In this document: positions 1 to 49,304 of the stretch, in pieces
How positions within the stretch are numbered: position 1 is the first letter of the stretch
How the letters are laid out: every line of letters starts with the position of its first letter
Source: an uncultured Patescibacteria group bacterium
GTDB taxonomy: Bacteria; Patescibacteriota; Minisyncoccia; Phycocordibacterales; UBA12088
Reading direction: 5' to 3'
Length of the DNA: 49,304 nucleotides
Assembly (NCBI GenBank): GCA_947259245.1
Contig: CAMYLP010000011.1
Span: 1 to 49,304, forward strand
Position numbers and translations under genes: made by a program
Notes under the pieces: model-generated
Database searches by the model: none
What the model saw: the letters and a program-made list of their open reading frames with translations, nothing else
What the model was told of the DNA's origin: nothing

Positions 1-1199
1 GCACGGGTGAGAGATTGCATAAGAGAGGGATATTCATCGAGATAGGAGAGAGAACGGCCAGCACGTACAACGCCAAAAAGTGCGCTTACCAAGCCGCGAG
101 TGGTCGCAAGATCGACCGCATAACGGCCCGTGAGCTCCGTCTTACGTTCTTTTAACTCACGACTCGTGATACCCTGCTCCGCCCATTCGATTACCACCTC
201 TCGTAGTCGGTCACGGCCTGCTGAGAAGACGTCTGCGGGGAAAATAGCACGCGCCGACAGAAATCCTGGATAACCGTCGTCCATACCCTGTAAGCTAGCG
301 TATGCACCATACGTGAAATTGCGCTTATTGCGAAGCTCATGGAACAATCGTGATGAGAACGAACCACCCAAGACATTAACACCCATTGTCAGTGCATGAA
401 ATTCGGGATGAGTGCGGGTTATGCTCAGTGGTATGGTGTAGAGCGTGTCGACATTCATCTTGTCACGCATGGACACGATGTGCTCATTGGTCGAGACTGT
501 TTTTGTTCGCTCAACATGGACTTCGGGAAACCGCTTTGGCTTCTTGTTGGGTAATGTCTGGAGTATTTCCCGTATGGCAGCAATATCATGTGCTCGACGA
601 ACGTCTCCGCCAATGACTACCGTGGCACCAATAGAAGACATCGTCTCGCGATAAAATCTTGCTATATCTGAACAGCGTACATCCGGCAGCTCCTTTCGCA
701 CCTTATCCGGCTCTGTAATATAGTGTGGGTGACCTGACCGAAACAGTAAGTGTGACCGCGCTATCGAAGCGCGAGTGGCTGTGTCCTCGTTCATATGTAT
801 TAGCCGCGCATCCATCCGTGCTACGGCCTCCGCGAGCTCACTTTGTAGGAAACGTGGCATAGTAAGTGCCATCATTGTTGTGCGAAACGCTTCCTTGAAC
901 ACCGTCTTGCGGCACGCAAGCGTGACCACCACCTCCTCATTCGCAGAGTTTATACTAAGCTCCGCGCCCAAGAACCCAAGTTTGTCCCTAAGCTCACTAC
1001 GAGCCATTGTTCGTGTGCTACCAGGTAAGAGCTCGCTCACGAGGAGTGCAATACTTTGTTGTGACATGGTACGGTGCGTACCTCCTGGAAAAGACATGTT
1101 CACCACAATCAAGTCGCGGGTACTGGTAGGCACCATGTAGAGGTCAGCACCGTTCTCTAGGCGTTCATAATGAACGTGTTTTGTGTGTGACATTTCCAT
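1..1199 (-). CDS. M16 family peptidase-like protein, catalytically inactive partner (3' end outside window)
   Basis: 399 codons are readable before the frame leaves the window, so the C-terminus is missing. The chain has M16 (insulinase/processing peptidase) features, but where an active member carries HxxEH it reads LLVSELLPGS, so zinc cannot be bound in the usual way. Near residues 300-310 it has LRNKRNFTYGAY, matching the R...Y substrate-binding pair typical of the non-catalytic M16B subunit. The start at 1199 lies 4 bases after the stop of the active M16 gene; an alternative ATG is at 1193. No Shine-Dalgarno site is visible, consistent with translational coupling. Inference: the two products form a heterodimeric protease like mitochondrial processing peptidase or bacterial M16B pairs. 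Substrate unknown. Confidence 0.85.
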   Translation of the reverse strand, partial: MEMSHTKHVHYERLENGADLYMVPTSTRDLIVVNMSFPGGTHRTMSQQSIALLVSELLPGSTRTMARSELRDKLGFLGAELSINSANEEVVVTLACRKTVFKEAFRTTMMALTMPRFLQSELAEAVARMDARLIHMNEDTATRASIARSHLLFRSGHPHYITEPDKVRKELPDVRCSDIARFYRETMSSIGATVVIGGDVRRAHDIAAIREILQTLPNKKPKRFPEVHVERTKTVSTNEHIVSMRDKMNVDTLYTIPLSITRTHPEFHALTMGVNVLGGSFSSRLFHELRNKRNFTYGAYASLQGMDDGYPGFLSARAIFPADVFSAGRDRLREVVIEWAEQGITSRELKERKTELTGRYAVDLATTRGLVSALFGVVRAGRSLSYLDEYPSLMQSLTR

Positions 1200-1203
1200 A
1201 CCG

Positions 1204-2514
1204 TTACGTTGCGATGTAATGACCTACAGTCATTGACGTATCCGCCAGGTAGGTGCGCGCCACGCGTCGCACATCACCGGCCGTCACTTTGCTTACGAGC
1301 GCGGGTAGGTCGAAGTAGTATTTCCAGTTCCCACTTGCGATCGATTCATTGAGAACTGAGAGCATAGCGTAGTGACCGTCACGCGCAAAGACCATTTGAG
1401 TCTGTAGTTGCGCCAACACACGTGCAAGTTCAGCTCGCGTGACGCCTTCTTCCTTCAGTGTCTCGATAACATCATGTACAGCCGCCTCACTATTCACATG
1501 CGTCACCCCATCCGCTAGAGTCGCGTACAGGATCATGAGTGACGGGTCATGGAATGGTATGTAGTCACTTTTCACGGATACCGCTTGCTTAGTATCAACG
1601 AGCGCCTTGTGGAGTCGTGAGGTAACACCGTCTGCCAGTATCGAAGCGAGTGCGAGAAGTGCTGGTGTATCGATATGTAGCGCCTCCGGTACTTTATACG
1701 AAACACCAAGAATGTTCTTCGTACCAGCTCGTTGTACCTCAACGTAACGTCGTCCGGTTTGTGGTGGCTCTACCGTGTAAACCGGAGGTATATCGTGGGG
1801 TGCACGTGGGTGAACACCAAAATGTTTTTTGATGAGTGACAACACTTCATTACGTTCAACATTACCTACCACCGTGACCACTGCATTGTTCGGCCAGTAG
1901 AATGTGTCGTAAAACCGACGCAAACGTTCAATGGACACGTTTTCGATGTCCGGCAACCAACCGATGGTGCTGTGGTGGTATGGGTGCGCTTGGTATGCGG
2001 TCGCCCATATGTGCTTGTCGAGTGCTTCGAGGGGGTCGTTCTCTCCCATAGCATACTCGCTCCGAACCGCTGGCATCTCTTCTGCCCTGTCCTTTTCCGT
2101 GATGATGGCATTTCGCATGCGATCGGCCTCAAGCTCCACTGCGTAGGCAATATGCTCCTCCGGCATTACCTCGTAGTAGTTGGTACGGTCAAGCCATGTC
2201 GTCGCGTTAATCTGTGCGCCCTTTACCGCAAAGCGGTCGAGTGGCCCCACGCCGTCACGGATCTTAAAGTTTTTCGAGCCCTTGAACATAAGATGCTCCA
2301 GCAAGTGCGTAGCACCTGTATGGCCAACGGCCTCGTTACGACTACCAACAAGGTATGTCACCATGAGTCCTACAACAGGACTTGTGGGGTCGTGTTTGTA
2401 GAGTACCTTGAGACCATTCTTGGTCAGTTCATACTCCTCGACGCCGTGGTACGAACCAAGCCGGCGGTAGCCGGCTGGAACACGTGTTCTGCTGCGTGAT
2501 TGCGTCCTTGGCAT
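1204..2514 (-). CDS. M16 family zinc peptidase, active subunit
   Basis: 436 residues, the usual size of a single-chain M16B peptidase. The inverted zinc motif HLLEH is at residues 70-74, followed by the family's LMFKGS stretch. The likely third ligand is Glu153 in VRSEYAMGEND. The R...Y pair usual in the second domain is absent here and present in the product of the next gene, so the two chains look complementary. No signal peptide or membrane segment is evident; the N-terminus is Arg-rich. It starts 9 bases after the stop of the SurA-N-like gene, in what looks like one operon. Inference: processing or clean-up protease acting on peptides or exported proteins. Family assignment is secure, physiological role is not. 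Confidence 0.93.
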   Translation of the reverse strand: MPRTQSRSRTRVPAGYRRLGSYHGVEEYELTKNGLKVLYKHDPTSPVVGLMVTYLVGSRNEAVGHTGATHLLEHLMFKGSKNFKIRDGVGPLDRFAVKGAQINATTWLDRTNYYEVMPEEHIAYAVELEADRMRNAIITEKDRAEEMPAVRSEYAMGENDPLEALDKHIWATAYQAHPYHHSTIGWLPDIENVSIERLRRFYDTFYWPNNAVVTVVGNVERNEVLSLIKKHFGVHPRAPHDIPPVYTVEPPQTGRRYVEVQRAGTKNILGVSYKVPEALHIDTPALLALASILADGVTSRLHKALVDTKQAVSVKSDYIPFHDPSLMILYATLADGVTHVNSEAAVHDVIETLKEEGVTRAELARVLAQLQTQMVFARDGHYAMLSVLNESIASGNWKYYFDLPALVSKVTAGDVRRVARTYLADTSMTVGHYIAT

Positions 2515-2523
2515 GCAGTCGTT

Positions 2524-3312
2524 CTAGAGGTTAACCACTACATCAGCATCACCTCGAAGCTCTTGTATGTACGTATCGATGATCGCAGTGCTCTTTTGCT
2601 GAATGAGCTGTGTGCGCAACAGTTCGCGAACTTCCTCTATGGAAGCAGCTTCTGGTGAGTCACCTACCGCGGTATCGTATGCGAGTTGCACTTCTTCGTC
2701 GGTGACCTCAACCGACTCGATGTCCGTTGCTTCAGACACAAGCATGCGGATACGGATCTCGTTGTGCATATTTGTCCGTAACTCCTCTCGCGTAATACCG
2801 GTTGCTGAGAGCTGAGTGTTAAATGCTTCCTCCCCGCCGAAGAGCGATATGAGCGTTTCGATCTCAGCGTCAATGTCTTCTTCTGAGGTGGTGTAGCCCT
2901 GCTCGTCTGCTTTCGCGAGCAGAATGTTTACATTGATCATTTCGTCGAGGACAACCTGCTCGAAAGCAGCATCGCGTGTCGGGTCCACAGAACCGGCTGG
3001 CATCGTGTTCCGTACCTGTGCGATCTTGAGGTCGAGCTCTCCACGGGTAATATCAACCCCGTTTACTGTGGCAACCACGGTACTAGGGTCGACCTGCTCC
3101 ATTGAGGTTTCAGGTGCATCATCGGCCGGCTCAGTGTTCGTTCCGAACAGGCCTTGTGCATAACCGATAGCGACACCAAGCACAACCACAAGAACTATGA
3201 GAACTACCCATAGCTTGGATCCACTCTTCACTGGTGCAGTGGCTGGTTCTGGTGCTCCCGTGCTTGGACGTTCCTCCTCAACGGGCGTTGATTTTTCGTT
3301 GGTATCATTCAT
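2524..3312 (-). CDS. membrane-anchored SurA N-terminal-domain-like protein
   Basis: 262 residues. A Pro/Glu-rich cytoplasmic N-terminus (1-32) is followed by one membrane segment (about 34-52) and an acidic extracytoplasmic part. Residues 75-262 resemble the helical SurA_N/PpiC-associated chaperone domain: VVATVNGVDITRGELD, then a run of amphipathic helices including ...FEQVVLDEMINVNILLAKA. No parvulin isomerase domain follows, so it would act as a holdase-type chaperone rather than a peptidyl-prolyl isomerase. It is the first gene before the M16 pair (9-base gap), suggesting a small envelope protein-quality module. No confident promoter was found; a weak TTATTG lies a few bases before the ATG. 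The domain call rests on pattern recognition. Confidence 0.75.
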   Translation of the reverse strand: MNDTNEKSTPVEEERPSTGAPEPATAPVKSGSKLWVVLIVLVVVLGVAIGYAQGLFGTNTEPADDAPETSMEQVDPSTVVATVNGVDITRGELDLKIAQVRNTMPAGSVDPTRDAAFEQVVLDEMINVNILLAKADEQGYTTSEEDIDAEIETLISLFGGEEAFNTQLSATGITREELRTNMHNEIRIRMLVSEATDIESVEVTDEEVQLAYDTAVGDSPEAASIEEVRELLRTQLIQQKSTAIIDTYIQELRGDADVVVNL

Positions 3313-3383
3313 GTTAGGTTCAATAAGACTACTAGTGGCAATGTTGTACTAGGATAGCATGTGCAGCCTTCTACGCAAACTCG

Positions 3384-3854
3384 CTAACCTTTGATGTAGA
3401 GTTCAACATCGAGCTCCTCCCCTGGGGCAAGTGGGACCAAATTCAAGCGTACAGGCGTACCGTTCCATGTGGCCTGTATGGCAACGCCCTCGTCCGCTTC
3501 AAATGTCACGTGAAATGGTACCTCGTCAATCTGCTGTGGGCACTCCTCCCCTTCAAGAAGTGTGCTAAAGCGCACCTCGACGACGGTATCATTCTCAAGA
3601 AGGAATGATTCAGCTACGAGCGTGTGACATGGCGACGGCACGTCGACCATACCTGCTATCTCATGTATGCCTGCTTCAAATTTGTGTTGAGCAGTGATGA
3701 GGCGTTCCTCGACGACCGCTGCCGGTGTCTCTACCTCTGGTGGTTGTGTTTCTTGGGTGGGCGCTGAAACAAGTGTGTAGGCAAACAGTCCGATGGCAAT
3801 GAGTACCAGAACGCCAACAATAAGCAGTGCGCGTGTATTCAATCTATAATTCAT
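3384..3854 (-). CDS. hypothetical single-pass membrane protein
   Basis: 156 residues of no family I recognise. A short basic start (MNYRLNTR) precedes a hydrophobic anchor at about 9-27, then an acidic outside domain of about 125 residues. Two cysteines sit in the short contexts PSPCHT and GEECPQ and could form a disulfide outside the cell. The C-terminal half is beta-rich in appearance (alternating hydrophobics, VPFHVTFEADEG). It lies 35 bases downstream of the MgtC gene on the same strand. No Shine-Dalgarno is seen before the ATG. Confidence 0.7.
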   Translation of the reverse strand: MNYRLNTRALLIVGVLVLIAIGLFAYTLVSAPTQETQPPEVETPAAVVEERLITAQHKFEAGIHEIAGMVDVPSPCHTLVAESFLLENDTVVEVRFSTLLEGEECPQQIDEVPFHVTFEADEGVAIQATWNGTPVRLNLVPLAPGEELDVELYIKG

Positions 3855-3888
3855 AGAAATAGGTTACCCGATAATGTTCGGTGATGTG

Positions 3889-4347
3889 TTACTTGTCTTG
3901 TTCCTGGGTCAAAGTGTGTTCGAGCCAGTGTTCAATGAACCATAAGCCAACGCAGACAAAGAGCGTGAGGAACGTCGCAAACGTTGCGAGTGCATAGAGT
4001 TCAAACCCAACGGCTACACCAATGGCACTTGCCACCCACAGAGCCGCCGCGGTCGTGAGCCCTTTCAGCTCGTGCTGGAATATAATCAGTCCAGCCCCTA
4101 TAAATCCTATACCCGTCACAACACTTGACGCAAGCCGCAAAGGGTCAAAGTTAAAAACATCACTATTTGCGGAAGCGACCATGTTGCCCACCATAACGAA
4201 AAGACACGCGCCTACCGACACCAGACCAAACGTGCGCATACCCGCCTCTTTCCCAGCGAGTAGACGCTCAAGACCAACAACCGAACCGAGCACGAGCGCG
4301 ACCGCAAGTTGGATGAACATCCCAATATCTGTGGTCATGTGTTCCAT
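3889..4347 (-). CDS. MgtC/SapB family membrane protein
   Basis: 152 residues with the hallmark MgtC/SapB pattern: four to five hydrophobic segments, LGSVVGLERLLAGKEAGMRTFGLV near residues 20-43, GIGFIGAGLIIF near 80-91 and LTTAAALWVASAIGVAVG near 96-113. It carries only the membrane domain; the soluble C-terminal domain of MgtC itself is absent. MgtC proteins are linked to Mg2+ homeostasis, to inhibition of the ATP synthase and, in pathogens, to virulence; here the role is inferred only from family. Start: ATG at 4347; ATG at 4338 is possible. It follows the ATP-cone nuclease gene with a 36-base gap. Confidence 0.93.
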   Translation of the reverse strand: MEHMTTDIGMFIQLAVALVLGSVVGLERLLAGKEAGMRTFGLVSVGACLFVMVGNMVASANSDVFNFDPLRLASSVVTGIGFIGAGLIIFQHELKGLTTAAALWVASAIGVAVGFELYALATFATFLTLFVCVGLWFIEHWLEHTLTQEQDK

Positions 4348-4383
4348 AAAGGACGACGATAGTACTATTGTGAACCCTGCGGG

Positions 4384-5220
4384 CTACTGGCACAAGTGGT
4401 TAACCTCTCGAAATAGTGCATCACGACGATCTCCCGACAGTCCCAGTTCATCGAGTTCATCCGGATGTTCGTGCAGTTGCCGACAAAGTACCACACCCCG
4501 TTCCATCAGATACTGCTTGTGAGCACGTGAGAGGGTGGTGAGACAGGGTAACGGATGTACGCCAGTCTTCTCTATGAGTTGCCGTAAGTTATCTTCCTTG
4601 GGGTAATCCCACGAAAGGAGGGTCAGTCCGACGCACTCAGCAAAGATAACCGCCTGTTCTGTGAACTTGGTATTGGTGATGAGCATGCGGTCCGTGAAGT
4701 CGTGATCACTTTGATACGCGGCCCCTGCTTTAATGTCGTCGAAGCGTGCTTGGACGTACAATGCAACTTTGATGTCGCTCTTGATGCCCGAATTGTTATG
4801 AAACTTTGCTTCTGCCGCCAAGCGTACGTCGTCTCGTGACGCAAGGAGGTCCAGTTCATGCTCAACACACCTCCCCGGAATGATACGCCTATTACTTGTG
4901 GTGTACCCTCGCCGTCGGTACAGTTCGCCCAAGAAATCCTCGAACGGGTAACCGGAGGGACCAAGTTCCAGAAGCGCGCGCTTGACTGAATATCGTGCAG
5001 CTGCCGGACGTTCTAATTTGCGCAACTGTCGAAATGCTTTTTTATAGATGTCAGTCGTTCGATCCCCTTCTGTCAGCTCGCTCGCGATCTCACCTGTAAT
5101 ACGTTCGGCAATGTCGGCTCTCGCGCCGCTGTTCACCAAAGAACCGTAGAGCTTCTCGGGGTGGAACAGCTCACGTTCACCGTTCGCCTTGGTGATGAGG
5201 GGACCTCCGTTAGCGTGCAT
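4384..5220 (-). CDS. ATP-cone domain fused to Mrr-like PD-(D/E)xK nuclease
   Basis: 278 residues in three parts. Residues 8-95 form an ATP-cone: ITKANGERELFHPEKLYGSL, ITGEIASEL and YSVKRALLELGPSGYPFE match the nucleotide-sensing domain of ribonucleotide reductases and NrdR. Residues 96-205 look like a Mrr-type restriction endonuclease fold: YRRRGYTT, then HELDLLAS (candidate Asp124) and AEAKFHN (candidate Glu137 and Lys139), then ITNTKFTEQA. Residues 225-278 are a small helical tail with a helix-hairpin-helix look (LDELGLSGDRRD). Inference: a nuclease gated by ATP or dATP. There is no methylase beside it, so it is not a classic restriction-modification pair. Its first 11 bases overlap the end of the 48-codon gene upstream. 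Confidence 0.85.
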   Translation of the reverse strand: MHANGGPLITKANGERELFHPEKLYGSLVNSGARADIAERITGEIASELTEGDRTTDIYKKAFRQLRKLERPAAARYSVKRALLELGPSGYPFEDFLGELYRRRGYTTSNRRIIPGRCVEHELDLLASRDDVRLAAEAKFHNNSGIKSDIKVALYVQARFDDIKAGAAYQSDHDFTDRMLITNTKFTEQAVIFAECVGLTLLSWDYPKEDNLRQLIEKTGVHPLPCLTTLSRAHKQYLMERGVVLCRQLHEHPDELDELGLSGDRRDALFREVNHLCQ

Positions 5221-5356
5221 ATGCCCGCAAAACGGATGCTTCCTGTGGTTCCTCCCCGGTCTCTACGAACTGATTGACCGAGATAATAACCAACGCTAGC
5301 ACAAGTACCACTAGCACCAGGGCAAGCCGCGTCGGGTGTTTGTTTTCATCGTCCAT
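5210..5356 (-). CDS. 48-residue single-pass membrane peptide
   Basis: A short gene. It reads a polar start (MDDENKHPTR), a strongly hydrophobic segment (residues 11-27, rich in Leu/Val) and a polar acidic tail (about 28-48) ending AYAR. Its stop overlaps the start of the ATP-cone nuclease gene by 11 bases, so the two are probably translationally coupled. Support for reality: sharp amphipathic layout, coupling, and a TAGAAT box placed so that transcription would begin exactly at the ATG. No homologue is recognised. Inference: membrane partner or anchor for the nuclease, or simply a co-transcribed small protein. Confidence 0.6.
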   Translation of the reverse strand: MDDENKHPTRLALVLVVLVLALVIISVNQFVETGEEPQEASVLRAYAR

Positions 5357-5362
5357 GGTGTT

Positions 5363-5390
5363 ATTCTAGCGCGTTTCCACCCTACTGCAA
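5363..5390 (-). promoter_or_regulatory. candidate promoter of the 48-aa peptide/nuclease unit
   Basis: Read on the minus strand: TTGCAG (5385-5390), 16-base spacer, TAGAAT (5363-5368). The -10 has 5 of 6 consensus bases; the -35 is weak. Six bases after the -10 comes the ATG at 5356, so the mRNA should be leaderless. Confidence 0.5.
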
Positions 5391-5405
5391 CACTGGGGTG
5401 GGCGT

Positions 5406-6500
5406 TCATGCTGTGATGATACCGCCACCGAGACATACGTCTGCTTCGTAGATCACCATGCTCTGTCCTGCAGGAATGTAGCGCTGAACGGATCGGGGCG
5501 TTACTACGGCGCTCGTACTTGTCGCCTCATCTACGGTGACCTCGAACAGTTTCTGACGGTAGCGCAGACGTGCCTGGAAGACGAGAGCGTTGCCATGCTC
5601 TGCCATCGGTACGTGCCCGGAGATCCAATTGACATCGCGGAGAACTACACGAGAGACGTCGTCCAGTACTGCAGGGGAATCATTGGGGGCGACGGTGATA
5701 GTGTTGTGCAGTACGTCCTTGTCTACGACGTACAGTGGCTCCTGGATTGGCGTACGTGCCGGAACGGTAAAGCCGTGACGTTGTCCGAGTGTTAGAAAGA
5801 GCGCCCCGTCGTGTGTTCCGATGACTCTGCCCGCTTCATCGAGTACGTCGCCGGTTTTGTGGGGGATGTAGTGTGCAAGAAACTCGCGCATATGTATCTT
5901 TCCCAGAAAACAAATTCCTTGGGAGTCTTTTTTGTCCGCCGTCGGCAGCCCGTAATGTCGTGCGAGCTCACGCACGTCCTTCTTTTCGATCCCGCCCACG
6001 GGAAACAGCGTATGCATCAGGTGCTCCTGAGAGAGGGTCCAGAGGAAGTACGATTGATCCTTATTACGATCAATACTGGTCTTTAGCAGTGCTGTGTCCT
6101 GCGTAGCATCCTTGTCGATCCGTGCATAGTGTCCCGTAGCAAGAAAATCGAACCCGTGCTCCATCGCCCATGCAAACAAACCACCGAACTTAATATGCTT
6201 GTTACACATAACATCCGGATTGGGTGTGCGCCCTTTCTTGTACTCATCGATGAGGTAGTCGACGACATCATGTTCATACTCTGATGAGAGGTCTACTGTA
6301 TGGATAGGTATCCGTAGGCGTGCCGCGACCCGCATCGCGTCACGCCGCTCTTCGCGCCACGTACAGGGTAGCCACGGCGGCTGCCATGTGACAATGAACG
6401 CTCCCTCCACCTTATACCCCTGCTCCAAGAGCAGTGCAGCAGAAACGGAGCTGTCCACTCCGCCGCTCATGGCTACCAGTACCTTACCCTTCTTTTCCAT
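5406..6500 (-). CDS. mnmA: tRNA-specific 2-thiouridylase MnmA
   Basis: 364 residues, normal length. MnmA transfers sulfur to U34 of tRNA-Lys, -Glu and -Gln using ATP. Visible: the PP-loop MSGGVDSS at about residues 11-18, the first catalytic cysteine in PNPDVMCNKHIKFG, the second in SQGICFLG, and the C-terminal beta domain ending in CLGGGII. Start chosen at ATG 6500 (MEKKGKVLVAMSGG) because the PP-loop sits at the usual distance; an upstream in-frame ATG at 6521 would add seven residues with no family match. No Shine-Dalgarno is visible. The 155 bases upstream hold no further gene or recognisable promoter. Confidence 0.96.
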   Translation of the reverse strand: MEKKGKVLVAMSGGVDSSVSAALLLEQGYKVEGAFIVTWQPPWLPCTWREERRDAMRVAARLRIPIHTVDLSSEYEHDVVDYLIDEYKKGRTPNPDVMCNKHIKFGGLFAWAMEHGFDFLATGHYARIDKDATQDTALLKTSIDRNKDQSYFLWTLSQEHLMHTLFPVGGIEKKDVRELARHYGLPTADKKDSQGICFLGKIHMREFLAHYIPHKTGDVLDEAGRVIGTHDGALFLTLGQRHGFTVPARTPIQEPLYVVDKDVLHNTITVAPNDSPAVLDDVSRVVLRDVNWISGHVPMAEHGNALVFQARLRYRQKLFEVTVDEATSTSAVVTPRSVQRYIPAGQSMVIYEADVCLGGGIITA

Positions 6501-6655
6501 ATGTACGTTGTGCCACGACACACCTCTTCACGCAACAGGTAGTACGGACTTGTGGGCTTGAGCTGTGTCGCCACACGCTTCCTGTCGTTGCTACGCTACT
6601 CAGCGCGGACGTGCACGCCGAACGTGTATCGCTGTGGTAGCTAGCATGATATTGA

Positions 6656-7687
6656 TCAATCAAGGTATCGCCAACGGTTTGTCAGGTGCTCGTCGTATGT
6701 ACGGGCCATACGAAGTGTGCCGTCTCGACCGTGGAGATAAAATAGCGCGTCCGTTTCGATGGGCTGTACTGCCGCCTCGAGAGACGACAGTGACGGACTC
6801 CCGATGGGCCCGGGTGGCAGCCCTTTATGTTTGTACGTATTGTATGGATCATCCACTTCCAAATGAGAGAAGCGCGGACTGAACGTATCTGTGCGGGCGA
6901 TGAAACCAAACACCGCGTCAACCTGCAACGGCATGCCGATCTCTATCCGGTGCCACAGCACGCCCGCGATATGTTGCCGTTCCTCATGATCGTGGGCTTC
7001 CTTTTCAAGAAGTGACGCCATTGTCACGATCTCATGTACCGGCCGGCCAAAAGCGCCGATATCCTCCTCCAGAACTCTCAGATTCTCGTAGAAGGTTCCC
7101 TCAAGTTCCGCGAGCACATCGGCTGCGGTGACGTTTGGCAAGAAGAAGTAGGTGTCGGGATACAGGTAACCCTCCTTCCCTTCGGCAAGCAGTATAAAGG
7201 TGCCGGCATCGAATTTGGGGAGTACCCTCTCGAACAATTCAACCATGCGGTACGTCGTCGAACCCTCAGGGACGGTTACGCGCACAGGTTCAAGACCGAA
7301 CTCACCGCGAGTCACACGCTGTGCAGTCTCTGTGAGCGTCAACGGTTCCGTAAAGTAGTAGTCACCTGCAAGTACGCGGCCGCCTGTGCCTGCCATTGCA
7401 ACAGCAAGGCGAAAGGCGTGTACCGAGTGTACGACATTGTGCCGTTTGAGTATGTATGCTGCGTCCGTAATGGTCGAGCCCTCGGGAATGGTAATTACCT
7501 CCTCAAGCGGAAATAGGACAGGCGGTTGTTCTACGTTGTAGTACACCCACCACGATGCGAAGAGGAGAATTGCAGCCAGCATACCCGCAAAGTGCGGTGC
7601 CCGACGCTTGAACGTACCCCACCACAGCACGGCCGTCTCTTTAGCAGCGTCTCTGTATCGTTCAAGTGTCTCTCGTTGTATGGACAT
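6656..7687 (-). CDS. mltG: endolytic murein transglycosylase MltG (YceG-like)
   Basis: 343 residues, standard length. One membrane segment at about 31-50 anchors it, followed by a LysM-like part (EGSTITDAAYILKRHNVV) and the YceG catalytic domain: MASLLEKEAHD around residue 222 contains the catalytic Glu, then GMPLQVDAVFGF, YNTYKHKGLPPGPIGSPS and a C-terminal LHGRDGTLRMARTYDEH. MltG cuts nascent glycan strands and sets peptidoglycan chain length, so the cell makes or remodels a wall. The gene begins 45 bases after the stop of the 7733-8995 gene on the same strand. Confidence 0.96.
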   Translation of the reverse strand: MSIQRETLERYRDAAKETAVLWWGTFKRRAPHFAGMLAAILLFASWWVYYNVEQPPVLFPLEEVITIPEGSTITDAAYILKRHNVVHSVHAFRLAVAMAGTGGRVLAGDYYFTEPLTLTETAQRVTRGEFGLEPVRVTVPEGSTTYRMVELFERVLPKFDAGTFILLAEGKEGYLYPDTYFFLPNVTAADVLAELEGTFYENLRVLEEDIGAFGRPVHEIVTMASLLEKEAHDHEERQHIAGVLWHRIEIGMPLQVDAVFGFIARTDTFSPRFSHLEVDDPYNTYKHKGLPPGPIGSPSLSSLEAAVQPIETDALFYLHGRDGTLRMARTYDEHLTNRWRYLD

Positions 7688-7732
7688 GGTTGCGTCAGCG
7701 TATGGGACGGTGGTGAAAGACCGAGGGTGCCC

Positions 7733-8995
7733 TTAATGAGTCGGCAGGTTTGCCGGTGCCTGTGCACGGGTGCTTGTAATGCGTTGTATCGTGGGAGTCT
7801 TCGCGACAGAACCCGGTAGATGGTAAAGCGTTGCAAGCTCTTCACTGGTAAGCATAAAGTGCCGAAATACGTATGGTGCGTGGAACCATGAGCGACGTCG
7901 ATAGGCATCGACTATCTGTACTTTCATCCTGTTCTCACGTACACCGTTAAAATCCTGCCACGGGTAAGCAAGTTTGTTCTGCCATCTTTCTGCAGAGGGT
8001 ATTATCATGTTGTACCCAGGCGTGCCAAACGGTTGCCACATCGATCCGATACCCGACACGTTCACGCCATCGAATTGCTCATGCTCTGCCAAGTAGATCG
8101 CGCGTATGCCGACATCCCACGCTGAGCTTGCCAGTGACGTGCGGTTTATCGCTTGTATACGCTTTATCTGCCTGTCGGAGAGTGTTTTACCCACGCCACC
8201 ATCGGGAAATACAATGGTCTCCTCGGGGGTATTACGTATCTTGGATACTTCTTCCTTTGCTATGTCATTGTAGCTCTTTGCATTGCGCGTCATACCAAAA
8301 GTGATGTCCTCTTTCTTGTGAGCACGCGCGAGTATCTGTATCCATAGGTGCTCCCCCTTCCCCATGGAGCCCGCAAACTCCAATACATGTGCCATGGGAT
8401 CAACTTTTTGTTCTTCCTTCATGGCTGACTGGTCGAGGTTGAACTCTGTGTAGGTGCGTATCGGAACACCGATCGGACTCATTAACATGTAGTCCATACC
8501 ATACACGTTGTGGGTATCGAGTGAGAATGGGAACGCAAGAGCGTAATCTTCAACCTCGACCACTTCTGCCTCAGGGTAGTGTGCGTATATGGTACGTTCG
8601 ATGAAACGACGGAACGAGCTGCGCGCCCAGATGTACAGATGTACCTGACCTTCGATAGAAACGATCTCAAAACTGTACCACATACGGACCTTGCCAAGCC
8701 AGATGCGGTCTAAGAATGTAGCCTCACCTCCGAACATAAAGAGACCGTCAAAGACAGCTAGCATCGCTTGTGGGGACTTGTACACTTCCGACGGAAGACG
8801 CAACTCGAGCAATATGTACTCCTGGTCAGCAATAAATCGGGCGCGCACGTACCTCATCCACACGTGCCAGAATGAAACCGCGAGTATGGGTGGTCCCCAG
8901 TACGGCGCGTAGTGGAATATCAAACCAAACGCATCCCACACGCGTAGCATCTGCTCGCCAATTCCTGCGACTTGGGCAAGTGCTTCCGGATACAT
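7733..8995 (-). CDS. conserved Patescibacteria membrane-anchored protein, possibly type IV secretion-associated
   Basis: 420 residues. A hydrophobic stretch near residues 22-45 (HYAPYWGPPILAVSFWHVWM) anchors a large soluble domain. The motifs LPSEVYKSP, WYSFEIVSIEGQVHLYIW, YAHYPEAEVVEV, TYTEFNLDQ and a C-terminal FMLTSEELATLYHLPG...APANLPTH resemble a family that in Patescibacteria genomes often sits near VirB4/VirD4-like ATPases (I recall the label DUF8128, not verified). No such ATPase is in the window; MltG, a wall-opening enzyme, is the next gene. Inference: part of a DNA- or protein-transfer machine. Function is not shown by the sequence itself. Confidence 0.6.
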   Translation of the reverse strand: MYPEALAQVAGIGEQMLRVWDAFGLIFHYAPYWGPPILAVSFWHVWMRYVRARFIADQEYILLELRLPSEVYKSPQAMLAVFDGLFMFGGEATFLDRIWLGKVRMWYSFEIVSIEGQVHLYIWARSSFRRFIERTIYAHYPEAEVVEVEDYALAFPFSLDTHNVYGMDYMLMSPIGVPIRTYTEFNLDQSAMKEEQKVDPMAHVLEFAGSMGKGEHLWIQILARAHKKEDITFGMTRNAKSYNDIAKEEVSKIRNTPEETIVFPDGGVGKTLSDRQIKRIQAINRTSLASSAWDVGIRAIYLAEHEQFDGVNVSGIGSMWQPFGTPGYNMIIPSAERWQNKLAYPWQDFNGVRENRMKVQIVDAYRRRSWFHAPYVFRHFMLTSEELATLYHLPGSVAKTPTIQRITSTRAQAPANLPTH

Positions 8996-9008
8996 ATATG
9001 GTGTTTAC

Positions 9009-9017
9009 AGTATAACA
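9009..9017 (-). promoter_or_regulatory. extended -10 promoter element for the 8995 gene
   Basis: Minus strand reads TGTTATACT, an extended -10 (TGn plus TATACT). No good -35 is found 16-18 bases upstream. Predicted start of transcription is near 9002, a 7-base leader. Confidence 0.5.
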
Positions 9018-9089
9018 GAAGCACGGGTGCCTGGTACCCTCTTGTTCGAGCACAACGCTAGCGCTGTGCGTCGCACGACGTTCGAATAG

Positions 9090-10130
9090 TTACGCGGTTT
9101 CCCGCATACTGTACCTGCCGTCATTGTCACGCGCAAACCGCGAGCTGTCCTGCAAATTGATGAAAATTGTATTGTCCTTCACGTACCGTTCACGTCTCAC
9201 TGCATCGATAACCTCCTCACGCGTAAGTGGTCCTTGGCGCTGCAATATCTCGGCGATCACGTCCCGAACCGGTCCTGCACTGTACCCCCACTCCTTCAGC
9301 GCGTAGATACCACGACCAACAAGAACGAAACGCTCATCTTTAATGAGCTCATTATGGCAGGTTGCTTCATGTGCACGACGGTTGAACAGTTCAGTTATGG
9401 TACTCGCAACTTCGCGGAAATGCATTGGGCTCCCATGTCGCTTGATGACGAGGTATGCATAGTCACGCATGCCCTTAGCACGTACGTTGGGGGAGTGTGC
9501 ACGTCCCCACTCGCCCAGCGGATTCTTGCCGATACTCTTACTCAAGGTTAGCCAGCGTCTCAGTATCTCCTCATTCTTCATCTCGCTGTTCAACTCCTGC
9601 AATTCTCGCAGGAATGAATCAATGAGCACCGATTCTTCAACGAGTTCGTCGTCATCAAGCGAATCATACAAACGACGAAGGGAGCCATGTACCTTGTCCG
9701 CAAGGTCCTGGTCCGTGTGCCAGCGGTGGCGAAACTCATCGTTTTCTTTTTCTTTCGTGAACGCTTCACCCAGCACTAGCATCAGATGAATGTGGTTGCG
9801 GGTGCTCTGGTCACGCGCGAGCTCCTCCAAAAGTTCATCCTCGGGAACCACACCACCCATGCTTGTGATCGTTTCTTTCAGCTCATCAAACGTTCCCTGT
9901 TCATTCTGAAACACGTCCGACTTCCGTATCATCGATAGTGCATAATTCTCAATTTGTCGGACACGCTCGCGTGTTATACCGTACTCCTGTCCTATGGCCT
10001 CGAGTGTGACAGGATTCGTACTCTTACCGAGTCCATATCGACTAATGAGTACGTTCTGTGCACGTTCAGGCAACACTGCAAGCAGGCGCTTGACAATTGT
10101 CTTTGGTTTAAATGTGAGTTTTTCTGCCAT
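9090..10130 (-). CDS. sigma-70 region 4-like / HARE-HTH-like DNA-binding protein
   Basis: 346 residues. Residues about 12-70 read like sigma-70 region 4: PERAQNVLISRYGLG, then LEAIGQEYGITRERVRQIENYAL, the helix-turn-helix that binds the -35 box. No region 2 or 3 is present, so it cannot be a full sigma factor. Residues about 215-285 (YAYLVIKRHGSPMHFREVAS...ERFVLVGRGIYALKEWGY) match the winged-helix HARE-HTH pattern seen in RpoE-delta and restriction-linked proteins; a second similar unit follows at about 286-343 (VIAEILQRQGPLTREEVIDAV). Inference: a transcription regulator that touches RNA polymerase or promoter DNA. It is transcribed from a clear promoter at 10209-10237 with a 71-base leader. 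Confidence 0.78.
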   Translation of the reverse strand: MAEKLTFKPKTIVKRLLAVLPERAQNVLISRYGLGKSTNPVTLEAIGQEYGITRERVRQIENYALSMIRKSDVFQNEQGTFDELKETITSMGGVVPEDELLEELARDQSTRNHIHLMLVLGEAFTKEKENDEFRHRWHTDQDLADKVHGSLRRLYDSLDDDELVEESVLIDSFLRELQELNSEMKNEEILRRWLTLSKSIGKNPLGEWGRAHSPNVRAKGMRDYAYLVIKRHGSPMHFREVASTITELFNRRAHEATCHNELIKDERFVLVGRGIYALKEWGYSAGPVRDVIAEILQRQGPLTREEVIDAVRRERYVKDNTIFINLQDSSRFARDNDGRYSMRETA

Positions 10131-10208
10131 AGGTATATTATGCCTGTAGTACTGCTAAATATTGCTTCGCAACAAAGTGAAAATTTATGCAACTATATAC
10201 GTATGTGG

Positions 10209-10237
10209 AAAATAGCACGACTAGTCCCCAGCGTCAA
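10209..10237 (-). promoter_or_regulatory. sigma-70 type promoter of the sigma4/HARE gene
   Basis: Minus strand: TTGACG (10232-10237), 17-base spacer, TATTTT (10209-10214). Expected start near 10202, giving a 71-base AT-rich leader before ATG 10130. A second box, CATAAT, sits exactly six bases before the ATG and could give a leaderless transcript. The remaining 10238-10401 shows no gene. Confidence 0.65.
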
Positions 10238-10401
10238 GTTTTTATTGTTCTGCAGCATACGTTTGTACCAAGCGCATGAATATACGCTGCTGCTGTTCTG
10301 TGCGGGAGTTCACGGTGACGTCGGTGCGTACCACGCACATTCGTACATAGCGACGCTCCGCTCGTACCGTACTGAGCCACACGGTGCTGTGCGCACGCAT
10401 C

Positions 10402-13230
<2,829 letters not shown>

Positions 13231-13277
13231 ATCGGTGTATACTGTGTTCGACGCGTAAAAATCTACTATACAACGAT

Positions 13278-13976
13278 ATGACAACAAATAAAAAGTACCA
13301 GCATCTCTTCTTCGACCTCGATAACACAATTACGAGAAGTCGTTCGCCAATAACCGACGAGATGAGGGTGCGTATCATGAGTATGCCGGAAGACATTGTG
13401 GTCATTTCGGGTGCAGCCGTGCCACAAATGGAGCAACAGTTAGGAGACATTGAGGCCTACCTGCTCGGTCAGAATGGAAACCATGCCGTCTACAAAGGCA
13501 AAGAGCTTTGGAACGATGCGCTCACTGAGTCCGACGTCGCTGAGATCGAGCGGCACATCGAGTCACTACAACGTGACTGGGAGGTCCCCGATGAGAATGA
13601 CCTTGTCGAATATCGGGGTTGTCAGCTATCGTATTCGATATATGGACACCACGCCCCTTACGAAGAAAAGGAAGCATTCGATCCGGACCAAAAAAAGCGT
13701 CGTGCATTGCTCGCAGCCTCACCGCTTCATTCCTCAAACATAGAGGTAAAGATAGCGGGCACGACGACGCTTGATTATTTTAAGAAAGGTATGAATAAGG
13801 GCGCAAATATTACACGTCTCATAGATGAACTTGGATGGGACAAGCACGATTGTGTATACATTGGCGACGCGCTCTTCCCCGGCGGAAATGATGAAAGTGT
13901 TGTCGGTGTGATAGAAACAAGGGCCGTGAACAATCCAGACGACACGTACGCGCTTTTGACGCGCATCAGCATGTAG
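13278..13976 (+). CDS. HAD-superfamily phosphatase, phosphomannomutase-like (HAD-IIB)
   Basis: 232 residues. HAD motif I FFDLDNT at 11-17 gives nucleophile Asp13 and acid Asp15; motif II VVISGAA; a lysine-bearing DYFKKGMNKGANI segment; and motif IV YIGDALFPGGND near 195-206. The KG...NI and GD...PGGND signatures resemble eukaryotic-type phosphomannomutase and related sugar-phosphate HADs. It is transcribed divergently from leuS across 47 bases. A TACTAT box at 13264-13269 lies 8 bases before the ATG, so a near-leaderless mRNA is possible. Exact substrate (hexose phosphate mutase or phosphatase) cannot be told. Confidence 0.85.
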   Translation: MTTNKKYQHLFFDLDNTITRSRSPITDEMRVRIMSMPEDIVVISGAAVPQMEQQLGDIEAYLLGQNGNHAVYKGKELWNDALTESDVAEIERHIESLQRDWEVPDENDLVEYRGCQLSYSIYGHHAPYEEKEAFDPDQKKRRALLAASPLHSSNIEVKIAGTTTLDYFKKGMNKGANITRLIDELGWDKHDCVYIGDALFPGGNDESVVGVIETRAVNNPDDTYALLTRISM

Positions 13977-14023
13977 GGTATGGTGTCGTAGGATTCATAT
14001 AAAGTTTACACAGGAGGAGTGCT

Positions 14024-14335
14024 TTGGAATATCAAAAAGTCGAACTGAACGAGATTGAAAAACGTCTCTTCGTGCAGGCAGTGTGTACGGTAGCGGCGCT
14101 GATGGATGCGTTGCACAGAGATAAGGATATACAAGAGACAGCGCTAGCAGCGATAGAACTGGACTGTCAACGTAATATGGACACGCTGGCAGATTTGCTT
14201 GACGAGAAAGGTAGCAGCTCCTTTTCATATCGGCTTGCTGCTGGTGCAAAAAAGCACCCTGATGAAGAAATGACGGACTATGCAAATCGGGTTCTCCACC
14301 TTCTTAGTGAGGCAGATCTTCGCGTCACTACCTGA
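14024..14335 (+). CDS. small hypothetical helical protein, TTG start
   Basis: 103 residues, no family recognised; helix-rich and acidic (ELNEIEKRLFVQAVCTVAALMDAL), no membrane segment. The start is TTG at 14024, decided by a perfect AGGAGG at 14012-14017 with a 6-base spacer. This is one of few textbook Shine-Dalgarno sites in the window. It follows the HAD gene by 47 bases and is closed by a strong terminator, so it is the last gene of that unit. Confidence 0.7.
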   Translation: MEYQKVELNEIEKRLFVQAVCTVAALMDALHRDKDIQETALAAIELDCQRNMDTLADLLDEKGSSSFSYRLAAGAKKHPDEEMTDYANRVLHLLSEADLRVTT

Positions 14336-14342
14336 GTCACTT

Positions 14343-14377
14343 AGCGAGCATGGACAAATCCATGCTCGCTTTTCTTT
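14343..14377 (+). terminator. rho-independent terminator after the 14024 gene
   Basis: Perfect 11-bp stem (14343-14353 with 14360-14370), 6-base loop, then TTTCTTT. It starts 8 bases after the stop codon. The convergent ychF gene ends at 14384. Confidence 0.92.
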
Positions 14378-14383
14378 AGCTCA

Positions 14384-15478
14384 CTAGACGCGAAACACAA
14401 TAACGTCACCGTCGCGTACAATGTACTCTTTCCCTTCAATCCGAAGGATGCCGGTGTCGCGTGCATTTGTGTATGAACCAGCCTTGAGGAGCTCATCACA
14501 CGAGATGACCTCGGCACGGATGAACTTCTCTTCAAAATCAGTGTGTATCGCTGCTCCCGCCTGCGGCGCAGTGCTCCCTCGCTGTATGGTCCATGCTCGT
14601 GTCTCCGTATCGCCCGTGGTGAAAAAAGTAATGAGTCCCAACATGTCGTAGCCTGTACGAATGAGGTCGTTTATACCGTTATCAAGCACACCGTACTCCT
14701 GTCTGAACATGTCACGGTCGTCCTTGGCAAGCTCCCGGAGCTCTCCCTCTACATTTGCATCAACACATACATACGAGGCGCTTGTTTGTTCAAAAAAGTT
14801 CATGAGCCTATGCCACCGTTCGTCATTCTGTTCATCAAAGTTGTACCCTCCCGCTTTCTTGTTCAAGACGTAAAGGATGGGTTTCATGGTAATGAGCCCA
14901 AGTTGCCTGAGTATGGTCGCATCCTCGTCAGGTGTGTGGGGGGCAAGGAGCTTCCCGGATTCGAGTACCTGTGTGGCTCGCGCTAGCACATCTTTCTCTA
15001 GCAGCGCCTCTTTGTCTCCACGTTTTACCTCACGTTCAAGAGAAGCCAGGCGTTTCGTCGCTGTTTGAAGATCCGCCAGTACAAGCTCGAGGTTAATAAC
15101 TTCAATGTCCTGCATGGGGTCAACAGCACCAGAGACGTGTGTGATGTTTGTATCATCAAAAATTCGGACAACCTCCGCGATCGCATCGGTCTCCCGTATG
15201 TTTGAAAGGAACTGGTTACCCAGTCCCTCGCCTGCACTAGCTCCCTGTACAAGACCTGCGATATCCACAAACTCCACTGCTGCAGGTATTGTTTTGGCAC
15301 TCTTGCTCATCTCGCTCAATCGGTCCAGACGTGGGTCAGGCACGGCCACCACACCGACGGACGGATCGATGGTGCAAAAAGGGAAATTTTCCGCAGCAAC
15401 GGACTTTTCAGTGAGCGCATTGAAGAGCGTGCTCTTCCCCACGTTCGGTAAACCAACTATACCTATCGAGAGCGACAT
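14384..15478 (-). CDS. ychF: redox-regulated ATPase/GTPase YchF (OLA1 family)
   Basis: 364 residues, the normal size. P-loop GLPNVGKSTLFNAL at about 8-21, switch region NFPFCTIDP, DIAGLVQGASAGEGLGNQFL, a coiled-coil insert (residues about 130-170), LNKKAGG for base recognition, and a C-terminal TGS domain (TTGDTETRAWTIQRGSTAPQAAG-like, split) ending YIVRDGDVIVFRV. YchF binds ribosomes and hydrolyses ATP. Start at ATG 15478 is set by the P-loop distance and by the promoter directly before it; the longer frame to 15553 would include the promoter. The transcript should begin about one base before the ATG. Confidence 0.97.
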   Translation of the reverse strand: MSLSIGIVGLPNVGKSTLFNALTEKSVAAENFPFCTIDPSVGVVAVPDPRLDRLSEMSKSAKTIPAAVEFVDIAGLVQGASAGEGLGNQFLSNIRETDAIAEVVRIFDDTNITHVSGAVDPMQDIEVINLELVLADLQTATKRLASLEREVKRGDKEALLEKDVLARATQVLESGKLLAPHTPDEDATILRQLGLITMKPILYVLNKKAGGYNFDEQNDERWHRLMNFFEQTSASYVCVDANVEGELRELAKDDRDMFRQEYGVLDNGINDLIRTGYDMLGLITFFTTGDTETRAWTIQRGSTAPQAGAAIHTDFEEKFIRAEVISCDELLKAGSYTNARDTGILRIEGKEYIVRDGDVIVFRV

Positions 15479-15485
15479 GCGAGTG

Positions 15486-15514
15486 ATAGTACCAGTGGTC
15501 AATGAGAAGTACAA
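15486..15514 (-). promoter_or_regulatory. ychF promoter with extended -10
   Basis: Minus strand: TTGTAC (15509-15514), 17-base spacer ending TGG, then TACTAT (15486-15491), i.e. TGGTACTAT. Predicted start 15479, next to ATG 15478: leaderless ychF mRNA. Confidence 0.72.
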
Positions 15515-15528
15515 CAGCGCACGCCACG

Positions 15529-15556
15529 TTGACTTTGTTGGTACGACGCGCATAGT
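15529..15556 (+). promoter_or_regulatory. candidate promoter for the 15588 gene
   Basis: TTGACT (15529-15534), 16-base spacer, CATAGT (15551-15556). Expected start near 15563. It is divergent to the ychF promoter 15 bases away. The -10 is moderate. Confidence 0.4.
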
Positions 15557-15587
15557 AATGTGAGGTTAGATAGAACAGGAGGTACAC

Positions 15588-16136
15588 ATGGACATGACAC
15601 AACTGCTGGTTTTGTTCGAACCATGGTACATCGTCGTACTCGTCCTCGGTGCACTTGCCTACTTCTGGTATCGTTCTACGTACTGGGAACATGAAGCGCG
15701 GCGATACACATTGGAAGAACATATACGGACCTCACTTTTAAATATCGCGTCAGCTCCGAGAGATGTGTGTGATGATGATGAGTACGAAGAGTGGTTACGT
15801 GCCGCCGGTATGGGGTCGATTCTCGACATAGACACACTACAGGAACAGTATGTCGTAGCGAAGGAGTACGCCAGTCTTCCCTTCGGATGGGAACGCAGAG
15901 GAGAACATGGACCTACATTACTCGTGGTGGGTGTATGCGAACAGGACACTCACCACGTGACCATTCTGCCAAAGTTCATTGTCTATTATGCTACGTCACA
16001 ACCGGGTCAACCGGTTCGACGGGAGCCGAAGATCGACGGCACACAGCTTCACGAGGTACGAGCACTTGACGGTTCGTGGCACCTCATCACTGAAGAACAA
16101 GCACAACAACTCATATGTCGTGCTCACAGCTCGTGA
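15588..16136 (+). CDS. hypothetical single-pass membrane protein
   Basis: 182 residues of no recognised family. The N-terminus has one membrane segment at about 13-29 (WYIVVLVLGALAYFWY), then an Arg/Glu-rich helix and a soluble region with LPFGWERRGEHGPTLLVVGV and a beta-rich tail. A strong AGGAGG lies 8 bases before ATG 15588. The gene stands alone between a divergent ychF and a bidirectional terminator. Confidence 0.72.
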   Translation: MDMTQLLVLFEPWYIVVLVLGALAYFWYRSTYWEHEARRYTLEEHIRTSLLNIASAPRDVCDDDEYEEWLRAAGMGSILDIDTLQEQYVVAKEYASLPFGWERRGEHGPTLLVVGVCEQDTHHVTILPKFIVYYATSQPGQPVRREPKIDGTQLHEVRALDGSWHLITEEQAQQLICRAHSS

Positions 16137-16148
16137 TGCCATTTCAAC

Positions 16149-16182
16149 AAACCCTAGACCGTGTCGCTGTCTAGGGTTTCAT
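16149..16182 (+). terminator. bidirectional terminator between convergent genes
   Basis: 11-bp perfect stem (16149-16159 with 16169-16179), 9-base loop, TTTC on the plus side and TTTGTT on the minus side. It can close both the 15588 gene and the 16196-16429 gene. Confidence 0.82.
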
Positions 16183-16195
16183 TCTGATGGGATCG

Positions 16196-16429
16196 CTACT
16201 CTCCGAGTGCTTGCTTGAGTTCCTTTTGGTACTTCTTCCCCACCTCCATCATCGCGAGCATCTGGTCCTTTCCCTCCTTTTTTACTTTATGCTCTACCTC
16301 CTTGCTCATTTTCACAAACAGGTCGGGGTTATTATCCAGTATCTTCATGATCATATCCCGTTGATCCTTCGGCATGTTTTTGAGCTGGCGCTCCGCCGCT
16401 TTTTTTATGAGAAAGTCTTTTACACCCAT
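16196..16429 (-). CDS. small conserved hypothetical basic protein
   Basis: 77 residues: MGVKDFLIKKAAERQLKNMP, a conserved-looking helical N-terminus, then DNNPDLFVKMSKEVEHKVKK and a Lys-rich helix to the end. Small proteins starting with 'KDFLxKK...QLKxxP' are common in Patescibacteria, without known function (recollection, not verified). No membrane segment. It may interact with RNA or ribosomes given its charge, but this is not shown. ATG 16429 has no Shine-Dalgarno. Confidence 0.68.
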   Translation of the reverse strand: MGVKDFLIKKAAERQLKNMPKDQRDMIMKILDNNPDLFVKMSKEVEHKVKKEGKDQMLAMMEVGKKYQKELKQALGE

Positions 16430-16497
16430 GGCGATTTGTTAGTTCACTATGCGCACCAGTGTACCATACAAGAACCTGTACGTACTTCTCGTGATAG

Positions 16498-16526
16498 TTG
16501 ACAAAAGAGTAAATACGGTGTATTGT
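16498..16526 (+). promoter_or_regulatory. promoter of the RND efflux operon
   Basis: Perfect -35 TTGACA (16498-16503), 17-base spacer, -10 TATTGT (16521-16526). Start expected near 16533. It lies inside the longest open frame (from 16449) and so argues for a later start codon. Confidence 0.78.
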
Positions 16527-16556
16527 AGCGCCTCCTACTATATATCACCACCAACC

Positions 16557-18206
16557 GTGAACGTCATACGCACACGATTCGTACGAGCGCTGAGGCGCGT
16601 ACATACCCACACGAAGAACCATCCGAGGACGAGCATACTGGTTGTCGTCCTCATTGTTGTTGCCGGTATCACACTGCTCAGAGATGGTACGAACGAAAAC
16701 GCAGTCGAAACAAACTCACCCACGCCGGTCCACGTTGCCACTGTTGGTGCGTTGGCGCGTGACACGGAACCACTTGTTCTCCTTGGTGAGGTACGCAGCG
16801 TCTCACAAGCAGAGTTACGTGCACAGAAATCCGGTGAGGTCACACAAGTGTATGCTCGTGCAGACCAGGTTGTCCCGGCAGGTGCAATACTCGCAGAAAT
16901 CGACTCGGCGGCTGAACGTGCGGTAGTCCTATCTGCACAAGGGGCGGTTGCTGCGGCGGAGGCACAGCTTGAAAAGACCATTACCGGTGCTCGTAGCGAG
17001 GACCGGGTCAGTGCAGCAGCCGGTACGCAAGGCGCAACAATATCTCTTGCTGCAGCTGAAGAGAGTGCCCGAACCACATACAGTCAAGCGTACGCACTTG
17101 CTGCAGACGCGGTCTTTGCGCAGGCAGATGATTTCTTCAGCGATGTCTACACGGTCGATCCAAGCTTCCGTGTGCGCTCTGCGGAGTTTGATGAACGTCA
17201 GATGCTGGAAAAGGAACGTGTTGCTATAGGTGAACTGTTACGTGCGTGGAACGAAGCGACCAAGGTCGCCCTCCCTGCTGCGGACCTTGACCGCCTACTT
17301 GCCGAAGCGCACGCCGACCTCTCGCGCATCAGTAGTTTTCTCAACCAGATCAGTACGTTTATATCAGAGCAGGAGCTGACTACTGATCTTACGACAGGTG
17401 ACAAGGCAGCACAGGAGGCCCAGATGGCGGGTGCCCGAAGTGCGGTCGCTGGTGCACGTGGCAGTGTTACAAGCGCGCGCACCGCACTTGCAAATGCGGT
17501 AAGCACGCAGGTGACCGCAAGTTTCGGTGAGAGCAAGATAGCTGTCGGTGCACGCAGCGAGGACATTGCTGTAGCGGAGGCCGCGGTGACACAAGCGCGA
17601 GGCACACTTGCAAGCGCGAGTGCCGCACTAGAGAATGCCCTCATACGAACACCGATAGCGGGTACCGTCACAACACTCAATGTTTCGCGCGGTGACTATG
17701 TAAGTATGCAGGACAGCATTGCTGTCGTTGCGAATCCTGGAGCGCTTGAGCTCGAGGCATTTGTGACAGGTCCCACACTCGAGCGTATCGCCGTCGGTCA
17801 GTCGGTGCTCATTGAAGGAACGTATACGGGCACAGTAACCACACGCTCACCAGGACTTGACCCGCAAACAAAGAAATCGCGTATTACTGTCGCCCTTCCA
17901 CGTGACGCGGACTTAGTGAACGGGAGCTTTGCCGAGCTCGCTATCCTTGAGGATGAGAACGCACATGGTGGCACACAGGCCGAGACAGGCACATTCGCTA
18001 TTCCGATAACAGCGGTGAAGGTGCTACCACGTGGTTTTGCCGTTTTTACGGTCAATGAGTCACAAGCGGTCGAGGCGATCTCAATAGTCGAAGGTCCCAT
18101 TATCGGCGCCAAAATGCTTGTCTCGGAAGGACTTCGTTCAGACGTGGTCATCGTCACGGATGTACGTGGCATTAAGGAGGGCGATACCGTAGAGATTGTA
18201 CGCTGA
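16557..18206 (+). CDS. RND/MFP efflux adaptor (HlyD-like)
   Basis: About 549 residues from GTG 16557, chosen because the promoter lies at 16498-16526 and because a basic, membrane-targeting start follows. One membrane segment (TSILVVVLIVVAGITLL, about 28-44) puts the rest outside. Visible: the split lipoyl/barrel-sandwich halves (LRAQKSGEVTQVYARADQVV and LIRTPIAGTVTTLNVSRGDYV), a long Ala-rich alpha-hairpin between them (about 130-350) holding two GARSED repeats, and a beta-barrel (TGPTLERIAVGQSV). Adaptors link an inner-membrane pump to an exit duct. The permease gene begins 4 bases after the stop. No TolC-like gene is present. Confidence 0.92.
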   Translation: MNVIRTRFVRALRRVHTHTKNHPRTSILVVVLIVVAGITLLRDGTNENAVETNSPTPVHVATVGALARDTEPLVLLGEVRSVSQAELRAQKSGEVTQVYARADQVVPAGAILAEIDSAAERAVVLSAQGAVAAAEAQLEKTITGARSEDRVSAAAGTQGATISLAAAEESARTTYSQAYALAADAVFAQADDFFSDVYTVDPSFRVRSAEFDERQMLEKERVAIGELLRAWNEATKVALPAADLDRLLAEAHADLSRISSFLNQISTFISEQELTTDLTTGDKAAQEAQMAGARSAVAGARGSVTSARTALANAVSTQVTASFGESKIAVGARSEDIAVAEAAVTQARGTLASASAALENALIRTPIAGTVTTLNVSRGDYVSMQDSIAVVANPGALELEAFVTGPTLERIAVGQSVLIEGTYTGTVTTRSPGLDPQTKKSRITVALPRDADLVNGSFAELAILEDENAHGGTQAETGTFAIPITAVKVLPRGFAVFTVNESQAVEAISIVEGPIIGAKMLVSEGLRSDVVIVTDVRGIKEGDTVEIVR

Positions 18207-18210
18207 ATGT

Positions 18211-21200
18211 ATGGCACGTATCTGGATATTTTTCACCGAGAAGACAGCGCTCTCCTACTTGATACTGGGTGCGCTGGTCATTTTTGGCGTCGGGAGTGCC
18301 GCGACCATTCAACGTGAGAGCGCGCCCGAGGTGCAGGTACCGGTAGCTGTCATATCAAGCGCACTACCTGGTGCGAGCCCTGAGGACGTAGAGACACTCA
18401 TCGTGGAAGAACTCGAGAGTGCGGTCGCGGATATCGACGGCGTAAAGAAGGTTACAAGCACGAGTCGCGAGGGTGTCGGTACGGTGGTCGTTGAGTTCGA
18501 GGCGTCCGCTGACATCAACGACAGCATTGACAAGGTCAAGGACGAAGTTGACCTTGTGCGTGGTGATCTCCCAGACGATGCGACTGAACCGATCGTCTCC
18601 GAAATAAATTTCGCAGATGAACCTATCATCTTTGCGAGTATTCTTTCCGACCTGCCCATCACCGAGTTCAAGAAGCTTGCAGATACGCTCGTAGACGAGA
18701 TAGAAAGCATAGCCGGAGTCTCCCGTGCGGAGGTCACCGGCATGCGAGATCGCGAGGTAACAGTTGTCGTGCGTAAGGAGGACTTGATACTGCACGGACT
18801 TACATTGCATGAGGTCACCCAGGCGATTGCCGCAAGTGATGTGACCACACCTGTCGGTACGATCGTCGTTGATAACGTCGAGTACGGTGTTGAGTTCAAG
18901 GGCAAGCTCGAAGCAACGGCAGATGTCGCGCGTATCCCCATCCCAACGCAACGTGGGTACGTGATACTCTCAGACATTGCCTTTGTTGCTGATGGGGTTG
19001 CCGACTACTCCAGCATATCGCGAGTTTCTCAGTACGGCGAACAACCGCTGCAGGCCGCAACACTGCTCGTCTTTAAACAGCGCGGCGCAGACATCACCGC
19101 TGTCACGCGCGACGTCAACGAGCTCGTCGAGAGCATGCAAGAGAGTGGGGATGGCACCGCCCAGATCGTGGTGACGTATGATGCCGGACAGGATATCATC
19201 GATGACCTCACACGCCTCACCAGAACAGGCATGCAAACGGTCGCGCTCGTGCTGTTGGTGCTCTTTCTTGCACTTGGACCGCGCGAGGCGCTCATCGCCT
19301 CCCTATCGATACCGCTCTCGTTCATGACAGCCCTCACCGTGATGAACGCAACGGGCAACACCATCAATTTCATTTCTCTCTTCTCGCTTATCCTATCAAT
19401 CGGTATCTTAGTCGACACCGCCATTGTGATGACCGAGGCAATACATACCAACATGAGACTGGGGCACGAACGTCGCGCGGCGGTGCACGAGGCGATTCGG
19501 GAGTTCCACTACCCTGTTACGACAGGCAACCTCACGACCATCGCGGTGTTTCTGCCACTGTTCACCATCTCTGGAGTGACAGGTGAATTCATCGACAGTA
19601 TCCCGTTCACGGTGATAGCTGTACTCGTCTCATCGCTCATCATTTCACTCGCTTTTATTCCGGTCATCGCGCGTGCACTGTTGCAGCGTGCACACGTAGG
19701 TGATAAAGAAACACGGCAGGACGCGTTTGCACACAAGCTTCAGGACTGGTACAGAAGGCGCATACCATGGCTCCTCGATAGCAGACGGCGCAAGGTGAAG
19801 TTTGCTGTCGGTCTTACAGCGCTCTTGGTGGGTCTCATCACACTGCCCTTCTTTGGCATCATTAAAGTAAGCTTCTTTCCGCAGTCAGACATCGACTTCT
19901 TGTACATCAATCTCGAAGAACCACAGGGTACACCGCTTGCACTCACGGATCTACGTGTACGACCCGTAGAAGAGGTGCTCCTCCTCATACCTGAGATCGA
20001 ATCATTCACAACTGCCGTTGGCGCTGGGAGTGCCTTCGACCAAACTCCCCAAAGTGGTCCGCGGTTTGCAAGTGTCACCATCACGCTCAACAAAGATCGC
20101 GAGAGAACGTCAACTGAGATCGTAGAGGACATTGATGAACGGCTCTCTGTGTATACTGACCTCGACATACGGGTGCTCCAGCCAAGTGAAGGTCCACCTT
20201 CCGGTGCACCTGTGCTGGTCACGTTCTATGGAGACAATCTGGACGAGCTCAAGAAACTTGCCAATGATGCTGCTGACGTGCTCCGCGCTACTCCGGGTAC
20301 ACGCGCCGTCACCAGTTCCGGCGAAGATGATGCAAACGAGTTTGCGCTCACGGTAGACCGCATACGTGCTGCAGAGTTAGGGCTCTCGCCGACAACGATC
20401 GCGTCGACGTTGCGCACCGCAATATTCGGTACCGATGCGACCACCATAAAGGTCGACGGTGAGGAAATCGATGTCGTCGTAAAGCTCAATCTCAATTCTG
20501 GATTTACGAGTGTGCATGAGACGAACCGGGCAACGCTCGACGCTATCAAAGAACTTCCTATTACGACGCCACGGGGAACGGTGTTGTTGGGTACGATACT
20601 ATCCTCATCGCTCGAAGCATCGAGCGATGTGATACGTCGTGAGGACGAACAACGCATCGCCACTGCTTCAAGCGAAGTGCAGGAGGGGTATGTCGCCGGT
20701 GAAGTAAGTGCGGCTTTCGAAAATACGTTCGAGGAACGATATCAAGAACTTCCGGCAGGCATCACCTACAAGATCGGTGGCGAAACGGAGGACGTGGACC
20801 AATCCTTTGCTGACACGTTCCGCGCGCTCGGTATCGCAGTTGTACTCGTATTTGCTGTGCTCGTGGTTCAGTTCAACAGGTTCCGTCAAGCACTCATCGT
20901 GCTGACGGTGGTACCATTGTCCCTTATTGGTGTGCTCATCGGCCTCATGTTGACCCAGGAGTACCTGTCCTTCCCTTCGATGCTTGGGTTTATCGCGCTT
21001 GCTGGTATCGTCGTCAACAACGCCATCATACTTGTCGATGTATACAACAGAATGCGCAGAGAGCAGCCAAATCTACCCCTACGCACTGTGGTCATCGAGG
21101 GTGCTGCACGTCGTCTGCGTCCCATCCTGCTCACAACCATAACAACAATTGTTGGTATCGCGCCGCTCATCTTCGCATCAGACCTCTGGCGTCCGATCGC

Positions 21201-21711
21201 CATTGCCATAATGTTTGGCCTTCTCTTCGCAGTGGTACTCACGCTTATGCTTGTACCCATGCTGTATCTGAAGTTCTGTAAAGATGGTGGCGCCACCCGT
21301 GATGCAAAGCAAGGGACCATGCCGCTTCCGGCACCAACAGAGCCGAAACTCATAGCTGCTCGGAAAGAGTATGAGGTGAGCGGTCTACTGAAGAGTATCC
21401 TTGTGCTTATCCTCATATTTATTGCTAGCGCTCCGCATGGTGTGGCAAAGGGATACGTTTATACTCAGGAAAACATTCACTATGCGTACCATGAAGCTCC
21501 CAGTACGTTTTCAATAACGTCAGACGGTACCATGGTGGGTGCGACACTTTCAGGCATCCCATTTCGACAGTACAACGTTACGCATGGCTATGACATTCGT
21601 CTCCAACGTTTTGAGATAGGAGTGGCGCACTGGTACATCTCTGACCAGGGGATCATTTGGGCCAATTCTGATCTTGAGGCACTATCCATATACCTCTCCC
21701 AGGTTGCCTAA
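18211..21711 (+). CDS. RND family efflux permease with C-terminal extension
   Basis: 1166 residues from ATG 18211 (a TTG at 18196 is in frame but overlaps the adaptor). Twelve RND helices and two large extracytoplasmic loops are evident: ESAPEVQVPVAVISSALPGASPEDVE at the start (HAE-type), LILSIGILVDTAIVMTEAI in TM4, VVNNAIILVDVYNRMRRE in TM10. The AcrB proton relay Asp-Asp/Lys appears as Asp-Thr/Asn, a variant found in many RND pumps. After TM12 (about residue 1020) the chain adds a 13th hydrophobic segment (about 1056-1075) and an 85-residue tail unlike any RND part I know. Export of lipids or hydrophobic compounds is plausible; the substrate is unknown. Confidence 0.93.
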   Translation: MARIWIFFTEKTALSYLILGALVIFGVGSAATIQRESAPEVQVPVAVISSALPGASPEDVETLIVEELESAVADIDGVKKVTSTSREGVGTVVVEFEASADINDSIDKVKDEVDLVRGDLPDDATEPIVSEINFADEPIIFASILSDLPITEFKKLADTLVDEIESIAGVSRAEVTGMRDREVTVVVRKEDLILHGLTLHEVTQAIAASDVTTPVGTIVVDNVEYGVEFKGKLEATADVARIPIPTQRGYVILSDIAFVADGVADYSSISRVSQYGEQPLQAATLLVFKQRGADITAVTRDVNELVESMQESGDGTAQIVVTYDAGQDIIDDLTRLTRTGMQTVALVLLVLFLALGPREALIASLSIPLSFMTALTVMNATGNTINFISLFSLILSIGILVDTAIVMTEAIHTNMRLGHERRAAVHEAIREFHYPVTTGNLTTIAVFLPLFTISGVTGEFIDSIPFTVIAVLVSSLIISLAFIPVIARALLQRAHVGDKETRQDAFAHKLQDWYRRRIPWLLDSRRRKVKFAVGLTALLVGLITLPFFGIIKVSFFPQSDIDFLYINLEEPQGTPLALTDLRVRPVEEVLLLIPEIESFTTAVGAGSAFDQTPQSGPRFASVTITLNKDRERTSTEIVEDIDERLSVYTDLDIRVLQPSEGPPSGAPVLVTFYGDNLDELKKLANDAADVLRATPGTRAVTSSGEDDANEFALTVDRIRAAELGLSPTTIASTLRTAIFGTDATTIKVDGEEIDVVVKLNLNSGFTSVHETNRATLDAIKELPITTPRGTVLLGTILSSSLEASSDVIRREDEQRIATASSEVQEGYVAGEVSAAFENTFEERYQELPAGITYKIGGETEDVDQSFADTFRALGIAVVLVFAVLVVQFNRFRQALIVLTVVPLSLIGVLIGLMLTQEYLSFPSMLGFIALAGIVVNNAIILVDVYNRMRREQPNLPLRTVVIEGAARRLRPILLTTITTIVGIAPLIFASDLWRPIAIAIMFGLLFAVVLTLMLVPMLYLKFCKDGGATRDAKQGTMPLPAPTEPKLIAARKEYEVSGLLKSILVLILIFIASAPHGVAKGYVYTQENIHYAYHEAPSTFSITSDGTMVGATLSGIPFRQYNVTHGYDIRLQRFEIGVAHWYISDQGIIWANSDLEALSIYLSQVA

Positions 21712-21772
21712 ATAATGTACTACCGTGAAAGAAGTGCACGCTGTGCATTCAGAACGTACCATCTCCCACAGA

Positions 21773-21800
21773 CATGGTGACCTATTGATATGTCACCATG
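21773..21800. repeat. inverted repeat between convergent RND and atp operons
   Basis: Perfect 9-bp arms (21773-21781 and 21792-21800) with a 10-base loop. There is no T-run on either side, so it is not a classical terminator; it may be an attenuator or mRNA 3'-end structure. The rest of 21712-21902 holds no gene I can support. Confidence 0.45.
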
Positions 21801-21902
21801 AGCGCTGTAGTACGTATATCGTTTAGATCATTCGAAGTGCACGTGGGATAGCGCCCTCTTCACCACTGAATGTGCGCCGTCCATGACATTTTGTAGGATG
21901 GC

Positions 21903-22145
21903 CTAGAGCAGTATGGTCGCGCTATCGGACGTAACTTCAAGTATGCCGTTTTGAACGTCCTCAACAAATATTTCATCGCCCCCCTTCTTGACGATGACGC
22001 GCCCGGGACGAAGAGCTGTCACGAGCGGCACATGGTGCGGAAGTATTGTGACAACACCCTCACTACCGGGAGCCGTGATACTGTCTGCCTCGCCTGAGTA
22101 CAGAACTCCGTTGATCTTTGCAATATGTATCGAAAGAGTAGACAT
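21903..22145 (-). CDS. atpC: ATP synthase epsilon subunit, N-terminal domain only
   Basis: 80 residues against about 135 in most bacteria. The beta-sandwich signature is clear: GVLYSGEADSITAPGSEGVVTILPHHVPLV and EDVQNGILEVTSDSATILL. The C-terminal helical hairpin, which inhibits ATP hydrolysis in other bacteria, is missing. The gene ends the operon, 9 bases after atpD. Inference: the enzyme lacks epsilon-type autoinhibition. Confidence 0.93.
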   Translation of the reverse strand: MSTLSIHIAKINGVLYSGEADSITAPGSEGVVTILPHHVPLVTALRPGRVIVKKGGDEIFVEDVQNGILEVTSDSATILL

Positions 22146-22154
22146 ACGACGCAG

Positions 22155-23546
<1,392 letters not shown>

Positions 23547-23664
23547 TTACTGTTGTTAATGTTATGTGTATCTTCCTACGAGATTACGTCGTGTCTGCGG
23601 TGATACTAATTGAAACATGCGTCTGAAGAAGTCTGCCCGAAAGCTAGTGAACGCGCTTGTGGTA

Positions 23665-24588
23665 TCAGCGCATCGCTTCGATACCGCTCGTAATTTCCGA
23701 CACCTCCGCTGTAATGCTCGTTTGCCTCGCTTTATTGAACTCAAGTGTCAGGTCACGTGTCAGGTCACGTGCACGATCGCTCGCGCTTTTCATGGCGACC
23801 ATACGCGCTGAGTGTTCCGATGCGTTCGCCTCAAGCACAGAGTGGTAGAGAACAACCCCCACAAGGTACGGTAGTAACTCATCCAGTACCGCCTCCATGC
23901 TTGGCTCGAACACGTAGTCGGTAGCGAGCTCCTTCAGGGCAACCTCCTGCAGTTCACTGTACTTTCCACTCGCTGGCACGATGCCGTGCAACACGTCTTC
24001 CAACGCTTCGAAGGACACAGGCAGAACGCGTCGCACAACAGGTTCCTGCACGAATGTGGACTCGAAGTTGCTGTATACCAACAAGACACGGTCATACTTC
24101 GCCGCGCGGTAATCGTCGATGATACGGCGGGCTATGTCGCTTGGGTCCCCCATGGCAACTCCCTCCCCCCACCGTTCCACATGATCGACAATGCTGAACC
24201 CGCGTCTGCTAAAATGTTCATACCCTTTCTTACCGATCGCAAGTATTGATACCATATCGCGAGTCCACTCTTTCTCCTGCAAGAGCGCATGTGCTCTCTT
24301 CAGCACATATCCATTAAGCGCTCCGGCAAGACCGCGGTCTGATGTGATAACAATGAGAAGTACATTGCGTACGTGTGGACGCTGGGCGACAAGGTCGTGC
24401 GCGTGCACCTCGCCACGTGCCACAAGACGACGCATGACACCAATGGCGTGCAGTGCGAATGGTCGGGCAGCGAGAGCACTCTCTTGGCTCCTGCGCATCT
24501 TTACCGCGGAGACCGCCTCCATGGCTTTGGTCACCTGGTGAATCTTTGTCACGGCACGTATCTTTCCTTTTACTTCTTTGAGCGACAT
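23665..24588 (-). CDS. atpG: ATP synthase F1 gamma subunit
   Basis: 307 residues. Central rotor shaft of F1. The N-terminal coiled coil MSLKEVKGKIRAVTKIHQVTKAMEAVSAVKMRRS and the C-terminal helix ARDLTRDLTLEFNKARQTSITAEVSEI are diagnostic. The middle Rossmann-like part contains VITSDRGLAGALN. It starts 9 bases after atpA. Confidence 0.97.
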   Translation of the reverse strand: MSLKEVKGKIRAVTKIHQVTKAMEAVSAVKMRRSQESALAARPFALHAIGVMRRLVARGEVHAHDLVAQRPHVRNVLLIVITSDRGLAGALNGYVLKRAHALLQEKEWTRDMVSILAIGKKGYEHFSRRGFSIVDHVERWGEGVAMGDPSDIARRIIDDYRAAKYDRVLLVYSNFESTFVQEPVVRRVLPVSFEALEDVLHGIVPASGKYSELQEVALKELATDYVFEPSMEAVLDELLPYLVGVVLYHSVLEANASEHSARMVAMKSASDRARDLTRDLTLEFNKARQTSITAEVSEITSGIEAMR

Positions 24589-24597
24589 GATCGTTTC

Positions 24598-25947
24598 TTA
24601 CGTGGTGTACAGCTCCGCATGTGCTGCCTTGAACAGTTTGAAGGTTTTGAGGAGCTTCTCTCGCGTCTTGTCAGACAGATCCTTACTGCTGTGTATTTCC
24701 ACCAGGAGGTGTTCGTGCTGGTCACGTAGGAAGCGGACAAGTTCGTGGGCCCCGTTCATGGTCGCCTCGACGGAAACATCATCGAAGAGTCCCTCGTTGG
24801 CCGCAACTATGACCGCAACCTGCTCCTCAAAAGCGCGTGGTTCCGAGTGAGGTTGCTTGAGTACCTCCACGAGACGCGCACCTTTGTTGAGTCGACGTGT
24901 GGTCTCTTCGTCCAGGTCGCTCGAGAATTGTGCGAAGGCCTCAAGCTCGCGATACTGGGCCAGCTCTATGCGCATCTTCCCTGCCACCTTCTTCATGGCC
25001 CGTGTTTGTGCCGCGCTGCCGACGCGGGATACTGACAAACCTACATTGATAGCAGGGCGTACTCCTTTGTTGAATAGATCGGTCTCGAGGTATATCTGGC
25101 CGTCGGTGATCGAAATGACGTTGGTCGGTATGTACGCAGATACATCTCCCTCCTGTGTTTCAATTATCGGCAGTGCGGTAATTGACCCGCCACCCTGCTC
25201 CTGTGACAGTTTCGCCGAGCGCTCAAGGAGTCGTGAATGAAGGTAGAAGATATCACCCGGATATGCCTCGCGTCCGGGTGGACGACGGAGAAGCAACGAC
25301 ACTTCACGGTAGGCGATAGATTGTTTGGAAAGATCGTCATATATGATGACTACGTCCTTCCCGTCCTCCATGAAGCGTTCTGCCATGGTAACGCCCGCGT
25401 ATGGTGCAAGAAACTGAAGTGCCGCGGGATCTGAAGCAGGTGCATCCACCACGATGGTGTACTTCATCGCGCCTGCATCCTTGAGCTTCGCCACTATCTT
25501 TGCGGTTTTACTTTCTTTCTGCCCGATAGCGACATAGACACAAATTGGTCTATGGCTCTCATCTTCATACAACTGGCTTAAGATGGTATCGATAGCGATC
25601 GTGGTCTTGCCGGTGAACCGGTCCCCAATGATGAGCTCACGTTGTCCACGTCCAATAGGTATCATGCTGTCCACCGCCTTCAGGCCGGTATGGATGGGTT
25701 CGTTCACAGGTGCGCGCTCTATAACGGGGTGAGCAGGACGCTCAACCGGGTATAGTGTGTCGGTCGCGATGGGCCCCTGTCCATCCAGAGGCTCACCGAG
25801 AGCGTTTACCACTCGACCGATGAGAGCATCACCGACCGGTACAGAAAGTACGCGACCGGTTGAACGTACGGTCATACCTTCTTTCACACGACGTGTATCG
25901 CCGAGGACCACCGCACGTATGCCGTGTTCTTCAAGGTTCAGTATCAT
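24598..25947 (-). CDS. atpA: ATP synthase F1 alpha subunit, 5' end damaged or shortened
   Basis: 449 residues from ATG 25947, against about 500 normally. From [17 protein letters not shown] on, everything fits alpha: P-loop [49 protein letters not shown], and the arginine finger in [13 protein letters not shown]. What precedes NLEE in the family, the first 50-60 residues forming most of the N-terminal beta-barrel, is not encoded in frame. Upstream in the same frame LQEQGRLYG joins on directly, and a separate 21-codon frame with a proper start (25944-26009) ends just after ATG 25947. Either a deletion with frame change in this strain, or an assembly error; see findings. Confidence 0.9.
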
Positions 25948-26009
25948 GCCGTAGAGACGTCCCTGCTCTTGTAGTGCTGTCGTAGTTTTTCTACAATCGT
26001 TGTGGTCAT
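25944..26009 (-). other. remnant of the original atpA start
   Basis: ATG at 26009 overlaps the atpH stop (ATGA) exactly as an atp-operon start would. It encodes 21 residues beginning [14 protein letters not shown], which look like an alpha-subunit N-terminal helix, then hits TGA at 25944-25946. Relative to it, the alpha coding frame is shifted by -1; five consecutive A residues lie at the eighth codon. Confidence 0.6.
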
Positions 26010-26416
26010 ACGTATCGTGCGCTAGTAATAAGTTTTCTATAGAGCTCTAGTAATATTCGTTTATGCGTACGGTCAACACGCTTACCCTTCGCCTCAACTG
26101 AGTACCCGCCAATGACTGTTGGGTCGATATGGGTCGTACAATCATCTGGAGTGACGCCCATGATTCGCGCGTACGCTGCAATCTGGTCTGCAAAACGGCT
26201 TCTGTCTTCCTCACGTGCCAATCTCAGGGATGCGCTGGTGCTCGTACTCCTGACCAGTTCAATTTTTTCGTACTCACGCATTATCTTTGGAAGGAGGCCC
26301 ATATGGCCACGTCGACGAAGTATGCCGACAAGGTTGAGAACAAGTACATCACATTGCTCGTCATCCTTCCCGTAAGAAGCATTATAGAGTGCCTCTGCAT
26401 ACTGTGTTGCCTTCAT
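26006..26416 (-). CDS. atpH: ATP synthase F1 delta subunit, short
   Basis: 136 residues, about 40 fewer than usual. [13 protein letters not shown] is the family start, and the C-terminal [32 protein letters not shown] matches the conserved IGG...K...D...L block that binds subunit b. Delta joins the peripheral stalk to F1. Order and spacing (2 bases after atpF) support the call. Confidence 0.9.
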
Positions 26417-26418
26417 GA

Positions 26419-26868
26419 TTACGTTCTTTGTTCTCGTAAGGTTTTTTCAACACCAAGCACCACCAGACGTGCTATCTCTTCGCGACTTTTCATAAGTGCC
26501 TCCCGTTGCAACTCTTCGCTCTTGAGCTGTGCTTCATGGATCATGTGTTCCGATCGTTCTTTTGCTTCCTCAATGATCTCTTCTTCCCTACCCTTCGCAT
26601 TTTCGCGTGCGTTCGCCATGAGCGTCTGGGCTTCTATCGACGCGCGGGCAAGGACATCCGCCTTCTTGGTGTCAGCGTCCTTGAGTGCGGCCTCTGCCCG
26701 CTCAGCATCCGCCACCCCCTGTATGATCTGTCCACGCCGCTTCTCAATGAGATTGAGTACGGGTGTGTACAGAAAGTACCAGAGGATAGCAAGAAGAATG
26801 CCAAAGTTCACCATCTGAACAATGAGAATCTTCCAGTCTATGCCGAATACTTCAATGATTTGCTCCAT
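26419..26868 (-). CDS. atpF: ATP synthase Fo subunit b
   Basis: 149 residues. One membrane segment at about 14-36 (KILIVQMVNFGILLAILWYF) then the family's YTPVLNLIEKRRGQI and a long charged coiled coil (ADAERAEAALKDADTKKADVL). Peripheral stalk dimer. It lies between atpE and atpH, 21 bases after atpE. Confidence 0.95.
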   Translation of the reverse strand: MEQIIEVFGIDWKILIVQMVNFGILLAILWYFLYTPVLNLIEKRRGQIIQGVADAERAEAALKDADTKKADVLARASIEAQTLMANARENAKGREEEIIEEAKERSEHMIHEAQLKSEELQREALMKSREEIARLVVLGVEKTLREQRT

Positions 26869-26889
26869 ACGTGCTCCTCAAACGTTCGC

Positions 26890-27141
<252 letters not shown>

Positions 27142-27202
27142 TTACTACTGCTTCATTTCCTCTATGTGGTTGCAGAAATGAAGTGATACTACTCAACGTT
27201 AT

Positions 27203-28018
27203 TTAATGTGCTTCTGATATTGCGATTTTAATGAAGAAAAGTGTTAGTAATGCGAAGATTGATGCCTGAATAAAACCGACCAGTACCTCGTACATCATGA
27301 GTGGTACGGGCAGTAGGTATGGTACGAAGAACATGGCGACGAGTATCAATGTTTTACCAGCAAACATGTTACCGAACAACCGAAACGAGAACGAAAGTAG
27401 CCGCGCAAGCTCTGAGATGAGCTCAATGAGACCGACAAGAAAGTCCATGACAGATCGAACGTTTAGGAACTTTCCGAAGTACGTAAAGAATCCGAGAAAT
27501 AGTACACCTGATACCTCAATCACCACAAACGAAATGATCGCAAGTGCGAGCGTGACGTTAAGATCAACAGAGATCGGGTGGAAGAGTGATACGGTGTGCT
27601 CCTCTCGCTCTAAGTGTTCAGTCTCAGCAAACATGCCGTGCGCCGGATCAGCATACTCAAGTGCCTCCCCTGCGTGTACTGATGGAGATACTACGATAGA
27701 CCCGATCCCGGGGAGGAGTCCGAACCAGTTACCACACAAAATGAACAAGAAAAGTGTTGCGAGGAGTGGAAAGAAGCGAAGTGCAAGGGTGCGCGACTCG
27801 AGTACCTCTTCGATATAATCTAGTATGAACGAGAACAGTGTTTCAAAGAATGTTTGGAGTCGTCCCGGTATCTTATCAAGCCTTCTGCCCACATATACAC
27901 CGAGAGCGATGAGGACCAGCATCACCAGCCAGCTTGTCAACATGGTGTTGGTTATCGGTAGGCCATATAGACCAGTCACCGTGTCTGCTTTTAACGTGAT
28001 GTGTATACCTTCTTCCAT
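27203..28018 (-). CDS. atpB: ATP synthase Fo subunit a
   Basis: 271 residues from ATG 28018 (a TTG at 28027 would add three). Five to six membrane helices. The essential Arg is in LARLLSFSFRLFGNMFAGKTLI, followed by LVGFIQASIFALLTLFFIKIA at the C-terminus. First gene of the complete atp operon, order a-c-b-delta-alpha-gamma-beta-epsilon; there is no atpI before it. Confidence 0.97.
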   Translation of the reverse strand: MEEGIHITLKADTVTGLYGLPITNTMLTSWLVMLVLIALGVYVGRRLDKIPGRLQTFFETLFSFILDYIEEVLESRTLALRFFPLLATLFLFILCGNWFGLLPGIGSIVVSPSVHAGEALEYADPAHGMFAETEHLEREEHTVSLFHPISVDLNVTLALAIISFVVIEVSGVLFLGFFTYFGKFLNVRSVMDFLVGLIELISELARLLSFSFRLFGNMFAGKTLILVAMFFVPYLLPVPLMMYEVLVGFIQASIFALLTLFFIKIAISEAH

Positions 28019-28048
28019 AGTTAACAAAAAGAAAACCTCAACGTCTCG

Positions 28049-28054
28049 ATTATA
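28049..28054 (-). promoter_or_regulatory. -10 box of the atp operon
   Basis: Minus strand reads a perfect TATAAT. Start expected near 28042, 24 bases before atpB. No convincing -35 (TACGAA at 17 bases). Confidence 0.5.
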
Positions 28055-28182
28055 AGACGCCAGGTGTCCGCTTCGTACCTTCTCCTACCTCAACATGCTC
28101 TCTCTCGCAGAAACGGATGCCCGTACTATACCATGGGGCATGGTCGGGGCAACTGTGCGTATCTGAATGTACGGCACAGTAC

Positions 28183-29064
28183 CTACAAAGTATTGTGCAT
28201 TTGTTCTAACTGCTCCCCTTCTCCATCTCCGACAATGCAATCCGTATCGTTTGGCGAGCTCAAGATCCGCACGATGGACAGTGCCTGTTCATACTCTGTT
28301 CCGCTACCCTCGTCCGGCACGGCAACACTGGTTCCGATGACTGTCGCCAATACAGCGTTTGCATCTTCCAACACGGTTCGCTGTTCGTAGATTGCCATGA
28401 GTGCGGCGCGCGCCGGCGAACCATCCGCTATCCAGTACACATCACCGTCACATGTAGTGAACGTCTGCTCATCATCGCTGTATGTATAGTTGCCAGTCAA
28501 CACGTATGCGCCATTGGGTACAACACTCTCGGAGAGATAACCACCAACAAGCGTGAAGTAACGGACGATGCGTTCTGATGGCACTTGTGCCACGTCATCC
28601 TGCATTTGCTCCTGTCTGAGCATCTCTGTGTACAGTACCTCGTAGGATATAGACTGCTGAGCATTGGTGATACTGTCATCAAGCTCTACCGCGGTACTGC
28701 CAAGGTACCCGTCATTAGTTTGAATAGCGACCGTAACATACAGTGGTGAGCTATCGGGAGACCCGACCACCTCCTTACGTAGCAACAATGCTGCATCCTC
28801 CAGACCGTCTCCATTCAGATCGCCAAACACTGGATCGTCCTGCAGCAGGTACACGTGAGGTTCGTCGGTTTCGGCACGACCGTTGCGGAGTGTTATCTCG
28901 CGTCCGTCGATGCGGTACGTTGCGTCAAGTGGCGACCCCGGTAGTCCCGGTATGATCTCTTCTCGTGTCAGTTCTGTCTTGTCTATGAATTGGCGAGCCA
29001 TGAGTACCGCCACGACAGCAAGTACGATGCCCCCTAAGACCAAGGTGAGTGCGGTTCTGTTCAT
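28183..29064 (-). CDS. hypothetical membrane-anchored extracytoplasmic protein
   Basis: 293 residues. N-terminal anchor at about 5-24 (ALTLVLGGIVLAVVAVLMA), then an outside domain. Residues about 75-95 read DPVFGDLNGDGLEDAALLL, a calcium-binding FG-GAP/VCBS-like DxNxDG loop. Later LTGNYTYSDDEQTFTTCDGDVYWIADG and a C-terminal NDTDCIVGDGEGEQ contain a Cys pair. The full family is not recognised. It lies 119 bases upstream of atpB on the same strand, but the atp operon has its own -10 box. Its own start shows a TGGTAAAAT box exactly positioned for leaderless transcription. Confidence 0.75.
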   Translation of the reverse strand: MNRTALTLVLGGIVLAVVAVLMARQFIDKTELTREEIIPGLPGSPLDATYRIDGREITLRNGRAETDEPHVYLLQDDPVFGDLNGDGLEDAALLLRKEVVGSPDSSPLYVTVAIQTNDGYLGSTAVELDDSITNAQQSISYEVLYTEMLRQEQMQDDVAQVPSERIVRYFTLVGGYLSESVVPNGAYVLTGNYTYSDDEQTFTTCDGDVYWIADGSPARAALMAIYEQRTVLEDANAVLATVIGTSVAVPDEGSGTEYEQALSIVRILSSPNDTDCIVGDGEGEQLEQMHNTL

Positions 29065-29070
29065 CGTGAC

Positions 29071-29079
29071 ATTTTACCA
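29071..29079 (-). promoter_or_regulatory. extended -10 of the 29064 gene
   Basis: Minus strand TGGTAAAAT (extended -10, 5 of 6 in the hexamer). Six bases separate the hexamer from ATG 29064, so the start of transcription equals the A of ATG. -35 is poor. Confidence 0.55.
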
Positions 29080-29115
29080 CAGCACGCTGCAACACATTGT
29101 CCGTACGTCACTCTG

Positions 29116-29186
29116 TCGGGGTGCCGAGAATCGAACTCGAGTCTCACGCACCCGAAGCGTGTATACTCCCACTGTACTACACCCCG
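29116..29186 (-). tRNA. tRNA-Pro (anticodon CGG)
   Basis: 71 bases including discriminator A. Acceptor CGGGGTG/CACCCCG with the C1-G72 pair and A73 typical of proline tRNA, D arm GTAC/GTAT, anticodon stem CACGC/GCGTG with loop TTCGGGT, T loop TTCGATT. No CCA is encoded. The acceptor helix could extend by 3 bp into flanking sequence. Confidence 0.95.
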
Positions 29187-29235
29187 ACACGGCGACGTAC
29201 GTAGACACGTACGCACGCAAGCTCGGTTAACGTTT

Positions 29236-29331
29236 AGCTGTTGTGAGTCGGGGTGCCGAGAATCGAACTCGGGTCACACCCACCCCATGGGCGCATACTA
29301 CCACTGTACTACACCCCGACTCACAACAGCT
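29236..29331 (-). repeat. perfect 20-bp inverted repeat enclosing tRNA-Pro(GGG)
   Basis: Arms 29236-29255 and 29312-29331 are exact reverse complements. Seven pairs are the tRNA acceptor stem; 13 more lie outside the mature tRNA, so the precursor would have one continuous 20-bp helix. The arm on the Ala side ends one base from the tRNA-Ala 3' end. Confidence 0.9.
29248..29318 (-). tRNA. tRNA-Pro (anticodon GGG)
   Basis: 71 bases including discriminator A. Acceptor identical to its neighbour, anticodon stem CGCCC/GGGTG, loop ATGGGGT, T arm CCGAG TTCGATT CTCGG. C1-G72 and A73 fit proline. Near-identical arms show that the two Pro genes arose by duplication. No encoded CCA. Confidence 0.95.
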
Positions 29332-29332
29332 G

Positions 29333-29405
29333 TGGACTCAAGGGGAGTTGAACCCCTGACCTCCGCAATGCGAATGCGGCGCTCTACCAACTGAGCTATG
29401 AGCCC
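29333..29405 (-). tRNA. tRNA-Ala (anticodon CGC)
   Basis: 73 bases including discriminator A. Acceptor GGGCTCA/TGAGTCC carries the G3:U70 pair that defines alanine. Anticodon stem CCGCA/TGCGG with loop TTCGCAT, T loop TTCAACT. No CCA. It is first in the tRNA cluster and should be co-transcribed with the two Pro genes. Confidence 0.97.
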
Positions 29406-29416
29406 AAACGTACTTG

Positions 29417-29425
29417 TTTATACCA
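29417..29425 (-). promoter_or_regulatory. extended -10 of the tRNA cluster
   Basis: Minus strand TGGTATAAA. Start expected near 29410, five bases before the tRNA-Ala gene. -35 not clear. Confidence 0.55.
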
Positions 29426-29460
29426 TGAAGGGGTAGAACATTACCAGCACGAGCTCATGT

Positions 29461-29481
29461 ATGCGGTATACTATACCGCAT
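29461..29481 (+). promoter_or_regulatory. palindromic operator/-10 of tspO
   Basis: Perfect 10-1-10 inverted repeat (29461-29470, 29472-29481). It contains TATACT at 29467-29472 preceded by CGG, and its right end overlaps the ATG at 29480. A protein bound here would block both transcription start and, in RNA form, a hairpin would hide the start codon. Predicted start 29479, so the mRNA is nearly leaderless. Confidence 0.6.
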
Positions 29482-29962
29482 GGGTATAAAGAAACTGCAG
29501 GTAGGCAAGCTCATTATCTCGCTTGCAGTCGTACAAGCTGCGGGACTCATTGGCGCACTCTTTACAGCGGGCTCTGTTGGCACGTGGTACACGACGCTCA
29601 CACGTCCTGAGTTAAGCCCACCGAACTGGATATTCGGACCCGTGTGGACCACACTCTACCTGTTAATCGGCATTGCGCTCTACCTCGTATGGACACGCCA
29701 CGTCGGCGGACACGTCCGAGTACTCTGGTTGCGTCTCTTCTGGGTGCAGTTGGTCCTGAACGCACTGTGGAGTATTCTCTTCTTCGGTCTACAGCGCCCC
29801 GACCTTGCATTCCTTGAGATCATTGCACTGCTTGGCACGATTGTGGGACTCGTTGCTCTTGCCGTAAGGTTTGATAGGCGCGTGTCCGCGCTCCTCCTTC
29901 CCTACCTCCTGTGGGTATCATTCGCTTCATACTTGAACTACATGATCTGGCAGCTTAATTAA
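29480..29962 (+). CDS. tspO: TspO/MBR family membrane protein
   Basis: 160 residues with five membrane helices. Signature residues: GTWYTTLTRPELSPPNWIFGPVWTTLYLLIGIALYLVW (positions about 34-71, shown in pieces), WVQLVLNALWSILFFGL and the C-terminal SFASYLNYMIW. TspO binds porphyrins and tryptophan-rich ligands and is linked to tetrapyrrole and stress handling; no heme pathway is visible nearby. The gene stands alone, behind a palindromic operator and before a strong terminator. Confidence 0.95.
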   Translation: MGIKKLQVGKLIISLAVVQAAGLIGALFTAGSVGTWYTTLTRPELSPPNWIFGPVWTTLYLLIGIALYLVWTRHVGGHVRVLWLRLFWVQLVLNALWSILFFGLQRPDLAFLEIIALLGTIVGLVALAVRFDRRVSALLLPYLLWVSFASYLNYMIWQLN

Positions 29963-29964
29963 GT

Positions 29965-30000
29965 ACACCCCGGCAAGGCCGGGGTGTGGTGTACTATTTT
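29965..30000 (+). terminator. strong GC-rich terminator, convergent
   Basis: 10-bp perfect stem (29965-29974 with 29978-29987), AAG loop, further partial pairing of flanking GTACACC/GGTGTAC, then ATTTT. It serves tspO; the stop of the convergent gene (29994) lies in its tail. Confidence 0.85.
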
Positions 30001-30344
30001 GCCTCATAGTACATAGACGATGTTCGGTACTCGTGATCATGAACCACGTGCACCTTCTCCGTTGAGGGGAGTGCACCTTCGTCTTTCATGACGTTCTCAT
30101 GAAAACGGGCGAATCGTTCAACTGCCATCGCCTCCCAGTACGATCGGTCGTTCCCAGTTTCAGCTGTTTGAAGATACTGAATCCATGGGAGCTCCCCATC
30201 ATACGAAGCGGGTGTATAGTCACCCAGTTCCAGGATGGTGCAACGTTTTGTAACTTCGTCACACACCTTCCATTCCTCAACTGACTGAAATGCGAATGCT
30301 GATGAAGAGATTACCAGTGTAAAGAGAACAATGAAAAGTCGCAT
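29994..30344 (-). CDS. small secreted hypothetical protein
   Basis: 116 residues. A clean signal peptide (MRLFIVLFTLVISSSAFAF, probable cut after AFA) is followed by about 97 acidic residues with one Cys pair (EWKVCDEVTKRCTILEL). C-terminal part is His/Tyr rich (VHVVHDHEYRTSSMYY). No family recognised. AGGAG lies about 8 bases before the ATG, and a near-consensus promoter sits upstream, so it is well expressed by expectation. It lies between tspO and the DUF3179 gene. Confidence 0.75.
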   Translation of the reverse strand: MRLFIVLFTLVISSSAFAFQSVEEWKVCDEVTKRCTILELGDYTPASYDGELPWIQYLQTAETGNDRSYWEAMAVERFARFHENVMKDEGALPSTEKVHVVHDHEYRTSSMYYEAK

Positions 30345-30377
30345 TTGATGCTCCTAAGTTAAATAAGACCAATGTGG

Positions 30378-30405
30378 ATTATAACACGTACTTACTTTTT
30401 GTAAA
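30378..30405 (-). promoter_or_regulatory. near-consensus promoter of the 30344 gene
   Basis: Minus strand: TTTACA (30400-30405), 16-base spacer ending TGT, perfect TATAAT (30378-30383). Start near 30371, leader of about 26 bases containing AGGAG. Confidence 0.78.
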
Positions 30406-30407
30406 GG

Positions 30408-31415
30408 TTACTCAGCCTGCCACACTACACCGTCGTCCTGATGGTGTGTCGCCCACGAGAACCACATAGCGTAGTAGCCCGGTACCACGGCACCATCACT
30501 GGTCGTGACCGTTACTTCTGAATCTTCCACGCTCGCGGTGATCGTCTCCCCGTCAACGGTCATGACTGCCTCCCCTGCCTCGCGGAGGTCGGTGTGGTGA
30601 AAGGCAAACGATGTGTCACCTACATCCACAATGTACATTATCTCTTTCGCAGGTAGACGTGTGTCGCTCACCGACACAGGGAACAAAATGCGTTCGTTGG
30701 TCTCATAGTCCCCGTAGGGGTACAGAGAGTAATCACGTATATGTCCCGTGTTCCGACTCAACACCTCGCCGGTCGGGTGCTTACTCACAAACTCATCAAA
30801 GGGCATCACCTGTGAAGGGTATACCGCAAGCGTCTTCCCCGTATGGGTACCTACCATTGCTTCTCCTAATATCTGGGACCACAAGCTATGTGTGTCGCCG
30901 TCGTACATGAGGAGGTTCGACTCAAAGAGCTTCCCTGAAACGCCAAATTGCTGGGCTTGGTCGTCGACTCGTGCATCGAACACAACGGTCGAACCGCAAA
31001 GCGGGCAAAACGTCACCACGAGCGGCTGGTCCTCAATGATGTCGTTCACTATCTCATGCCACACCATGATGTTGAAAGGATAGAAACGTGTCGTGTCGCC
31101 GACCGTCACAACGATACCACGTTCATCGGTAACTCCTTGATCGCGTGCCTCATCGATGGAGAGGAACGATGGCTCATTAATGGCTGGGATATTGTCCCGG
31201 TATGGTGTGCCGGAGAGCACTCGTTCGAGTGGTATCGAGGCAACGTCGGTGTTTGTGCGCAGACCGCCAGAAGCAAAGGCGGTACTGTAGTCCGTAGTTT
31301 CTTGTATCATACGTGTTTCTTGGGCACGCTCGCGACCGCCCAATGCCATCCACGTTGCTATGAGAAGAAAGCTGATAAAGAGTGTGGCAAGAATAATGCG
31401 TCGTGTTGTGTTCAT
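30408..31415 (-). CDS. DUF3179 family exported protein
   Basis: 335 residues. N-terminal anchor or signal (IILATLFISFLLIATWMALG, about 7-26), then the DUF3179 fold: YPFNIMVWHEIVND, VTFCPLCGSTVVFDA, SGKLFESNLLMYD, SLWSQILGEAMVG, PSQVMPFDEF and YLPYGDYE-like blocks. The CPLC pair is the family's hallmark. Function of DUF3179 is unknown. It is the last of five tightly spaced genes; the first two handle disulfides, which makes a redox role of the CPLC pair attractive (inference). Confidence 0.92.
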   Translation of the reverse strand: MNTTRRIILATLFISFLLIATWMALGGRERAQETRMIQETTDYSTAFASGGLRTNTDVASIPLERVLSGTPYRDNIPAINEPSFLSIDEARDQGVTDERGIVVTVGDTTRFYPFNIMVWHEIVNDIIEDQPLVVTFCPLCGSTVVFDARVDDQAQQFGVSGKLFESNLLMYDGDTHSLWSQILGEAMVGTHTGKTLAVYPSQVMPFDEFVSKHPTGEVLSRNTGHIRDYSLYPYGDYETNERILFPVSVSDTRLPAKEIMYIVDVGDTSFAFHHTDLREAGEAVMTVDGETITASVEDSEVTVTTSDGAVVPGYYAMWFSWATHHQDDGVVWQAE

Positions 31416-31416
31416 A

Positions 31417-31782
31417 CTAGCAACGGTTACGAAGATACATACGCGTACCCAGTTTGCCTGCTACCATCGCAAGGAGCGCCACAGGCAGCCAAATGTCGAC
31501 GCTCGTCATGAAGACCTGATAGGCGATGCCAACAACGAGAACCAAAATGCCTGCCAGGTACCCTATTCTGCCCGCAAGCTGCGCATGGTGCTGCTCCCGC
31601 TCATCTCGAGAACGTTCGTGCCACACGGCACCTGCAAAGAAGCCAAACACCACGATGAGCAGTATGACCAATCCTTTCTGTAGACTGATGGGGATGAACG
31701 AAAGCATGGGGTCGCACGTAAATATGACCAGAAAGAGAAATGCGATCGTTATGATGAGTTCAAGAAGTTCCTTTCGTTCCAT
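31417..31782 (-). CDS. four-helix membrane protein, DUF2178-like
   Basis: 121 residues, four membrane helices. Between helices 2 and 3 a cytoplasmic loop reads HERSRDEREQHHAQLAGRIGYLAG; the DERE...AG pattern resembles DUF2178 proteins, which are often paired with a small XRE regulator, as here (regulator 5 bases upstream). The pair may sense membrane or redox state, but no function is proven. One base separates it from the DUF3179 gene. Confidence 0.7.
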   Translation of the reverse strand: MERKELLELIITIAFLFLVIFTCDPMLSFIPISLQKGLVILLIVVFGFFAGAVWHERSRDEREQHHAQLAGRIGYLAGILVLVVGIAYQVFMTSVDIWLPVALLAMVAGKLGTRMYLRNRC

Positions 31783-31787
31783 ATGAG

Positions 31788-31994
31788 CTAATGTAACTTG
31801 AATAATGTTTCAACAGGTGTCTTGAATGTGTGCGCCAGTCGTATGGCAAGCGCAACCGACGGAGTGTAGTTTCCTTTCTCTATTGCGATAATGGTTTGAC
31901 GCGTCACACCTATCGAATGGGCGAGCTCTTCTTGCGTCAGTCCCGCTGCTTTTCTGTGCTCTTGTACCATATTATCAAGTGTCTCTTCCATCAT
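31788..31994 (-). CDS. XRE family small transcriptional regulator
   Basis: 68 residues from ATG 31994 (or ATG 31991), one base after the ccdA stop. Helix-turn-helix: EHRKAAGLTQEELAHSIGVTRQTIIAIEKG, then NYTPSVALAIRLAHTFKTPVETLF, the compact YozG/HTH_3 type that dimerises through the last helix. Longer readings upstream only cover the ccdA gene in another frame. Being inside the operon whose promoter has a 9-2-9 palindrome, it is the prime candidate to bind it (inference). Confidence 0.93.
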   Translation of the reverse strand: MMEETLDNMVQEHRKAAGLTQEELAHSIGVTRQTIIAIEKGNYTPSVALAIRLAHTFKTPVETLFKLH

Positions 31995-31995
31995 G

Positions 31996-32733
31996 TTATG
32001 TTCCCACCTCAACGCTATCGAGGAGGTGCTGTTCCACAACTGTAATATCGAATAGTCCTGCGTCAAGGAGCGCGGCTTCCAGTTTTTTATCGAGACCAAA
32101 CATGATGCCGATACCGACGGCGATAATGAGCACACCCACACCGCGTTTCACCCATCCTCTTGGATCGGCGGCGGCATCGAGTCGTCCGACGATGCGCTGC
32201 CCCAGCAGTGCAATGAGGAGGAGCATAAGTGAAAGTCCAACGGTGTAGGCAATGAGGTACACTATACCCACTGCAAAGCTAGCGGGCAGCACGGTCGCGA
32301 GTATCACGAAGTATGTCGGGGAACACGTGCTGAACACGGGTCCAAGCGCGGCGCCCATGATAACGTCTCCCCAGACCGACTGTTTTTTATTGCCCGTTGC
32401 AAGCGCGATCTGTGATTTCCTGTTTATGTATGCATTTATTGGCAAGCGCTCCCACAGTTCTGGAAAGAGGAGAAAGATGCCAAGCACGAGTAGTATGCCA
32501 CCGCTGAAGTATGTCCAGAACTGCGGTGGTACGGCAATGAACGCCGTGGTTGCCTTTAACAGTAAGGTAAAGATGACGACCGAGGCCGCCAAGGAGCCGA
32601 TGATGACCATTGGCTTCCTGAAGTTTTTTGCATCCGCAGCCGCTCCGCCGATAACGACCGGCAGGAGCGGCAGGATGCACGGCGCTAGTACCGTCAGCAC
32701 TCCAGCAACAAATGAGATGAGTAGTAGCGCCAT
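31996..32733 (-). CDS. CcdA/DsbD-type thiol-disulfide membrane transporter
   Basis: 245 residues, six membrane helices. Redox cysteines: Cys19 in LTVLAPCILPLLPVVIGG and Cys137 in PVFSTCSPTYFVILATVLP, the matching pair that passes electrons across the membrane. Typical CcdA length. It starts 6 bases after the thioredoxin-like gene, its obvious partner. Probably keeps extracytoplasmic thiols reduced, or serves an oxidising relay. Confidence 0.92.
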   Translation of the reverse strand: MALLLISFVAGVLTVLAPCILPLLPVVIGGAAADAKNFRKPMVIIGSLAASVVIFTLLLKATTAFIAVPPQFWTYFSGGILLVLGIFLLFPELWERLPINAYINRKSQIALATGNKKQSVWGDVIMGAALGPVFSTCSPTYFVILATVLPASFAVGIVYLIAYTVGLSLMLLLIALLGQRIVGRLDAAADPRGWVKRGVGVLIIAVGIGIMFGLDKKLEAALLDAGLFDITVVEQHLLDSVEVGT

Positions 32734-32739
32734 ACAACT

Positions 32740-33294
32740 TTACTGTGTTTGTGTGGCGACCTGCGCAGCGTTGCTGCTGCCGAGCCACTTCTTTATCATG
32801 GTACCCTCTGCGTCTACCTGCACAAAACTGTGCTGGCTCGTGAGACCGTACTTCTGGCGAAGTTCCGTGTTCTCGTCGTAGTCTGCCTTGAGGATGGTGA
32901 GACCTTCAGGAATCTCCTCGCTGCTCAAATTCTTGTCTGCGCTTCGGCAGGACGGGCACCACGTCGCGTGGAAGAAAATGACCACATCCCCCTCCTCTGC
33001 CCTAGCAAGCTTCTCGGGTGCATACACCTCATATGAGCCAGCAACTTGTGTAGGCGTACCCTCGTCGGTTATCACTTCGTCCGGTGTACCCACAGGTACA
33101 GGTGGCACGTCTTCTGTGGTTTCCGTTAGGACTTCGGTCGTGACCGGTGCAACAGCGCTACTGTCATCGACGGCCACACTCGACTCTTCCGAGGTGCCAC
33201 TTGTGAGGAGCCATACGAGAAGCAATGCAACAACAATGACACCGACAATGATGTATAGTGGATTGCCGCCTTTTTGTGCCTGTTCTTCGTTCAT
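32740..33294 (-). CDS. membrane-anchored thioredoxin-like protein
   Basis: 184 residues. Membrane anchor at 13-30, a Thr/Val/Glu-rich linker to about 85, then a thioredoxin fold with FFHATWCPSCRSAD (active site Cys113-Pro-Ser-Cys116) and SQHSFVQVDAEG containing, in place of the usual cis-Pro, a His-Ser. Loss of cis-Pro is unusual. First gene of the operon; partner of CcdA outside the membrane. Confidence 0.9.
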   Translation of the reverse strand: MNEEQAQKGGNPLYIIVGVIVVALLLVWLLTSGTSEESSVAVDDSSAVAPVTTEVLTETTEDVPPVPVGTPDEVITDEGTPTQVAGSYEVYAPEKLARAEEGDVVIFFHATWCPSCRSADKNLSSEEIPEGLTILKADYDENTELRQKYGLTSQHSFVQVDAEGTMIKKWLGSSNAAQVATQTQ

Positions 33295-33326
33295 AAATAA
33301 TTGGATTAAAAAATAATAGTCTCTCT

Positions 33327-33355
33327 AGTGTACACAAGCTGTGCACATATGTAAA
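33327..33355 (-). promoter_or_regulatory. promoter of the redox operon
   Basis: Minus strand: TTTACA (33350-33355), 17-base spacer, TACACT (33327-33332). Start near 33320; leader of about 26 bases. The -35 sits inside the palindrome 33349-33368. Confidence 0.7.
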
Positions 33356-33368
33356 GTGTACTTTACAT
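33349..33368. promoter_or_regulatory. 9-2-9 palindrome, probable operator
   Basis: ATGTAAAGT-GT-ACTTTACAT, perfect arms. It covers the -35 box of the leftward redox operon and lies 24 bases before a TACAAT box (33392-33397) of the rightward gene, so one regulator could control both. Confidence 0.65.
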
Positions 33369-33425
33369 GGTTATCCACGTGTGAACCACGGTACAATACG
33401 TACAGACACACAAGGGAGACATCCG

Positions 33426-33998
33426 ATGCAACTCCAACTCAGAGAGGTCGAACCTCTCATAATTGAGGAGGTTCGCCGTAAGCGGTATCCAAAACTCACC
33501 TTCAAGCACCTCATAGAACGTACAGTGCGCATACACAAGCTGTACATCCTCACCCCAGAACGTAGGCTTGTGTCGATATTCATACTCTACGACACCGAGA
33601 CCGACTACTACCGTGTCATTAGGGGTCCGTCATCGTGGTGTTCTGTTGGTGTGCGCCAGAATGAGACCGGTCACATACGCAGGCTTATATGTGCAAACAA
33701 GCTTCACAGCGAGCCATTGCGACATGTGCGGCAAAAGTATGTTCGACATGTACCGGCGCTCGATGTGGTGGTGTTCTCAGAGACCAACGACGCTCGCACT
33801 GTTGGCCTACGGTACCTCTGTAGCATCACAAAGGAGTACAAGTACCTGGTGCAGAAAGGATGCGAGGAGTCGTTGGCCACACTGGGCATCAACCACACAT
33901 ACGTGCGTAATCGTATCGATGAAGAGTACGAACGACGTATGTTGCACGCGGAAGCAAAACGCCTCAGCCCGGACCTCGACCTGTGGCCTGAAACCTGA
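33426..33998 (+). CDS. hypothetical cytoplasmic protein
   Basis: 190 residues from ATG 33426, preceded by GGGAG at good distance (a GTG at 33381 is possible but lies on top of the -10). Basic, no membrane segment, no family recognised. Blocks that may be conserved: EPLIIEEVRRKRYPKLTFKH near the start, YILTPERRLVSIFILYDTE, and a helical C-terminus NRIDEEYERRMLHAEAKRL. Divergent from the redox operon over 131 bases with a shared palindrome, and followed by a terminator. Confidence 0.72.
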   Translation: MQLQLREVEPLIIEEVRRKRYPKLTFKHLIERTVRIHKLYILTPERRLVSIFILYDTETDYYRVIRGPSSWCSVGVRQNETGHIRRLICANKLHSEPLRHVRQKYVRHVPALDVVVFSETNDARTVGLRYLCSITKEYKYLVQKGCEESLATLGINHTYVRNRIDEEYERRMLHAEAKRLSPDLDLWPET

Positions 33999-34005
33999 AG
34001 ACATC

Positions 34006-34032
34006 AACTGCGGACAGTAGTCCGCAGTTTTT
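34006..34032 (+). terminator. terminator after the 33426 gene
   Basis: 10-bp perfect stem (34006-34015 with 34020-34029), 4-base loop AGTA, then TTT. The convergent transketolase gene stops at 34033, right beside it. Confidence 0.85.
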
Positions 34033-35031
34033 CTATCCGTGTGCTCTGCCGTGCGCCTTCCGCGCTGCCTCCATGATGCTGCCACGTGTGAGACCGTAGT
34101 GTTCCAGTAGCTCTTGGGCGGTTCCCGACTGTCCAAATGCGTCATGTACCGCCACCATCTCGAGTGGCATGGGTGTGTTTTGTGCAAGTATCTCCGCTAC
34201 GGTCCCCCCGACACCTCCGAGTATCTGATGTTCCTCTATCGACACCACCGCACCCGCATCCCCCGCGGCCTCCTTTACGCGGTCAATGTCCATTGGCTTC
34301 ACTGAGTGGAGGTTGAGCACGCTCGTACCGATGCCCTCACCTTCCAGCATGCGGGCGGCGTGCAGTGCTTCGTACAAGAGCGGGCCTGCTCCCATGAGTG
34401 CCACGCGCGGCTGCGGACTTCGCCACAGGTACTCCGCTCTCCCTATTTCAAACGGCGTGTCTGTCGTGGTGAAGACAGGTGTCTCGTGCCGTGTGAGGCG
34501 GATGTATATCGGTTTGTTAACCGCCGCTGACGCATGAATGGCCTTCCGTGCCTCTTCTCTGTCAGCCGGTACCACCACCTGCATGTTCGGCATTACTCGC
34601 ATGAGCGTTATGTCGTCGAGTGCCTGATGTGTGGCACCATCAGGTCCCACGGACACGCCCGTGTGCGTACCCACCACCTTCACGGGGAGGTCGGAGAGCG
34701 CAATGGCCGTGCGTATCTGCTCACGGTTCCGCCCCGGACTAAACGCTGCGAACGTTACCATGAATGGCAGCATGCCGACCTGTGCCAAGCCGGCTGCAAC
34801 TCCCGCCATGTTCTGCTCGGCAACACCCACCTCAACGTACCGCTCGGGGTGCTTCTTCCTGAATACATCGGCTCGGACGCTCTTAGACACATCTGCACAC
34901 ACGACGACGACACGTTCGTCACTGTCTGCAAGCTCACCAATGGCAGCACCAAACCCGTCGCGTAGGCCGGCATGCTCAAGCTTGCCAGTATCAAAAATGT
35001 CTTCGTGCAAATGTGTGTCGTGCAGTATCAT
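34033..35031 (-). CDS. transketolase, C-terminal (pyrimidine-binding) subunit
   Basis: 332 residues. The Pyr domain carries the activating Glu in YVEVGVAEQNMAGVAAGLA (about residue 66-84) and MLPFMVTFAAFSPGRNREQIRTAIA; the C-terminal domain has SVKPMD and SIEEHQILGGVGG. Together with the next gene it makes a split transketolase, which moves two-carbon units between sugar phosphates using thiamine diphosphate. Starts one base after the N-subunit stop. Confidence 0.96.
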   Translation of the reverse strand: MILHDTHLHEDIFDTGKLEHAGLRDGFGAAIGELADSDERVVVVCADVSKSVRADVFRKKHPERYVEVGVAEQNMAGVAAGLAQVGMLPFMVTFAAFSPGRNREQIRTAIALSDLPVKVVGTHTGVSVGPDGATHQALDDITLMRVMPNMQVVVPADREEARKAIHASAAVNKPIYIRLTRHETPVFTTTDTPFEIGRAEYLWRSPQPRVALMGAGPLLYEALHAARMLEGEGIGTSVLNLHSVKPMDIDRVKEAAGDAGAVVSIEEHQILGGVGGTVAEILAQNTPMPLEMVAVHDAFGQSGTAQELLEHYGLTRGSIMEAARKAHGRAHG

Positions 35032-35032
35032 A

Positions 35033-35887
35033 CTACGCTGCGGTTACAATCTTGCGTTCCTGCGCCAGTTGCATCAGGAACTTCACCGCCTCCTCTTTTG
35101 TAGGCACACGGCCATGCCACCTGTGATCACCCTCTATCTCGGGCACACCCTTCCCCGGTATGGTGTTCGCGATGATTACCGTGGGTCGCTCGTGCACGTT
35201 CTTCGCCTGCTCGATCGCGTCAACGAACATCTCGACATCGTGGCCGTCAACGGTGACGGCGTTCCAGTTGAACGCCTCGTACTTCTCACGTAGTGGTTCT
35301 ATGGGCATGATCTTCTCGGTCGGTCCTGTTATCTGAATCTCGTTGCGGTCGATGATGGCGGTGAGGTTGGAAAGCTTGTGGGCACTCGCGAACATCATTG
35401 CCTCCCACGTCACACCACATTGTTGCTCACCATCGGATAGTATTGCGTACACTCTCGCGCTATTGTCGTTCATGCGTAGGCCGAGTGCTATACCTGCTGC
35501 CTGCGTCAGGCCGTCGCCGAGGGGACCTGAAGTGGTCTCGAGACCGGGTAGTCGTGTACGCTCGGGGTGCCCCTGTAGCCGGGAGCCGAATCGGCGTAGC
35601 GTGTTGAGCTCCTCAAGGGGAAAGTATCCTGCGTGCGCCATTGCTGCGTAGCGCACCGGTACTATATGGCCGTTGGAGAGGATGAGTCGATCCCTCGACT
35701 CCCAGTCGGGTTCCTGCGGTCTGTGGTTCAATACAGAAAAGTACATCGCGGCAAAGATGTCAGCCATGCCGAGAGGCCCAGCGAGGTGCCCGCTTCCCGC
35801 GTGCGTGAGCATCTCAATGACGCTGTGGCGTATCTCGTGCGCCATCAGTTTTATGTGCATGCTGTCAGCTTCGGTAAGATATGACAT
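35033..35887 (-). CDS. transketolase, N-terminal (diphosphate-binding) subunit
   Basis: 284 residues. MLTHAGSGHLAGPLGMADIFAAMYF at the start, LILSNGHIVPVRYAAMA, and the ThDP-Mg motif ILSDGEQQCGVTWEAMMFASAHKL...IIDRN, where the common GDG reads SDG. Split transketolases are usual in Patescibacteria, archaea and some anaerobes. It follows the epimerase gene by one base. Confidence 0.96.
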   Translation of the reverse strand: MSYLTEADSMHIKLMAHEIRHSVIEMLTHAGSGHLAGPLGMADIFAAMYFSVLNHRPQEPDWESRDRLILSNGHIVPVRYAAMAHAGYFPLEELNTLRRFGSRLQGHPERTRLPGLETTSGPLGDGLTQAAGIALGLRMNDNSARVYAILSDGEQQCGVTWEAMMFASAHKLSNLTAIIDRNEIQITGPTEKIMPIEPLREKYEAFNWNAVTVDGHDVEMFVDAIEQAKNVHERPTVIIANTIPGKGVPEIEGDHRWHGRVPTKEEAVKFLMQLAQERKIVTAA

Positions 35888-35888
35888 A

Positions 35889-36590
35889 CTACTTTTTTTT
35901 CAACTCATCAGCAGCGATGCGTTCTAGCTGTTGATACTCACGCGCAGCGTCACCAGTCGCAAATACGGCGGATCCTGTCGCAAAGCGTGTTGCCCCCGCG
36001 TGTATGAGCCCGGGAAGCGTGTTTGCGTTCACACCGATGTCAACGCCAACGGTCATCGCGGGCCAGCGCTTCTTTATCGCACGAATTGTTTCGTGTACGC
36101 GCGTGTCAAGTGGTACTCCATGCTCACCTATACGGTCGTTGCCCATGCACTGTACGAACAGTGCCCGGTCCGCGTATGGGGCGATCTTCTCTACATCCGT
36201 CGACGGCTTTAGCGCAAGTGCAAACTCCACGCGACGCGTACGGCACGCCGTACATATTTCATCAAGTTTTTCCGTGCTTTCAACGTGAACAATGAGACAC
36301 TTCGCTCCCGCAAGCGTCCACTCTTCAAGCCGGAGTTCCGGTTGTGCCACCATCAGGTCTATCTCAAAGTCAAAATCCTGCCAGTATGGCAGCCCGTCGT
36401 CCTCCCTGCGTATCGATTCGAACATCTCACGCCCTGCCCCTTCGTACGGCCAGCTGCTCGTCTCAGCGTACGAACCATTCATGACGTCTATCTGCACTCG
36501 GTTCGCCACCCCACGCACTTCTCGCAACTGTGTCTGCAGGTGATCGAGCGAGTCAGGAATAATTGCGGGAATAATGTGCTGCGTTTGCAT
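35889..36590 (-). CDS. ribulose-phosphate 3-epimerase family protein
   Basis: 233 residues from ATG 36590; the longer frame to 36662 overlaps rpiB and has no match. TIM-barrel signs: HIIPAIIPDS at the start, VQIDVMNGSYAET (metal-binding His of true Rpe 'HxDVMDG' is replaced), EIDLMVAQPE, CLIVHVES, LALKPSTDVEKI, VDIGVNANTLPGLIHAGATRFATGSAVF. Compared with Rpe the DVMDG His and several metal ligands differ, so it may be a divergent epimerase. Operon context (rpiB, transketolase) supports a pentose-phosphate role. Confidence 0.82.
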   Translation of the reverse strand: MQTQHIIPAIIPDSLDHLQTQLREVRGVANRVQIDVMNGSYAETSSWPYEGAGREMFESIRREDDGLPYWQDFDFEIDLMVAQPELRLEEWTLAGAKCLIVHVESTEKLDEICTACRTRRVEFALALKPSTDVEKIAPYADRALFVQCMGNDRIGEHGVPLDTRVHETIRAIKKRWPAMTVGVDIGVNANTLPGLIHAGATRFATGSAVFATGDAAREYQQLERIAADELKKK

Positions 36591-36592
36591 AG

Positions 36593-37060
36593 TTATGCTG
36601 TATCGACCTTGCCGATCCGCCGTACGTGGCGCTCCTCCTGTGAAAACGGAATGGTGAGCCATCGTAGGACAGCATCGCAGGCTTCCTCAGTGGTAATGCA
36701 CCGTGCTCCCAGTGAGAGTACGTTCGCATCATTGTGTTCGCGGGAAAGTGTCAGTATATCGATACCCGCTTCACGCGCCCCATCGGACACCCCATAGTAC
36801 ACCACCGCGCGCACACCCTTGAACCGGTTCGCTGTGATGGCCTCACCCTGTCCGGAGCCGCCGATAACGACGCCACGGACCGCGTCCGGGTCGCTGGCGA
36901 CCATACGCGCTGCAGCCGCACAATACTCAGGGTAATCGTCTGTCGGGTCGTACGTTTTCGCTCCAACATCCAGGACTTCATACCCGGAACTCAAGAGATG
37001 TGGCTTGAGTGCCTCCTTGAGCTTGAAGCCCGCATGGTCTGCCGCAAGGACTATTTTCAT
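36593..37060 (-). CDS. rpiB: ribose-5-phosphate isomerase B (RpiB/LacAB family)
   Basis: 155 residues from ATG 37060. MKIVLAADHAGFKLKEALKPHL is the family start; GVVIGGSGQGEAITANRFKGVRAV carries the active-site loop (Ser where many have Cys/Thr), and SREHNDANVLSLGARCIT the conserved HNDAN. Interconverts ribose and ribulose 5-phosphate. Its stop is 2 bases before the epimerase start. Confidence 0.95.
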   Translation of the reverse strand: MKIVLAADHAGFKLKEALKPHLLSSGYEVLDVGAKTYDPTDDYPEYCAAAARMVASDPDAVRGVVIGGSGQGEAITANRFKGVRAVVYYGVSDGAREAGIDILTLSREHNDANVLSLGARCITTEEACDAVLRWLTIPFSQEERHVRRIGKVDTA

Positions 37061-37078
37061 GCTTGTACTATACACCAC

Positions 37079-38122
37079 TTACTTCTTTATGTGTGCACCC
37101 GTTTTTAGTACGTGAGCGAGCAGCGCGTGCGTGTACCCTACTTCATTGTCGTACCACGAGCACACCTTCACCAGCGTCCCGTCAACAACGCGCGTCATGG
37201 AAAGGTCAACAAGTGCTGCGTACGGTGAACCGATGACATCACTCGAGACCAACTGTTCATCTGTGACTGCAAATACTTCTTGCCAGCGTTCGTCCTCTGC
37301 CGCAAGCCGCAAGACCCCATTGACCTCTTCGACCGACGTACTCCGGCGCGCTATGAAGGTGAGGTCGGCGACAGAACCGGTAATGACCGGAACGCGCATC
37401 GCGATACCGTCAAACTTGCCCTTGAGGTCGGTGACAACCTGCGTCACCGCAGACGCCGCACCCGTGGTGCTCGGTATGATGTTGGCAGCACCTGCACGTC
37501 CTCGCCGCCAATCTTTCTTGTCCGGTCCGTCGACAATCGCCTGTGTTGCTGTGTAGGCGTGTATGGTGTTGAGCATTGCCTTTTCGATGCCGATGGACTC
37601 ATGCAGTATTTCAACCACCGGTGCCGCGGCATTAGTCGTGCAGGACCCGTTACTGCTGATGTCACAAGACTGAAGCGCGTCCTCGTTTATCCCCATAAGC
37701 GCGGTGACACCTGTGACTCCTGCTGCCACGGCGTCGCCCTTTGCCGGTGCGCTGATGACCACACGTTTTGCTCCTGCATCCAGGTGCTGTTTGGCGTCCT
37801 CGAACTTTGTAAATGCGCCTGTTGCCTCGACGACGACATCCACGCCGAGATCTCCCCATGGTAGCTTTACCGGGTCGTGTTCCATGTACACCGGAACTTC
37901 CACACCATCTATCATGAGCACTGTGCGCCAGTCTATCTTTTTTGTTCCAACCGGAAACGGTGCGTGACCATATGCAGAATCATACTTCAGGAGGTACGCA
38001 AGATTCTCTATATCGGACAGGTCATTTACGGCTACGATGGAAATGTCAGGATGCTGTGCAGCGGCACGCATGAATGCGCGTCCGATCCGGCCAAAGCCAT
38101 TGATAGCGACAGAAAGTGCCAT
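37079..38122 (-). CDS. gap: glyceraldehyde-3-phosphate dehydrogenase
   Basis: 347 residues from ATG 38122 (the longer frame lacks family sequence). NAD domain VAINGFGRIGRAFMRAA, catalytic cysteine in SNGSCTTNAAAPV (about residue 160), HAYTATQAIVDGP, and C-terminal SWYDNEVGYTHALLAHV. A Leu/Asn-Asp pattern after strand 2 (VAVNDLSDIENLAYLLKYDS) favours NAD. First gene of the five-gene sugar-phosphate operon, 18 bases before rpiB. A TATACT box is at 38161-38166. Confidence 0.97.
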   Translation of the reverse strand: MALSVAINGFGRIGRAFMRAAAQHPDISIVAVNDLSDIENLAYLLKYDSAYGHAPFPVGTKKIDWRTVLMIDGVEVPVYMEHDPVKLPWGDLGVDVVVEATGAFTKFEDAKQHLDAGAKRVVISAPAKGDAVAAGVTGVTALMGINEDALQSCDISSNGSCTTNAAAPVVEILHESIGIEKAMLNTIHAYTATQAIVDGPDKKDWRRGRAGAANIIPSTTGAASAVTQVVTDLKGKFDGIAMRVPVITGSVADLTFIARRSTSVEEVNGVLRLAAEDERWQEVFAVTDEQLVSSDVIGSPYAALVDLSMTRVVDGTLVKVCSWYDNEVGYTHALLAHVLKTGAHIKK

Positions 38123-38524
38123 GGTGGTAGTGTTATGGAAAGGTGCTAGTAAGTACAGTAAGTATAACCCTTGCATGGGAACTAGAAAACCAATGTATGT
38201 TCATACTACGTCTACCTCGAGTCGAATCAGCCACCGAGAGCGGCGCGTTCGCTTGTGTACACGACGACTTCAGACAAACACGTACTGGTAAGCCGTATGC
38301 GAAAGCGTGGTAAGTTTGTTCACATGCGAAAGACATTGCACCCCCACCCACCGTCTGGTATAGTCACTCTAACGCTACTCCTATGGCACTACGGTGCACT
38401 ACACCACAGACTTGTGCCGGGGATTCAGAGCATGAATGCACTGCCGTCCTTTGGTGCACCTCACGCACACTGTAGCTCCATGTGATATCCAGTTATCTAC
38501 TAACCAGTGTAATATTTTATACGT
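38123..38524. other. 402-base divergent intergenic region (gap / RNase J)
   Basis: Contains a possible gap -10 (TATACT, minus, 38161-38166), a good rightward promoter at 38336-38364, and short self-complementary GGTGCAC/GTGCACC segments between it and the RNase J start. Small open frames here (for example ATG 38383, 30 codons) have no support as proteins. Confidence 0.6.
38336..38364 (+). promoter_or_regulatory. promoter giving RNase J a ~154-base leader
   Basis: TTGCAC (38336-38341), 17-base spacer ending TGG, TATAGT (38359-38364): TGGTATAGT extended -10. Start near 38371. A second box, TATTTT at 38513-38518, is placed exactly for leaderless start at ATG 38525. Confidence 0.65.
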
Positions 38525-40549
38525 ATGACAGATGCGAATGCGCGCAAGCGCACGCCCAAGGGCAACGCGCGAAGGAAGCGCGCCCCCATCCGCACGCTCA
38601 ATGAAGGTGCGGAACCCGCGGACACACCGAAAAAGACCACGGACAAAGCAGGAAAAGCACGGCCGAGCAGGTCGAAGCCCTTCGTTTCGGGTACACGAAG
38701 TACTGCAAAGCGCCCCCGCCGAAAGAGTACCTCCAGCGCAAAGAAAACGACTGCGCGCGGGCGGGCACCCTCCCGCGACCGGTCAAGGAGCGTGGCAAAG
38801 ACACGTTCCCGCCTTCCTGCGAAACGTACCAACCACCTCCCCGTAAAGAAACTCGATGTCTATATACCGCCGATACCGGACAACGCTGTGCGTGTCATTC
38901 CGCTTGGTGGCGTAGAGGAGGTGGGCAAGAATATGGTAGTGGTTGAGACCCCGGAGGATATTATTGTGTCGGACGTGGGCTTCCAGTTCATCAGTGATGA
39001 GGAAAGTCCGGGCATAGACTACATACTGCCCAACACGCGCTACCTAGAAGACCGTAAGGAAAAGATAAAGGGTGTCGTCATTACGCACGGGCACCTCGAC
39101 CACATTGGCGGTCTGCCATACATACTTGAGCGCATTGGCAACCCGCCAGTGTACTGTACCGAGGTTACCTCCCTCCTCGTGAAAAAGCGACAGGAGGAGT
39201 TCCCTCACCTGCCGAAACCGGACGTACGCGTTGTCGATACGGTTGACAAGGTGACGATGGGTTCTACTGTCGTGCGTTTCTTCCCTGTCACGCACAGCAT
39301 CAGCGACTCGTGCGGTGTTCTCATGGAAACAAAGTGGGGTAACATTGTCATCTCGGGAGATCTGAAGCTTGAACACGATGACGGGACACCGAGCGCCCGG
39401 GAGGAGAAGGTATGGAACGGGGTCGGTAAAGGGGACAATATACTCTTGTTTGCGGACAGCACCAACGCTGAGCGTTCCGGTTTCTCCATACCGGAGAAGG
39501 TCGTGCACAAAACTCTCGAGGACATTATTCATGAAGTGCCCGGCCGACTTATCATCGGAACATTCGCAAGTCAGTTCGAGCGCCTCATACACATCATCAG
39601 CGTCTGCGAACAGCTGAACAAGAAAGTGGTAGCGGAGGGACGCTCGCTGAAGACGAACATTGAGATAGCAAAGATGGCTGACAGGATAAAGGTTCGTAAG
39701 GATACATTTATTACCGCAGACCAGATCGGCGACTACCCTGCCGACAGAGTCGTCATACTTGCCACGGGCGCACAGGGCGAAGAGTTTGCCGCACTCATGC
39801 GCATCGCTACAAAGAAACACAAGTTCATCACCCTCAACGAACGGGACACGATAGTGCTCTCCAGCTCAGTGATACCCGGCAATGAGATCTCCGTGCAGCG
39901 CTTGAAGGACAACCTCTATCGCCACGGCGTCCGCCTCATTCACTACCGTGCAAGCGACGTGCACAGCACGGGGCACGGCAATACGGGTGAGCTCGTGTGG
40001 ATACGCGAGCATGTGAAGCCGCGGTTCTTTATGCCCGGCTACGGCTACCACTCCATGCTCCGCTGCCATGCACAGGCACAGATAGATGCCGGTTTTCCGA
40101 AGGAGAACGTCATCATTCCTGACAACGGGACCATTGTTGACTTCATTGAAGGTAAGGAAGCAAAGGTGCTCGATGTGAAGGCGCCGAGCTCCATTATGAT
40201 GGTTGACGGCCTTTCGGTCGGCGACGTCCAAGACGTCGTTATCCGCGACAGACGAACGCTTGCGCAGGATGGTATGTTCGTCATCATTGCGACCGTCAAT
40301 GCCCGTACCGGCGAATTGCGTAAGAGTCCTGATATCATTTCACGAGGTTTTGTATACTTGCGAGAAAGCCAAGAACTCCTCGGAGAAGCACGGGTCATTG
40401 TCAAAAAGGCCATTGTCGATGCGACAAGAAATAGCAACCCCATAAACTTTGAGTACGTCCGCAACAACATCGCGGAGTCAGTGGGACGCTTTCTCCTCCA
40501 AAAGACGAACAAGCGGCCCATTGTGATACCCGTTGTACTCGGACTCTAA
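38525..40549 (+). CDS. rnj: ribonuclease J
   Basis: 674 residues, about 115 more than usual because of a Lys/Arg/Ser/Thr/Pro-rich, probably disordered N-terminus (1-115). Then metallo-beta-lactamase/beta-CASP core: VRVIPLGGVEEVGKNM, zinc motif HGHLDH at 188-193, FFPVTHSISDSCG, VISGDLKLEHDD, TNAERSGFS, GNTGELVWIREHVKPRFFMPGYGYHSM, and the C-terminal domain (RDRRTLAQDGMFVIIATVNARTG). RNase J is a 5'-3' exonuclease and endonuclease central to RNA decay. The basic tail may bind RNA (inference). Confidence 0.97.
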   Translation: MTDANARKRTPKGNARRKRAPIRTLNEGAEPADTPKKTTDKAGKARPSRSKPFVSGTRSTAKRPRRKSTSSAKKTTARGRAPSRDRSRSVAKTRSRLPAKRTNHLPVKKLDVYIPPIPDNAVRVIPLGGVEEVGKNMVVVETPEDIIVSDVGFQFISDEESPGIDYILPNTRYLEDRKEKIKGVVITHGHLDHIGGLPYILERIGNPPVYCTEVTSLLVKKRQEEFPHLPKPDVRVVDTVDKVTMGSTVVRFFPVTHSISDSCGVLMETKWGNIVISGDLKLEHDDGTPSAREEKVWNGVGKGDNILLFADSTNAERSGFSIPEKVVHKTLEDIIHEVPGRLIIGTFASQFERLIHIISVCEQLNKKVVAEGRSLKTNIEIAKMADRIKVRKDTFITADQIGDYPADRVVILATGAQGEEFAALMRIATKKHKFITLNERDTIVLSSSVIPGNEISVQRLKDNLYRHGVRLIHYRASDVHSTGHGNTGELVWIREHVKPRFFMPGYGYHSMLRCHAQAQIDAGFPKENVIIPDNGTIVDFIEGKEAKVLDVKAPSSIMMVDGLSVGDVQDVVIRDRRTLAQDGMFVIIATVNARTGELRKSPDIISRGFVYLRESQELLGEARVIVKKAIVDATRNSNPINFEYVRNNIAESVGRFLLQKTNKRPIVIPVVLGL

Positions 40550-40578
40550 CATCAGGACGTTGCCCGACTCGACGCATC

Positions 40579-41775
40579 CTAACGTGTGTCTTGTAGTCGT
40601 AGTGGGTGTATCACACCAACGAGCATGATGGCCGCCAATATGAGCCAGAGGTGCTGTAGCGACAGGGTCGTGGGGTATGTGATCGCGAGGAGCGCTCCCG
40701 CGATCGCGGGACCGAGACTGTAGGCGAGAGGACGTAGCATGCGGAAAATGGAAAGAATGCTTGTGTCATCGCCGTCTATCTGTTTGAAGAAGTACGTCTC
40801 GGTCATGCTCTCGATGAGCGCAGTGCCCACACGGGTGACCATGAGAACACCCGCCCACACCCACATGCTGGTGCTATCAAGCCAAAAGAGCGTGGCGGTC
40901 GAAACGCTCGCGATGATGAAGCCGGTCGCCATGAGCTCTTTCTCGCCTAAAAGCTTGTCCGCTATCTTCCCCGCCGGGTACTCAATGAGCACATACGGCA
41001 CGAGCATTACAAAGAGAATGATACCGATCTCCGGCCACGAAAATCCCACGCTGAGGTGCAAGTATATCGGAAGGTACACGACGTACCAGGAGAAAAAGAA
41101 CCGCATAAGGAACTGTGCGGCGGACACATGGTACAAGTTCTTGTCACGCCAGATTGCCTGCAGTATGCGTTTTGGGGATAACACCTCGTACTGCGGGTCA
41201 ACAAAGTTCCGAAAACGTACATTGAGTATCATAAGCACCGGCAACAGGTAGATGGCACTCGCCAAGTACGCCCACTCATACCGTGCGCCATCTCCCGCAA
41301 GGTACCCGGAGATGACAGGTGAGAAGAGTGCGGCAAGAAGCGCCATCGAAAGGAATATACCGCGTATCGACCCCGTACTTCCCTCGTCATGGTTGTTGCT
41401 TTCAAGGAAGACATCAAAGCAGAACAACGTCACCGGTATCAACATCGTGTGCACCGCAAAGAAGACGAATATCCAACCGAGGTCCGTGACGAACGCGAGA
41501 CCGAGTGATGATACCAAGTTGAGACTGGTGGCGAGCAGTGCCACGTTGTAGCCGCCGTACTTTGTGAGGAAGACAGCGGTTGTGGCGAGGAGGAGCACGG
41601 TCAAGGCAGAGCTTATGGCGAACATGAGACCCACATCGCTCTGAGAGAGAAAACGTTCAAGGTAGGAGCTGTTTATGTAGTGCACCGCGAAGAAATGGAA
41701 GCCGTGGAACAAGCTCGCGGCGTAGAGCCAGCCGAAGATGCCAGACTTATGAAAACTTCGTAGTATGTACTCCAT
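40579..41775 (-). CDS. major facilitator superfamily transporter
   Basis: 398 residues, about 12 hydrophobic segments in two halves. Partial MFS marks: LTKYGGYNVALLATSL after TM2-3, ISGYLAGDG, a long cytoplasmic loop before RDKNLYHVSAAQFLMRFFFSWYVVYLP, and VLIEYPAGKIADKLLGEKE, the A/B-loop-like motif of the second half. Substrate unknown. Convergent with rnj across 29 bases with no clear terminator. Confidence 0.88.
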   Translation of the reverse strand: MEYILRSFHKSGIFGWLYAASLFHGFHFFAVHYINSSYLERFLSQSDVGLMFAISSALTVLLLATTAVFLTKYGGYNVALLATSLNLVSSLGLAFVTDLGWIFVFFAVHTMLIPVTLFCFDVFLESNNHDEGSTGSIRGIFLSMALLAALFSPVISGYLAGDGARYEWAYLASAIYLLPVLMILNVRFRNFVDPQYEVLSPKRILQAIWRDKNLYHVSAAQFLMRFFFSWYVVYLPIYLHLSVGFSWPEIGIILFVMLVPYVLIEYPAGKIADKLLGEKELMATGFIIASVSTATLFWLDSTSMWVWAGVLMVTRVGTALIESMTETYFFKQIDGDDTSILSIFRMLRPLAYSLGPAIAGALLAITYPTTLSLQHLWLILAAIMLVGVIHPLRLQDTR

Positions 41776-41789
41776 ATCTGTACTGTTTT

Positions 41790-41798
41790 AGTATACCG
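41790..41798 (-). promoter_or_regulatory. -10 element of the MFS gene
   Basis: Minus strand CGGTATACT; expected start near 41783, leader of about 8 bases. Weak -35. Confidence 0.42.
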
Positions 41799-41852
41799 TT
41801 CGTGTACCGCCCCGCTATCACACTATCACCAGCTCTGGTCGGCTGTGTGCTG

Positions 41853-44138
41853 CTACTGACCGAGCTCGTAGAGGCGCTTTACTTCAGCGGCGGACAGAGT
41901 GCGGTCGTATATGCGGACATCGTCGAGAGTACCGTCGAAGGTCGAGTCTCTGGAAACACAGTCTGTTCCATCTGGGTCACGACCTATGCAAACTGGAGAA
42001 GACCCTACGTCTAGCGTTCCAGAAAACAATGTTGTGTCTTTGAGCACCCCGTCAAGGTATAGTGTAATCGTTGAACCATCATACGTACTGACAACATGTG
42101 TCCACGTGTTCAACAAATTTGAGGAAGACGTACTAGCTGCGTACCAACCACCGTCTATGCGATAACTTGCACAGATTGTGGCAGCGGGACAGGCACCGTT
42201 CGCGGCTTCTACAATGGATAAACCGTATGAGTCAGCGTTCCGCTTGTCGATTATTGACCTACCCCCTGCAGAAGGGTCGGTGATACTTTCAGTAAAGATC
42301 CATGCGCTAAGCGTTATGTTTTCCGTGATGTTGAAATCACTAGTATAAGGTATTTCCACGTAATCCGCTGCTCCATCAAAGTGCATGCCCTGACCCAGGG
42401 TGCCAGCATCGGGGCTTCTTGAAGCGGACATAGAGCTTGCAGCGTCGCCGCTATTACCCTGCCCACTCCTGTCCTTCACCTCCGCAGTGGTACTGCCCCA
42501 ATCCATGTCCGGTCCATCAAACGTCCAGTGACCGACGAGTCCGTCCTCGAGTGTGGGATTCGAGGTCACCGTCTCCGCGACGCGCGTCGTGTTGCCGAGG
42601 TCAAAGATGCGCTTCACCTCAGCAGCGGACAGCGCGCGGTCGTAGACGCGGACGTCGTCGATGAGACCGTCAAACATTTCGGCAGGTAAGCCTATATGTG
42701 ATCTCGATCCTATATAGGCGTCTGCAGTACAGTCAGCAATGGCTGCGGGAATGCTTGTTGTGTTCTCAGCTCCTAGTACTCCATCAACATACACTCGAAG
42801 GGCTGTGGAGGGCTCGTACACGCCTACGACATGGTGCCACTCCCCATCCGCTGCTTCATTGTAGCCAGATGGGGTTTCGCTCGCATTGCAGGTTCCGGCA
42901 ATTCTAAACTCGTATCTTGTGGACGCAGTACCGGGGTCGGTCTGTAATCTGTATGAGCGTTGGTCACCTTGCCAATCTACTTTTCCAAAGATTGAGGTGT
43001 TCTGATTTGTGTCTGCTTTTACCCAGGTTGAAATTGTCAGTGCTCCGGTAATTTGCAACTCTGAGGGGTTACCTAAATTCACAGTGTCGAATCCCCCGTC
43101 AAACTCCAGTGCCTGTCCCAACACACCGGAGGTGGGGCTACTCGTCGCTGACATACTGGTCGTCGCATTACCGTGGTTGCCATTTCCACTCCTGTCCTTC
43201 ACCTCAGCGGTCGTACTGCCCCAATCCATGTCCGGTCCGTCAAAGGTCCAGTGGCCGACGAGACCATCCTCGAGCGTGGGGTTCGAGGTCACCGTCTCTG
43301 CGACGCGTGTGGTGTTACCGAGGTCAAAGATGCGCTTCACCTCGGCAGCGGACAGCGCGCGGTCGTAGACACGGACGTCGTCGATGAGACCGTCAAACTC
43401 TCTGTCATACGTGCCGTTATTGTCAAAGGCACCAACAGCGAGTGGGCGTGTGTTGTTTTCCGGACCGGCAGTTGTGTTTTCGGCCTTGAGTGCACCATCA
43501 AAGTATACATACCATTTTGTGCCATCGTAGACGCCGGCGACATGACGCCATTCGTTCGTACTCCAACCGTCTATAACCCAACTTGCTTGATGCTCCGTAC
43601 CAGAGTATGATCCTGCGTCTAAGTACAGCGTGCTGGACCAGTTCCGTATTCTTAGAAAATATGCTTCATCGGTGCCATCGAATCCCTTGCCAACGATATA
43701 GTTAAATTCGTCACCAACCCCGTCAGTGAACAAGTGGACATTAACCCACGCGCTGAGCGTCACGGGTCCGTCCTCGACAATAGACGCGACGTCGCCCATG
43801 TCTACATAGTCGTTCGCTCCGTCAAAGTACATGCCCTGTCCGACTACGCCCGCGTCAGGACTCTTCGAAGCAGACATCGTGGTAGTAGCATTGCCGTGAT
43901 TTCCCTGCCCGCTCACATCCTGTACCTCAGCCGTAGTGCTGCTCCAATCCATATCTTTCCCGTCGAAGGTCCAGTGGCCGACGAGACCGCGAGAAAGGTC
44001 GGGGTTTGTGGTGAGTGTAACGCCGATGCGCGTGTCGCCGCGTGTCGTAAACACCACGTACGCTGCCCCGACAAAGAGCATGGTGAGGAGAACGATGATG
44101 AATTTTGTGCTGTGTTTCATACGTGTGGTATTTCCCAT
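41853..44138 (-). CDS. LamG-repeat surface protein (paralogue 3)
   Basis: 761 residues. A membrane anchor at about 13-31 (FIIVLLTMLFVGAAYVVF) followed by three LamG/concanavalin-like domains, each opening with GLVGHWTFDG (about residues 50, 297 and 538) and closing with DDVRVYDRALSAAEVKR or a variant. The linker between domains (FDLGNTTRVAETVTSNPTLED) is repeated almost unchanged at DNA level. LamG domains bind carbohydrates or proteins; surface display and adhesion to a host are inferred. Start ATG 44138, five bases after the stop of paralogue 2; ATG 44120 is also possible. Confidence 0.9.
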   Translation of the reverse strand: MGNTTRMKHSTKFIIVLLTMLFVGAAYVVFTTRGDTRIGVTLTTNPDLSRGLVGHWTFDGKDMDWSSTTAEVQDVSGQGNHGNATTTMSASKSPDAGVVGQGMYFDGANDYVDMGDVASIVEDGPVTLSAWVNVHLFTDGVGDEFNYIVGKGFDGTDEAYFLRIRNWSSTLYLDAGSYSGTEHQASWVIDGWSTNEWRHVAGVYDGTKWYVYFDGALKAENTTAGPENNTRPLAVGAFDNNGTYDREFDGLIDDVRVYDRALSAAEVKRIFDLGNTTRVAETVTSNPTLEDGLVGHWTFDGPDMDWGSTTAEVKDRSGNGNHGNATTSMSATSSPTSGVLGQALEFDGGFDTVNLGNPSELQITGALTISTWVKADTNQNTSIFGKVDWQGDQRSYRLQTDPGTASTRYEFRIAGTCNASETPSGYNEAADGEWHHVVGVYEPSTALRVYVDGVLGAENTTSIPAAIADCTADAYIGSRSHIGLPAEMFDGLIDDVRVYDRALSAAEVKRIFDLGNTTRVAETVTSNPTLEDGLVGHWTFDGPDMDWGSTTAEVKDRSGQGNSGDAASSMSASRSPDAGTLGQGMHFDGAADYVEIPYTSDFNITENITLSAWIFTESITDPSAGGRSIIDKRNADSYGLSIVEAANGACPAATICASYRIDGGWYAASTSSSNLLNTWTHVVSTYDGSTITLYLDGVLKDTTLFSGTLDVGSSPVCIGRDPDGTDCVSRDSTFDGTLDDVRIYDRTLSAAEVKRLYELGQ
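42413..42676 (-). repeat. LamG linker DNA repeat, copy 1
   Basis: About 260 bases encoding domain end, FDLGNTTRVAETVTS linker and next GLVGHWTFDG opening. Near-identical copies lie at about 43135-43396, 44690-44953 and 45345-45600. Limits are approximate. Confidence 0.7.
43135..43396 (-). repeat. LamG linker DNA repeat, copy 2
   Basis: Same unit as 42413-42676, with a few substitutions. Confidence 0.7.
43909..44138 (-). repeat. N-terminal module direct repeat, copy A
   Basis: About 230 bases covering anchor and first GLVGHWTFDG of paralogue 3. Copy B at 46078-46310 differs at few positions, showing whole-gene duplication (offset 2172 bases). Confidence 0.8.
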
Positions 44139-44689
44139 GGTACCTACTGCCCTAGCTCGTAGAGCCGCTTCACCTCAGCGGCAGACAGAGCGCGGTCGTA
44201 TATGCGGACGTCGTCTATCTGACCCCCGTATTCCTCCCACCACGAGTCGGCCGAATCACCAATCATGATATCTTGATTGTTAAAGGACCATGCTGCGCTG
44301 TTTACACTAGAAGTGGCGACAACGCCATCTACATACACTTCATTGTTCTCTCCGTTACCCTGACGAAACACGTATGCTACATGATGCCACTCCTTAAGGG
44401 TTGTGGTGCCAGCATCTAGGTTTGACGAAAATCCAGAGTTTGGCTTGTTAGATACGTTCAGAAGTCCCTCTGGATGGAGTATTATATACACGCCATTGCG
44501 GCTATTCACTGCATCGTGTCTGCCTATCAATATAGCAACATCTTCTGCGCTGGTACCGTCAGTGCCCCATACACCATCAGTTTTGTACCAGAGGGCCCAC
44601 GTCTGAGTACCTGCATCAAAAACAGTACCAGATGTAATGTCTACCCAATCGTCCGTGCCATTAAACTGTATACCCTGCCCGATAATGCC

Positions 44690-44953
44690 AATCTCGGGAC
44701 TCTTCGAAACTGACATAGAGCTTGCAGCGTCGCCACTATTACCCTGCCCACTCCTGTCCTTCACCTCAGCGGTCGTACTGCCCCAGTCCATATCCGGTCC
44801 ATCAAACGTCCAATGGCCGACGAGATCATCTTCGAGCGTGGTGTTCGAGGTCACTGTCTCCGCGACGCGTGTGGTGTTGCCGAGGTCGTAGAGGCGCTTT
44901 ACTTCAGCGGCAGACAAAGCGCGGTCGTATATGCGGACGTCGTCGATATGTCC
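44690..44953 (-). repeat. LamG linker DNA repeat, copy 3
   Basis: Same unit as 42413-42676, within paralogue 2; reads DLGNTTRVAETVTSNTTLEDD. Confidence 0.65.
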
Positions 44954-45344
44954 ATCAAAGTATTCGGAAGAGCCGATGACACCATATCCGATTTTAGTGA
45001 CATTGGATACAATGGCATCTTGTGCACCTGTACCGGTTGTGCCACTGTCAACGAGTACCCCATCCTTATACAATGCAAAACTTGTTGATGTAAATACTGC
45101 GGTAACGTGAGCCCACTCGCCAAGACTCATTATAGAGGTCTTCAATGCCGTGAATTCCCGCCCTTTCGGTACTCACACTACCCGCCAAGGCAACGATAGT
45201 TTCATAAAAATTCAGAGAATTGGGCTTGATCCATGCGCTAATGGTCATGTCGTCAGAATACGTATTTTCAGCGATGTTTACGTAATCGCCTACTCCGTCA
45301 AAATTCATACCCTGCCCCAACACGCCGATAGATCTGCTTTTCGA

Positions 45345-45600
45345 GGCCGACATGGTGGTGGTAGCATTGCCGTTATTCCCTTGACCGCTTCTATCCTTCA
45401 CTTCCGCGGTAGTGCTGCTCCAGTCTATATCTGGACCATCAAACGTCCAGTGGCCGACGAGACCATCTTCGAGCGTCGGGTTCGAGGTCACTGTCTCCGC
45501 AACGCGTGTGGTGTTACCGAGGTCGTAGAGCCGCTTCACCTCAGCAGCGGACAGAGCGCGGTCGTATATGCGGACGTCGTCTATCTTTCCCTTCATCGCG
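45345..45600 (-). repeat. LamG linker DNA repeat, copy 4
   Basis: Same unit, first linker of paralogue 2. Confidence 0.65.
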
Positions 45601-46077
45601 TTCCCTCCTCCTTCTCCTCCGCTGCCAATCGATACTTGTTTGCTGGTTGCATTATCATCGTACGTACCGCTTGTAGTATCTGAACCGTCAGGAACACCGT
45701 TCAGATAGAACGTCACGGTGGCAGGTGTGCCAGCGCCAATGGTCACCACAGCGTGATACCATCGGTTGGCTTCAAGTGCGGTATTGGCTTCAGCATCGAC
45801 ACTTATAGTCGCTTCTGCGAAGGCTAGTTTGTTGCTGGTGTTGTTCTTCAGGAAATACCATTCGCCAACATCATGGCTTATGATCGCTCTGTAACCGGAG
45901 ACGTCTTCAAAATACACCCATGCGGCTAATGTAAAATCACGGTTCAATCTTGTTGATATATCATCTCCAGCAAGTATTTCATCTTTGACTCCATCAAACT
46001 GCATACCCTGACCTACAACACCGGATGTGGGTGATGTGGCGGCACTCATCGTGGTCGTGGCATTCCCGTGATTTCCC

Positions 46078-46310
46078 TGCCCGCTCACATCCTGTACCTC
46101 AGAGGTCGTGCTGCCCCAGTCCATATCCGGTCCGTCGAACGTCCAGTGGCCGACGAGACCGCGAGAAAGGTCGGGATTTGTGGTGAGTGTAAGGCCGATG
46201 CGCGTGTCGCCGCGTGTCGTAAACACCACGTACGCTGCCCCGACAATGAGTATGGTGAGGAGAACGATGATGAATTTTGTGCTGTGTTTCATGCGTGAAA
46301 TATTTCCCAT
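46078..46310 (-). repeat. N-terminal module direct repeat, copy B
   Basis: Partner of 43909-44138; start of paralogue 2. Confidence 0.8.
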
Positions 46311-46315
46311 GGTGC

Positions 46316-48691
46316 CTACTGCCCTAGCTCGTAGAGGCGCTTTACTTCTGCGGCGGAAAGAACGCGGTCGTATATGCGGACGTCGTCCAGAAAACCATCC
46401 CACACCTCATTAGTCCATCCTCCTCCAATTTTGGTCGTGTCGTTGCTAGCGGTTGGTGAGTTTGTTTCAGACTCATCTAGTTCTTCAACGCCATTTATAT
46501 ATATCTTCACGTTATTCGCTGAATCATCAAAGGTGGCGACAACATGGTACCAAGTATTAATGTCTAGATCGACCGATGTAGTATGAAATATGTACCCCCC
46601 TGCATAAAATCCGAACTGTACTTCATCATAGCCGGTTAGTAAATAATAGTCAGCCGGTGTTCCGCCACCGGTTTTAGTGATGATGTCTAGATATTGAGGT
46701 TGTGACCTAGTGTTAATCCAAGATGATAGTGTAATTTCCCCGGTAAAGTCAATGTCTCCCACATCGACATAGTCATTGCTACCATCAAACTCCAACGCCT
46801 GGCCAAGTTTGCCGATGGTGGTGGTGGTGGCGTGATTTATCCAGTCACCGTGGTTGCCGTTCCCGGAGCTGTCGCGAACCTCTGCCGTCCAAGCGGAGAT
46901 ATCCATGTCTTTCCCGTCGAAGCTCCAGTGGCCTGCCAGTCCATCATTAAGGTTGGGGTTGGTGGTGATGGTCTTCCCGATGCGCGTCGTGTTGCCGAGG
47001 TCAAACATGCGCTTCACCTCCTCAGCCGAGAGCGCACGGTCGTAGATGCGGACATCGTCAATTATGCCTTCCATGTTATCTGCTCCTCCTTCGCTTGCGC
47101 TTCCAATTACCACGGGCTTACTTGTTGCATTGTCGTCATACGTGCTGCTTGTTTCCCCAGAGCCATCGTTAACTCCATTTAAATAGAATGTCACCGTTGC
47201 AGGTGTGCCTGGGCCAACGGTAACTACGGCGTGATACCATGTGTTCGCTACGAGCGAAGTGTTGGCCTCAACGTCAACACTTACAAATGTTTCCGCAAGA
47301 GCCAGTTTGTTGCTTGTGTTGTTCTTCAAAAAATACCATTCACCATCATCATGACTGAGAATAGCTCTGTAATTGGATACATCTTTAAAATACACCCATG
47401 CCGCAAGTGTAAAGTCACGATTTAATCTTGTTGATGTATCATCTCCTGCCGTTACTAGATCGTCCGTCCCGTCAAATTCAAGTGCCTGTCCGAGTGTGCC
47501 TGGAACAAGAGCAATTTCGGATGTGGTGGCGCTTATTACTACGCGACCAGCATTCCCAGCGACGCCATCGCCTTCGTCGCCACCGGCACCGCCCTGGCCG
47601 GCGTTGCCGGCATAATCGCTATCGCCATTGTTCCCCGCGCTTGTGCCGCTCCCGGCAGTGGTACTCGTCGCACTCGCTGTACTGGTGGCGTAGCTTGAAC
47701 CACCACCACCACCACCGCCGCCTTCGTCCACGGCTGCCTCTCCACCGCCGCCGCCATAGTATCCACCGCCGCCACCGCCGCCGCCGCCGCAGTTTGTGGG
47801 GCTTTCACTGTCGCCGCCTGCACCGCCGCCGTTACTTCCGCCATTGGTAGCGCCACCCGTTCCTGAGTTACATCCGGCTGATACGGCGCCACCCGCTCCA
47901 CCCTGCTCAGCGCTGCCGTTTGTACCGTCGGAGCCATCGGCATGCGCTCCGCTTCCGCCCGCGCCCCCTGAAGTTTGCGTGCCCCCTTCGCCGAAGTCGC
48001 CGCCGCCAACTGTTTTACCTGTATTGCTACCGCCGACGGTGCCGTTCCCACCCGTGGTGCCGCCGCCCTCACCACCGTCACCACCAACGTCGTGCTGGTC
48101 ATGTGAGCTACCTCCTCCACCACCACCCCCTGCCGCAGCAAGAAGTAGTGCTCCGCTTCTGTTTACTTCACTATGCCCCCCACCACCACCTCCTTCACCG
48201 CCTTCAGCGTGCCCAGCGCCGGCAGCGCCACCGCCGCCAACAACGACACTAAGAGTTTCGCCCGGTGTAACCGGTATCGTTCCCACGATAAAGCCACCAC
48301 CACCACCATCGCCCCCATATTCTTCCCCCGTAGTGCCGTCCGTCTCCCCGCCACCGCCGCCTCCTCCTGCGCCCCATGCCTTCACGGTGATCTCTGTCAC
48401 ACCCTGCGGAACGGTATACGTGTCGGCACCTGCAACTGAATATGTGGTACTACTTAGTCCTTCTGTGAAGATGGTGCCATCGTTGCCGTTTCCCGACACG
48501 TCTGTGGTCGTAGCGCCAACTATAGTACCCCCATCGAACGTCCAGTGGCCGACGAGGCCGCGAGAAAGGTCAGGGTTGGTGGTAATGGTGACGCCAAATG
48601 TGGTATCGCCACGTGTCTGGAACACGATAAACAGACCACCCAAAAGGAGTACAGAAAGAAGGATGGCGATGAATTTCTGTGTTTGAGTCAT
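46316..48691 (-). CDS. LamG protein with inserted glycine-rich domain (paralogue 1)
   Basis: 791 residues. Anchor at about 7-25, then the first LamG opens (GLVGHWTFDGG, about 45-55; DVSGNGNDGTI, 64-74) but is interrupted at about 85-385 by a domain starting TYTVPQGVTEITVKAWGAGG, running through many poly-Gly stretches with SSY and NCGG, and ending AGRVVISAT. This resembles the glycine-rich domain known from ALK/LTK kinases and many bacterial surface proteins. LamG then resumes with PGTLGQALEFDG (about 392). A second LamG begins near 560 (GLAGHWSFDG). Only this paralogue has the insert. Two paralogues follow downstream on the same strand. Confidence 0.9.
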   Translation of the reverse strand: MTQTQKFIAILLSVLLLGGLFIVFQTRGDTTFGVTITTNPDLSRGLVGHWTFDGGTIVGATTTDVSGNGNDGTIFTEGLSSTTYSVAGADTYTVPQGVTEITVKAWGAGGGGGGGETDGTTGEEYGGDGGGGGFIVGTIPVTPGETLSVVVGGGGAAGAGHAEGGEGGGGGGHSEVNRSGALLLAAAGGGGGGGSSHDQHDVGGDGGEGGGTTGGNGTVGGSNTGKTVGGGDFGEGGTQTSGGAGGSGAHADGSDGTNGSAEQGGAGGAVSAGCNSGTGGATNGGSNGGGAGGDSESPTNCGGGGGGGGGYYGGGGGEAAVDEGGGGGGGGSSYATSTASATSTTAGSGTSAGNNGDSDYAGNAGQGGAGGDEGDGVAGNAGRVVISATTSEIALVPGTLGQALEFDGTDDLVTAGDDTSTRLNRDFTLAAWVYFKDVSNYRAILSHDDGEWYFLKNNTSNKLALAETFVSVDVEANTSLVANTWYHAVVTVGPGTPATVTFYLNGVNDGSGETSSTYDDNATSKPVVIGSASEGGADNMEGIIDDVRIYDRALSAEEVKRMFDLGNTTRIGKTITTNPNLNDGLAGHWSFDGKDMDISAWTAEVRDSSGNGNHGDWINHATTTTIGKLGQALEFDGSNDYVDVGDIDFTGEITLSSWINTRSQPQYLDIITKTGGGTPADYYLLTGYDEVQFGFYAGGYIFHTTSVDLDINTWYHVVATFDDSANNVKIYINGVEELDESETNSPTASNDTTKIGGGWTNEVWDGFLDDVRIYDRVLSAAEVKRLYELGQ

Positions 48692-48735
48692 GTTCCTTTA
48701 TCGTGCGGCGTCCCGTGTACACCTGTGGCTGCTGC

Positions 48736-48744
48736 ATTGTACCA
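48736..48744 (-). promoter_or_regulatory. extended -10 upstream of the LamG operon
   Basis: Minus strand TGGTACAAT. Start near 48729, leader about 38 bases with AAGGA close to ATG 48691. No good -35. Confidence 0.5.
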
Positions 48745-48792
48745 TTCCTGCGACGCAGCCTTCTCTTCTGTCACAGCACCCTGATGACCTTT

Positions 48793-49304
48793 CTACGCTG
48801 CAGGTTCCGGCTCCGACGCTGGTGCTGGGTCAGATGTCGGCTCTGGCTCAGGAGTTGGCGTTGGTTCTGGCTCAGGAGCTGGTTGTGGTGTCGGTTCAGG
48901 CGTTGGGTCAGGCGCTGGTGCTGGTTCCGGTGCAGGCTCAGGTGTCGGTTCTGGGTCAGGTGCAGGCTCGGGACTTGGTACCGTCGTCGGGTCCGGATCA
49001 GGTGCTGGTTCCGGTGCAGGCTCAGGTGTCGGTTCTGGGTCAGGAGCTGGCTCGGGACTTGGTACCGTCGTCGGGTCCGGCAGCATGTCAGGCGGCGTCG
49101 GGTCCGGTTCTATAGTGTTCTTCGGTGGTGCCGCCATACAGTCACCCTCGCTCTGCACGAGCTCGCCGTTGTGCACGCGTACACAGTACGGGTTACCCGT
49201 GACCTCGTCGTAGAGCTGGATACCGGTCGGCATGGTCTCGGTACCGACCGTGAGCTCGCCGGTGAAGATGCTCGCGAATGAGGCGAAGCCGTCTCGTATC
49301 GATA
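48793..49304 (-). CDS. Pro-rich protein, 5' end outside window
   Basis: The frame is open to the window edge, with 23 readable codons before the first in-window ATG (49233), so the true start lies outside. The readable part begins [20 protein letters not shown], then [25 protein letters not shown], typical of a structural/surface protein module common near such genes in Patescibacteria, with two Cys. The last 110 residues are Pro-Glu/Pro-Asp-Pro-Thr repeats, an extended spacer likely to reach through a cell wall or surface layer. It ends 102 bases before the LamG operon. Confidence 0.75.
48917..49080 (-). repeat. 84-base tandem repeat in the Pro-rich gene
   Basis: Two near-identical 80-base units (48917-48996 and 49001-49080) separated by 4 bases, differing at about three positions. 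Encodes a 28-residue period with [19 protein letters not shown]. Confidence 0.85.

What the first reader, a model, noticed from the sequence alone, without database searches (positions are those of the whole stretch)
30408..33368. Five-gene redox operon under a palindromic operator, with its own XRE regulator
Thioredoxin-like protein, CcdA, XRE regulator, DUF2178-like membrane protein and DUF3179 (CPLC) are spaced by 1-6 bases behind one promoter whose -35 is covered by ATGTAAAGT-GT-ACTTTACAT. Three of the proteins carry redox Cys pairs. Inference: a membrane thiol-relay in which CcdA and the thioredoxin deliver electrons to DUF3179, switched by the XRE protein, perhaps through the membrane partner. 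DUF3179 has no known function, so this context offers a testable one.
Basis: partly seen in the sequence, partly recalled or inferred. Interest (0 to 1): 0.68.

Follow-up and report, generated by a model that had tools for sequence, protein, structure and literature searches.

The report
Regulated electron relay feeding DUF3179
A tiny-genome bacterium carries a compact set of genes that appears to carry reducing electrons across its membrane to DUF3179, a protein of unknown job, under a conserved DNA switch; related species even fuse the carrier and DUF3179 into one protein, which makes a function for this orphan family testable.

Summary
Five genes (thioredoxin-like TRX, CcdA, XRE, a 4-TM protein "MEM", DUF3179) lie on the minus strand with gaps of 6, 1, 5 and 1 bases, behind ATGTAAAGT-GT-ACTTTACAT, which overlaps a -35. 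TRX, CcdA and DUF3179 each contain exactly two cysteines. (1) CcdA lies within 3 kb of DUF3179 in 14 of 33 genomes of the order (0.5 expected), and in two families CcdA and DUF3179 are one fused protein with TRX upstream. (2) The palindrome is conserved: 31 of 297 genomes of the order and 26 of 287 of the phylum (reversed control 0), mostly just upstream of TRX-CcdA. It tracks the XRE gene (30 of 31 genomes) and also sits directly upstream of DUF3179 in four other genomes whose XRE is elsewhere. A -10 box follows its right arm at 16-17 bp. CcdA is also fused to MsrA-MsrB or redoxin-thioredoxin domains, so DUF3179 occupies a terminal-acceptor slot. DUF3179 is a published selenoprotein family (UxxC), consistent with a catalytic CPLC. 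Best reading: a repressor-switched extracytoplasmic thiol relay, like Etrx-CcdA-MsrAB, with DUF3179 as terminal thiol enzyme. Substrate and signal remain unknown.

The parts
33349..33368 (.). Palindromic operator ATGTAAAGT-GT-ACTTTACAT overlapping the -35
   Evidence: Unique in genome at <=2 mismatches; conserved upstream of TRX-CcdA across the phylum, reversed control 0
33327..33355 (-). Promoter: -35 TTTACA (33355-33350), 17 bp, -10 TACACT (33332-33327)
   Evidence: at other copies of the palindrome a TATAAT-like box is concentrated at 16-17 bp (30 hits against a mean of 1.3 at other spacings)
32740..33294 (-). TRX: membrane-anchored thioredoxin-like protein, CPSC (C113, C116)
   Evidence: PF00085 30.2 bits (cut-off 23.5); N-terminal TM segment; only two Cys
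31996..32733 (-). CcdA / DsbD_TM electron carrier, C19 and C137
   Evidence: PF02683 28.6 bits (cut-off 27.1); the two Cys invariant in 8 aligned CcdA domains, loop charges fit N-out/C-out
31788..31994 (-). XRE (HTH_3) regulator, 68 aa
   Evidence: PF01381 55.9 bits; close relatives co-occur with the palindrome in 30 of 31 palindrome genomes
31417..31782 (-). MEM: 4-TM partner protein of XRE, conserved DERe..hr..agR loop
   Evidence: Found next to XRE in the XRE loci inspected; conservation; no Pfam family above cut-off
30408..31415 (-). DUF3179 protein, N-terminal TM anchor, CPLC (C137, C140)
   Evidence: PF11376 265 bits, cut-off 27; C137-P-L-C140 invariant in 32 aligned sequences; AlphaFold2 pLDDT 92

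Best explanation
The operon encodes a self-regulated extracytoplasmic reducing relay. CcdA takes electrons from the cytoplasmic thiol pool through its membrane cysteine pair (C19/C137) and passes them to the membrane-anchored thioredoxin TRX (CPSC) outside. TRX, or CcdA more directly in the fused versions, reduces the CPLC pair of DUF3179, which acts as a terminal extracytoplasmic thiol (in some bacteria selenol) enzyme on a substrate still unknown. XRE binds the palindrome over the -35 and represses the operon; its membrane partner MEM probably senses an envelope signal and releases it. Shown here: gene order, cysteine pairs, fusions, conservation of operator and promoter spacing, XRE-operator co-occurrence, absence of the operon from this site in congeners. 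Inferred: direction of electron flow, XRE binding, repression, MEM as sensor.
For: CcdA-DUF3179 fusions (549 and 547 aa) with a separate TRX gene upstream in two families. CcdA within 3 kb of DUF3179 in 14 of 33 genomes, 0.5 expected. In other members of the XRE-MEM module the same C-terminal slot of CcdA holds MsrA-MsrB or redoxin plus Thioredoxin_10. C137 and C140 invariant in 32 aligned sequences; family published as selenoprotein with UxxC/T. Exactly two Cys in each of the three redox proteins. Palindrome in 31 of 297 order and 26 of 287 phylum genomes, reversed control 0; 30 of 40 representative sites have TRX or CcdA starting downstream; 30 of 31 palindrome genomes carry a close XRE, hypergeometric 5e-34; -10 box at 16-17 bp. 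Palindrome beginning 24-46 bp upstream of DUF3179 in G186, G271, G293 and G138, whose XRE genes are on other contigs. Other palindrome-preceded genes are largely redox: MsrA/MsrB, a thioredoxin-reductase-like flavoprotein, Pyr_redox_2 with VTT.
Against: No biochemistry. Most DUF3179 genes of the order lack the palindrome, and in several an ArsR gene accompanies the operon instead of XRE. 13 of the 33 DUF3179 genomes have no CcdA found within 7 kb, some because contigs end. A few palindromes precede genes with no obvious thiol link, such as a Glu/Leu dehydrogenase and a TPP enzyme. Three of the four other genomes with a palindrome upstream of DUF3179 are one genus.
Confidence: 0.72

Rival explanations
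1. Metal or metalloid handling: DUF3179 binds copper or another soft metal through CPLC, and TRX-CcdA only keeps that site reduced, as in metal-site assembly outside the cell.
For: Several DUF3179 operons carry an ArsR-family gene with conserved Cys; one palindrome in G009 lies near a cupredoxin gene.
Against: Selenocysteine replaces the first Cys in published members, which is typical of catalytic redox sites; the UxxT form has no second Cys; MsrA-MsrB share the regulon and the fusion slot.
Confidence: 0.13
2. DUF3179 is an intermediate thiol shuttle or isomerase that passes electrons on to many envelope proteins (or to cytochrome c maturation), not a terminal enzyme with its own substrate.
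For: CxxC motif; position beside thioredoxin-fold shuttles and DsbA-like proteins.
Against: Fold comparison of two confident models lists Rieske-like barrels, not thioredoxin folds (weak Z). Many invariant or near-invariant polar residues outside CPLC (E121, N124, D125, S160, S166, Q181, W179) look like an active site.
Confidence: 0.2
3. DUF3179 is a passenger: the XRE-MEM-TRX-CcdA module is the functional unit and DUF3179 is merely co-transcribed.
For: XRE-MEM-TRX-CcdA occurs without DUF3179 in most genomes that have it; the operon is absent from this site in congeners.
Against: CcdA-DUF3179 fusions and TRX-CcdA-DUF3179 clusters without XRE-MEM (L033, L048, L053, L062); palindrome upstream of stand-alone DUF3179.
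Confidence: 0.06
4. XRE is an activator, or regulation at the palindrome is by another protein.
For: Some palindrome genomes and sites have no XRE nearby.
Against: A palindrome lying over the -35 with normal 16-17 bp spacing to the -10 is the layout of a repressor site (inference); XRE and palindrome co-occur at the genome level.
Confidence: 0.2

Closest known systems
CcdA-Etrx-SpMsrAB2 pathways of Streptococcus pneumoniae (PMC3914529)
   Same: CcdA plus surface thioredoxin-fold protein feeds electrons to an extracytoplasmic terminal reductase; in Patescibacteria the same module also carries CcdA-MsrA-MsrB fusions.
   Different: Here the terminal protein in the operon is DUF3179, not MsrAB; control is by XRE-MEM and a palindrome.
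msrAB-trx-ccdA-modRS locus of Fusobacterium nucleatum (PMC9239216)
   Same: Regulated locus with Trx, CcdA and a terminal reductase, induced by hydrogen peroxide.
   Different: Two-component ModRS instead of XRE-MEM; MsrAB instead of DUF3179.
DUF3179 selenoproteins (Zhang and Gladyshev 2007, listed in PMC9312934; PMC13188914)
   Same: Same Pfam family PF11376 with redox position UxxC/T, presumably corresponding to CPLC.
   Different: Cysteine form here; no operon context or electron donor was found described in the papers searched.
DipZ-type proteins (CcdA fused to redoxin and thioredoxin-like C-terminal domain; from memory, M. tuberculosis Rv2874)
   Same: CcdA with an extracytoplasmic C-terminal redox domain; such a fusion occurs in the same XRE-MEM module (L159 by Pfam).
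   Different: C-terminal domain is DUF3179 in L049 and L061.

Membership tests
DUF3179 (PF11376) | Score above the curated cut-off | tested here: met
   265.1 bits, cut-off 27
DUF3179 (PF11376) | Conserved CxxC/UxxC redox position | tested here: met
   C137-P-L-C140 invariant in 32 aligned sequences; UxxC/T in published selenoproteins
CcdA / DsbD_TM (PF02683) | Score above the curated cut-off | tested here: met
   28.6 bits, cut-off 27.1
CcdA / DsbD_TM (PF02683) | Two intramembrane cysteines and six TM segments | tested here: met
   C19 and C137 invariant across 8 domains; six segments in two relatives, five plus a hydrophobic stretch by the same threshold in the window copy
Extracytoplasmic thioredoxin (Etrx-like) | Thioredoxin domain with CxxC and membrane anchor | tested here: met
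   PF00085 30.2 bits (cut-off 23.5), CPSC, N-terminal hydrophobic segment
CcdA-Etrx-MsrAB pathway | MsrAB as terminal reductase in the operon | tested here: not met
   No Msr gene in the window operon; MsrA-MsrB fused to CcdA in relatives
CcdA-Etrx-MsrAB pathway | Electron transfer from CcdA/Trx to the terminal protein | not testable with these tools
   Needs purified proteins or thiol trapping
XRE (HTH_3) regulators | Cro/C1 helix-turn-helix | tested here: met
   PF01381 55.9 bits, cut-off 23
XRE (HTH_3) regulators | Binding of XRE to the palindrome | not testable with these tools
   Co-occurrence only
   Not among the families listed at E<=0.1; none of those listed reaches its cut-off
Rieske [2Fe-2S] proteins (PF00355) | C-x-H ... 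C-x-x-H cluster ligands | tested here: not met
   Motif absent from all 32 DUF3179 sequences; ligands invariant in 15 aligned Rieske domains
Rieske [2Fe-2S] proteins (PF00355) | Rieske fold | tested here: inconclusive
   Core model: all 50 listed rows are Rieske-type, best Z 7.4, rmsd 3.4, 98 aligned, but below Z 8; profile comparison shows no sequence relation

The most novel reading that the evidence does not exclude
DUF3179 is a new kind of extracytoplasmic thiol/selenol reductase built on a Rieske-like fold that has no cluster ligands and uses CPLC (or UxxC) instead. It is fed by CcdA in the slot otherwise taken by MsrAB or DipZ-type domains, and belongs to a phylum-wide Patescibacteria envelope-redox regulon run by a previously undescribed XRE-membrane-sensor pair on ATGTAAAGTnnACTTTACAT.
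Probability: 0.35. Interest if true: 0.8.

Novelty: new variant of a known kind. Interest (0 to 1): 0.64.

Why it matters
DUF3179 is a widespread orphan family (this phylum, an actinomycete, Haloferax, published deltaproteobacterial selenoproteins). Fusion to CcdA and a shared operator give it a specific, cheap-to-test role: electron acceptor of the CcdA relay. The palindrome also gives a predictable regulon in Patescibacteria, a phylum where very little gene regulation is known, and points to envelope oxidative repair (MsrAB, DUF3179) as what is switched.

Tried and rejected
Rieske homology by sequence: profile comparison gave probability under 1%, so only fold resemblance is claimed. The first idea that H120-X16-CPLC matches the Rieske spacing was dropped: H120 is Arg in L065 and L066, and the structural ranges suggest CPLC need not lie on a cluster motif. 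No DUF3179 relative in the PDB by sequence. Foldseek gave no significant PDB match. Toxin-antitoxin reading of XRE (hits to HipB/RstR-type models, all below cut-off) rejected because XRE-MEM travels with TRX-CcdA. Thiol sensing by XRE or MEM rejected as the simple model: no conserved Cys. Viral-collection copies of the palindrome gave no XRE, TRX or CcdA nearby and were not followed. Paper searches for DUF2178, PF11376, Patescibacteria with CcdA, and Saccharibacteria with methionine sulfoxide found nothing beyond the selenoprotein tables.
Full report
WHAT IS THERE. The window lies in a 0.95 Mb, 97% complete genome. The nearest named DUF3179 relative is a Candidatus Vogelbacteria bin, placed in the same order as the window's genome (the 8,039-base contig is G063:C1), so this is a member of the Patescibacteria / candidate phyla radiation (inference). 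Five genes run on the minus strand with gaps of 6, 1, 5 and 1 bases: TRX, CcdA, XRE, MEM, DUF3179. Pfam confirms four of them above their cut-offs. TRX, CcdA and DUF3179 each contain exactly two cysteines and XRE none.

THE OPERATOR. ATGTAAAGT-GT-ACTTTACAT at 33349-33368 is unique in the genome at up to two mismatches. One arm holds TTTACA, 17 bp from TACACT. At 57 distinct copies of the palindrome collected from relatives, a near-consensus -10 (5 of 6, A2 and T6) is found 30 times at 16-17 bp from the arm hexamer, against a mean of 1.3 per spacing elsewhere. So the arm is the -35 element of a real promoter and the palindrome lies across it, which is the layout of a repressor site (inference).

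THE OPERATOR IS CONSERVED AND BELONGS TO XRE AND TRX-CcdA. With at most one mismatch it occurs in 31 of 297 genomes of the order and 26 of 287 of the phylum sample; the reversed control pattern occurs in none. 30 of the 31 order genomes have a close XRE relative (E<1e-17), which only 36 of 297 have (hypergeometric 5e-34; the E cut-off was chosen after seeing the list). XRE is followed by MEM in the loci inspected, and the usual order is XRE-MEM-[palindrome]-TRX-CcdA. Of 40 representative sites, 30 have a TRX or CcdA gene starting downstream, TRX typically 40-110 bp away; in the window it is 55 bp. In the window the order is shuffled: XRE-MEM sits inside the operon, between CcdA and DUF3179, which would make it self-regulated.

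THE LINK TO DUF3179. PF11376 is found in 33 of 297 genomes of the order. CcdA (PF02683) lies within 3 kb in 14 of the 33, with 0.5 expected. G135 (counted among the 14) and G279 (missed by Pfam's CcdA model, found by a profile) encode CcdA and DUF3179 as one protein of 549 and 547 aa with TRX immediately upstream; loop charges put the C-terminus of CcdA, hence DUF3179, outside (positive-inside rule). In three species of one genus (G186, G271, G293) and in G138 a palindrome begins 24-46 bp upstream of the likely DUF3179 start although XRE is on another contig. In the three congeneric species the palindrome is inside the longest fully conserved block of a region about 70% identical. There the left arm reads ATGTATAGT and no good -10 lies downstream, so the promoter position may differ (unresolved).

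WHAT ELSE FILLS DUF3179'S SLOT. In the XRE-MEM module CcdA carries C-terminal MsrA-MsrB (L165 by Pfam, L164 alike by length and CFWC) or redoxin plus Thioredoxin_10 (L159 by Pfam; L160, L161, L179 alike by length and CINC). Palindromes also precede MsrA/MsrB genes (L158, L163), a thioredoxin-reductase-like flavoprotein and a Pyr_redox_2-VTT protein. DUF3179 therefore stands where terminal extracytoplasmic reductases stand.

A SECOND REGULATOR FOR THE SAME PAYLOAD. Several DUF3179 clusters of relatives include an ArsR-type regulator with conserved Cys, a glutaredoxin, a DsbA-like protein, a TlpA-like protein, CcdA, a thioredoxin-reductase-like flavoprotein and sometimes DUF3105 (Pfam run on single examples). 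The nearest DUF3179 relative (60% identical) has an ArsR-like gene, a glutaredoxin-like gene, TRX, CcdA and DUF3179 in a row. The window operon is thus a variant with XRE-MEM in place of ArsR.

DUF3179 ITSELF. C137, P138, L139 and C140 are invariant in 32 sequences, with many invariant polar residues elsewhere. Published selenoprotein tables list the family with UxxC/T, traced to Zhang and Gladyshev 2007. Selenocysteine at the first position supports a catalytic redox role (established pattern for selenoproteins). The AlphaFold2 models are confident (pLDDT 92, pTM 0.84 and 0.89). Structure comparison lists almost only Rieske-type proteins (core model: 50 of 50 rows, Z up to 7.4, 81-106 residues aligned, rmsd 2.4-4.2). 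Z is below 8, sequence profiles show no relation and the Rieske ligands are absent, so this is a lead. The protein contains an internal duplication (hhalign E 2e-5).

ORIGIN. Three congeners and four other family members in the order sample lack DUF3179. Flanking transketolase, RPE and RpiB genes are syntenic in five congeners, and ATP-synthase genes in those whose contigs reach them. In G412 transketolase is followed within 155 bp by a gene resembling the small secreted-protein gene found just beyond the operon in the window, then TspO and tRNA-Ala. The operon plus the 190-aa gene at 33426-33998 is therefore an insertion (or was lost from the congeners) next to a tRNA cluster.

MECHANISM AND CONFIDENCE. 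Best reading: CcdA to TRX to DUF3179, repressed by XRE at the palindrome, with MEM as likely sensor (0.72 for the relay feeding DUF3179; the sensor step is weaker). Neither XRE nor MEM has conserved cysteines, so the signal is probably not read by a thiol switch in them. Closest known systems are the CcdA-Etrx-MsrAB pathways (PMC3914529, PMC9239216). Not shown: binding, electron transfer, substrate.

Noticed in passing
L164:1250-3055, L165:3374-5170: CcdA fused to MsrA and MsrB in one protein of about 600 aa, behind XRE-MEM and the palindrome: a single-chain membrane methionine sulfoxide reductase in Patescibacteria (Pfam run on L165).
   Followed up: partly
window 29994-33998 against L206 (G412): The operon plus the 190-aa gene 33426-33998 sits between transketolase and a small secreted-protein gene next to TspO and a tRNA cluster; five congeners lack it at this site and the segment is variable among them.
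   Followed up: partly
window 33426-33998 (+): Divergent 190-aa protein with no Pfam or NCBIfam match, transcribed away from the palindrome.
   Followed up: no
BFVD A0A1V0SD44 (Indivirus ILV1): Strong Foldseek match of the DUF3179 model to an uncharacterised giant-virus protein (E 6e-11, TM 0.69 on the target).
   Followed up: no
L050, L049, L061, L033, L035: DUF3179 clusters with an ArsR-family gene carrying two conserved cysteines, plus glutaredoxin, DsbA-like, thioredoxin-reductase-like and DUF3105 genes in various members.
   Followed up: partly
L142:616-2694, L151:3-2057, L169:3576-5660: A flavin disulfide reductase fused to a VTT (DedA-like) membrane domain next to the palindrome or right after XRE-MEM; possibly another electron entry route into the membrane.
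   Followed up: no
window 30405-30378 (-): Strong promoter-like site (TTTACA, 16 bp, TG-TATAAT, 11 of 12) just after DUF3179, for the next small secreted-protein gene.
   Followed up: no
L209-L215 (other parts of the phylum): Palindrome directly upstream of TRX-CcdA with no XRE-MEM within 1.5 kb except in L213, so the regulator is in trans or different there.
   Followed up: no

Follow-up and report, generated by a model that had tools for sequence, protein, structure and literature searches.

Origin of the Three-Gene LamG Locus

How did one locus of a small Patescibacteria genome come to hold three LamG genes whose products share domain ends and linkers, but differ in most of their lectin-like cores? 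The genome (949,805 bases in 37 contigs, 97% complete) was searched with Laminin_G_3 (PF13385). Matches were obtained at nine places, eight of them over the cut-off, and all fell within a single locus of the window, i.e., the 49,304-nucleotide stretch of DNA analyzed here; the remainder of the 0.95-Mb genome yielded no match.

The locus comprises three adjacent genes, all on the minus strand. LamG gene 1 (g1; 46316..48691) encodes 791 aa with its own anchor, a glycine-rich insert and two LamG domains. LamG gene 2 (g2; 44144..46310) encodes an anchor and three LamG domains and is frameshifted in the assembly. LamG gene 3 (g3; 41853..44138) is intact and encodes 761 aa with an anchor and three LamG domains. 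The preliminary description had named three adjacent paralogues with 5-base gaps, and the coordinates confirmed this: exactly 5 bases separate g1 from g2 (46311..46315, minus strand), flanked by repeated tail and head sequence, and g2 from g3 (44139..44143, minus strand). The tail-gap-head boundary recurs nearly identically where g1 meets g2 and where g2 meets g3; the g2 head (MGNISR) and the g3 head (MGNTTR) resemble the linker sequence LGNTTR. The Laminin_G_3 cut-off of 27.6 bits was passed by the three LamG stretches of g3 (276.8 bits) and by two of g1. The glycine-rich insert in the first LamG unit of g1 (47744..48433, minus strand) scored 20.9 bits with Gly_rich_2, below the cut-off of 24.3. 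In the favored reading, g1 to g3 arose as tandem copies that encode the same kind of predicted surface protein, with two or three ConA-like (LamG_3) jelly-roll domains attached to an N-terminal membrane helix.

Upstream of g1 lies the Pro/Glu-rich C-terminal end of a fibre gene (48793..49302, minus strand), which runs on past the window, beyond a 32-base N-run gap of the contig (49305–49336). The fibre protein matched Peptidase_S74 with 24.1 bits, over the Pfam cut-off of 22, and its Pro/Glu-rich tail holds tandem repeats.

Repeated Junctions, Different Cores and a Mosaic Gene

Repeat families of 5 × 300 nt and 8 × 84 nt were found in the locus, which is far beyond chance, so the repeated DNA modules described earlier are real. 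Four junctions of 97 codons, all on the minus strand, were compared: g2 junction 1 (45294..45584), g2 junction 2 (44657..44947), g3 junction 1 (43095..43385) and g3 junction 2 (42372..42662). The g1 junction (C-part, linker and N-part; 46772..47062, minus strand) was missed by the pattern and was left out of this set. The four junctions were 77–84% identical in DNA, with a best stretch of 92.5% identity over 213 nt. Thus, the near-identical linkers that had been claimed exist over this stretch, but not over the whole junctions. Where the junctions encode identical amino acids, the same codon was used in 53–66% of cases, compared with about 35% expected when codon usage is taken from 12 further genes of the window.

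The seven intact cores gave a different picture. Protein identity was 16–36% in 20 of the 21 core pairs, and codon sharing in these pairs (22–48%) scattered around the expectation (31–41%). The cores of g1 D1 (47063..47467, minus strand) and g2 D1 were the sole clearly alike pair (76% aa, 73% nt). The cores are therefore different, as had been stated, with the exception of this one pair. The anchor thought to be the same in all three genes is nearly the same in g2 and g3 (93% nt identity; 92% over the 264 nt of the g2 N-terminal module, 46047..46310, minus strand), while that of g1 differs (65% nt identity to g2).

Comparison along the first unit of g2 revealed a change of partner. Identity to g3 was 84–98% until about residue 81 and 33–69% thereafter, and identity to g1 climbed to 62–82% across the first core (g2 core D1 and C-part, 45516..45983, minus strand). 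On these identities, g2 is a mosaic of g3 and g1, with a g3-like anchor module and a g1-like first core. Under a single duplication history without recombination, the young anchor that g2 shares with g3 would be accompanied by an equally young core. In addition, g3 junction 2 switches partner internally, its left part being nearer to g3 junction 1 and its right part nearer to g2 junction 2 (maximum chi-square, p = 6e-4, 5000 permutations, uncorrected). Among the 12 junction trios tested by maximum chi-square, again uncorrected, four gave p < 0.01 and eight gave p > 0.03.

Flanks and Cores in Related Genomes

Only one of five other genomes of the same genus (G002) had any match, which was weak and located elsewhere. 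The MFS gene that comes next after the LamG genes was present in all five, and in G001, G002 and G003 no LamG gene separates the MFS gene from the tail of the fibre gene that faces it. In these three genomes the MFS gene and RNase J point in one direction; in the window the MFS gene (40579–41775, minus strand) is inverted with respect to RNase J. Elsewhere in the family, LamG genes of other genera stand beside GAPDH or RpiB, and in G008 and G009 they follow a fibre gene. In G009 (L037, G009:C17, 4446–7397), an extra ORF between the fibre gene and the LamG gene encodes a LamG-type domain that is interrupted by a long insert.

A junction match was obtained in 49 of the 397 genomes of the order. 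Loci were sampled from 40 of these 49 genomes, from G007 and from one named contig. Of 45 LamG loci, 10 had at least two LamG ORFs on one strand. Enough upstream DNA to look for the fibre was available at 34 loci, and an S74-type ORF was found upstream at 17 of them by comparison with the fibre protein of this contig. G218, which the filter of this count missed, also has an S74-type ORF, and two further loci showed a GIGT-type motif only. For G313, the sequence match was not borne out by Pfam.

Of 157 domain pieces, the 125 with enough coverage were compared and 32 were left out; 121 of the 125 belong to the 36 genomes that have more than one. The nearest neighbor was found in the same genome for the flanks of 58 of these 121 domains, compared with the cores of 8; label shuffles gave a mean of 2.9 and a maximum of 11 in 1000. 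Flank identity was 0.587 within and 0.484 between genomes, whereas core identity was 0.203 within and 0.192 between genomes and thus near saturation. Since the cores are near saturation, the contrast between flanks and cores alone is no proof of exchange, and fast core divergence beside conserved flanks would be able to yield much of it without swapping.

Such a history of old duplications and unequal rates is an unlikely explanation of the locus. It holds that the flanks are under structural constraint because the domain ends pack together, that the cores diverged fast by diversifying or relaxed selection, and that there was no exchange. The order-wide conservation of flank residues in the entropy profile agrees with it, as does the near saturation of the cores. 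The codon sharing of the junctions above expectation does not, and neither does a g2 whose young anchor is common with g3 but whose core is common with g1. The comparison of two relatives also argues against it.

These relatives, G218 and G313, are two species of one genus. Their first domains share a 412-base stretch with 4 differences, compared with 57 differences in the 611 remaining bases of the ungapped alignment (Fisher p = 1.4e-9). Their neighboring fibre genes are 12% different across 965 bases, and the likeness is about 46% between the D2 cores and slight between the D3 cores. A core far more alike than its flanks, lying in diverged DNA, together with the contrast between flanks and cores, suggests that the cores moved as cassettes while the conserved flanks around them stayed in place. 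As a history, the proposed recombination among repeated flanks is supported by the g2 mosaic, the codon sharing of the junctions and the shared core of G218 and G313.

Further candidate exchanges were observed. The core of G215 D1 recurs as G074b D2, in another gene and at another position, with 79% aa identity, while the flanks are 63% identical. The cores of G008 D2 and G009 D3 are 72% alike, with the flanks of each nearer to its own genome. When 132 domains were taken at looser coverage, 12 between-genome pairs had cores at least 40% alike; both flanks were nearer to the own genome in four of these pairs and not in the other eight.

The sequences are all taken from assemblies, most of them fragmented, and any single case, including the island shared by G218 and G313, could be mimicked by a chimeric join. 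It appears improbable, however, that short-read assembly of repeats created the exchange patterns here and in the relatives as a whole. Chimeric joins do arise easily in repeat-rich genes, and this contig has one gap and a lesion in a conserved gene (atpA, described below). Nevertheless, the parts of g2 differ from their partners by 2–38% along their length and are thus not collapsed copies, and the decoupling of flanks and cores spans 36 genomes.

The Frameshift in g2

The middle gene had been described as frameshifted, and in this assembly g2 indeed leaves its frame at about 45100–45170, within the second LamG domain (44897..45299, minus strand). The N-half of this domain corresponds to positions 1–95 of the domain model and the C-half to positions 124–212. 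By hand count, about 22 nt lie between the halves where the model has 28 positions; D2 of g2 is therefore probably also missing sequence.

On/off variation had been put forward as one meaning of this frameshift. A phase-variable contingency locus, in which the frameshift is a switch or marks a real decaying allele replaceable by recombination, would be consistent with the observation that both halves of g2 read well in their own frames. This was judged improbable. No tandem repeat array was found in the three LamG genes and hence none at the g2 lesion, and a 32-base N gap lies on the same contig. Moreover, atpA (24598–25947 or 24598–26010, minus strand) has a similar lesion: its first codons stand in another frame, and residues to about 40–51 are missing in comparison with three same-genus orthologues, i.e., about 40 N-terminal codons were not found. 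The other orthologues compared align in one frame, apart from matches of the alpha subunit to the beta subunit and vice versa. Without a repeat tract at the lesion and with a similar lesion in atpA, an assembly error is likelier than on/off switching, and the g2 frameshift is most likely an assembly lesion. Slipped-strand or programmed switching was rejected because of the absent repeat tract. In another gene of the window, that of leucyl-tRNA synthetase (10402–13329, minus strand), a NUDIX domain (PF00293, residues 410–529) follows the editing domain.

A diversity-generating retroelement (DGR) was also considered and rejected. The genome has one reverse transcriptase, a short one of unassigned type (G000:C34, L117, 805–1617) with the motif LIQGAP, and DGR enzymes carry another motif at this position. 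On the contig of the reverse transcriptase, no template repeat matching the LamG genes was found, and this contig and the LamG locus have no repeat beyond 15 bases in common.

Predicted Fold and Function

A ColabFold model of g3 D2, based on 10 sequences from the window and relatives, had a moderate mean pLDDT of 72.6, residues 22–62 being mostly poor. With Z of 17–19, the fold of the model is similar to those of pentraxins, CBM40 sialic-acid modules and an arabinanase module. The single-sequence model of full-length g3 had a mean pLDDT of 34.5, and its usable part was the N-terminal helix (residues 5–26). In the Pfam scan, no enzymatic domain exceeded the cut-off in the LamG proteins. The N-terminal helix and the lack of an enzymatic domain fit a predicted membrane-anchored binding protein, which would have to be exported. 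According to the model, the LamG domain has a fold that is used for glycan binding and that does not specify the ligand, and on the basis of this fold an adhesin role is plausible. The TafC fimbrial protein family (NF052521) matched with 184.5 and 108.1 bits, below the cut-off of 410.

A link to toxins was rejected. Toxin_R_bind_N reached 23.0 bits in g1, below the cut-off of 23.8. The fold and sequence matches include clostridial toxin receptor domains, but also sialidase modules, pentraxins and PAPP-A, and thus the likeness to clostridial toxins reflects the shared jelly-roll fold only. Prophage origin was likewise rejected: the chromosomal neighbors are RNase J, GAPDH, transketolase and ATP synthase, and the setting is shared in other genera. 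The g3 protein matched 11 PHROGs families, three of them categorized (two as 'virion structural protein', one as 'tail terminator'), and two weak relatives were found on viral contigs.

Discussion

The explanation that we favor, and hold to be probable, is that a tandem LamG array grew by duplication and was reshuffled by homologous recombination, with the cores as exchangeable cassettes that are likely glycan-binding at the surface. First, the array would have grown, probably, by duplication of whole anchor-to-tail units. Second, every domain would bring along repeats x and y, formed by its conserved start, its conserved end and its linker, with the core as cassette (x-core-y-x-core-y), and homologous recombination would have reshuffled the array. 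Third, glycans or glycoproteins would be the most likely ligands of the proteins at the cell surface, where they would act beside or together with the upstream S74-type fibre, and changed cores would change the binding target. A wider proposal is offered tentatively: within one Patescibacteria order, the S74 fibre and triple-LamG genes may work as a pair in attachment. The lectin cores would be plug-in cassettes, passed among paralogues and across species through homologous recombination in the conserved flanks, so that recognition of the partner (host) could change without any change of fibre, anchor or scaffold.

The proposed anatomy and exchange pattern resemble domain movement (DOMO) in the specificity (S) genes of type I and IIG restriction systems, where, in the accessible part of the account, DNA-level repeats flank variable cassettes (x-TRD1-y-x-TRD2-y), cassettes turn up in a different position or a different gene, and cassette number can change (PMC3077401). 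In the LamG family, a cassette at a different position was seen between genomes and genes (G074b D2 and G215 D1), one genome per species being compared. Unlike the cassettes of DOMO (PMC3077401), those of the LamG genes are lectin-type cores that belong to surface proteins, and most genes hold three. The nanohaloarchaeon SVXNc, a tiny ectosymbiont, has three LamG genes and a trimeric-autotransporter-like adhesin gene in one operon; SVXNc is an archaeon, the portion of the account at hand describes no cassette exchange, and the neighbor in the present locus is an S74-type fibre (PMC10266531). PilC of Streptococcus sanguinis, according to the available excerpt, is a modular type IV pilin that likewise carries a ConA-like lectin module on a surface protein, but the Pfam scan found no pilin domain in the window proteins (PMC8179133). 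In the MgPa adhesion operon of Mycoplasma genitalium, a variable adhesion protein (MgpC) is encoded in a minimal genome; in contrast to that operon as described in the accessible passages, the genome search found no further LamG copies outside the locus (PMC2169797).

In a literature search with thin coverage of subscription journals and preprints, no title or abstract addressed LamG cassette exchange, or S74 with LamG, in Patescibacteria. As far as the searches reach, the combination of LamG cores as cassettes, an order-wide Patescibacteria family and a fibre partner is new.

If cassettes are exchanged as proposed, cores should track hosts and flanks should track the bacterial lineage. Core swaps in membrane-anchored strings of domains would let the cell surface change its adhesion target. 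For host recognition and host change in tiny episymbiotic bacteria, the locus offers named candidate proteins.
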